64,000 bases of DNA, taken from the NCBI GenBank assembly GCA_963575645.1, contig OY754467.1, forward strand, positions 2,666,001 to 2,730,000, written 5' to 3'. The DNA is from Xanthostigma xanthostigma (taxonomy: Eukaryota; Arthropoda; Insecta; Raphidioptera; Raphidiidae). Each line of letters begins with the position of its first letter. The stretch's first letter is position 1. Made by a program: the position numbers and the translations under genes. The notes below the pieces were generated by a model. That model was not told the origin of the DNA. It made no database searches and worked only from the letters and a program-made list of their open reading frames with translations. Below, in pieces: positions 1 through 64,000 of the stretch.

Positions 1-290
1 GTGGGCAACTATAATAATATGATCACTTATCGATAAGCAGCTGAGCTAAATCTATGAAAGATAATCGCAACAAACAAAGGAACGAATTTCTTTAGAATCG
101 TCGGTACGCATGATGCCGACAACAAAGCAACAAAATAACAAACAAGTACTGTTTATTGCTGAATGATGACGTTTTGTTGTCGTCATATAGAGCGGGTGTG
201 TCGTTATTTAGAGTGTACCTCTATAATTGTATGAGCAACAAGGTAAACCAACTAGAGTAAAGTATTTTCGATATTTTCTAACGGATTTCC
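1..290 (+). repeat. Dispersed repeat family M, copy 1 (truncated)
   Basis: Bases from about 50 to 245 match a second copy at 7265-7445 with small differences. Both share AACAAACAA-rich sequence, the block GGTACGCATGAT and a repeated GTCGTTATTTAGAGTG motif. The motif resembles the GTCGTTATATCGAGTG blocks of pogo/Tigger-like MITEs, and copy 2 still has such ends. Copy 1 reaches the window edge and shows no clear terminus. Confidence 0.6.
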
Positions 291-699
291 TGTTCATCTT
301 GGGAAACGAGTGCCGAGGGGCCAGAAAATAAATGTTTAATGCTTGTTGTTTTGCATTGAAGGTTAACTTTTATTAATTTTTTATGGCTAAACTTGATTAT
401 TTCTCTCGTACGCTCCTGATTTACATAAATAAAAATCCAGCCCCCGTTTGCAGGGGTGGTATAATATATAAGTGTGGAGTATTTATTTAGGTATGTAATA
501 TATGTACATAGATATTTAAAAATACAAATGTGAAATACTTTTTATTTAACACAAATATGCACACTCGGTGATATATGGTTTTTAATATTTTTTCTGTATT
601 TGAATACGCTTACCTACACAGTACATATTTGTGTTTATGATTTTTCGCTTGCACCATTCAAGTACCAGCGTCCGAGTGTTCCGGTTTTGCTCTTTTCTT
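291..699. other. Unassigned AT-rich spacer
   Basis: I see no coding-like frame, splice signal or repeat shared with the rest of the window. Confidence 0.5.
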
Positions 700-800
700 C
701 AAGGGGGCGTTCATAAATTACGTGAGACAAATTTGGCGACTATTCGACCCCTCCCCTTTGATAAGAGGCCGTGAGATTTTGCTAATTTTATTAATGTTAA
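700..800 (+). repeat. Fragment of family K (GGGGGCGTTCATAAATTACG)
   Basis: The block with CGTTCATAAATTACGTGAG, a CGACCCCTCCCC tract and GAGGCCGTGAGATTTTG recurs in changed form at 58546-58650. Arthropod genomes carry many dispersed repeats of this type. The class is not settled from this fragment. Confidence 0.5.
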
Positions 801-847
801 ATATCGGTTAAATATGGAATATAGTCTAAATTTACGAAAGATTTTGA

Positions 848-1190
848 TAAATAAAATTTTCGTCCAATTTTTCAGACAATTATGTTGACAAAAAAATATA
901 ATTATAAATCAATTAATTTATGTTTCGGTCCGGATTTGGATTTTTTTCAGAATTGAACTAAAAAATATAAAAATTAATTAGTAATTAGTTTCTAATAGAA
1001 TTAAGCTTTTTTATAATATCGAAATATTAGAAATTAATTACTAATAAATTTTTATATTTTTAGCTCAATTCTAAAGACAATCCAAATCCGCACCGTAAAT
1101 TTATAATTATATTTTTTTGTCAATACGATTGTCTGAAAAATTGGTCGAAAATTTACTTTATTGAAGAGTGCTAATCAGACGTTAATCAAA
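848..1190. repeat. Foldback element FB, copy 1
   Basis: Two arms (about 850-1005 and 1028-1155) are reverse complements. Each holds TTTTCAGACAA at the outer end, a TTGACAAAAAAATATAATTA block, and a core GGATTTGG near a GTTTCGGTCC motif. The tail carries GCTAATCAGACGTTAATC, which is also found beside copies at 14020 and 29850. This is a non-autonomous foldback element with arms of roughly 130 bp. It has no coding sequence. Confidence 0.7.
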
Positions 1191-1203
1191 ATTTTTTAGC
1201 CTA

Positions 1204-1717
1204 ATGCCGGCACTTCACGTGGCTATTTGTATTTGGCATATTTGGCAAACAATTACCAAGTGTGGACAGTCTATTTGACAAAGTGTTGGCTTTATTTGCC
1301 TATTTGACAAATAAGGCCAATACCAAATACGCGTTACCGTGCGCTTGTCGGTTTTTCGAGGCACATCAAAGGAGTCAAATAGGCAAATACGCAAATCCGT
1401 CCACACAATGGCCATATTCAGAAGCGCACGCGCCGTGAACCTGTACGGACGTGCAGTATTTTTTGTGTCTGTGCTGTGAGCGAGAACTAGAACAATTACT
1501 ATTGAAAATGAATTGGGACAATGAAACAGTGCTAAAATTGCTGGAATTTTGAACCTTGCGTTCTGCTGCCAAATGTTTGTGTGTTTGCTATTTGACTGCC
1601 ATGTGTGGATGGTCGTATTTGCCTCTATTTGCATGTTTGCCTTGAACGTCATATATTTTGCCTAATACAACAAACACCCAATAGCGAACACAAATAGCCA
1701 TGTGAAGTGCCACCTTA
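1204..1717 (-). mobile_element. MITE family A, copy 1
   Basis: A 514-bp element bounded by inverted CACTTCAC(A/G)TGGCTATTTG. Two more full copies lie at 10173-10697 (opposite orientation) and 25163-25688. The subterminal parts are rich in TTTGCCTATTTG-type short repeats. The opposing frame that is open in copies 2 and 3 for about 119 codons is broken here, so it is not a conserved gene. The outermost bases differ between the ends (GCCGG against GGTGG), so the target duplication is not resolved. Confidence 0.75.
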
Positions 1718-2017
1718 AGATTTTGGTCGTTCTGCAACTCTGCAGCGCTCATTTATAGAAAAACCGACACCGGATTGCAGCAAGTCAGTGAATGCCAATG
1801 TCATGTTCACATATAAATGCAAAATATAACGTACATTGTGCATGTTTGTATTGTGTGTATATGTCATTGAAAATAATTAGCGTCATTTCAACTGTTTACT
1901 GTTAATATATGTGATATTATAGATGCAGCATTACATTAAACAAAAGTTTTCTCATCAAATCACTGACAGTTTTCCAGAGGAATATTTCGTTTGTTTTTTA
2001 TCGAAGCGAATACTTCT
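1718..2017. other. Unassigned spacer
   Basis: About 300 bp of AT-rich DNA. I see no repeat relation or coding signal. Confidence 0.4.
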
Positions 2018-2110
2018 TTAGGCCGCTACACACGAGGCTGGTTTTTGCTGCTACATTACTGCTGCGTTTACTTCTATTTACGCGTTTTTTGTTACGTCAT
2101 TCGCCGCCGT
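2018..2110 (+). repeat. PIF/Harbinger-like family E, left-end fragment (copy 1)
   Basis: Begins TTTAGGCCGCTACACACGAGGCTGG, one or two changes from the terminal repeat of the complete copy at 8169-8446. Only the left end remains. Confidence 0.55.
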
Positions 2111-3052
2111 ATTACGGCCGATATGTTACGGTACTGTCGATAAACAGTTGATATTAGTCATAAACTTTACCTTTTATAATTAAACTAATAATTACAATAT
2201 TTTCTTATCGTTTTTTTAATGTTTATTGTTATTAATTAATAAATAATATTAAATATTGATAAGAAATATTTGTGGAATAAATACATATTTACATTTGAAG
2301 ATAACGAAATAATCTCTTAATTAATTGATTTATAATAATTAGTGTTGTTATTGGAATGTTGTACAAGATTTGGTTTTCCCGAAATAAAATAATTAGAAAT
2401 ACATGCAAATGAAATAATATTAAAAAAAAATAATTATTTCATAGAAAAGTTACTTCTTCAACAGTATTGTTAAATATTGCGTTGCGATTTTTTTGATCAG
2501 TAAATCAAAAATAATCTGAACCCTTAGTCAAATCTGTTGAACGTAACAGCAACACACGCAATACTGAACAATAATTAACCAAAAAATATTGTGTGCCTAC
2601 TTACGCAAACGTTGTGAAATTAAACATATTAGAAATGTGTCCTTTCTATTTTCTTTCTTTTCCATTGAATCGGACTGAACCACAGCTTTGCGTGGTCGAG
2701 AACAGCTATAGTGTTTTTATGAAAAAAACAATGTCACTGAATCGAATAGAATTCTGTGACGTTTTTATATTTATGTTGTATTTACATAATGTAAATCAAA
2801 TAACGACGTTTATTAAAAATTCGAAAGTAAAAATTACATTTAAACTAAGCGTGGATATTTTATCATTTTCAGTTTTATTTAATGACCCTTAACTTTTCAG
2901 TTCGTATTAGCATATTATATTAAATTATTTTCATCGCAATTAATTTAATTATTTAATAGCTCACTGTCATGTATTTTATATACGAAAATCTATACCGGGT
3001 AACCTATTTGTGAATTTAATAAATGTTGCATTTTAGGCAATTAAAGCTGTAC
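2111..3052. other. Unassigned AT-rich stretch
   Basis: Very AT-rich. A 99-codon frame at 2593-2892 has a hydrophobic product with no motif, no splice context and no repeat conservation, so I treat it as chance. A 24-base block at 2536-2559 (TGTTGAACGTAACAGCAACA and four more bases) recurs at 54149-54172, with a 7-bp hairpin there. Confidence 0.5.
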
Positions 3053-3056
3053 TTAA

Positions 3057-3747
3057 GGAGGTTGATCCGTTACAGTCCCAATCAAAAGTAAGTCGAATTC
3101 TAAATGGGAACTTTTATAGTTTATAAGTCGATGATACCAATAAATTATTGTCATAAAGGCACAAATAAATATTTTTTTTTAATATTAATTAATTATTTCA
3201 GTACTTTATACTTAATGGACTAACTTTTGTATTTTTTGTACAAAGTTAGGTTAAAAAAATACATTTATGTAAATATCTGTATTTTACATATTTTTTGCAG
3301 TAAATAATTGAAAAAAGAAATTAGAAGTAATAAAAATTAAAATTAAATCATTAAAAAGTTGAAAATTCAGTTAATATTGTTAAATCTGTCTAGAATAAAA
3401 GTCCATATTCGAAAAGTGCTAAGGTTTAATAATTTTTTTTATTGATTAAAAGTCTCCTAATAAATTGGAAAAAATATTAAAATATGCGTAAGACATCGAT
3501 GCTTTACATAGATAGTTTTTGGAACTGCTGACATTATTTGGTTATTTGCAAAAAATTAAAATGAACAGTTTGCATGCTAGCTTGACATATTTTCCATAAG
3601 ACTACATGTAAAAGTTTTTTTTAATTTTTAACTTTATAAATCTCCTAATGATTTTGGATTTTTTACAGAAAATTTTGTCATAAAAAAATCTATTAAAAAA
3701 ACTTTTTCAGATATTTTTCATTATCTTCGTAAAACGGTTCAACCTCC
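3057..3747 (+). mobile_element. MITE family B, copy 1 (TTAA-flanked)
   Basis: A 691-bp element with ends GGAGGTTGATCCGTTACAG and, inverted, GGAGGTTGAACCGTTTTACG. TTAA flanks both sides (3053-3056, 3748-3751). Full copies lie at 12905-13604 and 49863-50568. Shared internal landmarks are TAAGTCGATGATACCAATAA and AAGACATCGATGCTTTACAT. The TTAA duplication recalls piggyBac-like elements, but the first bases are not the usual CCY. It has no coding capacity. Confidence 0.75.
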
Positions 3748-3751
3748 TTAA

Positions 3752-4320
3752 ACTACCTATATTTTATTGTTTATTTTAGTTGTTATTGGCACTCTTATAT
3801 TGGCTACACTTGTATGTAAAAAAGTGTGTGTGTGTCAGCTCCGACGCACGACTGGATTTTACTCCTTAGATACGCTGTGTAATGTATTCCATCTCATTCT
3901 TTCGCACGTTAAATCCTACAGATATATATGTTTGTCTCTTTTGTATTCCATCTCATTCTTTGAAAAATTAAAAAAAAAAAATACGTCAGATCTCATTTAC
4001 TTGCCTTAAATTTTTGAGTTTCCATCTGGAAATTTTATTAAAATAATCTGTAAAACTATGTCCAAATAACCAAAGTTTTGTGGGGAATAAACAAATGCGT
4101 TGTACCTTGATTTATTTATTTATAATATTATACAAATTTCTTTAGATATTTGATAATAATTTATTTTAAATATTTGTTTACAACAAATTGAACAAAATGT
4201 TTACGTTTAAAAATAAATCATGACGAAATATGAAGTTATAATTTTTTAAGTAATTGTGAGTATCGATGATTCAAAGCGCTTGGCACATGCGCGTACCATT
4301 TGCAGTAATCTTATTTATAA
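3752..4320. other. Unassigned spacer with a short duplication
   Basis: TATTCCATCTCATTCTT occurs twice about 55 bp apart (3884 and 3943). Otherwise the stretch is AT-rich without recognisable content. Confidence 0.4.
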
Positions 4321-4324
4321 TTCA

Positions 4325-4928
4325 CTAGCGGTCCCGTCCGGTTTCACCCGGGTGTAAAAGAACGAATGGGGTAGGGAGGAACATGAGTACCTACACACAT
4401 TCATCTTGTTTACCGAGATGAATGTTGTGTCCAAATTTCATGATGATCGGAGTTACCGTTCAAAAGCTTTTGTCGATAAAAAGCAGTATTTAATATATTT
4501 TTTTTAATTAATTAAATAAAATTAAAATAAATTTAAATGTTAGCCTTAGTAGAAAGCAATGTAGAAAATAAAAAAAAAAAATAAAAATATTTTCGCCCAA
4601 CGTGGGGCTCGAACCCACGACTCTGGTATTGACAGTCGCATGCTCTACCGATTGAGCCATACGACGTTGTGTAGTCACAACGCTAATATGAGTATATTTA
4701 GTTAGTGCATTTCACCTGAATTTTTGAGATACATTTTGCAACATTTTTCATTAATGCTCCGCTCCTAATGATCGTAGCGTGATATTATATAGCCTATAGC
4801 CTTCCTCGATAAATGGGCTATCCAAAAAAATTTTTTTTTTAATTTGAACCAGTAGTTCCTGAGATTAGCGCGTTCAAACAAACGTACAAACAAACTCTTC
4901 AGCTTTATATAATATTAGTATTAGTATA
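4325..4928 (-). mobile_element. Non-autonomous Helitron family C, copy 1 (tRNA-carrying)
   Basis: Read on the minus strand, the 3' end is a CCCGGGTGAAACCGG hairpin followed by GACGGGACCG and CTAG, with T next. This is the Helitron 3' signature. The 5' end has the AATATTATATAAAGCTGAAG / GTTTGTTTG run typical of insect Helitrons, although the first TC is eroded. A tRNA-like segment sits in the middle (4594-4666). No Rep or helicase sequence is present, so it must have been moved in trans. Confidence 0.8.
4594..4666 (-). pseudogene. tRNA-Lys-derived segment inside Helitron C1
   Basis: 73 nt, the usual tRNA length. The D arm reads GGCTCAATCGGTAGAGC and the T arm GTGGGTTCGAGCCCCAC, with TTGGGCG at the 3' acceptor, as in metazoan tRNA-Lys. 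The anticodon loop now reads CTGTCAA, and the 5' acceptor CGTCGTA no longer pairs with the 3' strand. It is therefore a decayed tRNA, not a working gene. Confidence 0.75.
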
Positions 4929-5800
4929 AACAAATTTCGAATGTCAACAGCTCATAATAGCTACAGTTTGCTAGCGTTATTTGAATTCAGCGTATCAGAT
5001 ACCCTCTGCTTGAAAAATATGTTGTCATGCAATACATTGGACTCCGTGTTGTAATAAAATTACGCTTATTCAATCGTCCCATAATCGGGCCTCGACTGTA
5101 ACCTGTAACGAATAATGTTAGTATATCGAATGTCTCTCATTTACCTAACTAAAGTTTACGATTTTTGAATAAGTAGTTATGGAACAGTCTGTATTGTAAT
5201 ATTTAAATAATATAAAGGTGACATATTGTACAAACGTTTTAAAGTAAACAGGCAATTAGCCTTAATTTCCTTTAAAATAGTTCTTAATTGCTTGATGACG
5301 TCATATTTTGATTACTTAACATATTGATAGTGTTTGTAGAAAAATATAGTATTATAGGATATTTAATATAAAAAAGTTTAAAATGATATAAATATGTTTT
5401 TATGACATCCTATTTTACTCTACATAAGTAATATAGGTACTACACACCTGTCACGCTATCCTCTCTCTCACTCTGTCGATCTCTTGTTCTGTCAGTGGGT
5501 ACAAGGCATTACATTTATACTAATTAGGTATCACCAGTGTTGCCAGATTGAGGATAAAATCCCTAGATCATTAAGTATTTAAAAAAAAAAACGGACAAGG
5601 ATGTGTCACCATAGGATTCCGTGGATTATCCTTTCGTCACAGATGGCTGCTATTAAAAACTGAACATTTTTGAAAATAGTTTTCGTTGAAAGTATTTATA
5701 AAGTACTAGTACCTATCTTGATTTTTATTTTTTTATTCACATGGTTGGAAAGTTATCGGGAGGGGACACGGTATGAACGATTTTAGGAGCTTATATCTTA
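4929..5800. other. Unassigned stretch
   Basis: AT-rich, with a pyrimidine-rich patch near 5460 (CTCTCTCTCACTCTG) and an A run near 5580. No gene or repeat match was seen. Confidence 0.4.
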
Positions 5801-5805
5801 CACCT

Positions 5806-6115
5806 CGAATAATATGTCGAACATATTCGAGGTGTCAGACATTTTAAATGGTTCATGTTATTTGTCAGAGAACATTATTTTAGCGTTTTGGTTGAAGTTT
5901 TTAAGCTATCCAATTAAAAAACAAAGAGTATCTATAAATTTTTTACATGTCGTCAAAACGACATCTTTCGGAAAATTTAGAGGAAAAACGCCCCAAAATC
6001 AAGAAAAGTCATAGAGGAAATAGGTGCCAGACTAGGCCTAATGAAGCCATATACAAAGTTTGGGGAGAGTATGTATCAGTAAAATTTTTGCCGACGGGCA
6101 CTCTGACCTTTATTA
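5806..6115 (+). repeat. Repeat family D, copy 1
   Basis: About 300 bp, nearly identical to 39925-40230. It opens with a hairpin, CACCTCGAATA paired to TATTCGAGGTG (5801-5834), which copy 2 also keeps in altered form. It ends at TTTGCCGACGGGCACTCTG. It contains the short open frame described next. The element class is unknown. Confidence 0.7.
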
Positions 6116-6135
6116 TTCAGTGGCTTCACCTGTAG
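5947..6135 (+). pseudogene. Short open frame shared by both family D copies (unknown)
   Basis: 62 codons starting MSSKRHLSENLE, basic in the middle (KRPKIKKSHRG), then NEAIYKVWGEYVSVKFLP. The second copy at 40074-40250 keeps the frame for 58 codons. Of the differences between the two frames, nearly all change the amino acid, so there is no sign of purifying selection. It may be a remnant of a transposon protein. I do not recognise the family. Confidence 0.35.
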
Positions 6136-6845
6136 AATAAAAAACCTGTTCCTGAAAAAGTTCAAATTTTTATTTGATCTTTTCGTGCTTTTCAAATTGA
6201 TTGCGTAGATCTTTTTATCTTTTAATAAATTGAAATTTGTAAAATATATAATCTTTTGATGTCAATTCATACATATTTGCATTTAGACTTAACTTTAATC
6301 CACAAAAAATCGCATGCCCTGTTTTTGCCTTTGTAACGCTCAACTATAAAATTGCATTTTTGTTTTTATTAATGGGATTAGTTATTTTCATTCAATTTGT
6401 TTCTAGCTTGTGTTTAATTCGTTAAAACCCTGATGATTATTTATTGCAACTTTTGATGTCAAATTGACAGCAGATTTCTGAGGAAAAATCTGTTATTTTT
6501 CTGACACGAAAAACAAACATTTATTACTAATTATTGGAATATTGATGGAACGAAATAACAGTGTCTTATTTTTTAAGGCTATAATTTCTTCTAAAAAATG
6601 TGGATTTGCGGACCATGCAGAGTTATTTATGATTAGCGGCCCGAATTTGTAGATTGCCACTGTTTTTTCGTCGACTTTCCTTGCTAAATTGGTCTCCACG
6701 AAAAGCGCTTTTATTTTAACGTCTTATATATAGCCTATGTCCATCCTGAAGAACCGTTCTAATTATTAGTGAAAAAAATTTTGAAATTGGATAAGTAGTT
6801 TCGGAGATTACATCCGACATCTAAACTTACAAACTTTACTTCTTT
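6136..6845. other. Unassigned stretch
   Basis: AT-rich. TCTGACACGAAAAACAAAC and the block around 6735 (AGCCTATGTCCATCCTGAAG) look like eroded transposon tail sequence, but I cannot assign it. Confidence 0.35.
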
Positions 6846-7050
6846 ATATAAATAAAATAGTTGACCAATTTTTTTCAGACTATATATATTGACAAAAATA
6901 AAATTATAAATCAATATTTCTGAAGAAGATCTGAACCCAGATCGAAACGTCATTTTTTGTAATATTGATTTATAATTTTATTTTTGTCAATATATATAGT
7001 CTGAAAAAAATTAGTCGACAATTTTATTTATTTGTTAATTCGTTAATCCA
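6846..7050. repeat. Foldback element FB, copy 2
   Basis: Compact palindrome. The outer arms hold AATTTTTTTCAGACTATATA and its complement. The centre holds TCTGAAGAAGATCTGAACCC / AGATCGAAACGTC. Total arm length is about 80-90 bp. Copies lie at 848, 13858, 29576 and 41093. Confidence 0.75.
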
Positions 7051-7083
7051 AGGTTTGAATTTTACTACTTTATAATATTATTA

Positions 7084-7520
7084 TACAGTGTAAAGCCTAT
7101 ATAGCGACACTCAAAGGACTGTGCATTTTGTAGCGTTATTGAGAGCTGTCGATAAAAGGAGAGAGGAAATAATCCATTAATATTTTTTTACTATAATTGT
7201 ATTTACTCATAATATATAAAATTTAAAACTGACCAATAAACATTCATACTATCATAAATTACAACAATGAAAGATAATCCCAACAAACAAAAGAACAAAT
7301 TCTTCGGTACGCATGATACCGACAACAAAGTAACAAAATAACAAGCAAGAACTGTTTATTGCTTACTGATGACGTATTGTTGTCGTTATTTAGAGTGGGT
7401 GTGTCGTTATTTAGAGTGTATCATTGTATGAGCAACCAGGTAAACCAACTAAAGCTAAGTAATTTCGACGTTTTAACGAGTTTGTCGTTATATCGAGTGA
7501 CGTTAAATGTATTACAGTAT
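7084..7520 (+). repeat. Family M, copy 2 (pogo/Tigger-like MITE remnant)
   Basis: The left end reads TACAGTGTAAAGCCTATATA, followed by GCGACACTC. The right part reads GTCGTTATATCGAGTGACG and ends near ATTACAGTA. GTCGTTATTTAGAGTG is repeated inside. Matching ends of this type belong to Tc1/mariner-pogo MITEs. The right terminus is fuzzy. Confidence 0.5.
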
Positions 7521-8165
7521 AGATTAACGTATTATGTTTAAAAAAAAATTGGAAAATGAAAATGAAATACCAATTTCCATTTATTTCTTACCGCTGAATC
7601 GATTTAAGTTTTCTTTCAAGACAAAAATGTTTTTAATTATTTGTTTAATAATAAGGAAAAATAACACGATTTACGATAAGTTTTACGGCCATCCTAAATA
7701 TTTAATCACATCTTTTATTAGGTTAAGCGGTACTATTTTTATATAATGTCTTTCCGTTGTGAGTACTATTCTACTTTGTAGTAGGGTACGAAAATAATTG
7801 TCAGCGAGTCATACATAGTTACTAACAAGCCTACCGGAGCGGCAAAACAACGAAACAATATAAAGCACACCCGTCCCATACCTGAAAAAAATGTGCCGCT
7901 TATATAATATTGTGAAGTACAAGTGTATGAATCACTCCCAATTATTTACGAACCGTATACTATAGGTAACATGCTAGGTAACTAAAAACTACCCTTGGCT
8001 ACCAATGCCAGCCGCTTTCAGATATATCAATTGAATTAAATTTGGCCCCACGCAGTCACGTAGGTGCCCACATGACTCTTTCGTGCTAGGCGTGTTCAAC
8101 CTCTTCTAATGGGGCCCCGTTCCGCTAAATTAAAATTCAAAAACCCAACCGTTCTTATACGCGGC
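7521..8165. other. Unassigned spacer
   Basis: The last 150 bp are GC-richer (GGCCCCACGCAGTCACG, ATGGGGCCCCGTTCC) and may be an old transposon edge. No copy was found elsewhere in the window. Confidence 0.35.
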
Positions 8166-8168
8166 TAA

Positions 8169-8446
8169 AGGTCGCTGCATACGAGGCTAGATTTCAGGCG
8201 TGCTGTGTCGCTGGTTTTCGCGATCGTTTTTGTGTGTTCGCTTCGCAGGATGCGTGTTTTGATGCGCGCGCGCAGTGACAGTCTGAACGTTTATTGTGTC
8301 TGAGCAGAACGCACACTATGACGCCTGGTTTGTTTGTGGGTGTGATTGGTCCTTGCTTAAAACAAGCACACAAACAATCGCGAAAAATAGCCATCTTGTG
8401 CGAGCCCGCAGCCAGCGAGCCAGCCAGCCTCGTGTGCACCGGCCTT
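8169..8446. mobile_element. PIF/Harbinger-like MITE, family E, complete copy 2
   Basis: About 278 bp, with terminal repeats AGGTCGCTGCATACGAGGCT and, inverted, AGGCCGGTGCACACGAGGCT. TAA flanks both sides (8166-8168, 8447-8449). Subterminal inverted repeats extend inward (TTTTCGCGATCG, then TTTGTGTG). Three-base TWA duplications are the mark of PIF/Harbinger elements, and other left ends in this window are preceded by TAA too. The interior is GC-rich compared with its surroundings and non-coding. Confidence 0.65.
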
Positions 8447-8675
8447 TAATAAATATTGAAATAATTCTTATAATTTGTTCCATGTACAAATAAATTGGTT
8501 CTATAGAAGTTTTAAAATATTTTACTGCTGACCATAAATCTGATTCAAATCAAAACATTATTGTTCTAAATTTAATCATTTCAATGCTTCGTTATTTAAA
8601 TCATATTCTATTGTGTTATTTTTCTAATCGTGACCAAATATTGAAAGCATAAAAATGTACGAAGAAATATGAGTA

Positions 8676-8997
8676 CAGTCGAACCCTGGATAAGCAAGAG
8701 TTTAGCTTATGGAGGTTTTTCACTAACCCGAGTTTCTAGCTTATAGAGATGTATAAAAACTATACAAAAACAATGCTAGTTCAGCTATTTATGACTCATT
8801 CTTAAATTTCGTGGAACTATTAGTACGTTCGACTATCGCTTAGGTAACAGGCAAGTAGTAGTCTCAGTTATAGAGGTCCATGAGTGAAAATCGTCTTTCT
8901 CTTATAAAGATTTCTGAGGTTTTAGAGGGTTACAAAGACGGAACCTGGCAATTACTCTTACTTAGACAGTTTTCTTGCTTACCCAGTTCTCACTCAC
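8676..8997 (+). repeat. Tigger/pogo-like MITE, degenerate (copy T1)
   Basis: The left end is TACAGTCGAACCCTGGATAA. The best right partner is the inverted TTGCTTACCCAGTTCTC near 8975, which is weak. Family members at 10768, 32858 and 49146 share the CAGTCGAACCT start. Confidence 0.45.
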
Positions 8998-9333
8998 TCA
9001 GGTTTGTAATGTTTTATTCGTCTTGGCTACATTTTAAGAGCATAAACGTCGAGGATAGACACCGGTATTGGTTTCCATGGTAATCCAGTGCCAAAAATTC
9101 TGTGAAACAACCATAGAGTAGAAAGGTTAAGAAGACGAATCTTCGCGAAACAAAGCGTGCGCCACAAAGTTTAAAAAAGTGCCACATGTAGCGCTGTCCT
9201 CGGTACGAACCCATCTATAGGAATAAGAACGTTCTGCGATAGGTAGAAAAGTTATTTTGTTAATTTTTAGACTCGAATTTTTTCAAATATTTTTTTCTAT
9301 CCTACTCGACAATCGGAAATACGCTTCTAATTA
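8998..9333. other. Unassigned spacer
   Basis: About 335 bp. No repeat relation or gene signal was seen. Confidence 0.35.
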
Positions 9334-9793
9334 CAATTGGGCTTTTGAATGAAATTTGTTTTCGTCATAAATGGAAAGATCGTATATAAGTTTTATAACA
9401 AAACTATTTTTCTTTTTTTTATTTTCGTTATAATTCAAAAGTTATATCAAATTAAAAATAAATTTTTGTACCCAGTTCCGAGAACGCGCCGACATTTCCC
9501 GAACATAATGTGACGTCATAATGTTTTAGTCAATACACATGTAGAAGCCATTGATAGTATACTGCGTATATACATTTTACCATTATGACGTCACAACTGT
9601 CAAAAACAATTTTAGTGCGTTTGCAGTCACGTGATTTTTTTAAAATATTTTATCAATTTTAAATTGCTTATAATTAATTTAAAAAAAGTTTTTTGAAAGT
9701 TTTTCGCATCGATTATTATCAATATTATTTATAATAAAGTTTTAAAATACAATAAAAAAATCGATAATTATTTTTTTTTCAAAAGCCTAATTG
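9334..9793 (+). mobile_element. MITE family F, copy 1 (CRE-bearing)
   Basis: A 460-bp element with terminal repeats CAATTGGGCTTTTGA and, inverted, CAATTAGGCTTTTGA. It is nearly identical to 11801-12257. It contains two TGACGTCA palindromes in inverted flanks (TGTGACGTCATAATG and its complement), about 75 bp apart. CREB/ATF proteins bind this 8-mer. No coding content was seen, and the target duplication is not clear. Confidence 0.75.
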
Positions 9794-10172
9794 ATCCGTA
9801 AATGTTGCAAGACAACAATTGAATAAAAACGAGAGATGAGTTTTTTGATTGATAAGACACTGAATGTTGAACCAACCCGGTCGAACCAATCGGAATCGCG
9901 CTTCTGTGGCGCTCGCCTCTGGCAGTAAAAAATCCAAAGCTTTTTTTATTTTGAAATATTAATGAACGGTCATGAAATATTGAACTGTTTGCGGATCCTC
10001 ACACCGTTCTCTGCACATTTTTGACCCCGTCGCCCGTATTTCTCTTCCCTCTCTTTACGTATATGTATTGGTTTTATATGCCTTCCTTTATTTGAAATGG
10101 GTACGTTGTGCTTATTGAAACAGGATAACCCAAGATCTATTGTATATTGTTCTCAATCGACAATCTTACCAG
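9794..10172. other. Unassigned spacer
   Basis: Mixed composition, with CCGGTCGAACCAATCGG near 9880. Nothing assignable. Confidence 0.35.
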
Positions 10173-10697
10173 TAAAGGTGGCACTTCACATGGCTATTTG
10201 TGTTCGCTGTTGGGTGTTTGTTGTATTTGGCAAAATATATGACGGTCAAGGCAAACATGCAAATAGAGGCAAATACGACCATCCACATATGGCAGTCAAA
10301 TAGCAAACACACAAACATTTGGCAGCAGAACGCAAGGTTCAAAATTCCAGGAATTTTAGCACTATTTCATTGTTCCAATTCATTTTCAATAGTAATTGTT
10401 CCAGTTCTCGCTCACAGCACAGACACAAAAATACTGCACGTCCGTACAGGTTCACGGCGCGTGCGCTTCTGAATATGGCCATTGTGTGGACGGTTTATTT
10501 GCGTATTTGCCTATTTGACTCCTTTGTTATACCTCGAAAAACCAACAAGCGCACGGTGACGCGTATTTGGTATTTGCCTTATTTGTCAAATAGGCAAATA
10601 AGGCCAACACTTTGTCAAATAGACTGTCCACACTTGGTTACTGTTTGCCAAATATACCAAATACACAAATACAAATAGCCATGTGAAGTGTCGGTAT
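10173..10697 (+). mobile_element. MITE family A, copy 2
   Basis: A 525-bp copy in the opposite orientation to copies 1 and 3, with the same CACTTCACATGGCTATTTG ends. A 119-codon frame (10319-10678) starting MAAERKVQNSRN is also open in copy 3 but broken in copy 1. It runs through the short TTTGCC repeats and has no domain, so I do not call it a gene. Confidence 0.75.
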
Positions 10698-10767
10698 AAC
10701 ATGAATTTCGAGGTACACGTAGTTAGTTGTGTCGCTAATTAGCTAGCAAAAAATTGCTGAAATCATA

Positions 10768-10830
10768 TACAGTCGAACCTCGATAAAACTACGACCTTTA
10801 GGTAACGGGGCAGCCACTATACTTCTCATC
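10768..10830 (+). repeat. Tigger/pogo-like MITE end (copy T2)
   Basis: TACAGTCGAACCTCGATAAA matches the T-family terminus seen at 32856. No right end was found. Confidence 0.45.
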
Positions 10831-11800
10831 CACCATTGCACAACGTTGTACGGACGTTATACGTGCATTGCAACGTTTCGTTACACTTCGAATCTCATTA
10901 ATCGTTTTGTTATGAGTATTTAAACAATACGTAGAAAAGAATTAGACAGAAAAAAGTCGTGCTCTGCAACAGAACCTTGTCTCATTTAGCCCAGCATCTG
11001 GACGCACAGTACATATGTTCCGGGGTTGAAAAGCCCTCTCATCCAATCCGGTCACTTATTTGATGTCCCGGACGTCGATTGACAGACTGACTGAAATATG
11101 AAACGAACTACCTTCAAATCAAAGTGTATAAAAAAAAATAGCAAACCTCAACATGCATTGATGTACGCGATTGCCACTTTACTCAATCGACATGTATTTA
11201 TTTTGTGCTCCACATGATTTTTTATTGGGAGCTGGCTCCGTGCGCTCCGCTCACTAAAAAGAGTCGCTCAGAGCGAGTCGTTCAAAGGAGCGACACTAGA
11301 CAGTGAGCACTACACAAGAATGCAGACTGCAGAGGTGTGAACTGTCATCATGCATGCTCAGGAGTCTCTTAGCATTGCACAGCACAGTACACGCACTCAG
11401 CTCTGAGCTCATTTTAATATGATTCTGATCTTATATTATTCGCATTTCGGATAAACTATAAAGTATAATAAAAGCTTATATAATGTTTATTGTTACAATA
11501 TTATATCTTTGTCAACGACGTCAATGTAAATGGTTTAAGTCACTGTAAGCACACTTACAGTGTGTCATTCAACATTAAATGACTCAGCAAAGATAACTCC
11601 GTACGTGCAAAATCCACTAGTGTCTCTGTGGCCTGTGCTGTGTGCGCTCTGTAAATGTGCGCATGCAACAGTACATAATAGCTCAGCACAGAGCAATGGC
11701 GCTCGGAGTGAGCTAAAAGATTAGCGTTCTTAAATATTGTGTTTACAGTAATAAAAATACAAGTCTTGTTTAATTTAAATATCAGTTCGAATATGACCGA
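10831..11800. other. Unassigned stretch, partly GC-rich
   Basis: 11230-11420 and 11570-11720 are richer in G+C and in GCTCAG/GAGC words (GCTCCGCTCACTAAAAAGAG, GAGCAATGGCGCTCGG). These look like the two subterminal parts of an old element, but no clean termini can be read. Confidence 0.35.
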
Positions 11801-12257
11801 CAATTGGGCTTCTGAATGAAATTTTTTTTGTCATAAATGGAAAGATCGTATATAAGTCTTATAACAAAACTATTTTTCTTTTTTTTATTTTCGTTATAAT
11901 TCAAAAGTTATATCAAATTAAAAATAAATTTTTGTACCCAGTTCCGAGAACGCGCCGACATTTCCCGAACATAATGTGACGTCATAATGTTTTAGTCAAT
12001 ACACATGTAGAAGCCATTGATAGTATACTGCGTATATACATTTTACCATTATGACGTCACAACTGTCAAAAACAATTTTAGTGCGTTTGCAGTCACGTGA
12101 TTTTTTTAAATATTTTATCAATTTTAAATTGCTTATAATTAATTTAAAAAAAGTTTTTTGAAAGTTTTTCGCATCGATTATCAATATTATTTATAATAAA
12201 GTTTTAAAATACAATAAAAAAATCGATAATTATTTTTTTTTATCAAAAGCCTAATTG
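11801..12257 (+). mobile_element. MITE family F, copy 2 (CRE-bearing)
   Basis: 457 bp, in direct orientation to copy 1 and differing by a handful of substitutions and short indels, so both are young. It keeps both TGACGTCA sites. The flanks of the two copies are unrelated, which argues for two insertions, not a segmental duplication. Confidence 0.75.
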
Positions 12258-12649
12258 ACGAAAGCCTGTTTAAATTGACAAGATGGTCGGAAATTCGCTT
12301 TCCATTTAACATTTTTCGGCCACTAGATTTTCCTATAATTTGGGTTTACCCCCATTTCTGGTGCCATTTTAACAAATCATTGACTAATTATTTCATTAAC
12401 CGGTTTTCAGTCAAACTAAATTTTTGAGAACAATAAATACGGTCGCTTAATTTATTGATCATTGTTGTATTGTTATGTAATCTACGGCCAACAGTCGAGG
12501 CCGATCACAAAGCCTTGTGAACAATGCGCACGTTTACGTCACAATATCGTCTACAGCTATGTTCAGGTGCGTTCGCATTTGTATACCTAACGTCATAGTG
12601 CTCTACTTCAACCCATTGGTCAGAGGCAATAAGATCGACTGTCTCGGCT
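12258..12649. other. Unassigned spacer
   Basis: About 390 bp with no repeat match. A short frame beginning at 12517 has no family features. Confidence 0.35.
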
Positions 12650-12900
12650 TAGTCGAGGTCAGCAGTCGGGATTTTTGGAGTTTTTGCGTTTTTTTGCCAG
12701 AGCGCCCTATGTTTTAGAGGTCGCTGAACACGATGGTGAGGGTTACACAATTTATTTTTCTCGGCAACCCCTTCAAATTGGCCGCCCTGAATTACACTCC
12801 TTAAAAGAAAATTGTAAAAAAAATCTTACACAACAATATTGTAGGAAAATTAATTCTCTACAAAAAATTTTTCTTATTTTTTTTCTGTAAATGTGATACT
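12650..12900. repeat. Repeat family J, copy 1
   Basis: Shares TCGAGGTCAGCAGTCGGGAT, GCTGAACACGATGGTGAGG and GGAAAATTAATTCTCTA with 38465-38595 and 39186-39400. There an unrelated element (I3) interrupts it. It ends where MITE B2 begins. Confidence 0.6.
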
Positions 12901-12904
12901 TTAA

Positions 12905-13604
12905 GGAGGTTGATGCGTTACAGTCCCAATCAAAATCTAAATGAAAACTTTTCCATAATAATTTTTTACAAAAGGTTATAAGTCGATGATACCAATAAAT
13001 TATTGTCATCAAGGCATAAATAAATAATTTTTTTAATATTAATTAATTATTTCAGTATTTTACTTAATGGACTAACTTTTAAATTTTTTGTACAAAGTTA
13101 GGTTAGAAATAATAAATTTGTGTAAATATCTGTATTTTACATATTTTTTGCAGTAAATAATTAAAAAAAATTAGAAGTAATTAAAATTAAAATTAAAAAA
13201 AGTTGCAAATTAAGTTAAAAACTTAAAATTGTTAAAATTGTCAAGAATAAAAGTCCATAATCGAAAAGTGCTAAGGTTTAATAATTTTTGTTTTTATTGA
13301 TTAAAAGTCTCCTAATTAATTTAGAAAAAATATTAAAATATGCGTAAGGCATCGATGCTTTACATAGTTAGTTTTCGGAACTGCTAACATTATTTGGTTA
13401 TTTTCAAAAAATTAAAATGTACCGTTTGCATGCTAGGTTGACATATTTTCCATAAGACATGTAAAAGTTTTTTTTAAATTTTTAACTTTATAAATCTCCT
13501 AATGATTTTGGATTTTTTACAGAAAATTTTGTCATAAAAAAATCTATTAAAAAAAACTTTATTTCAGATTTTTTTCATTATCTTCGTAAAACGGCTCAAC
13601 CTCC
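12905..13604 (+). mobile_element. MITE family B, copy 2 (TTAA-flanked)
   Basis: 700 bp, same orientation as copy 1. TTAA at 12901-12904 and 13605-13608 flank GGAGGTTGATGCGTTACAG and the inverted GGAGGTTGAGCCGTTTTACG. Non-coding. Confidence 0.75.
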
Positions 13605-13722
13605 TTAAGAATTATAGGCCTTCAAAGATAATCATTTATGGAAATTGTGTTCAAAATTTTTTACAATTTTTTTCCAAGGGGAAAATGAGTTTTATTGGTG
13701 TGGTAGCTATGGAAATCATTAA

Positions 13723-13807
13723 TGCATTACAAAAAATCGTTCCACATAAAATGCAACATGGACCGGGCCTATGTTGCATTTTATGTGGAACGATTTTTTA
13801 TAATGCA
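13723..13807. repeat. Near-perfect 37-bp-arm hairpin
   Basis: Arms 13723-13759 and 13771-13807 pair with a single mismatch around an 11-nt loop (GGACCGGGCCT). The stem includes AAAAATCGTTCCACATAAAA. The size, 85 nt, is in the range of animal pre-miRNA hairpins. The near-complete pairing fits a small foldback transposon or siRNA source better. I see no second copy in the window. Confidence 0.7.
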
Positions 13808-13857
13808 AACATCATTTTTAATCGGAAGTCTAACAACCTAAATACTTCTACAATAAA

Positions 13858-14040
13858 TAAAATTATCGACCTATTTATCAGACAATATATTAACAAAAAA
13901 TATTAATAATACATTAACGTTTCGATCCGGATTTGGATCTTCTTCAGAACGGATCTAAAAATATATATAAAAAAAAAAAAAAAATTGGTCGATAATTTTA
14001 TTTATTGAAGAGTTCTAATCAGACGTTAATCAAAGATCTA
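13858..14040. repeat. Foldback element FB, copy 3 (inner arm lost)
   Basis: Keeps ATTATCGACC...CAGACAATATATTAAC, ACGTTTCGATCCGGATTTGG, then ATCTTCTTCAGAACGGATCT. After an A run it keeps the outer right arm ATTGGTCGATAATTTTATTT and the ATCAGACGTTAATCAAAGAT tail. The inner right arm is deleted. Confidence 0.7.
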
Positions 14041-14690
14041 AATACTTCTAACTAGGAAAAAAAGTAATCTTTTTTTGTGGTGCCCCTTCTGTGGTAATAC
14101 TCTAGGTCGGTGCTTATTATGCTTTATTATAAATCCAACACTGATTCTTCGAGTCCAACTATTGCCGTTTGTAATTTGTCTAATGAACGTAACAATTTCG
14201 CGTATGTACGATAAATACACTTCCACACGCATCGTTTATTATTATTTACTAATGTTTGAATACATGTAGAAAGGCCTGTCTCCTTGTATTGATTAGGCTT
14301 CCCAGTTTATATACATAATAACTAGGTGTATATGTAGCAAAATACAATGTACACTAAAACTAAACAAAACCCCATTCTCACTGTCCTTTACAGTTGCATG
14401 AGTTATGATTGTTTCTGTATCTATTTGTTTTAACTGATTAGCGGGTTACACAATTTGATTAAATTCGATACCTACACTAATCGATTAATTAATTATTAAC
14501 TTTCTATTCATGGCTTGTGATGGTTGATTTGGGGTGTTCTGTATATCCCGTTTTGACTTTTTGGTCGCGTTGTCTCTAAATTATAGCATTTCGTGCACCT
14601 CACAAAACTTTTCTGAGTTTATTTTTAAGGTTAGTTTCGTATAACTTACGTCAGTACTTTTTACTGTAAATATTCTCAACAGATTAAACG
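14041..14690. other. Unassigned stretch
   Basis: Left flank of the tandem array. No gene or dispersed repeat was recognised. Confidence 0.35.
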
Positions 14691-14699
14691 TCAATTTAT

Positions 14700-16810
14700 T
14701 GATTCACTTATGACTTTATCGATTTCGCGATTGTTTAGCGGAACTTGCCGCGCTGTATTGGCTGTAGTGTCGAACAACTTATCCCGTTGTTTGGTAATTG
14801 TCAAAATAAAATATCCCATAGTAATTTTCTTGTCGGGGCGTTTTATATGTAATTCGCGGCCATTTAGAGGAACTTGCCGCTCCGCATTGACGATGTCTTA
14901 CAACGTACTCCGTTGTTATATTGGGTATTCTACAGTAATTTTCTCATCGTGACTTTTATACAATTCGCGGCAGTTTAGTGGAACTTGCCGCTCCGTCGAA
15001 CAATACACTCTGTTCTTGTATTATATTATGTTTGTTACTGGACAATATAAATATTCCACTGTAATTTTCTCGTGGTGACGCTTATATAATTCGCGACCAT
15101 TTAGTGGAACTTGCCGCGCCGTTTGGCGATAGGGTCGAAAAACGTACGTGTTTTATTATGTATTCTGCAGTAATTTTCTCGTCGTGATTTTTATACAATT
15201 CGCGGCCATATAACGGAACTTGCCGCGCCGTTTAGCGATAATGTCGGACAAAGTATTTGTGTTATTATGTTGGTACTTGATATATATAATATGTTCTGCT
15301 GTTATTTTCTGGCCGTGACGCTTATATAATTCGCGGCCATATAGCGGAACTTGCCGCGCCGTTTAGCGATAATGTCGGACAAAGTATTTGTGTTATTATG
15401 TTGGTACTTGATATTATATAATATGTTCTGCTGTAATTTTCTGGTCGTGACTCTTGTATAATTGGCGGCCATTTAGCGGAACTTGCCGCGCCGTTTAGCG
15501 ATAGTGTCGGACAAAGTATTTGTGTTGTTATGTTGGTACTTGATATTATATAATATGTTTTGCTGTAATTTTCTCGTCGTGACTCTTGTATAATTCGCGG
15601 CCGTTTTAACGGAACTTGCCGCGCCGTTTAGCGATAGTGTCGGACAAAGTATTTGTGTTATTATGTGGGTACTTGATATTATACAGCGTGTCCCATTTTA
15701 ATGTCCCACCCCGGATAACTTTTGTCAGTGACCTTGAATGAAAAATTGTTTGGTACAAAAGTTGTACAACTTGGAGGGGGACATTCGATGGCACTAATAC
15801 TTTTGACCTTGGATATAAGGTTCAAGGTCATTCAAGGTCAACTTTGTTTTTTTTAATGGAACGTCCTATTTTTGACATCGGCAATCGATTGCGATTGAAA
15901 AAATATGAGACTTTTGTCTGAAACTTTTTTCGAGAACGGGCAAATTTTCTCAATTAATTTAGCCTTCAAAATTGAAAATTTTTGAATTTTCAACTCGAGA
16001 ATGATGAGATTTTCTTCAAAAACAATAGGGCTTTTCATATTTGCATACCAAACATCCTCCCAAAATTTTGTTTCAATCCGTTCATCCGTTCGACCTGTAT
16101 AGTGTTCACAGACTAACCGAATAACCGACTAACAGACAAACAGACGCACAGAGTTTAGCCCGTTCTCGAAAAAAGTTTCAGACAAAAGTCTCATATTTTT
16201 TCACGCGCAATCGATTGCCGATGTCAAAAATAGGACGTTCCATTAAAAAAAACAAAGTTGACCTTGAATGACCTTGAACCTTATACCCAAGGTCAAAAGT
16301 ATTAGTGCTATCGAATGTCCCCCTCCAAGTTGTACAACTTTTGTACCAAACAATTTTTCATTCAAGGTCACTGACAAAAGTTATCCGGGGTGGGACATTA
16401 AAATGGGACACGCTGTATAATATGTTCTGCTGTAATTTTCTGGTCGTGACTCTTGTATAATTGGCGGCCATTTAGCGGAACTTGCCGCGCCGTTTAGCGA
16501 TAGTGTCGGACAAAGTATTTGTGTTATTATGTGGGTACTTGATATTATATAATATGTTCTGCTGTTATTTTCTCGTCGTGACTCTTATATAATTCGCGGC
16601 CATGTAGTGGAACTTGCCGCGTCGTTTAGCGATAGTGTCGGACAAAGTATTTGTGTTGTTATGTTAGTACTCGATATAAGTACCTATAATATGTTCGGCT
16701 GTAATTTTCTCGTCGCGACTCTTGTATAATTCGCGGCCGTTTTAGCGGAACTTGCCGCGCCGTTTGGCGATAGTGTCGAACAACGTACCCCGTTGTCGTG
16801 TTGTTTTGTA
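14700..16810. repeat. Tandem array, 11 units of about 109-138 bp
   Basis: Each unit has the core GGAACTTGCCGC at 14740, 14869, 14980, 15106, 15215, 15346, 15479, 15611, 16477, 16609 and 16747. AATTCGCGGCCATTTAG precedes it. GTTTAGCGATAGTGTCGGAC follows, and then an AT-rich half including TAATATGTTCTGCTG. Inner units are most alike and outer ones diverge. The GC-rich core can fold (GCGGC with GCCGC). A 732-bp MITE interrupts it at 15684-16415. Confidence 0.85.
15684..16415. mobile_element. Foldback MITE N inserted in the tandem array (TA duplication)
   Basis: 732 bp, with arms of about 257 bp (15684-15940 and 16159-16415) that differ at only a few positions. Ends are CAGCGTGTCCCATTTTAATG, flanked by TA (15682-15683, 16416-16417). 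Removing the element and one TA restores GATATTATATAATATG, exactly as in neighbouring array units. The TA duplication puts it with the Tc1/mariner superfamily. The centre holds CATCCTCCCAAAATTTTG and CAATCCGTTCATCCG, words also seen at 18590-18660 and 19763-19797. Confidence 0.85.
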
Positions 16811-17366
16811 CTGGACATCATAGAACACACACATGCACAGGTGTATTGTGTGGCCTTTACAGTGAATATACATACATATTGCATTATCTATGTTTATTTA
16901 TCGCATTATATTATACACAGTCCCAATGCAATGAGAGACAGACTTTGTAATGAATCTGGTTTATTTAATTGATGAATAAAATAATTGAATTGAAATAAAG
17001 CTAATTAAAATTTAATACTGTGTATATCATATTCAAAATATTGTTTCAACCATGATTGGCTTACGATTATACACGGCTATCGTTACTATTTTAACAAAAA
17101 GTTGTTATGAAATAATCGACTGTGATGTTTGCAACACGTTTGGGTCCTCGATAAGTGAACTGTTTTGATCAATCGGCGAAAAATATTACGATTGTTATAA
17201 GCAATCATTATGAAAGAACAACTAGTAGTACGTGCGGCTTCGTTCGCGTCGTTTTCAAAGACATCTTGATAAGGCAAATAAAAAAATGATAAACGCGCAA
17301 TTATTTTTTTCGAAATCGACATTTTAGAAAAAAATATGTATTCCTATTTAAGTCTTGGAATTCATA
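16811..17366. other. Unassigned stretch
   Basis: No repeat match or coding exon was recognised between the array and the mariner derivative. Confidence 0.35.
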
Positions 17367-17368
17367 TA

Positions 17369-17939
17369 CAGTATGTAAACGCGTAAGGTGCACATAGGGA
17401 AATTAGCATTGGGAAAAAATACTTGGATCAGAGTTATCCATGACTGCATTAATTGTTATTTCTGTTGAATTATCGTGTTAATCTTGAGGATTTCTATTTT
17501 ATTTTGATTTATTTTTATTTTACTTTGCTTTTTTAATAATAAAAAGCTCTTATAAATCATATTTTAATTTTTTTGTACAAAAATAAAATAAATAAACAAC
17601 TCCATCTGTTTGGAAAGATTTCATTCAAAAATTGTCTGACTGGTATGACGTATGCGCGTTGGTAAATCAGTGACCCAATGTCTTGGTTCAACACGAATAG
17701 GCGGAGATATTTGATCTCGCACCATATTTAAGTATTTTTGGGAATGTAATGTCCCGTTAATAAAAAAATGTCCGATTATGTTGTAATCTTTTGAATATTT
17801 TTTTCGGTAGTATACACATTCATTTTGCAAAAGAATATTATCTGTCAAATTGAAAAACAAGATTTCAAGGCTCACTCTGATCCAGTCATTTTTTCCCAAT
17901 GTTAATTTCCCTATGTGCACCTTAAGTGTTTACATACTG
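17369..17939 (-). mobile_element. Defective mariner-type transposon G, copy 1
   Basis: 571 bp, TA-flanked (17367-17368, 17940-17941), with inverted ends of about 70 bp starting CAGTATGTAAAC and containing GGTGCACATAGGGAAATTA. The minus strand encodes a broken piece (17621-17920) with YNIIGHFFINGTLHSQKYLN and MVRDQISPPIRVEP. This resembles the segment between the first and second catalytic residues of Tc1/mariner transposases. The catalytic D residues are missing, so the element is inactive and would need a source element elsewhere. Confidence 0.75.
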
Positions 17940-17941
17940 TA

Positions 17942-18552
17942 TATATATTTTTTATAACTGTCATAAATACATACAAAATCTAAATGCTGACAAAAATAAC
18001 AAAAACAAACCTGTGTGAATTTTCGTCTCAAAGAATTCCCATTCGATGTATATCCCGAAAAAAAAAATTTCGGACTGATTCTGAAATTAAAAAAAAATTG
18101 TGTTAGCTAATTAGCTGTTTGCGTTTTTTTGGCGCCAGTGTTTTATGTTTGCGGGTACACATATATAGACAAATATTAATTTATTTGCATTACCAAAATA
18201 AGCGCATGCAATACGTCAACATAACACATCCCTGAGCCGAGGCAGATAGCCCGTAATATTGTTTTAAAAAATAAATTATGCGTAGGTATGTGCATTTAAT
18301 TGAATCAAGAGTATGTTGTAGCGGATCACTCTGTATATAAGGCACCCGTCGAATTCTTTAATATGCTTTTGAAATTGAGAATGCTTACAGAAAAAATTAC
18401 GCTGAATTCAATGATCTATATTAGGGGCCAATGCAATTATCTTTTTACCATTCCAAACCACAAGTGGGGAATGGTACTAGTTTAGGTCAAAAATCATTTT
18501 TCAAAAATTTTACAATATCTTTCCGTTTTGAGGTCCCCCGAATCCAAAAAAT
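17942..18552. other. Unassigned stretch
   Basis: AT-rich. GAGCCGAGGCAGATAGCCCG near 18235 is the only GC-rich patch. No assignment. Confidence 0.35.
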
Positions 18553-18690
18553 ATATTTTTGGAAAAACTCTGTGCGTCTGTAGTCTGTTTGTGAACACGA
18601 TACAGGTCAAACGGATGAGCGGATTGAAACCAAATTTTGGGAGGATGTTTGGTATGCAAATATGAAGAGCCCTATTGTTTTTGGGGAAAA
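18553..18690 (-). repeat. Fragment related to the centre of MITE N
   Basis: Reverse complement of the 16020-16160 segment: CTGTGCGTCTGTAGTCTGTT, CAAACGGATGAGCGGATTG, CAAATTTTGGGAGGATG and GGTATGCAAATATGAAGAGC. Terminal arms are absent. Confidence 0.55.
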
Positions 18691-19129
18691 TCGGCGCATG
18701 CGCAGAAGAGATATATGCTAAAACGGTATTTTTTATATAATAATGGTATACTTTTCATAACAGCTTATTATTCATTTTAACTTTTTCAAGAAAGTTTTGT
18801 TAAAAAATTTTTTTTCTAAACTTTATAGTTTCGGAAATATTTTGAAAATAAAAAAAAATCATCCGCTCTTTTGTTTTATGGATCTGTCAGAAATAAACTA
18901 GTTAGGCATGCTTTGATTAATTTTTACATGACGTGGAACATACTATGTAGACCATGGCAACAAATAGTTAATATCATATTGAATACTAGTCATTACCCGC
19001 GTCACCTCACGCGACATCAGAAATTTCATTTTCTTTATTATAATCAAATGTCAACATTTTTGAAGTTGGAATGGCCCCGTCGCCCAATTGGCTGGAATTA
19101 TTGACTCTCTTTTATAATATAAAAAATAA

Positions 19130-19214
19130 GTTTCTAGAAATAAACACGTGGGTCATTTAAAAAAAAGTACGTGGGACAATGACTGACCCGCGGGCCATAG
19201 GTTCGCCATCACTG
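19130..19214 (-). repeat. hAT terminal fragment
   Basis: Read on the minus strand from 19214: CAGTGATGGCGAACCTATGG, then CCCGCGGGTCAG, a common hAT terminus. The other end was not found, although the element may extend left to about 18860. Confidence 0.55.
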
Positions 19215-19531
19215 GTCTAGGAGCTAGGTAAGCGCGTATTTTGTGTTGCAGATATAGGTTTAACTACTTCACAACAAACTCTTGAGTTATAACTTTAATT
19301 ACACTAAAACATAGTGCGCATTACTTACATTACTGTGTTAATTAGTTAATTAATGAAATGATTAATCAATTGATTGGTCTGCCGGCTTTCGGTAATTAGT
19401 TTTAATTGAAATTCAAAGCCATTAATGACGACCGATCTGTAATAATCGAATTTCATCAAATTACATATTATAGCAGGTAGCCTGGTATCTCCCGTCTAAT
19501 GTACTAGGCAGCCTATGTGCATTATATAAAG
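19215..19531. other. Unassigned spacer
   Basis: Nothing recognised. Confidence 0.3.
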
Positions 19532-19534
19532 GCC

Positions 19535-19620
19535 GCTGCACACGAGGCTAGAAACGCCGCTAGATTCCTTGCTTGATTTGCCTATTGGTTTTCTTGATTG
19601 CTGTTATGTGTTATTATACC
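19535..19620 (+). repeat. Family E left-end fragment (copy 3)
   Basis: AAAGGCCGCTGCACACGAGG preceded by TATATA/TAA, continuing GCTAGAAACGCCGCTAG as in the 36124 copy. No right end. Confidence 0.6.
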
Positions 19621-19689
19621 ATTAGCGTAACTAGTATTATTTTCTAAGGGAGCCCGGAACCCCATTTTCTACTGCTTTATTTCACATAA

Positions 19690-20365
19690 AAAATTGGTTG
19701 TCTGTAAAGTCGGTTTACGGACGATAGTTTTACGTGATAACGTATTCCGTAATACATAACCTAAACCTCCCAAAATTTGGTTTCAATCCGCTTATCCTTG
19801 GTGTCGGAATGATAAGAAATGTCAAAAGTGACGTTTGCAACTGTCAAAGTATTATGTTCTAATAATAATTAGTTATTCCAATACTTAACTTAGAAGGCGT
19901 TGCAATTCACAAAATACTAATGTCAAAAAATTGAATTAAACATTAGAAATGCAGCCGTCTTCATGTTAAGACAAGACATACGTTTGCTTCTAATTTCCAT
20001 GTACGGCAAACAAAGACAACCGACCGCGTCGCGCCATGCATTACACAACATTGCATTTATACAGCTATTTTTCTATATAAATTTGTATAAAATATTTTTC
20101 TATATAAATTTGTATAAAAAAACTGTTTAGGCAAATTCTGTTACACGAAATCTATGTAAAATGTTCTCCTCTTTCGTTTAAGGCTGGTTTCAAACCGATC
20201 TGATTTAAATTGAGCGAGAAATTAGCAAAAAGCACGCACAGGGTCAGGCGGAACGTTACGCGTTATGCGTTACGCGTTACACTTTTTCGTACATGCAGCC
20301 GGTGTTTTATCAATTTATAAGATTGGTGATTCATCAATTTATAAGACGTTATTACGTCAAAAAAT
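19690..20365 (+). mobile_element. Repeat family I, copy 1 (about 675 bp)
   Basis: Starts TTGGTTGTCTGTAAAGTCGG and ends near ACGTTATTACGTCAAAAAAT. Short ACGTGATAACGT / ACGTTATNACGT words sit inverted near the two ends. It holds GCACGCACAGGGTCAGGCGG and CATGCAGCCGGTGTTT near the right end. A 27-bp direct duplication (TTTTTCTATATAAATTTG...) at 20069-20122 is absent from the otherwise very similar copy at 45430. Non-coding, superfamily undetermined. Confidence 0.65.
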
Positions 20366-20680
20366 TGAACTTCCCAAAAAAGCTATTTTAAAATGTAAAA
20401 TAATAGTTTTGAGGTCGTCTATAACTTTTTATGTACTTATTTCATTAAATTGGCGCCGAGCTCAAAACTTTATTATTTCACGCTTTTTAGTAGGCTTCTT
20501 TGATAGGCTCAATTTTTTTCAGGTTTTTTATTTTTTACTTTTTAGTGGTATATTTTGCACTTTATTTAACGTCATTATTATTTGATTACCAAACTTAAAA
20601 AAATTACTGAACCGATTTAAATAAAATTTATGTGGAACCACCATAAAGATACGCTCGATTAAATAGAAAAAGAATAATCT
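20366..20680. other. Unassigned spacer
   Basis: AT-rich with no signal. The 106-codon frame at 20265-20585 straddles the end of family I and this spacer, so it is chance. Confidence 0.4.
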
Positions 20681-20683
20681 AAA

Positions 20684-21281
20684 CTAGAGTGACCTGTGCG
20701 AATTATTCGCACTAAATAAGTATAATAATTATCACTTTACAAAATTATTTTTTAAATATGATTGCAGGTATTCAATTCGTTTCTAATTTTGCACACTGCT
20801 TATAACGTTCTTCTTTTTGTTGTATTACAATATGAAGCTCAGATGACAGATCGAAGAAATATTTTACTAAAATTGTCATATAGAGGCGCAAGTAGCAAAA
20901 GCGTTGAGCTAAGCCGCCAGACGGCATCATGCAGCATTGCTGTGACGTTGTTCAGCGTTGCTCGCTGTTTCAAAATTAAAGCCGTCAGATGCCAGTATGC
21001 AGTATTGTGTCTGTTGTATTACAATATGAAGGTCAGATGACAGATCGAAGTGTTGACGTTGTTTCAAAATTAAAGCCGTCAGATGACGGACGTTGTTCAG
21101 CGTTGCTGTATTTTAATTAATTTACAAAAACAAAAGCAATAATAAATTTTTTAGTTGTCGATGTCAGTAGAGCAAGCAATTATCTGTAAAATGATATATA
21201 ATTTATGTGGAGAAATTGTGAGGTTTTTTCTAAAAAGGGAGGCAAACATCTTAAACCTTAGCGTATTAATATATTATATGA
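20684..21281 (-). mobile_element. Non-autonomous Helitron family H, copy 1
   Basis: 598 bp. On the minus strand it begins TCATATAATATATTAATACG and ends with the perfect hairpin GTGCGAATAATTCGCAC, then AGGTCACT and CTAG. It is bordered by A at the 5' side and T at the 3' side, as Helitrons are. The interior has repeats of CATCTGACGGCTTTAATTTT and TCGATCTGTCATCTGA. No Rep/helicase coding. Confidence 0.85.
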
Positions 21282-21624
21282 TTGGTTCAAAATAAAAAAA
21301 AAAAAACACATTTTTTTCCAATACAATTTTCAAAGAAATGCTTAACTTCGGCGTTACACTGTATACTATTTACGAATGATTCCCCTTTGATATTGGCTAT
21401 AAATTTGAAATAATTACCGCACACGCGCGTCGTCCTTGTTCTGTCAGTTATATTGTGAAGAAACATAATAGCCGGAGCCCCAATTGTTTATTGCATTAAT
21501 AAACTTAATAATTAATTAAATTAAATAATTAAATTCGATTAACATTGTACGCTCGACTGGAGTTTCGTACACAATAAAACTTATTGGGAATATCCACATT
21601 ATTAATATACAGGAGGAAAGTTGA

Positions 21625-21628
<4 letters not shown>
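21282..21628. other. Unassigned spacer
   Basis: AT-rich, between Helitron H1 and a GA microsatellite. Confidence 0.35.

Positions 21629-21669
<41 letters not shown>
21629..21669 (+). repeat. (GA)n microsatellite
   Basis: About 20 uninterrupted AG units. Such runs bind GAGA-type factors in insects, but nothing here shows a promoter. Confidence 0.9.
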
Positions 21670-21673
<4 letters not shown>

Positions 21674-21737
21674 GTTTTGAAACTGACTTCTTAAAATTCG
21701 AGGAAATTTCAACATCTTTTTTCAAATTTATCGTTCA

Positions 21738-22170
21738 CTAGCGGTCCCGTCCGGTTTCACCCGGGTGTAAAAGAACGAATGGGGAAGGGAGGAGCATGAG
21801 TACACACATTCATCTTAGTTTACCGAGATGAGTTGTGTCTAAATTTCATGATGATCGGAGTTACCGTTCAAAAGTTTTTGTCGGTAAAAAGCAGTATTTA
21901 TACTTTTTTTAATTAATTAAATAAAATTTAAATAAAAAATGTAAGCCTTAGAAGAAAGCAATGTAGAAAATTAAAAAAAAATAAATAAAAATGTATTCGC
22001 TCTACGTGGGGCTCGAACCCACGACCCTGATATTGAGAGTCGCATGCTCTACCGATTGAGCCATCTGACGTTATGTACTTACAACGCTAATATGAGTACA
22101 TTTAGTTAGTGTATTTCACCTGAATAGAAGCTTATTTTTGAGATACATTTTGCAACATGCTTGCGATGTC
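21738..22170 (-). mobile_element. Helitron family C, copy 2 (5'-truncated, tRNA-carrying)
   Basis: Carries the CTAG terminus, CCCGGGTGAAACCGG hairpin and internal tRNA segment as in copy 1, and stops after CATTTTGCAACATG. The 5' Helitron end is missing. Confidence 0.75.
21998..22070 (-). pseudogene. tRNA-Lys-derived segment inside Helitron C2
   Basis: 73 nt. D arm GGCTCAATCGGTAGAGC and T arm GTGGGTTCGAGCCCCAC are intact. The anticodon loop reads CTCTCAA instead of CTCTTAA, and the acceptor ends no longer pair well. Confidence 0.75.
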
Positions 22171-22392
22171 TCGAGCAATTCGATCAATATTCGGGCAGTA
22201 CTTCTTAAAAAAATATCTCGGTGCGCGCAAAACGCACAATCTTGGATGAAAAATCGTTTTTAGTACGGGATTTTATTTTTTAATTGGTTTAGAACATTAC
22301 CATGTCAATTTTTGAAAATAGTATAATCACTACATTCCACTGTTAATACGATGATTTTTATGCTTTTGTAATTAACTACAGAATTTTAACAA
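22171..22392. other. Unassigned spacer
   Basis: Sits between the truncated Helitron C2 and Helitron H2. Nothing recognised. Confidence 0.35.
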
Positions 22393-22990
22393 TCATATAT
22401 ATTAATACGCTAAGGTTAAAGATGTTTGTCTCCCTTTTTAGAAAAAACCTCACAATTTCTCCACATAAATTATATATCATTTTACAGATAATTGCTTGCT
22501 CTACTGACATCGACATTTAAAAAATTTATTATTGCTTTTGTTTTTGTAAATTAATTAAAATACAGCAACGCTGAACAACGTTTGCCATCTGACGGCTTTA
22601 ATTTTGAAACAACGTCAACACTTCGATCTGTCATCTGACCTTCATATTGTAATACAACAGACACAATGTTGCATACTGCCATCTGGCGGTTTTAATTTTG
22701 AAACAGCGAGCAACGCTAAACAACGTCACACCAATGCTGCATGATGCCATCTGACGGCTTAGCTCAACGCTTTTGCTACTTGCGCCTCTATATGACAATT
22801 TTAGTAAAATATTTCTTCGATCTGTCATCTGAGCTTCATATTGTAATACAACAAAAAGAAGAACGTTATAAGCAGTGTGCAAAATTAGAAACGAATTGAA
22901 TACCTGCTGCAATCATATTTAAAAAATAATTTTGTAAAGTGATAATTATTATACTTATTTAGTGCGAATAATTCGCACAGGTCACGCTAG
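22393..22990 (+). mobile_element. Non-autonomous Helitron family H, copy 2
   Basis: 598 bp, from TCATATATATTAATACGC to the GTGCGAATAATTCGCAC hairpin and CTAG, bordered by A and T. It has the same length as copy 1 but lies in the opposite orientation 1.1 kb away, so the pair forms a large inverted repeat. Confidence 0.85.
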
Positions 22991-23587
22991 TTTCATTTAA
23001 CAAACAAAGAACACCACCTATATACAGGCTGCAGCGTTTTGATTTTTGTTTTTAGGCATATGCGACGGTTAATTTTAGTTGCGACGACATGATTCGTTAA
23101 AATGCAACTCGTCTACAACAGAAATTATCTTTAATCAAATTTCAGTACTGTAGCATAAAAATATGTAATCCAATTTCTGTTACAATTTTATTGCAAAAAA
23201 TTATATGTGAAAATATAATCGAGTTATCCATGTATTTGATCACGAGGCGTATCTATTCGGGAGTGCTTCGTGTACGCTCGGACGCACTAGAACCGGCACG
23301 GTCGGTTATACAGTGCACTACATACCGACCGAACCTACCTACAAATCCCCGATGCATTGTGAAACGTAATGCAATAAATAAACCATACAATACTCAAATA
23401 ATTTCATCGTAAATATAATTTTTCTCTTGTTTTTGTATTTGTAATAAGTTGCTATCTCGTTTAAATTTGATTTTGAAATATGGATTCGTTGTTTTGTCGA
23501 CGTGATGAAATGTTTTTATATATAGGCATGTGAAATTCTCTTTCTTTCTCTGCTACGTACTTCTCTCTGTGGCATTACTTGCATTTA
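22991..23587. other. Unassigned stretch with a GC-rich hairpin
   Basis: 23235-23350 is GC-richer than its surroundings. It contains CGGTCGGT (23298) and its complement ACCGACCG around a 17-nt loop holding CAGTGCACTACAT. A 60-codon frame across it has no motif. Confidence 0.35.
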
Positions 23588-23589
23588 TA

Positions 23590-24140
23590 CAGTATGTAAA
23601 CGCGTAAGGTGCACATAGGGAAAATAGCATTGGGAAAAAATACTTGGATCAGAGTTAACCATGACTGCATTAATTGTTATTTCTATTGAATTATCGATTT
23701 CTATTTTATTTTGATTTATTTTTATTTTACTTGGCTTTTTTAATAATAAAAAGCTCTTATAAATCATTATTTTAATTTTTTTGTACAAAAATAAAACAAA
23801 AAAACAACTCCATCTGTTTGGAAACATTTCATTCAAAAATTGTATGACGTAAACGCGTTGGTAAATCAGTGACCCAATGTCTTTAGGTTCAACACGAATA
23901 GGCGGAGATATTTGATCTCGCACCATATTTAAGTATTTTTGGGAATTTAATGTCCCATTAATAAAAAAAAGTCCGATTATGTTGTAATCATTTGAATATT
24001 TTCTTCGGTAGTATACACATTCATTTTGCAAAAGGATATTATCTGTCAAATTGAAAAACAAGATTTCAAAGCTCACTCTGATCCAGTCATTTTTTCCCAA
24101 TGTTAATTTCCCTATGTGCACCTTACGTGTTTACATACTG
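23590..24140 (-). mobile_element. Defective mariner-type transposon G, copy 2
   Basis: 551 bp, TA-flanked, with CAGTATGTAAAC ends. The minus-strand piece is better kept than in copy 1: YNIIGLFFINGTLNSQKYLN, MVRDQISPPIRVEP, then after a gap QFLNEMFPNRW. These match two neighbouring stretches of mariner-type transposases, and the catalytic block between them is deleted. The 178-codon frame (23585-24121) joins these pieces to terminal-repeat sequence and is not a working transposase. Confidence 0.8.
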
Positions 24141-24142
24141 TA

Positions 24143-25160
24143 TGTATGATATTGTATACGTACCTACATTTTTTGATACAAAACTCACATGAATTCAAAT
24201 CGAATTTAAGTTTTTGCTTAGCACGTTAAAATAATCTTGCTAGAAAATTTTTTATAGAAGCGAAAAAGTGATTTTTGTATTTTTTTTTTCAATTTCCTGA
24301 TATTTGACTTACACCCGTTTCGAATGTATGATTTAATTACCAGTGAACTCTGTGATAGAACAATCTTTCAATACCTGGTATAATATTTAGATCATGTACT
24401 GAAATCATCGTTCGGAAACCGTCCTCAAACGATCGCAAATTCGGTTGGAACGCTAAAAGGACAGTTCGAAAACCGTCCATATCTCGGCTGCGCATGACCG
24501 TGACGATAACATTACAGTTCGCTGCGAGATTGGAACAGATCGTGAATTTCACACTACGCACTACATATAAGTAAAACTGTTCTGCGTCGCCTTCTCCTTA
24601 GCTTAACGTTGTGCAGCTGTTTTTTATAGTGTACCTTGTGGCACGTTCGTTTAAATCTTTTGAATCGATTTTACCCTGCAGTGCCAAAAGAAGTTTAACT
24701 TCGAAAAACCTTGTTTTACATTTCAATTTATAGATAGTTTAAGATCCATTAACATATATTTTGTAATTTCTAATTTTTCACGGAAAGCCACTAGTATAAT
24801 TAAATTCGTAATGTCAAAAAATCTTCAACGAAACATCACATGACGCAGTGAATCTAATTATGAAAAAAATTGAACTTATCTAATTTTCGGCGTGATTCAG
24901 TTCAGACGTGGTATAGTTCTGGTTACGTTTTTATTGAATATAAATCCGGCAATGCATCTACGCACATTTATAATATTTATATTACACATGGTTGGATTAG
25001 AAAATGTTGCACGCACTGCATATTGAAAGATGCGAAACGTTATCTTAGTCATTGTAGATTATAGACGCTCGACAATTTTCACAATAAATATAATTGGCAG
25101 AAGTAGATTTTTTTTCCAGCTCACTCACCGGCTTTCTTTTCTTCATTACGTCTATAATCT
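24143..25160. other. Unassigned stretch
   Basis: 24380-24560 is GC-richer, with GGAAACCGTCC and GAAAACCGTCC repeated about 60 bp apart. I see no convincing exon or repeat family. Confidence 0.35.
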
Positions 25161-25162
25161 AT

Positions 25163-25688
25163 TATGCCGGCACTTCACATGGCTATTTGTATTTGTGTAT
25201 TTGGCATATTTGGCAAACAATTACCAAGTGTGGAGGGTCTATTTGACAAAGTGTTGGCCTTATTTGCTTATTTGACAAATAAGGCCAATACCAAATACGC
25301 GTTACCGTGCGCTTGTCGGTTTTTCGAGGTACATCAAAGGAGTCAAATAGGCAAATACGCAAATAAACCGTCCACACAATGGCCATATTCAGAAGCGCAC
25401 GCGCCGTGAACCTGTACGGACGTGCAGAATTTTTGTGTCTGTGCTGTGAGCGAGAACTGGAACAATTACTATTGAAAATGAATTGGGACAATGAAATAGT
25501 GCTAAAATTCCTGGAATTTTGAACCTTGCGTTCTGCTGCCAAATGTTTGTGTGTTTGCTATTTGACTGCCATGTGTGGATGGTCGTATTTGCCTCTATTT
25601 GCATGTTTGTCTTGAACGTCATATATTTTGCCAAATACAACAAACACCCAATAGCGAACACAAATAGCCATGTGAAGTGCTACCTTTA
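25163..25688 (-). mobile_element. MITE family A, copy 3
   Basis: About 526 bp, same orientation as copy 1. It runs from CCGGCACTTCACATGGC to the inverted partner at 25665-25688. A 119-codon opposing frame is open here as in copy 2. Confidence 0.75.
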
Positions 25689-25715
25689 AACCTATAACCA
25701 TCGCCCGGTTTAGAC

Positions 25716-25890
25716 CAGGCATGTCAAACTCATATGATGTTGCGGGCCATATTATCTGTTTTGTACTAAGTTGGGGCCGCATGTTTTTTATGTTAAAAAA
25801 TATTAATAAAATACGATTGTTAGAACGATTATATTATTAGACTTAATGTGTTTTTAACGTCTCGACGGGGCCGCGTGTTTAACATCACTG
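25716..25890. mobile_element. hAT MITE with 8-bp target duplication
   Basis: 175 bp, CAGGCATGTCAAACTCATAT to ACACGCGGCCCC-type right end finishing CATCACTG. The flanking 8-mers are GTTTAGAC (25708-25715) and GTTTAGGC (25891-25898), one mismatch. The eight-base duplication and CAG...CTG ends are hAT hallmarks. Confidence 0.8.
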
Positions 25891-25898
25891 GTTTAGGC

Positions 25899-26689
25899 GA
25901 ATTGATAGACACCCCATTGATTAAAATCCGTCGGGATACTTCGAGGGTATAAAGAATATCAAATACATACCTATAGATACGCGTTAAAAACATAACCCGG
26001 TTTTTGCTGTCGCGCAGTCGTTTGAAAACTTAAAAAAAATACGCGAATAAAATCAGTTGAAAATTGATGGTATTGAAAATACATGAGTAGGATTGTACGT
26101 GGTCTGAACCGACGATCGATCACTTTCGATTACACCCTGTGATATGGTATACATAATATCCAACCAAGTTTGATGTCCATTATTTAGACATTGATTTATA
26201 AAGATTGCATGCTATTGTTATAAGCCCATAATTCTTCTTTTATACATAAAGATTATAAAGTAGATTATACGTTTGTTTGTCTATATTAACTTTGTTAGCA
26301 TATATTTCATGTATTGCAATTCAGTACCGTAGTGATAAGACCATATTGCTATCATTCAACACCCCATCACCCCCATCCCCCACCGCCCCCTCTCAAAACT
26401 GTTCGAACGCAACTCATTCCGACACAAAAATATCTTGTTAATTTTGTTTTAAATAAATATTCGTATTTTTTTATATAATAAAAGCAGTTAGTAAAAAAAA
26501 ACAAAACTCCCTCGTTCACATAATCACATAATAAAGAAATATTGATTTGGTTGCCTTTCAATTTCTTGGCGCAGCTATTTCTAATAAAAAATTAAAGCTG
26601 TTAATTTTATTGTATTTATTTAGTATTCAATATTTGTTATTCGTTGGCATTGTTACCTACGGCTACACTTAGTATGTTCCATGTGTTTG
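25899..26689. other. Unassigned stretch
   Basis: AT-rich. A C-rich run at 26360-26395 (CACCCCCATCCCCCACCGCC) stands out. No gene or repeat assignment. Confidence 0.35.
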
Positions 26690-26815
26690 CAATAATAATA
26701 ATAATAATAAATTTATTCCCACAAATATCTTTACAAAACAAAAACAAATTGTAAATCTTAGATTATGGAATTTTCCTACCCAACTTGACTTAAGTCAGTG
26801 CTAGGGTAGGAGTGA
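26690..26815 (-). repeat. Possible LINE 3' end with (TTA)n tail
   Basis: On the minus strand, GATATTTGTGGGAATAAA runs into TTATTATTATTATTATTATT, the kind of tail found on insect non-LTR elements. Further upstream a stem CCTACCC/GGGTAGG encloses TGACTTAAGTCA (26777-26811). No reverse-transcriptase frame adjoins it. Confidence 0.4.
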
Positions 26816-27330
26816 TTAATTGAAAAATAAATATAATCGTAAAACATTATCTACATTTTCATATATGACAATATATAAAACCCTATAACTGCAAAATACT
26901 AATTCGATGGTGCCTGTCTACCTGGTTTTATGCCAGAAATCAAAATGTCGACCAAACTTCGGCATCGATTGGTAATAAATTTATCTGAAAACTCGATAAC
27001 TACATTTCAGAAATAAAATTAACAATTTAAATTTTTTACTAAAAATAGCTGTGCCAAGGCAACGAAATCAATTTTTCTTTTTTAATACATCATATTGTCA
27101 AAATTCAAATTTCATTAGAAAACTCGATGGGTGAAGGTCGAGTCAAATCGGGATCTTGTACTATTAACACAATGCAAACTTTAATGTAACATTTTAAGCC
27201 AGCTGTCAGCAACTTGCGACCGGCGACTATTTTGTAAATAATTCGGAATTTTAACTAACGACCCGGTCTGTGGTCGAAATTCGACCAACATTTATTACAG
27301 TGTATGAACGTAAACAATGAATCGCATTAA
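26816..27330. other. Unassigned stretch
   Basis: AAAACTCGAT(A/G) recurs at 26988 and 27118. Nothing else recognised. Confidence 0.35.
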
Positions 27331-27660
27331 CAATTTTTTGGATCTGAAGATATTCAATGAAGACTATTTTAATTTGATAAATGATAGTTTGCAAACGAAA
27401 GAAATGTTTTGGTGAATATATCAGGCATTATAATGTACCCGTCGCGTACACCACAATAAAGACTATACGATGTATCTTATAGAAAAAAAAATTGAATTCG
27501 CTTTAATAATAATTTTTATGATCTAAAAAGACTCATTTTAAGTATTATTAATTGGATATATAATAGTTTTCAAACGAAAGAAATGTTTTGGTGAATATGA
27601 CGCACATGTATGTGATACCCGGTTCTTCCACCACGGTGAGACAATACGATGTTTCTTTAT
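27330..27660. repeat. Imperfect tandem duplication, period about 177 bp
   Basis: CAAACGAAAGAAATGTTTTG plus GTGAATAT occurs at about 27391 and 27568, with similar sequence around it (CACCACAATAAAGACTATAC against CACCACGGTGAGACAATACG). Two divergent units. Confidence 0.65.
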
Positions 27661-27717
27661 ATACGCTCAGTACACTTTTTAAATTAGATTGATTGTAATT
27701 TAGTGTATTTTTATTGT

Positions 27718-27810
27718 TTAATCTATATATTTATATATTTTTTTTTGTTTCAGGTAAGTTATCGTTCGTATTTTCTATAAACACAAACATACCACCAGAG
27801 CTGTAAGTAC
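27718..27810 (+). promoter_or_regulatory. Candidate recursive splice site (ratchet point) with downstream 5' splice site
   Basis: A T-rich tract (TTTATATATTTTTTTTTGTT) leads into TCAG/GTAAGTT, with the junction after 27753. This fuses a 3' and a 5' splice site as in insect ratchet points. A second 5' splice site, GCT/GTAAGTAC, follows at 27803. The 49 nt between could be defined as an exon and have one open frame. The form matches known recursive sites. That it acts as one is inference. Confidence 0.5.
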
Positions 27811-27941
27811 AAAATTATTCGCAAATTTTGATTACTTTAATTAAATTCAAAATTTTGTAAGTGGATACATAAGAGTGCACCCCCCTTGTAATATCGACAA
27901 TGAAAATAATAATATAGAATAAATTGAGTCTCCTATATATA

Positions 27942-28327
27942 CAGAATGATTTTTAAATTGTTTCTTTTTTTTGGAATAGCGCGAGTGTAGAAATCAAATA
28001 GACAAACAAATAATTCAAGTAACTCAAAAATGAAAGTTTTATTAAATTTTATCAAATTTTGAGGTCGGTCCTGGCGTTATGTTATGTCACTATGGAAATA
28101 TGTTATGTCATTATCAAGTATTCACAGAAATTGTTCGAAGTTGTCCCCGTCTTGTTGGACACAAAGATGCGTGCCTTGCGCGAATTATTTGGGATGCATT
28201 TCCGATTTCTTCCTTGAACGGCTGTTTCTCTCTTATTTTTGAGTTTTGATAAGACAGTTACTCAAAATATTTGTTCTATTTAATTTCTACACGCTGTTAA
28301 AAAAGAAGAATATTAAAAATCAGCCTG
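27942..28327. mobile_element. TA-flanked foldback MITE P, copy 1
   Basis: 386 bp, CAGAATGATTTTTAAATTG to ATATTAAAAATCAGCCTG, with TA on both sides. It shares AAATCAAATAGAC, GAGGTCGGTCCTGG, CACTATGGAAATA and GGCTGTTTCTCTCTTATTTT with the palindromic copy at 48537-48986. The middle (about 28110-28215, TTGTCCCCGTCTTGTTGGAC) is not in the other copy and is not palindromic. Confidence 0.65.
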
Positions 28328-28552
28328 TATAACTCAAAATTGCTCTATCATCATTGAATAAAGTAAATAATATATTTTTGATTATTAATCAATAATATTG
28401 GTTCTTTTTTTATGTAGAGTAACGTTTGAACTAATGGTTTATTTAAATATATTCAAAATAATTCAACTTTTGCTGTGGCATGTATAAGAAATCAATTCAA
28501 CAGAAAAGTTGGTTTGTTACTTTTATTAAAATATAATAATGTGCTCAAAATA

Positions 28553-28558
28553 TTTATT
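28553..28558 (-). terminator. Polyadenylation signal for the minus-strand exon
   Basis: AATAAA on the minus strand about 100 bp after the stop codon at 28658. A second AATAAA lies near 28522-28527. Both are also likely by chance in AT-rich DNA, so their value is positional. Confidence 0.35.
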
Positions 28559-28657
28559 ATAAGAATAATGAACCAATAAAGACTTTCAGAATTCCATGTT
28601 CCAAACATTTTTCAAGCATTCAAATGAAATATTTTAATGAACTTTGCTAGAAAAAGT

Positions 28658-28832
28658 TTATGCTTTTAGACGATACAAAATACGCATAATTTTGCGGATA
28701 TTTTCGATTGGCACCAAAATTAATTGATCTGGAGTCATTATAGGTACTGAGACACAGCCGTCATGCGAAAAAACATATTTCTTTACGTTTTGATGTTTCG
28801 AAACGATTTTTAAATCCAATACCACTTCCTCG
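28658..28832 (-). CDS. Candidate terminal coding exon, unknown protein
   Basis: On the minus strand a strong acceptor (CTTTTTTTATTTCATTTTCAG) precedes a frame of 57 codons that starts in phase (one base, then GAG) and ends at TAA. The product runs EEVVLDLKIVSKHQNVKKYV, FSHDGCVSVPIMTPDQLILV, PIENIRKIMRILYRLKA. It is mixed charged and hydrophobic, unlike the low-complexity frames around it. The frame is open for about 100 codons when the presumed intron end is included, which is unusual in DNA this AT-rich. AATAAA follows within about 100 bp. I do not recognise the family and cannot place the upstream exon. A retrocopy or chance frame remains possible. Confidence 0.45.
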
Positions 28833-28959
28833 CTGAAAATGAAATAAAAAAAGGCAGTAAATTTTAAAATAGAGTGACTTGTTTTGTTTTTCGTGTAATT
28901 GAGTCCCGCTTTATTTTGATTACTTCTTGTTGTGCTTTTTAATATTTTAAGACCTTTTT

Positions 28960-29575
28960 ACGGAATTCCATGATGACGTAATTATATGAGTTGCGATAAA
29001 AAAAATATCTGATAATTTTTTTTCATATTAAGCAAATATTTACCGACAAACAAAATTTCATCAAATATAAAAATATGTCATCAGGGACAAAAAGTATAAC
29101 ATAAATATACTTTTATATAAAATTACAAAGCTCATAATATAATATATGTACAGTGTGTCCGTCTTTTCGTGTAACATATGCCGCTCGTTAACTAAGAAAA
29201 CGCTAGGGTTGCACAATACTGAAAATTGTATGTTAATATGACAGCTATGACTCGGCGATACGTATGTTGTACATGGTACACGACACACGGCTTATGACAG
29301 TAGTGACCAGTGTTACAGTGTATGTTGTAGTTTGAAAAAAATTAATTTATAACATCCATCCCCGCATTTCTAGCCCGTGCTTGGAGATACCTCCGGTTGA
29401 TCCTGCTGGACACCCATTTAAAATGTTTCTCTATGTCTTGCCACCTCTAGAAGGGGCAAGTGTGGATATGGTAGATCAAAATTTAAATAAAAAAATAAAA
29501 ATCTTTAACTTAACAGAACTTAATTGAAACAAATATTTCGTGTTATACAAAAGAAAAACTCCTCCATTTAACAAT
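28960..29575. other. Unassigned stretch
   Basis: TACAGTGTGTCCGTCTTTTC at 29149 looks like a MITE terminus without a partner. GGTTGATCCTGC near 29397 is a short chance likeness to the start of small-subunit rRNA. Confidence 0.35.
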
Positions 29576-29875
29576 AAATAAAATTAACGACCAATTTTTC
29601 AGACAAATATATTAACAAAAAATAATAATTAATACATTGACGTTTCGGCCCGGATTTGGATCTTCTTCAGAACTGATCTAAAAATAATTAATATTTAATT
29701 TCTAATTATTTTTATATTTTTTAGATCAGTTCTGAAGAAGCTCCAAATCCGGACCGAAACGTCAATGTAGTATTAATTATTATTTTTTGTTAATATATTT
29801 GTCTGAAAAATTGGTCGATAATTTTATTTACCCATTGAAGAATTATAATCAGACGTTAAACAAAGATTTGAATAT
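29576..29875. repeat. Foldback element FB, copy 4 (best preserved)
   Basis: Arms of about 110-120 bp pair around 29695. Each carries ATTTTTCAGACAAATATATT, AACAAAAAATAATAATTAAT, GACGTTTCGG(C/T)CCGGATTTGG and CTTCTTCAGAACTGATCTAA. The ATCAGACGTTAAACAAAG tail follows at 29851. This copy best defines the family consensus. Confidence 0.8.
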
Positions 29876-30433
29876 CCTCCATTCAATATTTTCAGCGATT
29901 GGACTTTTCATTTTTTTTACAAAACGAGCTTATCTATCGCTTTCGAACGGACACAAATACAGAACTTTGTGCGTATATATGTATTAAATACATAATCTAT
30001 TATACATAATATAAAAACAGCTATAATAAACAAGTTTAATATTCTGGAGGCTCATTTATTGACCGCATATTTTTAATACTGTCGTACAATATTTACTCAC
30101 AAAACATATTTTTATATATTATTTTAATCTAAAGGGAGTTATCTCTCTGTTCATTGTGTTAAAAAACACACCCATTTCGTCGGAAATACGTAAACACATA
30201 AAAACTTTTTTTTACATATTCATATATTTAATTGCAGCGGTGTAGGGGACAGGCGGGAGTTTATGTGTATAACTTTTTACCGCGCCTTTCTATATATTAA
30301 TACGGATTTACACCGAACTCGACATTGTCATTTTGAACTGAAATCTCTCATCTAACCGTAGTTTTCCATAATAATCACACCTATTCTACTAATAGTCCAA
30401 GAGTTGTAAAACATTTTTGGGCAGTGATTCTAT
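29876..30433. other. Unassigned spacer
   Basis: AT-rich. No gene or repeat recognised. Confidence 0.35.
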
Positions 30434-31039
30434 AGCTGAAAATTTGCAGAATAATAGGAGATAGTACATGTAAGTAGGGAAAAAATTGCCAGAAGGCTAG
30501 GCGGAAGATAAAGAGCCGCCAGAAGGCGCTAATGTTGCGAATAATCAGTGCACTTCTGGCAATTTCTATACTTATTCTGTAATTCAAAACTAGATTATAT
30601 ATTATATATATTATACATTATATAGTTATAAGGGCATACTGAAAATTCAAACATGATACAATAATTTATTACATTCGACAAATATTCAAAATTATTAATG
30701 TCATTTTGATAGAAATAAAATTAAATAAATTAATAAAATTATGTTGTTATAACAACGTAATTTTATTAATGACAATATATGACGATTAATTTTATTTCTA
30801 TCAAAATGACATTAATAATTTTAAATATTTGTCGAATGTAATTATTATAATATAATTTATAATATATATAATATATAATCTAGTTTTGAATTAAAGAATA
30901 AGTATAGAAATTGCCAGAAGTGCACTGATTATTCGCAACATTAGCGCCTTCTGGCGGCTCTTTATCTTCCGCCTAGTCTTCTGGCAATTTTTTCCCTACT
31001 TACTTGTACTATCTCCTATTATTCTGCAAATTTTCAGCT
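30434..31039. repeat. 606-bp near-perfect palindrome
   Basis: AGCTGAAAATTTGCAGAATA begins at 30434 and its complement ends at 31039. The arms meet near ATGTTGTTATAACAACGT (30742-30759). Arms of about 300 bp differ by scattered substitutions and short indels. They include a GC-richer block, GCCAGAAGGC, repeated in each arm. No TA or other duplication is certain. Likely a foldback transposon. Confidence 0.8.
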
Positions 31040-31303
31040 TTGCACCGAGTCACCCATTTTCTCCGTAGCCAGCTCTCCGTCTAACAATTTTGGTCGGCGT
31101 GAGCTTAAGTGTAGACGCGGCTTTAGTACACCCATACAGTCGCAATGTTAATGCATCATAATATTCATAATATGTGTATTGTGTGTACATGTAAATATAT
31201 TGTATGTTTACTTAAAAACCAGGCGAACACGTGTTGATAAATGATGATGGTCTAACACTTTAAAAACCCGAACAGACTGTATTATAACGAAGCAGTTAAC
31301 TTT
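31040..31303. other. Unassigned spacer
   Basis: Short intervening DNA. Nothing recognised. Confidence 0.3.
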
Positions 31304-31400
31304 AAAGGCCGCTGCACACGAGGCTGGTTTTGCCGCTGGAATCACTGCCGGGACATGTGCTGGCTGGCGCGCTGGCTTCGAAGATAGCGTATACATTAAG
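31304..31400 (+). repeat. Family E left-end fragment (copy 4)
   Basis: TTTAAAGGCCGCTGCACACG followed by AGGCTGGTTTTGCCGCTGG. TAA precedes it as in the other copies. The right part is missing. Confidence 0.6.
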
Positions 31401-31581
31401 TATAATTTTGGAAATTCATACATTTTTAGAGCTGAAATTTGAAACCCCGACAGTGGCTAGCACAATAACCATTTTTTTTATTCAGCATTTTTTTCGTCTA
31501 TTACATTATACTAGTCTATCCTCTATATATGGTTTTTTGTCAAACCCGGTGTTCATAACTAATAAATTTAGAATTTTGTTA

Positions 31582-32518
31582 TCTATACTAATATATAAAG
31601 CAGAAGTTTATTTGAACGCGCTAATCTCAGGAACTACTGGTTCGAATTGAAAAATTTTTTTTTGCTGGATAGCCCATTTATCGAGGAAGTTAAAACCTTT
31701 TTTCGTATATCTCATAGTTTGTGAGATAATTAGAAAACAAAATTTAAAGGGGCGGTTTCTACCCTAACTGCAAATCGGAGCACACTGTTTCATAGTCAGA
31801 ATAGTTTCTTGTAACCCCAAGAACGATCACTGAAATTTTTAGCCGTTTGAGATTTTAGGTATTTCACGAAGATCGTTCTTGGACTATATAGGCTATATAA
31901 TATTACGTTACGACTAATAGGAGCGGAAAATCAATGAAAAATGTTGCAGAATGTCAGTCAAACTTTTTCACAATATACTTATATTCAGGTGAAATGCCCT
32001 AACTGAATATCCCAATATTAGCGGCACACGACAGAAGCTCGGTTAGATCAATCGGTAGAGCGCTCGACTCTTAATCTCAGGGTCGTGGGTTCGAGCCCCA
32101 CCTTGGACGAATATCTTTTTAATGTTTTGTTGTTTTTTTTTCTACATTGCCTTCTTCTAAGACTATCATTTAAATTTATTTACGACTAATTAAAATTAAA
32201 TAAATCTAAATAATAGCTCATTTGAAAACTATTACAGTACATACCTATATATAAAAATAATTTTCCTACAGTGTTTTCAATTTTATTAATAATACAGTAA
32301 TTATTGATTTAAAAGAAATAATTATTACTTAAAAAAATATTTTCATCAAAAAATGGAGGTTTGAGTTTAAAATAAGTAATAAAGCAGGGAACTGCCGAAA
32401 ACTGCAAAAAATTTGGACCCAACATTCATCTCGGTAAACTAAGATGAATGTGCTTACTCATGTCTCTCCCTTCCCCATTCATTCTTTTGCACCCGAGTGA
32501 AACCGGACGGACCGCTAG
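31582..32518 (+). mobile_element. Helitron family C, copy 3 (full length, tRNA-Lys-carrying)
   Basis: 937 bp. It begins TCTATACTAATATATAAAGC after an A, then GAACGCGCTAATCTCAGGAA. It ends with a GTGAAACCGG hairpin, ACGGACCG and CTAG before T. Compared with copy 1 it has extra sequence on both sides of the tRNA segment. It contains AGGAGCGGAAAATCAATGAA and CATTCATCTCGGTAAACTAA, also present in copy 5 at 60.8-61.05 kb. No Rep/helicase. Confidence 0.85.
32037..32109 (+). pseudogene. tRNA-Lys(CTT)-like segment inside Helitron C3
   Basis: 73 nt. D arm TAGATCAATCGGTAGAGC and T arm GTGGGTTCGAGCCCCAC hold recognisable A and B boxes. The anticodon loop CTCTTAA gives anticodon CTT, as in tRNA-Lys. The anticodon stem and two acceptor pairs are broken, so function as a tRNA is unlikely. 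Pol III promoter activity is possible. Confidence 0.8.
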
Positions 32519-32857
32519 TAAATAATAAATTATAAAAATGTATTAGGTAATGTATCTACCCTGACCACAATAACTGCGCAGGCGCCTTGAGTAACCCAAA
32601 GGCACAATACGTACTTATTATTATAGACAACAAACACAACTGCATCGAAGACATTAATTATATTTTATTAATTATATTTTTAATTAAATATTATTAACTA
32701 CATGCCAAGCGTATATAATATTACAGCGTCTGTCTATTTCTATACTATATATTTAAATAAAAATCAAATTTCAATTATCTTTAGTCAGTTATATTATTTA
32801 TACATTTAATAAATCGTAAATTTATGCAGTAGTATTGCAGAACCGGGATTTCATATA

Positions 32858-33216
32858 CAGTCGAATCTTGATAACTCGAACCGCGTTAAGTCGTAATCCT
32901 CAGTAAGTCGAAACAAAATCGTCATTCCGTTCCGCTGAACTTTTAAATACGAGGCATTATTTAGTCTCTGTAACTCGAACAAAATGTTCAATCCTTGTGA
33001 GGTATTCATAACTCGAATTTTAAAGGGCAGATTCCGTAAGTCGAAGCTAGTAGTAAACTATAACGACGTCTTACTCATAGAACTAAAATCCAATTGTGAC
33101 TTTCTAAATCGAATTTTTAACAATTAAATCGTTTGTCGCGAAATTCTTGTTAATTCGAAAACTTATTAGAACTTTTTAGGATTACCCTTGAAATTCGAGC
33201 TATCGAGATTCCAGTG
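32858..33216. mobile_element. Tigger/pogo-like MITE (copy T3), TA-flanked
   Basis: 359 bp. CAGTCGAATCTTGATAACTC at the left pairs with the inverted CACTGGAATCTCGATAGCTC at the right. TA flanks at 32856-32857 and 33217-33218. The interior has many AAGTCGAA / AACTCGAA words. Typical of non-coding pogo/Tigger derivatives. Confidence 0.75.
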
Positions 33217-33218
33217 TA

Positions 33219-34858
33219 CAGTGCAAAAACGTTATGCAGATTCTTACCCGACTGTACAGATGAATTTTATGTTTAGGTACTAATTCGTCTTGTTTTTTTC
33301 TTCTAAGTTCGCTTTTTACGCAGTTGGATTTTTTTTAATTTACTTTTTTATTGTTATTAACGTAGCCACCACTAAAAGAATAAATTCTAAAGATTTTCTC
33401 TTGCTCTTTTTTCAACGATTTTTATAGTGTGGTTAACTTTGTTGCTTTTCTAAATTAAATAAACTGTCTTAACATTTTGACGGACAGAGCGGCTTAGACC
33501 GTCATAAACAAAACTTCAAAAGTTTGACACGACGGCTGAAGCCATCGTATACTACGGAACGTTTTATAGCCAGACGGGTGTAGCAGTCTATTTTCCAGTG
33601 TAGAATACATACCCTGTGTGCTTTGTGTCACCGTACAAATATCTACTAAGGCAATATTGTCACAACATAACAACTTATAAAAGTAATTCAATTTCAAACA
33701 TATGAAAAAACTATAGTGTCAAAATTGGAACAAAACTGAATTATTAAGTGTCCGTTAAAGTGTTAATAATGAAAAAATCGATATTGTAAACAATACCATG
33801 ACCCTATGTCGTCACCGTTTGCTTATTTTCGACTTGCTGAAAGAATTTTCCAAGTGACAAGAATACTGAAATTTTTATCTGCACATGCGCCATTTTTATT
33901 TTACGTCATTTGCATGTAAAAGCGCACTTTCGTCCCAGTTATGTATTATCTTCAATACGCTTGTTGATATTAACACCGTGTGTCAAGAATTTAATAGAAA
34001 TATCGATATAAAAATGAGTGAAGAAGTTATTTTTATAGCAATTTATTGTATAGCTATATGGCTTGGTTATAGTTGTTTGTTCGAAAATTATATATTTTAT
34101 TATTTATAAGTAATTTCTTTTCTCTAATTTGAATAATATATGTAATTGCATTCTGTTTTCACCGTAAATATATCGCCTTAACATCGTATTTTCATAAATT
34201 ATATATTTTATTTTTCAGAAAATAATTTATTAGTTGAATTTTTTGAAAAGTTTTTTTTCCGTTAATAATATAGTAGTAATTGTTTGCGTACATGTTCTTT
34301 GAAAATATTTAGACGTTCGAGCGTCTATCATAACAATCGAGATGTTTGTTAAAAAACATTTTATAGCAAACACCACCAAAATGAAATCATAATCTTTTCA
34401 GCATTGACTTTATGTCTTCTAATTGCGGGATTAATTCACCTATGAACAGGATTACTAAGCTTTATAATGAAATGCCGACTTTTAAAATTAAGTTCGTTAT
34501 TATGACATGTAAATTTAATAATTTCAAACGAATATTACTTAACAGGGGCGGCAGTAATAATAAAAATGTCCTAAAAAAAGATCTTTTCAACAATACCACT
34601 TTCGACCTATCGTGCCATTTAATATTCCGGAGTTCTGAACATTCTGGAGCAAACTAATAGGGAAGCCGACCTTTCCGGGGAAAAAAAATATCACCATTCG
34701 ATTCTTCATTAGGGCTTTTATAATACAGATTTTTGACACAACTCTCTACGACTAACCGTTTTCGAAAAAAACGAAAGGTACGGGTAGTCTGACTCACCTG
34801 TATAGTAGGATCCAAGAATGATTTCTATGTTACCTAGACAGCGGTTAATCAAATAGTA
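33219..34858. other. Unassigned 1.6-kb stretch
   Basis: AT-rich. Three short frames (33494-33697 minus, 33885-34109 plus, 34412-34657 plus) have no motif, good splice context or repeat relation. I see nothing else. Confidence 0.4.
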
Positions 34859-35742
34859 CAATCAATCTGGCGCAAAAAAAATCATTTCGTATCAAAACCA
34901 CCCAAAAAGGTGAAACTTGGTGAGTCGTTAGAGAATGATGAAAAAAAGGTTACCTGGCAATGGCCACCTGGTACCTGTTCAAATAGTCAAAAAAAAAACT
35001 CAAAAATATTTTGAAATGCATTTTTCTCGAAAACTATGCATTTTACAGAAAAATTTATTGAACAAGAAATGTAGAGGGCATCGTTATCTACAATTAATGT
35101 CATTGGTGCTATGTTGTACAACAAAAAATGTGCGCAGTAGGTGGCGCTAAAGTGCTAAAAAAAGTGTTTTTCCACTTTTTTGCCCTGAAATTTTCATTTT
35201 TCAGTTACGATTCAAATGGAAAAATTGTTCCTTTTTATTTTATAAACAACTTTTATTTCAACATTTTTTTTATACAACTTACTTTTCATACAACTTATTT
35301 TCACTTTAACAAGCTGCAGCTCTGAAACGGTAAGTTGTATGAAAAAAATGTTGAAATAAAAGTTGTGTATAAAATAAAATGGAACAATTTTTCCATTTGA
35401 ATCGTAACTGAAAAATGAAAATTTCAGGGCAAAAAAGTAGAAAAACACTTTTTTTGGCACTTACGCGCCACCTACTGCGCACATTTTTTGGTGTACAACA
35501 TAGCACCAATGACATTAATTGTAGATAACGATGGCCTCTACATTTTTTGTTCAATAAATTTTTCTGTAAAATGGATAGTTTTCGATAAAAATGCATTTCA
35601 AAATATTTTTGAGTTTTTTTTGACTATTTGAACAGGTACCAGGTGGCCATTGCCAGGTAACCTTTTTTTTCATCATTCTCTAACGACTCACCAAGTTTCA
35701 CCTTTTTGGGTGGTTTTGTTGAGGTTTTTGCCAGATTGACTG
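34859..35742. mobile_element. 884-bp palindromic MITE Q, TA-flanked
   Basis: Ends CAATCAATCTGGC and the inverted CAGTCAATCTGGC, with TA on both sides (34857-34858, 35743-35744). Arms of about 380-400 bp meet near the CTGCAG at 35312. They carry CAATGGCCACCTGGTACCTG, GCGCAGTAGGTGGCGC and GATTCAAATGGAAAAATTG. Frames inside mirror each other and are not genes. Confidence 0.8.
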
Positions 35743-35744
35743 TA

Positions 35745-36123
35745 CTAAAATGCCAATTTTTGACAGACTTTATATAATGCTGATAAATACGATAAATTAG
35801 AAAATAAAATTGTATGTCCATTTCAATACAGTTTAAACAGTATAAACGTAGTCACCGAGTCCATTATGAATATCTCTCAATAAATTATATTTTCCACTTA
35901 AATTTGTGAATGAAATGTCAATTAGTAACACAGTATGTTCAAAAGCCATTTACTTTGCATTAAGTATTGTCACAGCTTGATTTGACCACTGAAAAGAACC
36001 CGTCAATGCCAATCAAATTACTAAATGGATAAACATTAGCCGCGGGCAAAAGAGAACCATACAGTATTTAACTGAGACCAAAGAACAAAACCGCGTATGT
36101 CAATTTTTTCGAATTATTTTATT
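35745..36123. other. Unassigned spacer
   Basis: Nothing recognised. Confidence 0.3.
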
Positions 36124-36126
36124 CTA

Positions 36127-36560
36127 TAAAGGGCGCTGCACACGAGACTAGAAACGCTGCTAGTTTTCTAGCGCTGGTTCCCTTGATTGCTGTTATGTCC
36201 TCGCTTCACACGAGGCGTCTTTTCAAGCTAGTTTTGTGAATAGATCTGGTGCGCGCGCAGTGACAGTTCAAATATAAACACAGAGCAAAACGTGTGTCTG
36301 TTGTCTGACTCTGAGCAGAATGACGCCATGTTGGTTTGTGGGCGTTTGTTCAAGCCGCACACGTGACAAGATACTGCTTCCTGATTGGTTCTTGCTCATA
36401 CCTAGCAGCGGGCCTAGCAAGGAGAATAGTCCCTGTTCTAATTTTAAAACATATCTTGTGAGCTAGCAGGCGAGCCCGCAGTGACGTCATTTCCAGCTTC
36501 GTACCCAGCCTACCGGCCAGCAGAACTCCAAGCAGTGTTTCTAGCGGCAAACATGCCGGT
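36127..36560. repeat. Family E, longer copy with altered right end (copy 5)
   Basis: Left end AAGGGCGCTGCACACGAGAC preceded by TAA. The GCGCGCGCAGTGACAGT and TGAGCAGAATGACGCC blocks match the complete copy at 8250-8330. The right part repeats CTAGAAACACTGCTTGG in inverted form but lacks the terminal GGCCGCTGCACACGAGG, so the end is lost or rearranged. Confidence 0.55.
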
Positions 36561-36866
36561 CGAAAATATACTCTTAGTTACTCAACAGTTAATTCGGTTA
36601 CTATAGAATGCTATAGTACACGATCAAATAAACGATCCAGCCAACAGTGTTGTATTGCGGCGTACTGACATACTTGTCACGAGCTTGCAGTGCGAGTTTT
36701 GCTTTCGAGCGGCATATATGCCGGTCGAAAATGTAATTTTAGGCACTCAGCAGTTAATTCGGGTTGTTTTTACTTTTTTTTTTTTGGTTTGGCGGTACCA
36801 GAATCGCGCAATCTCGATCGAACAAAAAGTTACAGTACACGATCAAATAAACGATCCAGCCAACAG
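36541..36866. repeat. Imperfect tandem duplication
   Basis: ATGCCGGTCGAAAATNTA, CAGTTAATTCGG and CACGATCAAATAAACGATCC plus AGCCAACAG occur in the same order at 36553-36652 and 36719-36866. The second unit has an extra T-rich insert (36771-36786). Confidence 0.7.
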
Positions 36867-37133
36867 CAGACTGACTGAATAATTAATCATGACTATAGAT
36901 TCGAAATAGGCGATTTTGTTATTTGACCGTTGATATAATGAAAGAATTGAACCGATCGCTTTTAAATGTAAATCTGTTTTAATTGGAAATTGATAGTATA
37001 TTTACTTAAAAAAAAGGATTTATTTATTTGGTTTACGTAAATCCCTTTTTTTACGCGATACCAAAACATTTATTGTTGTTCCCGAAAACATATTCCTATA
37101 TGTTAAATCGCTTCAGCTGCGTACAGAATTTTA

Positions 37134-37714
37134 TCATATATATTAATACGCTAAGGTTAAAGATGTTTGCCTCCCCTTTTTAGAAAAAACCTCACAATTT
37201 CTCCAAATAAATTATATATCATTTTACAGATAATTGCTTGTTCTACTGACATCGACAACTAAAAAATTTATTATTGCTTTTGTTTTTGTAAATTAATTAA
37301 AATACAGCAACGCTGAACAACGTCTGCCATCTGACGGCTTTAATTTTGAAACAACGTCAGCACTTCGATCTGTCATCTCACCTTCATATTGTAATACAAC
37401 AGAAACAATACTGCATACTGCCATCTGACGGCTTTAATTTTGAAACAGCGAGCAACGCTGAACAACGTCACAGCAATGCTGCATGATGCCATGTGGCTTT
37501 TGCTACTTGCGCCTCTATATGACAATTTTAGTAAAATATTTCTTCGATCTGTCATCTGAGCTTCATATTGTAATACAACAAAAAGAAGAACGTTATAAGC
37601 AGTGTGCAAAATTAGAAGCGAATTGAATACCTGCAATCATATTTAAAAAATAATTTTGTAAAGTTATAATTATTATACTTATTTAGTGCGAATAATTCGC
37701 ACAGGTCACTCTAG
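37134..37714 (+). mobile_element. Non-autonomous Helitron family H, copy 3
   Basis: 581 bp, TCATATATATTAATACGC to the GTGCGAATAATTCGCAC hairpin and CTAG, bordered by A and T. It lacks a short interior piece found in copies 1 and 2 (AGCTCAACG region). Confidence 0.85.
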
Positions 37715-38464
37715 TAAAATAATAAAAAACATTTAACCGAGTTGCTATTTTTATACCGAAATTGCGAAATTAAAAATCAAATGTTTTAAAGTGTAAGTTG
37801 ATAACATAAGACTTGATTACTTGCAAGCTGGGTTTGATGAGAAAATTATAAAAAATTAATGAAAAATCGTAAAAATTCGTTTTCAGGTTTTAATTTATAT
37901 TTTGAAAATAATTTTAAAAGCCCTGAAGCGCTGCTTAATGACGTTTGTATTAATATCTTAATAAATTCAGTGATACATATCTCACTTTTTCACAACTTGT
38001 TTAGAAATATTTACGTCTCAACAGAATCGGTGTCCACGAGTTATATACGAACAAACTTAACAAAATTCTAGTAGCTCAATATCGCCCCATAACTAAATTT
38101 CGCCCTGTAATCTACTAAATTTCGCCCTGTCAACTAACATAATTCTAGTAACTAAATTTTGCCCTGTCATCTAGTTGTCGCCTTTAACAAAAGTATTCAC
38201 ACAGCAAGCGTTACGCGCTGTCATATAACGAAATACTAGTAACTAAATTTCGCCCTATTATCTAGATGTCGCTATGTTTCCAACGCACAAAAAAACGTAA
38301 CGTCTTCCCATAAAAGTGACGCTCCAATTGCACGGTTTTACTCCCAGCCAAATGCGCCATTAGATGATTCACATAAAAAACATTCTATGTTTGTCTCACT
38401 CTACAAACGGGAGGACAGATATATATCGTAGTAGGATAGAGTAAGACAGAGAATCATAGCTCTA
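37715..38464. other. Unassigned stretch with short repeated words
   Basis: AACTAAATTTCGCCCTGT and variants occur four or more times between 38085 and 38265 with ATCTAGTTGTCGCC. This is a loose, degenerate tandem of about 45-60 bp. Confidence 0.45.
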
Positions 38465-39400
38465 GCTAGATATAATCGAGGTCAGGAGTCGGGATCTTTT
38501 GGGGGTTATGCTTTTTTTTGTCGCAGAACGCCATTCTAAAAACCCTTTCCCCCTCGTTTTCGAGGTAGCTGAACACGATGGTGAGGATTCCACAATTTTT
38601 GACGTGATAACGTCTTATAAATTGATGAATCACCAATCTTATAAATTGATAAAACACCGGCTGCATGCACGAAAAAGTGTAATGTTCCTAACGTAACGTT
38701 CCGCCTGACCCTGTGCGTGCTTTTCTCGAAAACGGCCCTAACGATTTGGATGAAATTTACTGAAAAGGGATTTTGGTGGGCAAAAAATCGTTTTAGCTAG
38801 ATCTCATCTCTCGAAAAAATCGTTTTCATACAAATTTTATCATTATAAAAATCAATTTTTTGACGTATGAAAATACTTAAATATTGTAAGTAGGTTTTGG
38901 AATTTTATATAAACAGTGAAACAATTGTTTTCAAAATATTATGACAATTAATCTTTGAGACTTAAAATAAATACGAAAGAAAGAAAGTTGAAAAAAACAA
39001 TTATTATTATATGTGGTGAGTATTTTAATACATAAAATTAACCTAAAATGAAGCGAAAGATGCAATATCATAGATTCGAATTATTATAATTATTATATGT
39101 AGAATTTAGGTTATGTATTACGGAATACGTTATCACGTAAAACTATCGTCCGTAAACCGACTTTACAGGCAACCAATTTTTTTCTCTGGTTTCTACCCCA
39201 TGGAAAACAACAATTTTGTAGGAAAATTAATTCTCTAGAAAAAATATTTCTTGTTTTCTATAATCAGTTTTTCTAAAATCAGTGGGGCCAATTTGAAGGG
39301 GTTGCCGAGGAAAAAAAATTGTGGGACCTCGAAAACAGGGGGGAGTCTCTAGATTGGCGCTCTTATCCCTTCCGATTCCTTACCTCGACTAATATGGCGG
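38465..39400. repeat. Family J copy 2, split by element I3
   Basis: The left part (38475-38595: GAGTCGGGAT, GCTGAACACGATGGTGAGG) and right part (39200-39340: GGAAAATTAATTCTCTAGA and an inverted CAATTTGAAGGGGTTGCCGA) match 12650-12880. Family I lies between them, at 38596-39187. The right part includes a piece in reverse orientation, so J itself probably has inverted arms. Confidence 0.5.
38596..39187 (-). mobile_element. Repeat family I, copy 2
   Basis: Minus orientation: starts at 39187 with TTGGTTGCCTGTAAAGTCGG and ends at TTTTTGACGTGATAACGTC (38596). The middle differs from the 19.7-kb and 45.4-kb copies, so this copy has an unlike or replaced interior. Confidence 0.6.
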
Positions 39401-39924
39401 CGGGGTAGAAACAGTCAATGAAAGATAAAAAAAAGGGTCACCGAAAGAGTCTCAAAATCAGGAAGAAAGGCGTGCGACCACTCTGTGTTTTGTTTCGGTG
39501 TAGAGACGCGCTAGAATAGATAGATAGATATATAGTGATGGGGACAGAGTCAGACAGAGAATCAGAGGACCGTAGAGGTACAGCGTAACACAAGGCTTTA
39601 ATGGACTCCCGGACCGCTCTAGAAATGAAGTAATCACATTAGCGGCCATAATTACAAACCCCTTTGAGAACGGAAATGCATCCATATCCTGTTGCGCAGA
39701 AACGGTCTGTGTTCCGACCGTGGGCAGGTAGGATACCCCACCGCCCTAAAAGTACACAAACAGGTTGTGTAACAATGTCGGACAATTTGTTGTTGACGCT
39801 GTTCTTTTTCTGTTTCCCTGTTCTTTCTTCCCGTCGTGTATAGACTTTGCTTTTTTTAGAGTGAAATAGTTGCGGTTTTCTTTTTTTAGTAAATCGTGGC
39901 ATTTCTCTTTTGTCCATCTCTTTT
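39401..39924. other. Unassigned stretch
   Basis: Mixed composition. A 114-codon minus frame (39639-39983) overlaps repeat D and has no motif. Confidence 0.35.
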
Positions 39925-40250
39925 GTTTGACACATCGAATATGGTCGACATATTCGAGGTGTCAGACATTTTAAATGGTTCATATTATTTGTCAGAGAAC
40001 ATTATTTTAGCGTTTTGGTTGAAGTTTTTACGCTATCCAATTAAAAAAACAAACAGTATCTATAAATTTTTACATGTCGTCAAAACGAAATTTTTCGGAA
40101 AGCTTAGAGGGAAAACGCCCCAAAATCAAGAAAAGTCATAGAGGAAATAGGTGTCAGACTAGGCCTAATGAAGCCATATACAAAGTTTGGGGAGAGTATG
40201 TATCAATAAAATTTTTGCCGACGGGCACTCTGGCTATATGTATTGATTAA
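39925..40250 (+). repeat. Repeat family D, copy 2, with 58-codon frame
   Basis: Nearly identical to 5806-6115. The opening hairpin is GAATATGGTCGACATATTC. The frame at 40074-40250 starts MSSKRNFSESLEGKRPKIKK. Its tail NEAIYKVWGEYVS(I)KFLPTG matches copy 1. Confidence 0.7.
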
Positions 40251-40833
40251 ATGAAAAATGTTTTCATTTATTACAAATCAATATATTTTTTGTCAAATTT
40301 TTTTACCGCCACTGTAGTTGGTACCCACATGCAAACATTTTTTTTTTATTTTATCCCAGAATTAGAGTGTTTACAATCCCCCCTTTATTCCTGACCTCCG
40401 CGCTACTCTCGACTTCCTACCTCGCCCAACCTCCTTTCTGTACCTCGATATATTCTACGTAAAGGTGATCGAGAATTCACATACAAAAATTTAGTATGCT
40501 ACATATAATATTTTGTTAACACGATAATACTAATAAAGTTATTCGATCAGAGTTATATGTGCCTAGTGTTAATATTTCCAATTTTTTATGTATTGGCGCG
40601 TTTGTTTGGGAGTAAAAATTGGGGCGACACTTTGATTGGACGACGTTTTATGGAGGAACGTAACGTTTTACAGTTAGATTACAGCGCGTAGGTAACGCTT
40701 GCTGTGTTGGTTTTGTAACACGGCTTTTGTTGATGGCGGCATCTAACTGAGATTTATTAGTTACAAGAATAGTCACTTGCATAGCGCTGCTTGTAACTTA
40801 AAGTTGCAGTGTCCGTAGAGCTTTAGGAAGCAG
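40251..40833. other. Unassigned stretch
   Basis: Nothing assigned. Confidence 0.3.
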
Positions 40834-40900
40834 GGGCGGATCTAAATTTTTCGGGGCCTAGGGCTCTTTGAAGTCCGATGGGGCCCCATCTTTTGTTAGA
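40832..40900 (+). repeat. hAT left-end fragment
   Basis: CAGGGGCGGATCTAAATTTT followed by TCGGGGCC and GATGGGGCCCC resembles a common hAT terminus. No matching right end or 8-bp duplication was found. Confidence 0.45.
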
Positions 40901-41092
40901 ACAAGAATCTTTAAATTGGAGTTTAAACTCATTTTTAATAACATCAAAATCAGAGTTCCAATTTGATGGCCTTACCAAACAAACTATAAAGTGACCCAAA
41001 AAAACTGCCAAATTTCATTCCAAAAAAATTTCATAATTTACCCGAAAATTGTGAAACTTTACTTCAAAAACTGGAAAAACTCGATGACATAT

Positions 41093-41152
41093 TTTTGTTA
41101 ATATAGATAGTTGTCTGAAAAATTGGTCGATAATTTTATTTATTGAAAATAT
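41093..41152 (+). repeat. Foldback element FB, solo outer arm (copy 5)
   Basis: TTGTCTGAAAAATTGGTCGA and TAATTTTATTTATTGAA match the right outer arm of copies 3 and 4. It abuts the start of family I copy 3. Confidence 0.6.
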
Positions 41153-41159
41153 TTTGCCC

Positions 41160-41457
41160 TAAAAATGGTTGTCTGTAAAGTCGGTTTACGGACGATAGTT
41201 TTACGTGATAACGTAGTCCGCTCGAATATCATATTTATAATAATACATAACCTAAATTTTAGTAGCTGTCAAACTATATTTATACTGACTTTCTATCGCT
41301 TATACTACTGCGCTCTCGCTTGCACGCACAGGGTCAGGCGGAACGCTACACTTTTCGGAACGTTACACTTGGCGGAACGCTACACTTTTCGGAACGTTAC
41401 ACTTTTTCGTGCATGCAGCCGGTGTTTCGTCAATTTATAAGACGTAATCACGTCAAA
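41160..41457 (+). mobile_element. Repeat family I, copy 3 (internally deleted)
   Basis: Starts GGTTGTCTGTAAAGTCGGTT and ends ACGTAATCACGTCAAAA. GGAACGNTACAC(TTTTCG) is repeated four times (41340-41405), an expansion not seen in the long copies. Confidence 0.6.
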
Positions 41458-41958
41458 ATTAACCTAAAAAAATATATACTCTAAAAAATTCCCTGTATAG
41501 AAAATTTAGGGAAAAATACAAACACCGGGCATCCTAAACGTTGGCTACAACTTCTGGTTCTGCGACGTTTTAACCAAAAGACGCGATTCATGTATCGTTC
41601 AGTTTTGGAACAGCCTGTATAAGTGATACTTCCAGTCAGACAACCCCCCTTGTTTAATGTATGTAATTCGATTAATTTATTGTCAAATTGTCTCTAATGT
41701 AGTTGTTTTCCTGGACGACTGATGGTAGCAGGGCAAATGGTTGGCTCTTACAATCAGACGCTTTGCTACCATTGCTACCTACACAATGTAGTCCAAGAGC
41801 TATCAAACATTTTTGGATAGGTATTTGATACACCGAATAAATTTGTGTAACACTTCTTCTGTAATGTTTGAACACAAAATCGAAGACCTAACCGAATGGT
41901 GATGGGGCCTAGCCAAGTTGCGAATGACTTTGCAAAAAAAGTCCTTAATAACCTAAAG
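41458..41958. other. Unassigned spacer
   Basis: No clear feature. TTTGCTACCATTGCTACC near 41762 is a small duplication. Confidence 0.3.
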
Positions 41959-42511
41959 TCATATATATTAATACGCAAAGGTTAAGATGTTTGCCTCCCT
42001 TTTTAGAAAAAACCACACAATTTCTTCACATAAGTTATATATCATTTTACAGATAATTGCTTGCTCTACTGACATCGACAACTAAAAAATGTATTATTGC
42101 TTTTGTTTTTGTAAATTAATTAATTATTAGCAACGCTGAACAACGTCTGCCATCTGACGGCTTTAATTTTCATAATATATACATTATACAATTGCATACT
42201 GCTATCTGACGGCTTTAATTTTGAAACAGCGAGCAACGCTGAACAACGTCACAGCAATGCTGCATGATGCCATCTGGCTAAGCTCAACGCTTTTGCTACT
42301 TGCGCCTCTATATGACAATTTTAGTAAAATATTTCTTCGATCTGTCATCTGAGCTTCATATTGTAATACAACAAAAAGAAGAACGTTATAAGCAGTGTGC
42401 AAAATTAGAAACGAATTGAATAGGTACCTGCAATCATATTTAAAAAATAATTTTGTAAAGTGATAATTATTATACTTATTTAGTGCGAATAATTCGCACA
42501 GGTCACACTAG
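41959..42511 (+). mobile_element. Non-autonomous Helitron family H, copy 4
   Basis: 553 bp, TCATATATATTAATACGC to the hairpin and CTAG. The 5' neighbour base is G, where the other copies have A. Its 3' end touches the tail of the SINE that follows. Confidence 0.8.
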
Positions 42512-42906
42512 TAATAATAGTAATGCGTTTAACGTCAGTTTCTCGACTTTATGCCATAAGAGACTCCATTCGCACCATTACTATTTTACCGTTATTTTTT
42601 ACATTTTTAAACTTCTACTTAATTAATAGCGATGGGCGAATGAAGGAATTTTAGGACATTAGGATAAGGTAGGAACATTGTTGAGCATAGGAGATCGACA
42701 GGTAATCGGCCATGGCCTTGAATAAGGAACCATCTCGATATTTACCTCGATGTAGAAACCATCAACAAAATGGCCGGTACATGAATGACCGTTTCTCGGC
42801 GAGTGGCAGAAGGAAAAACTCCCCAGCCACGTCTGCCCCCGTCGGGATTCGAACCCGGCACATCCCGAATGCGAGTCTAGTGCTCTCACAACTATGCCAC
42901 TCCGCT
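42512..42906 (-). mobile_element. tRNA-derived SINE, copy 1
   Basis: On the minus strand the head (42906 to about 42835) has an A box in GTGGCATAGTTGTGAGAGC and a B box in GCCGGGTTCGAATCCCG. The body follows with CCGAGAAACGGTCATTC and AAGGCCATGGCCGATTACC. The tail is a short ATT run. A second full copy lies at 51155-51563. SINEs are transcribed by Pol III and moved by a partner LINE. Confidence 0.8.
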
Positions 42907-43171
42907 AGGTATAGTAATTTAAAATAGTTGGTAAAACCAAAAGTGCACATCCCGCAAGTTTTCCACTGTATGATAAAAAAATAACAATTAAAAAATATTT
43001 TTAATAAATTTAAAAAGATTTAAAAATTTAAAGAAATAAATAACTAAAAATTGAAAAAATATTTTTTTTGTTTGCAAAAATAAAAAAAATTAAAAACTAT
43101 ACATAATATAATATATAATTAATATCAAGTGGAATAAAATAAAACAAAATAAAAAGAAAAAAATCAATGAT

Positions 43172-43241
43172 CTCGTAAGGAATCGAACCCAGGACCTTGC
43201 CCTTGGGGATCCAACGGCATAACCATTACGCCACGGCGCCC
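43172..43241 (-). pseudogene. tRNA-like segment of a second type
   Basis: Minus strand GGCGCCGTGGCGTAATGG, then TCCTGGGTTCGATTCC, gives A- and B-box-like sequence in a 70-nt span. The anticodon arm does not fold properly. It is followed by AT-rich DNA, so it may be the head of another SINE. Identity undetermined. Confidence 0.5.
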
Positions 43242-45425
43242 TACTACGTGTAGTGGTGTTATCACGGTATAGAAGTGTAGCACTTGTTTTATGGATTACA
43301 CTATATTTACACAGCAATTCAATTATTATATTGTTTTTTTAAACTATTAGCTGTCAAAAATAATAAAATAAAACTGTTTATAAAAATTAAACTACTGAAC
43401 ACATTTTAGTGAATTTAAATAGGGTTCTGGTCTGATAGTAAACAAAGTGAATAAAATATAACCCAAGGCAATCCGACCAAAATTGCGATCTGTAGAGTCG
43501 TGACGTACGTACATACGTACAGACCAACCGACAACTGCTGTTTGTGATTTTCAATTACAATTTTAATAGTATTTATGAACTCGAATTGATTTAAAAATGG
43601 TTCTGTTTTATAGATTAGAATCTCCTCTTTTCAAAAAGCTTCAATTTGAATGGATTTCGTGTGAAATTAACTTAGATATAACTTCTTATATGAACGAAAG
43701 TCAGCTATGACGCACAAAGCGATAATAAAGCACATACCGCTAGTTTAGCGGTATGTGCAATAAGTTTAAGACTTCTGATTTCGTTATTTGCAGTTCAAAT
43801 GTTTCTCAGGCATGCGCAAACCGTGTTCAAATTATAACACGAACGTGTTTATATATGTTTGAAAACACGTACAGCCAGAAGCCGGGGTTGATATATATAT
43901 GTAAGAAGGTTGTGAAATTAAATTTGCCGAAACATCCGCGAGGCTTGGTGCTAAATCTCTCCCAATCACCAGTTGAAAACGATTTGACAAGAAATGTACC
44001 TTCCTTGAGATTATACCGGAGGGAGAGAATTTAAATATATCTACCAACGGGTAAATGCCGTGATCTTCCTCCAGGAGTCTTTTAGGGTTGGCGCGTTTGG
44101 TGAATCTGCGTCACCGGCACTTCCTTCCTCTCCTGTCTCCGCGCCCTACTTGCGCCACCCTTGAGCAATATGATTTTGGGGGTTGTTGAAGGTGTTAATA
44201 AGTTTTGAACCATAGCTTGACTTATAACTCGTCGGCGCCATGTTGATTAATTTTATGCAATGGCGTTGAGAACGACTTGCCTGACGGTGGTTTGGTCTTT
44301 TGCATAATTCGGTGCTGCTGAAACGCTCTATCTTGTAAAATAAATCAATGATTTTTTTCGTATTCCTCTCGAGAGGAGAAACACGATTTAAATTTAACCT
44401 TATCACTTGGATGTCGGAAATGCGTTATTTTTTCATGATAATGACACTTCTGTGAAGAATTTTTATTTTTTTTTTATTTATTGCATGTTTTAACATATAA
44501 AATCTAACAGTAAATTTCGCGGTTTTTTAGCTTTAGTAAGGTTGGCCAATTAGTAAGCTATCAAATGATGGAAAAATTCAGGCCAAAAAGTGAGAATATA
44601 TTTTTTTTAATTTTGAACTCTTAATATTCGGAAGTTTGTAAAAAGAAAATCGAAGTAGATTTTCTCGAAAATGACGCATCTCGAACCCCCAAGTGATAGC
44701 TAATTAGTCATAGTTTTTTCTCCCGAAATACGAGCAATTACCGGTCATCCTGTATATTAAAATAATTTTTTTTCAACATACACATCTATTCAAATAATAT
44801 TTTCTCTGATCTATGAAAATGGGGTTTTTTAATTTATTTTAAATCAACAAATCAAAAATGAACAATCATTTGTTTAATTATTGAATAACAATTGAAAAAA
44901 AAACACATTACCATTATGTGTGGAAGATAAGGGGAAAGAATGAAAATATTTAGTCATAGGAAAATAATACCGCTAATTTAAAATGTTTAGGTCCCAACTA
45001 GGAAATGTCAAAATCTATTCGAGTTTAGCTTTGTTTAATCTAACCGTAAAGGACACAAGCTGGATTTTTGTAAAATTCCTTTATTTTGATGTCCTAAGCA
45101 TATCCTGAGAAGTATCCTTAATTTGAAGAGTGTGATAAATTCTAGTTTTTAGCAAATATCTCTAAAATTATCAATTTTTCGTGGATATTAGTTATGAGAA
45201 AAATTGTAGTTTACAAAATTCTACACAAAAAAGGTCTCTGGACATTTTTTTCTTCAAGCAATCGTTTTTATGTTACTATGTTTCCTTCGAATTTTTTTCT
45301 TATATGCTCGTGTCACAAATAAATTATTCAAACTTTACTCGATTATTTGAGACATGTCGACGTACCGATTCTAAAACTTTTAAATCCGAGAATATCGCTA
45401 CAAAAACATTCATTTACACCGAAAA
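43242..45425. other. Unassigned 2.2-kb stretch
   Basis: Holds the hairpin listed next, a GC-rich patch at 44045-44160 (CGTCACCGGCACTTCCTTCC) and a MITE-like right end near 44756 (CGGTCATCCTGTATA). Several short frames lack motifs. Confidence 0.35.
43730..43758. repeat. Perfect 13-bp hairpin with 3-nt loop
   Basis: GCACATACCGCTA, GTT, TAGCGGTATGTGC. It stands alone in the window with no copy elsewhere. Confidence 0.7.
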
Positions 45426-45429
45426 AAAA

Positions 45430-46085
45430 TTGGTTGTCTGTAAAGTCGGTTTACGGACGATAGTTTTACGTGATAACGTATTCCGTAATACATAACCTAA
45501 ACCTCCCAAAATTTGGTTTCAATCCGCTTATCCTTGGTGTCGGAATGATAAGAAATGTCAAAAGTGACGTTTGCAACTGTCAAAGTATTATGTTCTAATA
45601 AAAATTAGTTATTCCAATACTTAACTTAGAAGGCGTTGCATTTCACAAAATACTAATGTCAAAAAATTGAATTAAACATTAGAAATGCAGCCGTTTTCAT
45701 GTTAAGACAAGACATACGTTATCTTCTAATTTCCATGTACGGCAAACAAAGACGACCGACCGCGTCGCGTCATGCATTAGACAACATTGCATTTATACAG
45801 CTATTTTTCTATATAAATTTGTATAAAAAAACTGTTTAGGCAAATTCTGTTATACGAAATCTATGTAAAATGTTCTCCTCTTTCGTTTAAGACTGGTTTC
45901 AAACCGATCTGATTTAAATTGAGCGAGAAATTAGCAAAAAGCACGCACAGGGTCAGGCGGAACGTTACGCATTACGAACGTTAGGATTTAGGAACGTTAC
46001 ACTTTTTCGTGCATGCAGCCGGTGTTTTATCAATTTATAAGATTGGTGATTCATCAATTTATAAGACGTTATCACGTCAAAAACT
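45430..46085 (+). mobile_element. Repeat family I, copy 4
   Basis: About 656 bp, TTGGTTGTCTGTAAAGTCGG to ACGTTATCACGTCAAAAAC, with very high similarity to the 19.7-kb copy throughout. Confidence 0.65.
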
Positions 46086-46650
46086 CATAATACAGCGGCG
46101 CCGCCCTTGTTTAAAATAGCAAACCGCGTGCACTGACGCAGAGAAAAGCGCCGACTTTCCAAATGGCTCGGATACAGCGTGAGTGAATCTCTCTTAGTTA
46201 GATTATACCAATTTGTGGTTTCCAAGCTTTTGGCGCTTTATGCTTCCCGTCTCTCTCGCCGCTAACTTCAACTGTCTACTGCAACATTGGCACAGTTCGC
46301 CACGAGAACGATCACAGTCTCCGTAGATTGCCGATCGATTTCAGTCGTTACAATTATCGATCGATCGATAAACGTGAGTCACAATGACCGGTCAATTGCC
46401 TCTTCAACTTTTCCCGACCGGAGGACTGATTGTAATTGAATTGGGAACGAAGCACCGGTGTTTTTAATTCGACTGTTGTGTTTGAACTGTCGGTGAATAC
46501 CGGTTACTCGAGCGAAGGGGTTATTCGACTTGATTGTCAGAAACTTGCGATGTTAATTCAACAGTTACCTAGTAGTTATGATGCGATATTTGTATCGTGT
46601 TGTTTCTGTTCTAACTCTCTTCAACTACCCATTTGATCTAAATTGTTAAA
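46086..46650 (+). promoter_or_regulatory. GC-richer region with a possible core promoter
   Basis: TCAGTC at 46341-46346 fits the arthropod initiator. Counting its A (46343) as +1, AAACGTG lies at +28 to +34, the position of the downstream promoter element (RGWCGTG). TATCGATCGATCGATA between them resembles DRE sites. A start codon in good context (ACAATGA) at 46384 opens only 27 codons, beginning MTGQLPLQLFPTGG. The region is not repeated in the window. A first exon or an alternative promoter is possible but not shown. Confidence 0.35.
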
Positions 46651-46794
46651 TTATGTTTTTAGTTGTAAATGCAGTTTTGCCACAACGCTCATTTAAGGTG
46701 GCGTTTAAATTTGTGCTTCAAATTCGGCGCGAGTTCGAAAATCATTGTTCGTCGTCTATCTTTCCTTGTCCTGGTAACCTTTTCGTTTAATACA

Positions 46795-46830
46795 GTGATT
46801 CCCAAAATGGTCTATAAATGTGACCTATAT
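46795..46830 (+). repeat. hAT-like left-end fragment
   Basis: CAGTGATTCCCAAAATGGTC plus TAT, identical to the start of the element at 46986. Confidence 0.5.
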
Positions 46831-46985
46831 TCTACACTCAATTAATTGTTAATTAATCACGTAAAACCATATTTCAGTAATTTTCCTTAAAATATTAACA
46901 ACAATAGATAGATAGATTATAGATTATAGACGCTTAACATTTCAGATAATGTGTGCATTAGAGAACATATACAAATCGACTAAGG

Positions 46986-47522
46986 CAGTGATTCCCAAAA
47001 TGGTCTATATCGACCCCTAGCGGTCGACGACAACTTGCAAGGGGTCAATGTCAGCGGGAAAAAAAATTGGGGGTTCATGAAATGAAAATGGGGGTCAACG
47101 ATAGTGAATCTCCTTTAAAAAAAAGAAACAAACTGGACATCGTTAACCGAAGAGATTTAAGATTAAATCTAATTAAATTGATGCCAAATGTTGAAAATTT
47201 ATTATTAAAGCGTCAGGTTCAACCCTCACACTAAAAGCATTTATTTTTTGCTTAGTTATTTTATGTAACAGAAAGTAAATTTTAATTTGATTCGTTTAAT
47301 TTGAATCTAATTAATAAATGTATAAAACTTAACATTTCACACTACATTTCACTACCGTTATAAATTTAAATTGTTCAAAGTGAGTAGCACTATACCGGTT
47401 GTCAAAAATACATTTGAAATTAATGAATTTGCAAAAAATCAATATCAGATACGCAGGGGGTCTACCCAAAACCGAAAAACATGGCAAGTGGTCTACGAGA
47501 CAAGAAAGTTTGGGAACCTCTG
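46986..47522. mobile_element. hAT-like element
   Basis: 537 bp. Left CAGTGATTCCCAAAATGG, right (inverted) CAGAGGTTCCCAAACTTTC, with subterminal GGGGTC-type words. The expected 8-bp duplication is not visible, so it is old or one end is misread. No transposase frame. Confidence 0.5.
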
Positions 47523-48536
47523 GTTTTATAGTTTTAATGCCCATATTTACCGAACGCTATTAAAGATAGAAGTTACTAATCTTGGAACTATTTATTAGAA
47601 TAATATTTACTTTCAATTCACCAAGTAAATTATCAGGTAGAAAAGTTAATTAAAGAATATACTCTGCACAATACTCCTTGCTCTTTTTATTGAATATTTT
47701 GACGTTCACCCAAAAATCCAAACAAAGTTTCACAAAATAATAATGTTTTATCCTAACCCAATTGCACTCAAAACTTCCACTAACCTTAATGTTCTTCACA
47801 AAAGGTTAATAAGCAACACATAAATAAATTCACAAGAGCAACTGTAGATATAATAAAAATTTTATAGGTAAGGTATTAAGATCTATATGGCGGCCATTAT
47901 GATTTTATCAGGCGAATAAATATTTATCTCTGGAAGACAGAATAGATTTGTACCTTTAATAAACATAGGTAATTATGGTTGGTAATTAAATTATCGCTAT
48001 TTATTTGGAGGAATATAAAATTTTCATATACGGTTACATTAGAAAATATTCGAGAAGAACGTTATCCCGGTAGGCTGAAAATTATCGAGTTCTACTCAAG
48101 GTTAGTGATACAGAGGTTACCTCGTTCCGTTGAATACTATACATCGGATCCGTCAATTGATGTTGCGCGATTGATAGAAATATTCATACGGTCTGCCGGC
48201 CGACGTCATTCGTGGAACGAAGTCACCTGTGTATCTACAAACCTTGAATTCTACTGTATATTGCGTTGCGTGGCCACAAAACTGTATTTAAACACGCTTG
48301 TTTGTGTGTTATTTTAAAATTGTTCCTCGTGTTGTGCGGGATATGTGTGTAGCAGATCGACGCGACGCCGGCGTCTGGTATCCTCTGTGTCCACACAAAG
48401 CTATTTGAGGTTTTGTGGCACACCGTGCGCGGCTCGCGTGCACCTCTCTTCTATGGGGCGGGAGGGGGAGTAGATCGTTGTCCTTGTCCACTGGTTTGGC
48501 CAACAATGTTTTGTCGGTTTCGTAAAACAATTTATA
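47523..48536. other. Unassigned 1-kb stretch
   Basis: A 112-codon plus frame (47979-48317) has no recognised motif. 48330-48500 is GC-richer. Nothing assigned. Confidence 0.35.
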
Positions 48537-48986
48537 CAGGGTGAGTTTTAAGTTGATGCTTTATTTTTTACAGCGTGTAAAAATCAAATAGACGAGCAAA
48601 TATTTCAAATAGTTTTTTTATCAAAACTCAAAAATAAGAGAGAAACAGCTTTTCGAAGTTTAAATAAATTTTATTAAATTTTCTTTAATTTTGAGGTCGG
48701 TCCTGGGGTTATATTATGTCACTATGGAAATAAGTTGTTGTTATCAAGTATGTTGGTGCTTATTTGAAACTGACATGTGTAATAATAACATATTTCCATA
48801 GTGACATAATATAACCCCAGGACCGACCTCAAAATTAAAGAAAATTTAATAAAATTTATTTAAACTTCGAAAGGCTGTTTCTCTCTTATTTTTGAGTTTT
48901 GATAAAAAAACTATTTGAAATATTTGCTCGTCTATTTGATTTTTACACGCTGTAAAAAATAAAGCATCAACTTAAAACTCACCCTG
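48537..48986. mobile_element. TA-flanked foldback MITE P, copy 2
   Basis: 450 bp, with nearly perfect arms of about 200 bp (48537-48737, 48780-48986) and ends CAGGGTGAGTTTTAAGTTG, flanked by TA. The stem includes ACAGCGTGTAAAAATCAAAT and GAGGTCGGTCCTGGGGTTAT. Confidence 0.8.
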
Positions 48987-49145
48987 TATATGTCTTGTAG
49001 TGATGAAATTTTTTATCGAATGCGAATATTCAGTTTTCAAATCTAGCGTCGTTTGTACAGGGTTAGAATTGGCCACGCAAGTCGCTCGCGCGGTAGTCGT
49101 TCTGCGTACTAGGTTGATTATTTATTTAAGTCTTATAGCTTTATA

Positions 49146-49438
49146 CAGTTGAACCTATTTATAAGTTGAACGTCGATAAGTCAAAAATCCCAAAACCTCC
49201 ATTACTCGAAATCTCAACCCACTACTAGGTCGAAATAATCAGCGGGTCCCTACAAGCCATTTTGGTACATATTTTCTCTCCATAACTCGAAATGATAAAT
49301 TGAACATAAATTAGTTGGAAATTGGAATGAATCTTTACCTCTACAAGTCGAATATTTCCTTACAAAATCCGCCTAAGTTGAAAACTCTACGAATTTTTTG
49401 GCGTCTTCTTCGAAGTTCGACTTACAGAGGTTCTGCTG
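49146..49438. mobile_element. Tigger/pogo-like MITE (copy T4)
   Basis: 293 bp. CAGTTGAACCTATTTATAAG at the left pairs with the inverted CAGCAGAACCTCTGTAAGTC at the right, with AAGTCGAA-type words inside. TA is present only on the left. Confidence 0.6.
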
Positions 49439-49858
49439 AACCCAATGTTAAAGTAAAGGGTGATAAAAGATATGTTTGCAAGGAGTTACTTTAGCGAAAA
49501 ACTTACTTTTCAAAAAAGTAGTAATAATTAAATTTGATTATAATTATTATCAGTTCCTCAAAGTTATTGTTTAGTCTGAAACTTACTGTTAATTTTTGTT
49601 GTAATGAAATTGTTGTTTATAAAAGTATTGTATAATAGAAATAAAATATATTTACATTTTCAATTATAACAAAAAAACGGGTAGCAGTGCAAAACCCTTC
49701 CGTTGAAATAGTTCACTATTGGGATTTTACATTCTGTTAGTATTACTATGCGTATATATGAAAAATGGAGGAATCGACTTTACATTTGGCCAAACTTCGT
49801 CCATATGTCAAATCTCAACATTTTTAAATATCTATTAATTTCTGTGAACTCGTATTTA
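49439..49858. other. Unassigned spacer
   Basis: AT-rich. Nothing recognised. Confidence 0.3.
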
Positions 49859-49862
49859 TTAA

Positions 49863-50568
49863 GGAGGTTGATGCGTTACAATCCCAATCAAAAGTAAGTC
49901 GAATTCTAAAGGGGGAACTTTTCCATAATAAAATTTTACAAAAAGTTAAGTCGATGATACCAATAAATTATTGTCATAAAGGCATAAATAAATAATTTTT
50001 TTTAATATTAATTATTTCAGTATTTTACTTAATGGACTAACTTTTGAATTTTTTGTACAAAGTTAGGTTAGAAAAAATAAATTTATATAAATATCTGTAT
50101 TTGCTTCATATTTTTTGCAGTAAATAATTAAAAAAGGGAACTAGAAGTAATAAAAAATAAAATTAAATAATTCAAAACTTGAAAATGCAGTTAAAATTGT
50201 GAAAATTGTCAAGAATAAAAGTCCATAATCGAAAAGTGTTAAGGTTTAATATTTTTTTTTATTGATTAAAAGTCTCCTAATTAAATTGGAAAAAATATTA
50301 AAAATGCGTAAGACATCGATGCTTTACATAGTTAGTTTTCGGAACTGCTGACATTATTTGGTTATTTGCAAAAAATTAAAATGTACCGTTTGCATGCTAG
50401 GTTGACATATTTTCCATAAGACTACATGTAAAAGTTTTTTTAAATTTTTAACTTTATAAATCCCCTAATGATTTTGGATTTTTTACAGAAAATTTTGTCA
50501 AAAAAATCTATTAAAAAAAACTTTATTTCAGATTTTTTTCATTATCTTCGGAAAACGGCTCAACCTCC
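49863..50568 (+). mobile_element. MITE family B, copy 3
   Basis: 706 bp. GGAGGTTGATGCGTTACAA to the inverted GGAGGTTGAGCCGTTTTCCG, with TTAA at left and ATAA at right. Seven bases separate it from the Helitron C fragment that follows. Confidence 0.75.
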
Positions 50569-50575
50569 ATAAGGA

Positions 50576-50700
50576 CTAGCGGTCCCGCCCGGTTTCACGC
50601 GGGTGCAAAATAACGAATGGGGGGAGGGACATGAGTACACACATTCATCTTAGTTTACCGAGATGCATGTCCTAATTTCATGATGATCGGGGCTGTTAGC
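50576..50700 (-). repeat. Helitron family C, 3'-end fragment (copy 4)
   Basis: CTAG, CGGTCCCGCCCGGTTTCACG and the ATGAGTACACACATTCATC block only. tRNA and 5' end are absent. Confidence 0.7.
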
Positions 50701-51154
50701 ACTGGATTGGCGTGGCAATTGTGGAAATTTAGTCTTTCAAGGCGTGGAAAGTTGCGTAATTCGAGTAATGTCAATAGTATACTTGCCTGTATACTATGTA
50801 TACGCAAATACGCTAATCATTCAACAAATTATAAATAAAATACACATATTAAATTCGCGACGGTAATTTAATATATTCTTATATCTCTGTATACACATAT
50901 TATAATATGTAATTAAAAATATGATCATGAATTTTAATATAAATAATTGAAATCACATGATCTGCACATGTGATATTAATAAAATTCGTTCGTTACACAT
51001 CTACACTGACAAACACGTACATAATATATAATAATTATTAATTATGTATATAAAACAGATCGGATGTGCGGAAAACTGCAAGCAAAAATTAAATGTTTTT
51101 AATATTAATTGCGATTCGAAAATTATGATGCCATGGGAAAAATTGAAATCAATA
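50701..51154. other. Unassigned AT-rich spacer
   Basis: No gene or repeat recognised. Confidence 0.3.
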
Positions 51155-51563
51155 ATAATAATAATGCGTTTAACATCCGATTCTCGTCATAACAGACGCC
51201 ATTCGCACCATTACTGTTTTCTATTTATCACTTTTCACGTTATTTTCTACATTTTTAAACTTCCACTTAATTAATAGCAATGGGCGAAGGAAGGTATTTT
51301 AGTACATTCGGATAAGGTAGGCAAATTTTGAGCACAGGAGTTTGACAGGTAATCGACCATGGCCTTGAATAAGAAACCATCTCGATATTTATCTGGAATT
51401 ATTGACGGAAACCATGCAAAACCTCAGATGGCCGGTACAGGAATAACCGTTTCTCGGCGAGAGGCGGCAGGAAAAGTTCCGGTCACATCTGCCCCCGCCG
51501 GGATTTGAACCCGGTGCCTCCCGAATGCGAGTCTAGAGCTCTCACCACTACGCCACCCCACCT
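51155..51563 (-). mobile_element. tRNA-derived SINE, copy 2
   Basis: About 409 bp, colinear with copy 1. On the minus strand: GGGGTGGCGTAGTGGTGAGA (A box), GCACCGGGTTCAAATCCCGG (B box), then CCGAGAAACGGTTATTCC. The tail is (ATT)n, read on the plus strand as AATAATAATAATAATG. The two copies differ at many sites, so they are not recent. Confidence 0.8.
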
Positions 51564-51587
51564 CAAGTATCAACAACGAATAAAGCC

Positions 51588-51613
51588 GCAAAACTAGCCT
51601 CGTGCGCAGCAGC
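51588..51613 (-). repeat. Family E solo end
   Basis: AACTAGCCTCGTGCGCAGC is the inverted family E terminus with two changes. Confidence 0.45.
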
Positions 51614-52098
51614 TTTGAAGTCCTACTTCTGAAAGAGATATCAGAGGTGGGACTCCTATTGGTTTTTTAGAAATGATTTTACAGTTTAAGCGGCAAATAA
51701 TCTGGGCGAAGTTAGACATTTTGTGAATTGATGAGTCAGGTGATGAATCTGGACGATTCGTTTATGTTGTGTACATAATAATTATTAATTATATCTATAT
51801 AAAATGAATTATGACGTCAATAATACTTTACCTTGGTTGGATATTATATCTGCTCGTAATTTTTATAAATAAAATATATAAACAAAACTATAAGATACAC
51901 CGCATGTGTTCAAAACCAGAGATGGATTTTCGTTATATTTTTTTATTTAATGAATGCGGGGACAAAACAAATCACTTTCTCTAAAGGCTAAACAATTAAA
52001 TATTATTTATTATGTTGAATATTATCTCGAGAATAAAAAAAATGTACTCAGTACTCTCAAAAGCATGTGTATAAACATTCTTAATCGAATACGATGAC
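51614..52098. other. Unassigned spacer
   Basis: Nothing recognised. Confidence 0.3.
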
Positions 52099-52402
52099 AG
52101 TCACACATAACCTAAAAACTCAAGAACTTTCAGAGCATTTAGAATCGAATACGATGCACATAACCTTAAAACATTTTGACAACTGACAAAGGAGACAAAA
52201 ATGTACCTTCCACTACAGAGAGAGAGAGAGAGAGAGAGAGACGCTCAACATCAACCAGTCACACATAACCTTAAAACTCAAAATATTTTAGAGCTTTTAG
52301 AATCGAATGCGTTGCACATAACCTTAAAACATTGTGACAGCTGACAAAGGAGACAAGAATGTATCTTCCAGTAGAGAAAGAGAGAGAGAGACGCTCAACA
52401 TC
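52099..52402 (+). repeat. Two-unit tandem duplication carrying (GA)n
   Basis: CAGTCACACATAACC begins each unit (about 52099 and 52257). Both contain GCACATAACCTTAAAACATT, TGACAAAGGAGACAA and a GA run, then ACGCTCAACATCAAC. The first GA run is longer (52216-52241) than the second. Confidence 0.75.
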
Positions 52403-52611
52403 AACGTATATCCTGATAGTGGAGATTTGCGTCACATATCGTGACATATTCCCGAGTTACTCTAACAGAAATTTGAGGAAACGGGAAGGAAAATGTTTAC
52501 GCGTCAAAAACAAAAAAATCATTCCGATTGACTATCTATAAAGTTTAAAGATAGAGCATTCAAAATGTCATCTTTTTTGTACAAAAATTAAGGTTTTCTA
52601 AAAATTAATAA

Positions 52612-52747
52612 GTTTAACTTTTATGCGCCTGGTGCGAGCTGCTATAACTGCGGCCTTGAAAAATGTTCTAACCTTAAAACTTGGTCCTGGTCTGTTCATT
52701 TCTGCGCCCATCCGCCATGCTTGGGCACCTCCCTTGCTACGACACCA
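52612..52747 (-). mobile_element. LTR-retrotransposon leader with primer-binding site
   Basis: Two bases after the LTR end, the minus strand reads TGGTGTCGTAGCAAGGG. TGG at this spot is the hallmark of a primer-binding site, and TGGTGTC fits the 3' end of a leucine-type tRNA. About 115 bp of leader may follow. No gag frame was seen, so the body is lost. Confidence 0.5.
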
Positions 52748-52749
52748 AT

Positions 52750-53159
52750 TGTTAGTGTAATTTCTGAAGAACTGTTATACATATATCCACACAAGAATAA
52801 TTATATTTATTCAACACGCGTGAGTAATATATAATTTCGGGGCTTTGCTAAATTCGGGAGAAATAATTACTTCATGTTGACGCGTAGAGTGCTAATAATG
52901 AGCCGAAACTGTACGATAATGTATTACTGCATAGTTTCTGGACCAATAGGAACGTGGTAGCGAGCCGAAACTGTACGGTAATTAATTATTACTGCATAGT
53001 TTCTGGATCAATAGGAACGCGGTAGCGATTTGTATATATGAAGACAGCATCGCAATTCAGCGAAAGTCGGGGCCATCTTGTGTGCATCGAGGGCGGTGGG
53101 TACGTCAATCAATTAAGTGATTTATTATTTTTTTCTCTCTTATCAGGGCCCCGATTACA
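52750..53159 (-). mobile_element. LTR of a retrotransposon (minus strand)
   Basis: 410 bp, TGTAATCGGGGCCC to ACACTAACA, so TG...CA. AATAAA on the minus strand lies at 52806-52811 near the 3' end, and a TATATACAAA box near 53033. It contains a 63-bp direct duplication (CCGAAACTGTACG...CCAATAGGAACG, about 52901 and 52964). The second LTR is not in the window. Confidence 0.55.
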
Positions 53160-53184
53160 TATTACTCGTGCTAGTTGAACAAAG

Positions 53185-53308
53185 TATTATGTGCGACCAT
53201 TGATCGAAGGAGAATATTCCACCCGCATGTTACCGCACTCGCTACGCTCGTGCGGCAAATTTCACGCTCATGGAATCTTCTCCTTCTCTCACTAGTCGCA
53301 CAATATAC
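53185..53308. repeat. Nested palindromic repeat
   Basis: Outer arms GTGCGAC and GAAGGAGAA with their complements at 53272-53301. The inner palindrome is CCGCAC...GTGCGG around TCGCTACGCTC. Similar CGCTCGTGCGG palindromes are widespread in arthropods. Confidence 0.6.
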
Positions 53309-54612
53309 TATTATCCCTAATTTATTTCACGTATCAGTATGAAAATAAAATTGAACTTAAACACTTGCGACTTTGTATAACAATATTAAAGTCTTCTTAG
53401 AATGTTTGAACTGCTTGATTTATCTGATACCAACCTGGAGACGCAGGGTACATATGTTTTTAATGTAATTTACTGCGGATGAAATAAAAAACCCGTTGCA
53501 GACGCAAATAAATATGGAATAAATTAATAAAAATAAATAAACTATGCAGTGTGTTTGTGTATGCTCCATAATGAATAAATATAAAGCATAAAATTCTTTT
53601 AAACTTTAGATACATCCAAATAGAAAACCCGTTTAAATAAATATAAAGAGATTAAAATAACTCATCATCAGATGAATATGTTTTTACAATGTGTTCGAAA
53701 CATATCGGCTCGCGAAAGTTTCGATTCAGACTCGCGAACTGATCGGCTCGCAAGTCGCTCGTGGAATATTGAATGACCACCACGTGAGTTGGATTTGATT
53801 GCGAGCAATGCCGACCGCCATGTTTATGCAAGGAAGCAATACACTTTTTCTCGTTTTTTCGCCGAAAAAAAAACCGAATCTGTTGAATATGCAGTCCGTA
53901 ACCAGGAGACCTAGCTTGCTTGCCGTGTTTCGAGACGGACCGTTTTCTGGCGCACGCGAGATGGCGCTGTTATCTGGGAAAACTTCGGTTAACTGGCCAC
54001 CTGTTGTTTATCTTCACAGACACTACACACATATAAGCCATGAACGTGTGTGTGTGTTACCCAGCAGCTGACGCCATATTGGTCCATGCGACAGATATCG
54101 ATCCACCGCTACGCTCGAGTTAAGTCTTCTGGTTACAGACTTCATGCTGTTGAACGTAACAGCAACACACGTAAACCAGACTGAGCCACAGCAAGTGTTT
54201 GACATAGATGACATTACGTATTTATTTTGTTGTTTAATAATATAACGTATTTAACATATGTCGCTTAATCAAATATTATTACTTTTTAATAAATAAATAT
54301 TGACAAGAATCGATGTACAATGTGTACTCGAGATTTGTTATCTGAGAAAAATATAATAATATATAAATCTCTTTGTCGCTTATCTATGAACAATATATAT
54401 TTGTGTAAATATATTTCTTTAAGTAAAGACTCGATTTTATTTTTAAACTAATTCATCGATAATTAGAATACAGTTTTTACGAGCAGAAAAGTGGGTCACG
54501 TGAAATGATTGTGTGTTAAAACTAAGAAACACTACTTAAGCTAAATCCAAATAATAGATCTTGCAAAGATCACGATCTAAGAGACAAGTAGTGTATTTAA
54601 GCATTTAATTAT
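53309..54612. other. Unassigned stretch, partly GC-rich
   Basis: 53690-54180 is GC-richer, with repeated GGCTCGCGA / CTCGCGAACTG words and a (GT) run near 54043. The 24-base block shared with 2536 lies at 54149. A 90-codon frame (53799-54071) has no motif. Possibly a regulatory region, but no core promoter pattern is clear. Confidence 0.35.
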
Positions 54613-55305
54613 TAGTCTAGTTCTCATATCCCTTTTTGATGAATTCCAGTCTTTCATCACCGAAAATTATGATCATGGTGTCATTCAATTCGGAATGACA
54701 TCTAAAAACTAGAATCTAGAATTGAAGTGGGGGACGAAAAAATTGCAAAAGTTATAAACATTTCTGCAAAAAAAAGAGGGGTATGGTTTTTTGCGATAAT
54801 CTCAAAAACTGTTGCAGATATCTGTAATCACAAAAAAAATTCTGAAAGAGCATGAAATTTCCAACAAAAAATTCCCACCCCTCGGAACTCTAGCACCAAT
54901 ATTTCTAATTTTAATTAAGCGGTGAAAATTTTTTTAAAATTTTTTTTTTATATTTTCGTGTCGTATAAAAAGTAGAAAAAAAAATTTCACCCTATTTTCA
55001 CCTCTAAATTAAAATTAGAAATGTTGATGGTATAGTTTCGGAAGGTGGGAAACTTTTGTAGGAAATTTCCTGCTCTTTCAGATTTTTTTGTGGTTTCAGA
55101 TATCTGCAACAGTTTTTGAAATATTCGCAAAAACCAAACCCCTTTTTTGTTACTGAAATGTTAATAAATTTTGCGATTTTTTCGTCCCCACTTCAAATTT
55201 TTCAAAAAGTTTCTAGATCTCATTCCGAGTCGAAAGACACCATGATCATAATTTTCGGTGAAGTAGGACTGGAATTCATCAAAACGGGACATGTGAACTA
55301 GACTA
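54613..55305. repeat. 693-bp diverged palindrome
   Basis: Arms of about 310 bp (54613-54925 and 54990-55305) share TAGTCTAGTTC, TTTGATGAATTCCAGTC, ACCGAAAATTATGATCATGG and ACTGTTGCAGATATCTG. They are clearly more diverged than the other palindromes here. An old foldback element. Confidence 0.7.
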
Positions 55306-55859
55306 TATCCTTGAATCTCGATATCTAACAGTCAATAAATGAAGTACTATATTATTCGGTCAGTGTTAGGGGCAACTTAATCGCAGTTTCGGTTGCGTTG
55401 ATATCGAATAAATTAACCCGATTTTTTTTAATTTTATGGATTGAATGTTTTCGAAAACGTATGACGTATTGTATTGAAGTTTTCATTCATATATATTTAT
55501 TTATGAAATAAAAATAACTCGTTTTTTTGAACTGTGCTGCACTTGTAATAATAATAATAATATTCTCTTAGGTTATTAACGATACATATTAGTTGTTTCG
55601 TTTGAAATAACTTTTATTTATTTTATTTGAAATGATATTTTTTTCGAAACGCCTATGTAAACAATTTAAAATAACTTCATAGATATATATTAAAGAGCAA
55701 ATGATTATTTACTTAAAAATTCTTTAACTTTTACATGTTCGGACGCCAAATGTGCAAAATTTACGTTAAATTCAATTTCTTAGAAGATTTATGATTGTAC
55801 GTTCGTGGCGGCGCTCGTCTGTCGACAAAACGGTTATTTTTCATAACATCATCAAATGT
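55306..55859. other. Unassigned AT-rich spacer
   Basis: Nothing recognised. Confidence 0.3.
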
Positions 55860-57110
55860 CTCTCACATCAAAAGATCTTTCTTAACTAGTTGACGAATGG
55901 AGGATATGTAAATAATGATTGTGTTAAGGTTTTGTAAGAAACATACTGGTATTCCTTGCCCGATTCGGAAATATCCACTGTCCAAATTTAAGCAGTGATG
56001 GTTGATTGGGAGTATGCTGATCAAAGAATCTTTAGATTAGTTGACGAACGGAACACTTGTGAATACTGTTGGTGTAGGGATTTTTAAGAAACATGCTGGT
56101 ATTTCTCTCTCGATACTGCAATATCCATCGACCACTTAGTGAATTCGTGATAGAATGGGAACATGTTAATCAAAAGATGTTTTTTTGATTAGTTGACGAA
56201 TAGAAACACTTGTAAATACTGCTGGTGTAGAGGATTTTTAAGAAACATGCTGGTATTTCTCTCTCGATTCTGCAATATCCATCGACCACTTAATGCATTG
56301 GTGATAGAATGCGAACATGTTGATCAAAAGATGTTTTTTGATTAGTTGACGAATAGAAACACTTGTAAATACTGCTGGTGTAGAGGATTTTTAAGAAACA
56401 TGCTGGTATTTCTCTCTCGATTCTGCAATATCCATCGACCACTTAGTGCATTGGTGATAGAATGCGAACATGTTGATCAAAAGATGTTTTTTTGATTAGT
56501 TGACGAATAGAAACACTTGTAAATACTGCTGGTGTAGAGGATTTTTAAGAAACATGCTGGTATTTCTCTCTCGATTCTGCAATATCCATCGACCACTTAG
56601 TGCATTGGTGATAGAATGCGAACATGTTGATCAAAAGATGTTTTTTGATTAGTTGACGAATAGAAACACTTGTAAATACTGCTGGTGTAGAGGATTTTTA
56701 AGAAACATGCTGGTATTTCTCTCTCGATTCTGCAATATCCATCGACCACTTAGTGCATTGGTGATAGAATGCGAACATGTTGATCAAAAGATGTTTTTTG
56801 ATTAGTTGACGAATAGAAACACTTGTAAATACTGCTGGTGTAGAGGATTTTTAAGAAACATGCTGGTATTTCTCTCTCGATTCTGCAATATCCATCGACC
56901 ACTTAGTGAATTGGTGATAGAATGGGAACATGTTGATCAAAAGATGTTTTTTGATTACTTGACGAATGGAATAGTTGTAAATACTATTGTGTAGAAGTTT
57001 TGTAAGAAAACTGGTATTCCTCAACCGATTCTGAAGTATCCACTGTCCAAATATAAGATTTGAATTTTGATAGTTGATTGGGAATATGTTGATCAATAGA
57101 TCTTTGCTAT
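55860..57110 (+). repeat. Tandem array, about 153-bp unit, 8 copies
   Basis: GTTGACGAA marks units at 55889, 56040, 56192, 56345, 56499, 56652 and 56804, and a changed form lies near 56957. Spacing is 151-154 bp. The inner four or five units are nearly identical (AAGAAACATGCTGGTATTTC, TCGACCACTTAGTGCATTGG). Both edges are diverged, as expected when unequal exchange homogenises the centre. Non-coding. Confidence 0.9.
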
Positions 57111-58285
57111 GTAGTAATTAAATAGGTAATCTTTAATATAAAATTTTCTTTAGAAAAAAGATATTCCACGCCAGCTTTTAAACTATCAACTGTTCCCACC
57201 AGATTGTCATTTGCTTGATTGTCTATTGAGGGTTGACCAATCAAATTCTGACCTTATCTCACTCACCCTACTTCAATTTTCTTACAGAACATGGAAGTAA
57301 AATATAATGAATTTTTGGTATAAACCTGGAACAGTGTGTTCCTAAACAAATTAAATATTTTAATTAACACTCCCATTATTGCTAATTGATAAATTCCAGT
57401 ACATATAGTTTTATATCAGACCGTCTAACTTTCCGTGTACTGTATATGTATATAATGTTTATGTACCTTTGTAAAACTGTACAGACATGTTACATATATG
57501 TGTATGTGAATTTAAATGTGAACATTTGTTAAAAAAATCATTTGTTCTGCGACCTTTTTTTACTCTAGAATTGTTGCGAGCACCGAGCATTATTCAGGGG
57601 GAAATATGCTGAACTAGATTGTTTTTATTTTATATTTTTATATTATTGAGACTAAAACAAGAAGAATGGGTATTTCACGGCATAAAAAAAGTTTTTTTTT
57701 TTTTTGTTTTTTTTCATTTCTCATATTGCTCGTATGCTTTGGTCGATGTTGATTAATTATTCATTGACTAGAAAATCGAGATTTTTCTTTTCCAATAGCA
57801 TCGTCCAAAGGTATAGTTTATTAATTTCGTTCGAGATGCATAAATACTACCTTTTTTGCACGTACCACCTATAAAGTAGCTGATTTTGACATCATAATAA
57901 GTATATTTTTAATATTTTTGACAGATGTATTAACGAAAATTACATCTGCTTCGGTTTCTGCTTTTTTTTTCATTGGTTTTTAAATGATAAGACAGGTCGC
58001 TTTTAAAAATTACGTAGTTGGGATTTTTTTACTTTACAAAATGGATCATTTTACGACTTCTAAACGGGCATGAAAAACAGCTATTTTATAGGGAATTGTG
58101 TAAAAAAATGTTTTTGTTACATTCTTAAAAGGGGCACATTTTCATCTCAAAAAATAGCAGAATAATTAGTGTTGATACTGTTGCCATTACAGAATTCGGG
58201 GCAAATCAAAAATTTTAATCTTAAGTAAGTAATAAAAAAGAAACCTCAAACATCTATGGGTGTAAGAAATTTGATATGTAAAATA
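57111..58285. other. Unassigned AT-rich stretch
   Basis: No gene or repeat recognised before the splice-like site at 58325. Confidence 0.3.
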
Positions 58286-58289
58286 TTCA

Positions 58290-58394
58290 ACTATTTTTAA
58301 CATTTATTTTTTCTTTTTGTTTCAGGTAAGCGCATTTCTAAACTTTTTGATATTTCGACTCTATGGCTCCCAAAAAAATATTCAAAGTGAGTAA
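58290..58394 (+). promoter_or_regulatory. Second candidate recursive splice site with downstream 5' splice site
   Basis: CATTTATTTTTTCTTTTTGT leads into TTCAG/GTAAGCG, junction after 58325. A 5' splice site, CAAA/GTGAGTAA, follows at 58387. The 61 nt between are open in two frames and include ATGGCTCCCAAAAAAATATT (MAPKKIFK). It could be a recursive site, an ordinary small exon, or chance. It has the same strand and layout as the site at 27753. Confidence 0.45.
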
Positions 58395-58545
58395 AAACAG
58401 TTATGATTTTTTGTATTATAAATAAGCAGTCCTTGAACACCTACATATTCGTTTTTTATCTGGGGTTTTTATGAATTGACCCTAATCTTTGATATAACTT
58501 GAATTCGATGTAAATCAACTGTAGACATTTAACATCGTAAAGTCA

Positions 58546-58770
58546 TTAAGGAGCGTCCACAAATTACGTGGGGCAAATTCGACCCCCCGTCTCCCCTTGG
58601 TGAGAGGTCGTGAGATGTTGCTCCCCCTTTCTAATCTCACGTGAAATTTTTCAAAATGTGTATTTTTAATTTTAGCGGAGAAACATTTTTTTCTTGATTT
58701 AACCCAGTTTTCTTGCGGAAAAAATTACGTGATATTTGCCGAGACCCCCCCTCTCTCCCCCACGTGAGAT
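58546..58770 (+). repeat. Family K, longer copy
   Basis: GGAGCGTCCACAAATTACGT, then GACCCCCCGTCTCCCCTTGG and GAGAGGTCGTGAGAT. Later comes the CCCCCCTCTCTCCCCCACGT block in similar style. Related to 700-800. Confidence 0.5.
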
Positions 58771-60000
58771 TGGGTGATACATTTACGATTTTCGCTATTT
58801 TTTTCTGATCTGAGACCAAATTTTAGACTTGGTACAGTCTATTTAAAAACTCTATTTTAGCATTAATTTAACATAAACTTACACTTTCTTAAATTATTTG
58901 GAAAATAAAATAAAATTTCAATTGTCTATTAATATTTTGAATATTCGCGCTAAAAAAATAATTAAATTAAATATACACTTCAATTGTCAAAGTCGACTTG
59001 TCAAACTGTTGGCATAATCTCCGACATACGTACATATTTGCATTTCTCTCACACTCATGTATCGTGAACATCGATGGATTTTCTCTGTTTACGTTCCTCT
59101 TCTACCCGCTACCCCCTCGTCTAATTACTATTATCGCTTGAAATCACCCCGTTTAAAGAAATTTCACCAAAAACAAATAGTGGTAACAGATCTGTGAACT
59201 AAAGGCTTCAGTTTAAAAACAAATACGGCTTGCACTCCGGGAGTGCCGGCAGAAGTGAAAACTTGAATATTACCTGTATTCTCCACCCGTCTTACGAATT
59301 TTCGATCAGGTCACGTGTCCTGACGCGAGTTTAACATTTTTTACCCATTACAAAAAAAGTGTACAACGCCGCTAAAGAAGTTTTCACTTCAAAAATTGTG
59401 TCAATCGGTTGAGTAGGGATTGCTTGGCGGATTGGCTAGAGAAATAGGGCTTGTGTTTTAAATAATTAGATTATTGTATCATTTACACGCAAGAAAAACT
59501 TTAGTATCACATTTAGTTATTATGTAACGCTGTCCTGCAGTTACGTGAAATAACTGTATTGAAAAAAATCGTCCACTTGAATGGGAAGAGAGACGGCGTC
59601 ATTGGCGATCCAGTCACAATTGACTAAGACAAAAGATACGCGCACACCCTACCTTTATTATGCATGTATGTACATTATAATATATTTATTTAAATTGCTA
59701 TTTGATATTTAAATATGCTGTCCTTGACACGTGATTAAATATTATGTATTTTGACAATTTGCCAATTATAATTCATGAAGGCCAATTTAATGGACGCTAT
59801 TGTAAAATGTATTTTAACATTTACTTTTGTTATTTATTATAATAAAATTAATTTATGGAATAAACATTTGTGTACTCAAGGAACGAGTTATTGCGGTCCC
59901 GACTACGAGAATATTATCTTATTAATTTCAAGGCCGCTGTTTGAAAACATTTTTGACGATTGAAATATTATACCGGTATCGGTTTCATATTGTTCAATTT
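58771..60000. other. Unassigned 1.2-kb stretch
   Basis: No exon or repeat family recognised. GCACTCCGGGAGTGCCGGC (59231) is a small hairpin. Confidence 0.35.
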
Positions 60001-60498
60001 TTTTGAAGTGAGAACGTCTTATAAATTGATGAAACACCGGCTGCATGTAGGAAAAAGTGTCACGTTCCGCTTGACCCTGTGCGTGCAAGCGAGAGCGCAG
60101 TATAAGCGATAGAGTAGCACGATCGGCCCAAGTTTGACAGCTACAAAATTTTATTTATTAAAGATCACAAGACACAAACTCCCAATAGACTGCCACAGTT
60201 CGCTCGTATATATACTTACAGGGAGTGAAAAATCCACACCACCCGACCGTCCGTTTATTAAAACTGCGTGTATTTTGAAAACGGTTCATTATATTTAAAA
60301 ACCGTTTCTACAGTTGGTTAGAACTCTAATTTTACTTTTTAAATATGTAAAAATAAATGTTTGGAAACGTATACGTATAATGTGAAAAATAAAAAAAGTT
60401 ATTTTTCAACACTTTACGAGTATGGTTCAATGTTTATTTATGACGTTATCACGTAAAACTATCGTCCGTAAACCGACTTTACAGACAACCAATTTTTT
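60001..60498 (-). mobile_element. Repeat family I, copy 5
   Basis: On the minus strand it starts TTGGTTGTCTGTAAAGTCGG (60495) and ends at GACGTTCTCACTTCAAAAA. It has GCACGCACAGGGTCAAGCGG and the AAGCGATAGAGTAGCACG region shared with the 41.2-kb copy. The middle differs from the long copies. Confidence 0.6.
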
Positions 60499-60792
60499 TT
60501 TATGTGAAACGTCTATTGGCGCTTCTCGGCAGCAAAACGTCACGGCATGACACTCTATCCGTCTGCGCAACCGCGTATACTATAGGTATATGCTTAGTTC
60601 CTTCTCTGTGTGACCTGTGTGCTGCGTGTGCGACTATAGTATGCCTGACACGTTCGCCGCTTGTATACACACTTTGTGTTAGTTACAGGGTGAATTTTTT
60701 TTTAATATGATGGGGCAAAATTTAGTTAGACGGTGAAATTTAGCTACTAGAATTTCGCTTAAAATGTTTCACATGTGCCAGGCGTCTCACGA

Positions 60793-61050
60793 TGGATAGC
60801 CCATTTATCGAGGAAGGCTATAGGCTATATAATATCACGCTACGGCCAATAGGAGCGGAGCATTAATGAAAAATGTTGCAAAATGTAACTCAAAATTTGT
60901 CCGTCCGACAAAAACTTTTAAACGGTATCTCCGATCATCATGAAATTTGAACACAACATTCATCTCGGTAAACTAAGATGAATGTGCGTACTCATGTCCC
61001 GCCCCCCATTCGTTCTTTTGCACCCGGGTGAAACCGGGCGGGACCGCTAG
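60793..61050 (+). mobile_element. Helitron family C, copy 5 (tRNA-less)
   Basis: Starts within GGATAGCCCATTTATCGAGG and ends CCCGGGTGAAACCGGGCGGG, ACCG, CTAG before T. Compared with copy 3 it lacks the 5' end and everything around the tRNA. It has the cleanest 3' hairpin of the family. Confidence 0.75.
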
Positions 61051-62147
61051 TCTTTTCTCTTTACTGTTTATTTTAAAATAATTTCTAATGAACAAACAAT
61101 ATTTTAGCAGAAACCAATAATTTAAATTTTAAATCATAGTTAAATAATTTTTTTGGTACATGTTATTAAAAGTGAAAAACAATAAATAAAATGTTTTATT
61201 AAAATTTAAACATTAAAAACATATTTTTTTGCTTGCTTATAAAATTTATAATACCATTAGGTTTTCCACAATACGTAATAAACTTCATAAATAATAAAAT
61301 ATTATACCTCTGTAGATATGTACATTACTTTAATTATTTTTTTAAATGATTTTTTCATTTTTTATAATCCATCTTGTGTATAGTAAAACGTAGACAAAAA
61401 ATGTTTATCATAATATATTTTATATTACAGATAATTACATTTTATTATATAAATAATAATAATTTACGATAATTATTTTTATGGTTCACGTATTTTCAAA
61501 TAATCGTATATAATATTACACAAAATTACGTTAAAAACACAAATCAGCGTTTTCAAACATTTTTTTTTTTTTGAAAATTTTTTTTCAACTTTAAATGACA
61601 TTTATGATTTATTTTGCTTTGAGGCTCCTTGGATTCCAATTTTCGATTGTGGATTGCTGTCACGTTTAACAGAAGGCGCTCTCGTTGCCGTAAAATATTT
61701 AGTATAGCTTGTGTTGCTTTATTCAACAGGTGCCGCCCCCATTGCCGTAATATATTTAGTAGCTATTTTTCGAAAAAGAAGTTGTTTTCACCTGTCACTT
61801 TAGAACTGTCTCTTAAGAACCGACGAACATTTTTTTGTTTTTGATTATTTAGATACCAAATAACATAAAAAACTAATTTAAAAAATTGTATACCCCTGCT
61901 TAACTGAAAATAACCCCCACGAAATAACCGTGCGAAACCGGTTGCGTTGACAAAAGTTATTGTGTCGCGGTAAAAAAAATTGTCGATAGTCACGCCCGTC
62001 TAGAATCGGTTGTAAAAGTTCATAAAAACACGCGCGTATTTGAATGTAACGCTGTGTCAAAATTTCAATGCAATCGGTGAATAACTTTCGGAGATTCAGG
62101 ATTTTGAGCAAACGAACGGTTCCATTTTTATAGATTTCACGTTTTGT
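61051..62147. other. Unassigned AT-rich stretch
   Basis: TTGCCGTAA(A/T)ATATTTAGTA occurs twice (61689 and 61743). TTTCAATGCAATCGGTGAAT near 62067 recalls the tails of old insect transposons. Nothing firm. Confidence 0.35.
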
Positions 62148-62155
62148 GTAATTGA

Positions 62156-62441
62156 CAGCCTTGGATCTGCGGGGGGGGGGGGGGGGGGGGGGCAAACTGG
62201 GGCACCCGCCCCGGGCGGTAATTTTAGAGGGCGCCAAAACCACATCAGCTAATCTGTAATTTTTCCGATTTACTCTATCTGCTTGTTTTCTGACTGTTTT
62301 CTGACGGTTTTCCGCTCACGAAAAATACCAACCATTATATATTTATGAGTTTTTTTAAAGTAATTTATCTCAAAAGCTGGAGAGACGGGGCGCCATTATC
62401 AAGTTTCGCCCCGGTTCGAAAAAATCGTAGCCCCGGGGCTG
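62156..62441. mobile_element. hAT MITE with perfect 8-bp duplication and G22 run
   Basis: 286 bp between two copies of GTAATTGA (62148-62155, 62442-62449). Ends are CAGCCTTGGATCTGCGGGG and, inverted, CAGCCCCGGGGCTACG. A run of 22 G starts at 62171. The perfect duplication marks a fairly recent hAT insertion. The G run likely grew by slippage. Confidence 0.85.
62171..62192 (+). repeat. Homopolymer of 22 G
   Basis: Very unusual in AT-rich DNA, and able to form a G-quadruplex. Its exact length may be a sequencing estimate. Confidence 0.85.
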
Positions 62442-62449
62442 GTAATTGA

Positions 62450-62715
62450 TTCCATTGAATTGTAAAAATTCCATAAATAACTTAATAATACAGTACAGAG
62501 TGTGTGCCGTTTTGATCTTCGTTTGCGCCGCGTACTAAATTGTCCGTTACAATACATGAACAACTATAAAAATACATATCATTGTCACATATAAATACCA
62601 TAAATCCACATAGTAAATGTAAATACGTGCATGCCGTTAATATTTATTATTAATGAAATTATTTATTTCCGCTTACTTTAATGTCATATAATATGTATAA
62701 TATTTATTTATATAT
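62450..62715. other. Unassigned spacer
   Basis: Nothing recognised before the satellite. Confidence 0.3.
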
Positions 62716-63645
62716 ACTTGTTTGCGGAGAAGATGCGAATTGAAACGTTTTCACAATGTAAATAACTGTGTTCAAGACTCGGAGTGCCGCAAGACGTCGT
62801 ACTAGGACCACGATTTTATTAGATTGATGCGTTCGGCGTAAGAACGCAACCATTCAATTTAGATCAGATTGTAGATTAATGGTTATTAAAATCTAAAGCA
62901 TACTTGTTTGCGGAGAAGACGCGACTTGAAACGTTTTCACAATGTAAATAACTGTGTTCAAGACTCGGAGTGCCGCAAGACGTCGTACTAGGACCACGAT
63001 TTTATTAGATTGATGCGTTCGGCGTAAGAACGCAACCATTCAATTTAGATCAGATTGTAGATTAATGGTTATTAAAATCTAAAGCATACTTGTTTGCGGA
63101 GAAGACGCGACTTGAAACGTTTTCACAATGTAAATAACTGTGTTCAAGATTCGGAGTGCCGCAAGACGTCGTACTAGGTCCACGATTTTATTAGATTGAT
63201 GCGTTCGACGTAAGAACGCAACCATTCAATTTAGATCAGATTGTAGATTAATGGTTATTAAAATCTAAAGCATACTTGTTTGCGGAGAAGACGCGACTTG
63301 AAACGTTTTCACAATGTAAATAACTGTGTTCAAGACTCGGAGTGCCGCAAGACGTCGCACTAGGACCACGATTTTATTAGATTGATGCGTTCGACGTAAG
63401 AACGCAACCATTCAATTTAGATCAGATTGTAGATTAATGGTTATTAAAATCTAAAGCATACTTGTTTGCGGAGAAGACGCGACTTGAAACGTTTTCACAA
63501 TGTAAATAACTGTGTTCAAGACTCGGAGTGCCGCAAGACGTCGTACTAGGACCACGATTTTATTAGATTGATGCGTTCGGCGTAAGAACGCAACCATTCA
63601 ATTTAGATCAGATTGTAGATTAAACGTTATTAAAATCTAAAGCAA
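62716..63645 (+). repeat. 186-bp satellite, 5 units, with reverse-transcriptase signature
   Basis: ACTTGTTTGCGGAG starts units at 62716, 62902, 63088, 63274 and 63460, exactly 186 bp apart, with only a few differences. Each unit encodes LGVPQDVVLGPRFY followed by a stop. This fits the GVPQGSVLGPLLF motif of LINE-type reverse transcriptases. The unit therefore looks like an amplified piece of a dead LINE. 186 is a multiple of three, so the frame repeats in every unit, always closed by stops. Confidence 0.85.
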
Positions 63646-64000
63646 CTTCAGAAATCTTCTTCAATTTTATAGTTAATGATAGACGTTTTCTGCCAACTCG
63701 ACTCCTCTGTTAGAGAACGGAACGTCAGGTGGAAATAACGATTGACCACGACGTACAAACCCGGAAATAAAGAAGATTTAGAACAACGCTAACCGCGATA
63801 CACACTTGTATTTTTTTAATTAGCCTTTTGAAATTTGAAGACATCGCCTCTTCAAAAGACTGCCTTTACAGTCATTCGTGATGTTATGTTAAGACACCTA
63901 CTACACGATCATGAAGAAATTATTATATTTGTATCTCTCACATCGAATGGTGCGCTAAGTCGACTACTACGTTCTTCCTTATTTGTAAAAGGCACTTCCA
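63646..64000. other. Unassigned right flank
   Basis: TCTTCAAAAGACTGCC and neighbouring words show no repeat relation within the window. Confidence 0.3.

Follow-up and report, generated by a model that had tools for sequence, protein, structure and literature searches.

A non-autonomous Helitron of Xanthostigma xanthostigma seems to have acquired part of a lysine tRNA gene and to have dispersed it widely. In the reading that we favour, to which we give a probability of roughly three in four, host DNA was acquired internally by a core element of approximately 335 bp, the tRNA-bearing form was amplified, and the tRNA part is a decaying passenger. The focal copy lies in a window of 64 kb, the whole stretch of DNA that was analysed (contig OY754467.1, positions 2,666,001-2,730,000), from a 623-Mb genome in 28 contigs.

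The Helitron family in the window

The focal copy, a member of the young subfamily, occupies positions 31582..32518 on the forward strand, as delimited from its sequence and by mapping of its ends together with 29 other loci. It begins with 5'-TC (31582-31583), directly after an A (31581), and finishes with 3'-CTAG (32515-32518), directly before a T (32519). The terminal 111 bp (32408..32518, forward strand) constitute a conserved family 3' end that is also found in copies lacking the tRNA and that shows few changes in the source lineages. A stretch of 197 bp (31690..31886) is regarded as an insert, since this part of the query is matched by no other entry listed in the genome search. The tRNA-Lys(CTT)-derived segment of 73 nt is located at 32037..32109 on the forward strand and is matched by RF00005 over model positions 1-71 of 71 with 24.4 bits, which is below the gathering score of 29. 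Box A (TAGATCAATCGG, 32044..32055) and box B (GGTTCGAGCCC, 32088..32098) regions, both on the forward strand, were marked with what we take to be the usual motifs, and a run of five T residues resembling a Pol III terminator lies just 3' of the tRNA (32116..32120, forward strand). By reading, three of the four D stem pairs are present in this copy. The 5' sequence of the Helitron presumably resembles that of lepidopteran Lep1 elements.

Two old-type tRNA-bearing copies are encoded on the reverse strand of the window. One of these (4325..4928), recognised from its sequence and by comparison with the family, has its tRNA-Lys-derived 73-mer at 4594..4666 (RF00005, 32.0 bits at 4602-4659); the other (21738..22170), with its 73-mer at 21998..22070 (RF00005, 29.4 bits at 22006-22063), is without a 5' end and matches only positions 176-441 and 667-777 of the consensus. 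This second copy is adjoined by a (GA)n microsatellite (approximately 21628-21668). Sequence comparison also identified a tRNA-less core member without its 5' part at 60793..61050 on the forward strand, which has the junction CTCAAAATTTGTCCGTCCGACAAAAAC, and the family 3' end alone, without a tRNA, at 50576..50670 on the reverse strand. All three tRNA-Lys-like segments have one sense relative to the Helitron, as had been reported in an earlier note made from the sequence alone; the accompanying statement that the three copies lie between Helitron ends applies to the focal copy, with its TC and CTAG termini, but not to the copy at 21738-22170, which has lost its 5' end.

Ends, target site and copy number

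The family has the features of Helitrons, namely 5'-TC, 3'-CTAG (of the CTRR type) and insertion between A and T. When 5' ends were mapped from base 1, TC was found in 55 of 55 and a preceding A in 49 of 55; the T after CTAG was built into the sampling pattern and is thus not independent evidence for an A/T target. With DNA parameters, folding of the last 45 nt predicts a weak hairpin near the 3' end (-4.1 kcal/mol). An exact 23-mer from the 5' part of the Helitron gave no match in a viral contig collection.

A 26-mer ending in CTAGT, with up to two mismatches, locates the family 3' end at 12,833 places in the genome, a count that includes tRNA-less members, and a pattern for the tRNA 3' half, with the same tolerance, is found at 6,152 places. 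Both reversed controls gave 0, and the tRNA matches are therefore not due to chance. Because the two counts come from different patterns, their ratio is not a fraction. The tRNA region was aligned in the 40 candidates scored out of 7,715 in the genome, these 40 having been selected by similarity to a query that contained the tRNA. On contig C1, 66 of the 100 listed perfect matches to the tRNA 3' half lie below 17 Mb and the remaining 34 between 17 and 53 Mb; the family may be unevenly distributed along this contig.

From 100 listed perfect 3'-end matches, 84 ends were fetched, all on contig C1 below 16.9 Mb, and the sample is therefore biased towards perfect 26-mers and one contig region. The tRNA sequence is present in 73 of these 84 ends. 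The first 110 bp of the element are matched in 69 of the 84, and 68 of those 69 contain the tRNA. Among the 11 ends without a tRNA, the core junction is found in L047, L101 and L110, by reading L039, L044, L051, L096, L119, L128 and L132 belong to the tRNA lineage but are truncated or interrupted, and the eleventh is L127. The flank of L021 was considered as a further tRNA-less copy and rejected, as its positions 3343-3639 consist of a family 3' end directly abutting the 5' end of the next element, head to tail.

The tRNA-derived segment and its decay

Compared with a tRNA-Lys-CTT sequence, the young and old consensus sequences each match at 65 of 73 positions, and a six-copy consensus of subfamily II, four of whose six copies were selected for a perfect tRNA 3' half, matches at 68 of 73, with an acceptor stem of 7/7. 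The old and young sequences depart from tRNA-Lys-CTT mostly at different sites, with only one of eight changes in common, and hence their ancestor probably resembled a real tRNA more than either consensus does.

Decay has affected the arms unequally. Among 66 tabulated copies (11 of 77, with more than two gaps in the tRNA, were left out), 49 have a complete T stem and 40 a complete D stem, whereas the acceptor stem (7/7) is complete in one and the anticodon stem (5/5) in none, the best having 3/5; at the place of the anticodon, 44 copies have GTC and 10 have CTT. The decay of the acceptor and anticodon stems noted earlier is thus borne out, and the retention of D and T arms together with their boxes is upheld in part: these two stems are the better preserved, although in the focal copy box A reads TAGATCAATCGG and the D stem lacks a pair. 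An Rfam tRNA match at E <=1 was obtained for 12 of 20 chosen loci and for none of the other 8; 10 of the 20 reach the gathering score, the best with 39.4 bits (L063). A functional tRNA-Lys gene was rejected as an interpretation, since the stems are broken and ARAGORN called no tRNA gene in the 64-kb window or in a 30-copy consensus. The proposal that the anticodon stem was already broken in the common ancestor was likewise dropped, because the tRNA-Lys base at position 29 is retained in some copies.

L082, L091 and L106 form a small subfamily with a divergent T arm, which we take to be possibly tRNA-Lys-TTT-like; L091 starts GCCCGGATAGCTCAG. This T arm could have come from conversion or from a second tRNA source. 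The old-type consensus contains an inverted repeat, GCGTTGTG-AGAA-CACAACGC, which lies directly against the start of the tRNA and extends over its first bases.

Internal position and the core junction

Twenty sites were chosen by position along C1 among the 100 listed perfect matches to the tRNA 3' half (of 6,152), and all 20 lie inside the Helitron with element sequence on both sides, a result that speaks for a single internal capture rather than for a SINE moving about on its own. BLAST detected the upstream flank in 56 of 57 tRNA copies, the exception being L098, and the tRNA starts approximately 263 bp into the element. It is conceivable that a tRNA-Lys-derived SINE landed in the Helitron and was then amplified along with it, but in SINEs the tRNA forms the 5' head of the repeat, whereas here the tRNA is internal, preceded by element sequence in nearly all copies and directly followed by a T-run. 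No free-standing tRNA repeat was met at the 20 sampled sites, although rare ones may exist. We consider such a composite quite unlikely, and a SINE was set aside as the main reading because every sampled tRNA site is within a Helitron. The view of the earlier note that a captured gene is the better interpretation is favoured by these sites, by the internal position and by the 68 of 69 two-ended copies with a tRNA, which do not amount to proof of capture.

Core copies indicate where the acquired piece would have entered. The copy at 60793 in the window (W60793), L101 and L047 have the junction CTCAAAATTTGTCCGTCCGACAAAAAC, with small differences among them, and have in common TTTGTCCGT(C) at the point where the old-type consensus has CTCAAAA, then approximately 270 bp, and then TCGACAAAAAC. 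The tRNA junction is CTCAAAAATAAGCTTCTATTCAGG, and the putative captured leader is ATTCAGGTGAAATGC..ATATTAGCG. A further core copy, L020, is shorter at the junction and does not have the TTTGTCCGT stretch, while in the young consensus the sequence nearby is TCAAAATTTTTC, so that the exact place of the junction varies between forms. The opposite direction, with the tRNA form coming first and core copies arising later as deletion products, would be consistent with the prevalence of the tRNA form among perfect 3' ends (73/84) and with the tree of ends, in which the four core copies are not monophyletic and have a common ancestor with 11 leaves. Against this, the stretch of approximately 9 bp common to three of the core copies is absent from the old-type consensus, and a simple deletion would not make it; a host acquisition of some kind must also predate the tRNA copies. 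We therefore regard an origin of core copies by deletion as unlikely, with few copies underlying the core-first direction.

In the internal acquisition that we prefer, the starting point would be a non-autonomous Helitron whose core measured approximately 335 bp. In what may have been a single event, this would have gained approximately 270 bp of internal DNA from a presumed host donor, comprising a gene or pseudogene for tRNA-Lys(CTT), the leader in front of it and the T-run terminator behind it, and approximately 10 bp of the core would have been replaced by the acquired piece. Such a replacement would be the outcome expected from filler-DNA repair within the element. The tRNA-bearing form would then have become a main amplifying form and given rise to subfamilies, in which the tRNA part would be a decaying passenger.

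Conservation of the promoter boxes

The earlier note had suggested that the tRNA supplies a Pol III promoter to the element. If such a promoter aided movement or expression of the Helitron, boxes A and B would be under selection. Changes on internal branches, representing source lineages, were compared with those on terminal branches, representing later decay, in a set of 57 copies (53 taken from the sampled ends and four from the window and a flank, with a tree made without the tRNA), in 85 copies (the 57 together with 28 young copies chosen by similarity) and in 75 copies (L036 and L088 were left out of 77); four partial copies were left out of 61 and of 89 to give the first two sets. The last 111 bp, which served as a control, show clear constraint (p = 3.6e-4 and 5.4e-6).

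With trees made without the tRNA, boxes A and B together appear conserved relative to the remainder of the tRNA (p = 0.028 for the 57 copies and 0.0045 for the 75 copies) and to the pooled flanks (p = 0.039 in 75 copies), and box B alone gives p = 0.042 (57 copies) and 0.089 (85 copies) against the rest of the tRNA. In a table from which 8 of 89 copies were left out, both motifs and a T4 run are found in 30 of 53 copies, and T4 or longer occurs within 30 nt after the tRNA in 43 of 53. On the other hand, an all-column tree of the 75 copies yields p = 0.25 when the boxes are compared with the other tRNA positions and p = 1.0 when they are compared with the flanks, and addition of the 28 similarity-chosen young copies raises the comparison with the rest of the tRNA to p = 0.55. 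Against the upstream flank, the downstream flank and the 5' body, p is 0.17, 0.72 and 0.50 respectively (57 copies), single flanks in 85 copies give p = 0.16-1, and among random flank windows 303/2000 or 925/2000 are as low as observed (75 copies). The retention of the boxes beyond chance, which had been put forward as a check on the promoter, is thus dependent on tree and sample and is not robust.

Box A itself is altered in young copies. In 35 of these, 28 of which were chosen by similarity, box A starts with TAGCTC in 11, TAGATC in 12, TAACTC in 6, TACCTC in 3 and TAGCTA in 3; the variants TAGATC, TAACTC and TACCTC are far more frequent than independent decay would produce. Within-group distances (0.039-0.048) are close to between-group distances (0.043-0.050), and so these variants are not clean subfamily markers. 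Their being shared this often at low divergence is best explained if they were present in source copies or spread by exchange. A needed Pol III promoter is not supported by these results, which equally are no proof of its absence, and we judge a promoter maintained by selection to be improbable.

The acceptor and anticodon stems show a different pattern on their 5' strands, where the internal/terminal ratio is 0.92 or 1.10 (75 copies, two trees); the corresponding ratios are 0.28 or 0.31 on the 3' strands and 0.37 or 0.38 in the flanks. The 5' strands change faster than the flanks (p = 5.9e-5 and 5.5e-5) and than the 3' strands (p = 0.003 with both trees), in a contrast that was post hoc, having been set after the 57- and 85-copy results, and that was made on overlapping copies. 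The better-kept D and T stems go together with this fast change in the acceptor and anticodon 5' strands, as would be the case if the Helitron retained a Pol III cassette while selection disarmed the tRNA, such that no functional or mischarged tRNA arose and the D and T arms stayed. We think this very doubtful and treat the asymmetry as a lead; exchange between subfamilies could be another source of it.

Relation to known Helitrons

Lep1 and other lepidopteran non-autonomous Helitrons are described as having 5'-TC and A/T insertion, with thousands of copies in some families and acquired sequence that varies between species (PMC4038834, PMC3789558). Compared by description, the present family is similar in its 5'-TC, A/T target, high copy number and acquired sequence; Lep1, however, has 3'-CTRY and its acquired sequence at the 3' end, whereas here the acquired sequence lies internally and derives from a tRNA. 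Insect Hel1 Helitrons comprise a shorter core and derivatives with internal captured regions, for which a filler-DNA model is discussed (PMC6544945). The family resembles Hel1 in having a core and an internally captured form, and the replacement inside the element would fit that model; it differs in its tRNA content. The term tRNA does not occur in the main texts of these three papers (PMC4038834, PMC3789558, PMC6544945).

Two reported cases associate tRNA sequences with Helitrons. In Heliconius, a Metulj SINE is found inside a Helitron-like repeat (PMC4016481), so that there also tRNA-derived sequence has spread with a Helitron-like element, but Metulj is a known SINE, in contrast to the lack of a free-standing tRNA repeat at our 20 sampled sites. 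In Arabidopsis, a tRNA-Cys cluster overlaps annotated Helitrons, and its authors remark that this would be the first case of a non-coding RNA captured by a Helitron, although none of three Helitron finders predicted an element reliably over the tRNA genes (PMC10701932). A tRNA gene is linked with a Helitron in both instances, yet the Arabidopsis case is one local, weakly supported cluster, whereas the present family has clear ends and target and pattern counts in the thousands. We found no report of an insect Helitron with a captured tRNA gene in the open-licence PMC literature.

As 10 of the 20 chosen loci reach the Rfam gathering score, tRNA-bearing Helitron copies may inflate the counts of tRNAs and tRNA pseudogenes in annotation. 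With clear Helitron ends and a tRNA piece that is matched thousands of times by pattern, this one genome amounts to a large experiment on the fate of a captured Pol III gene.
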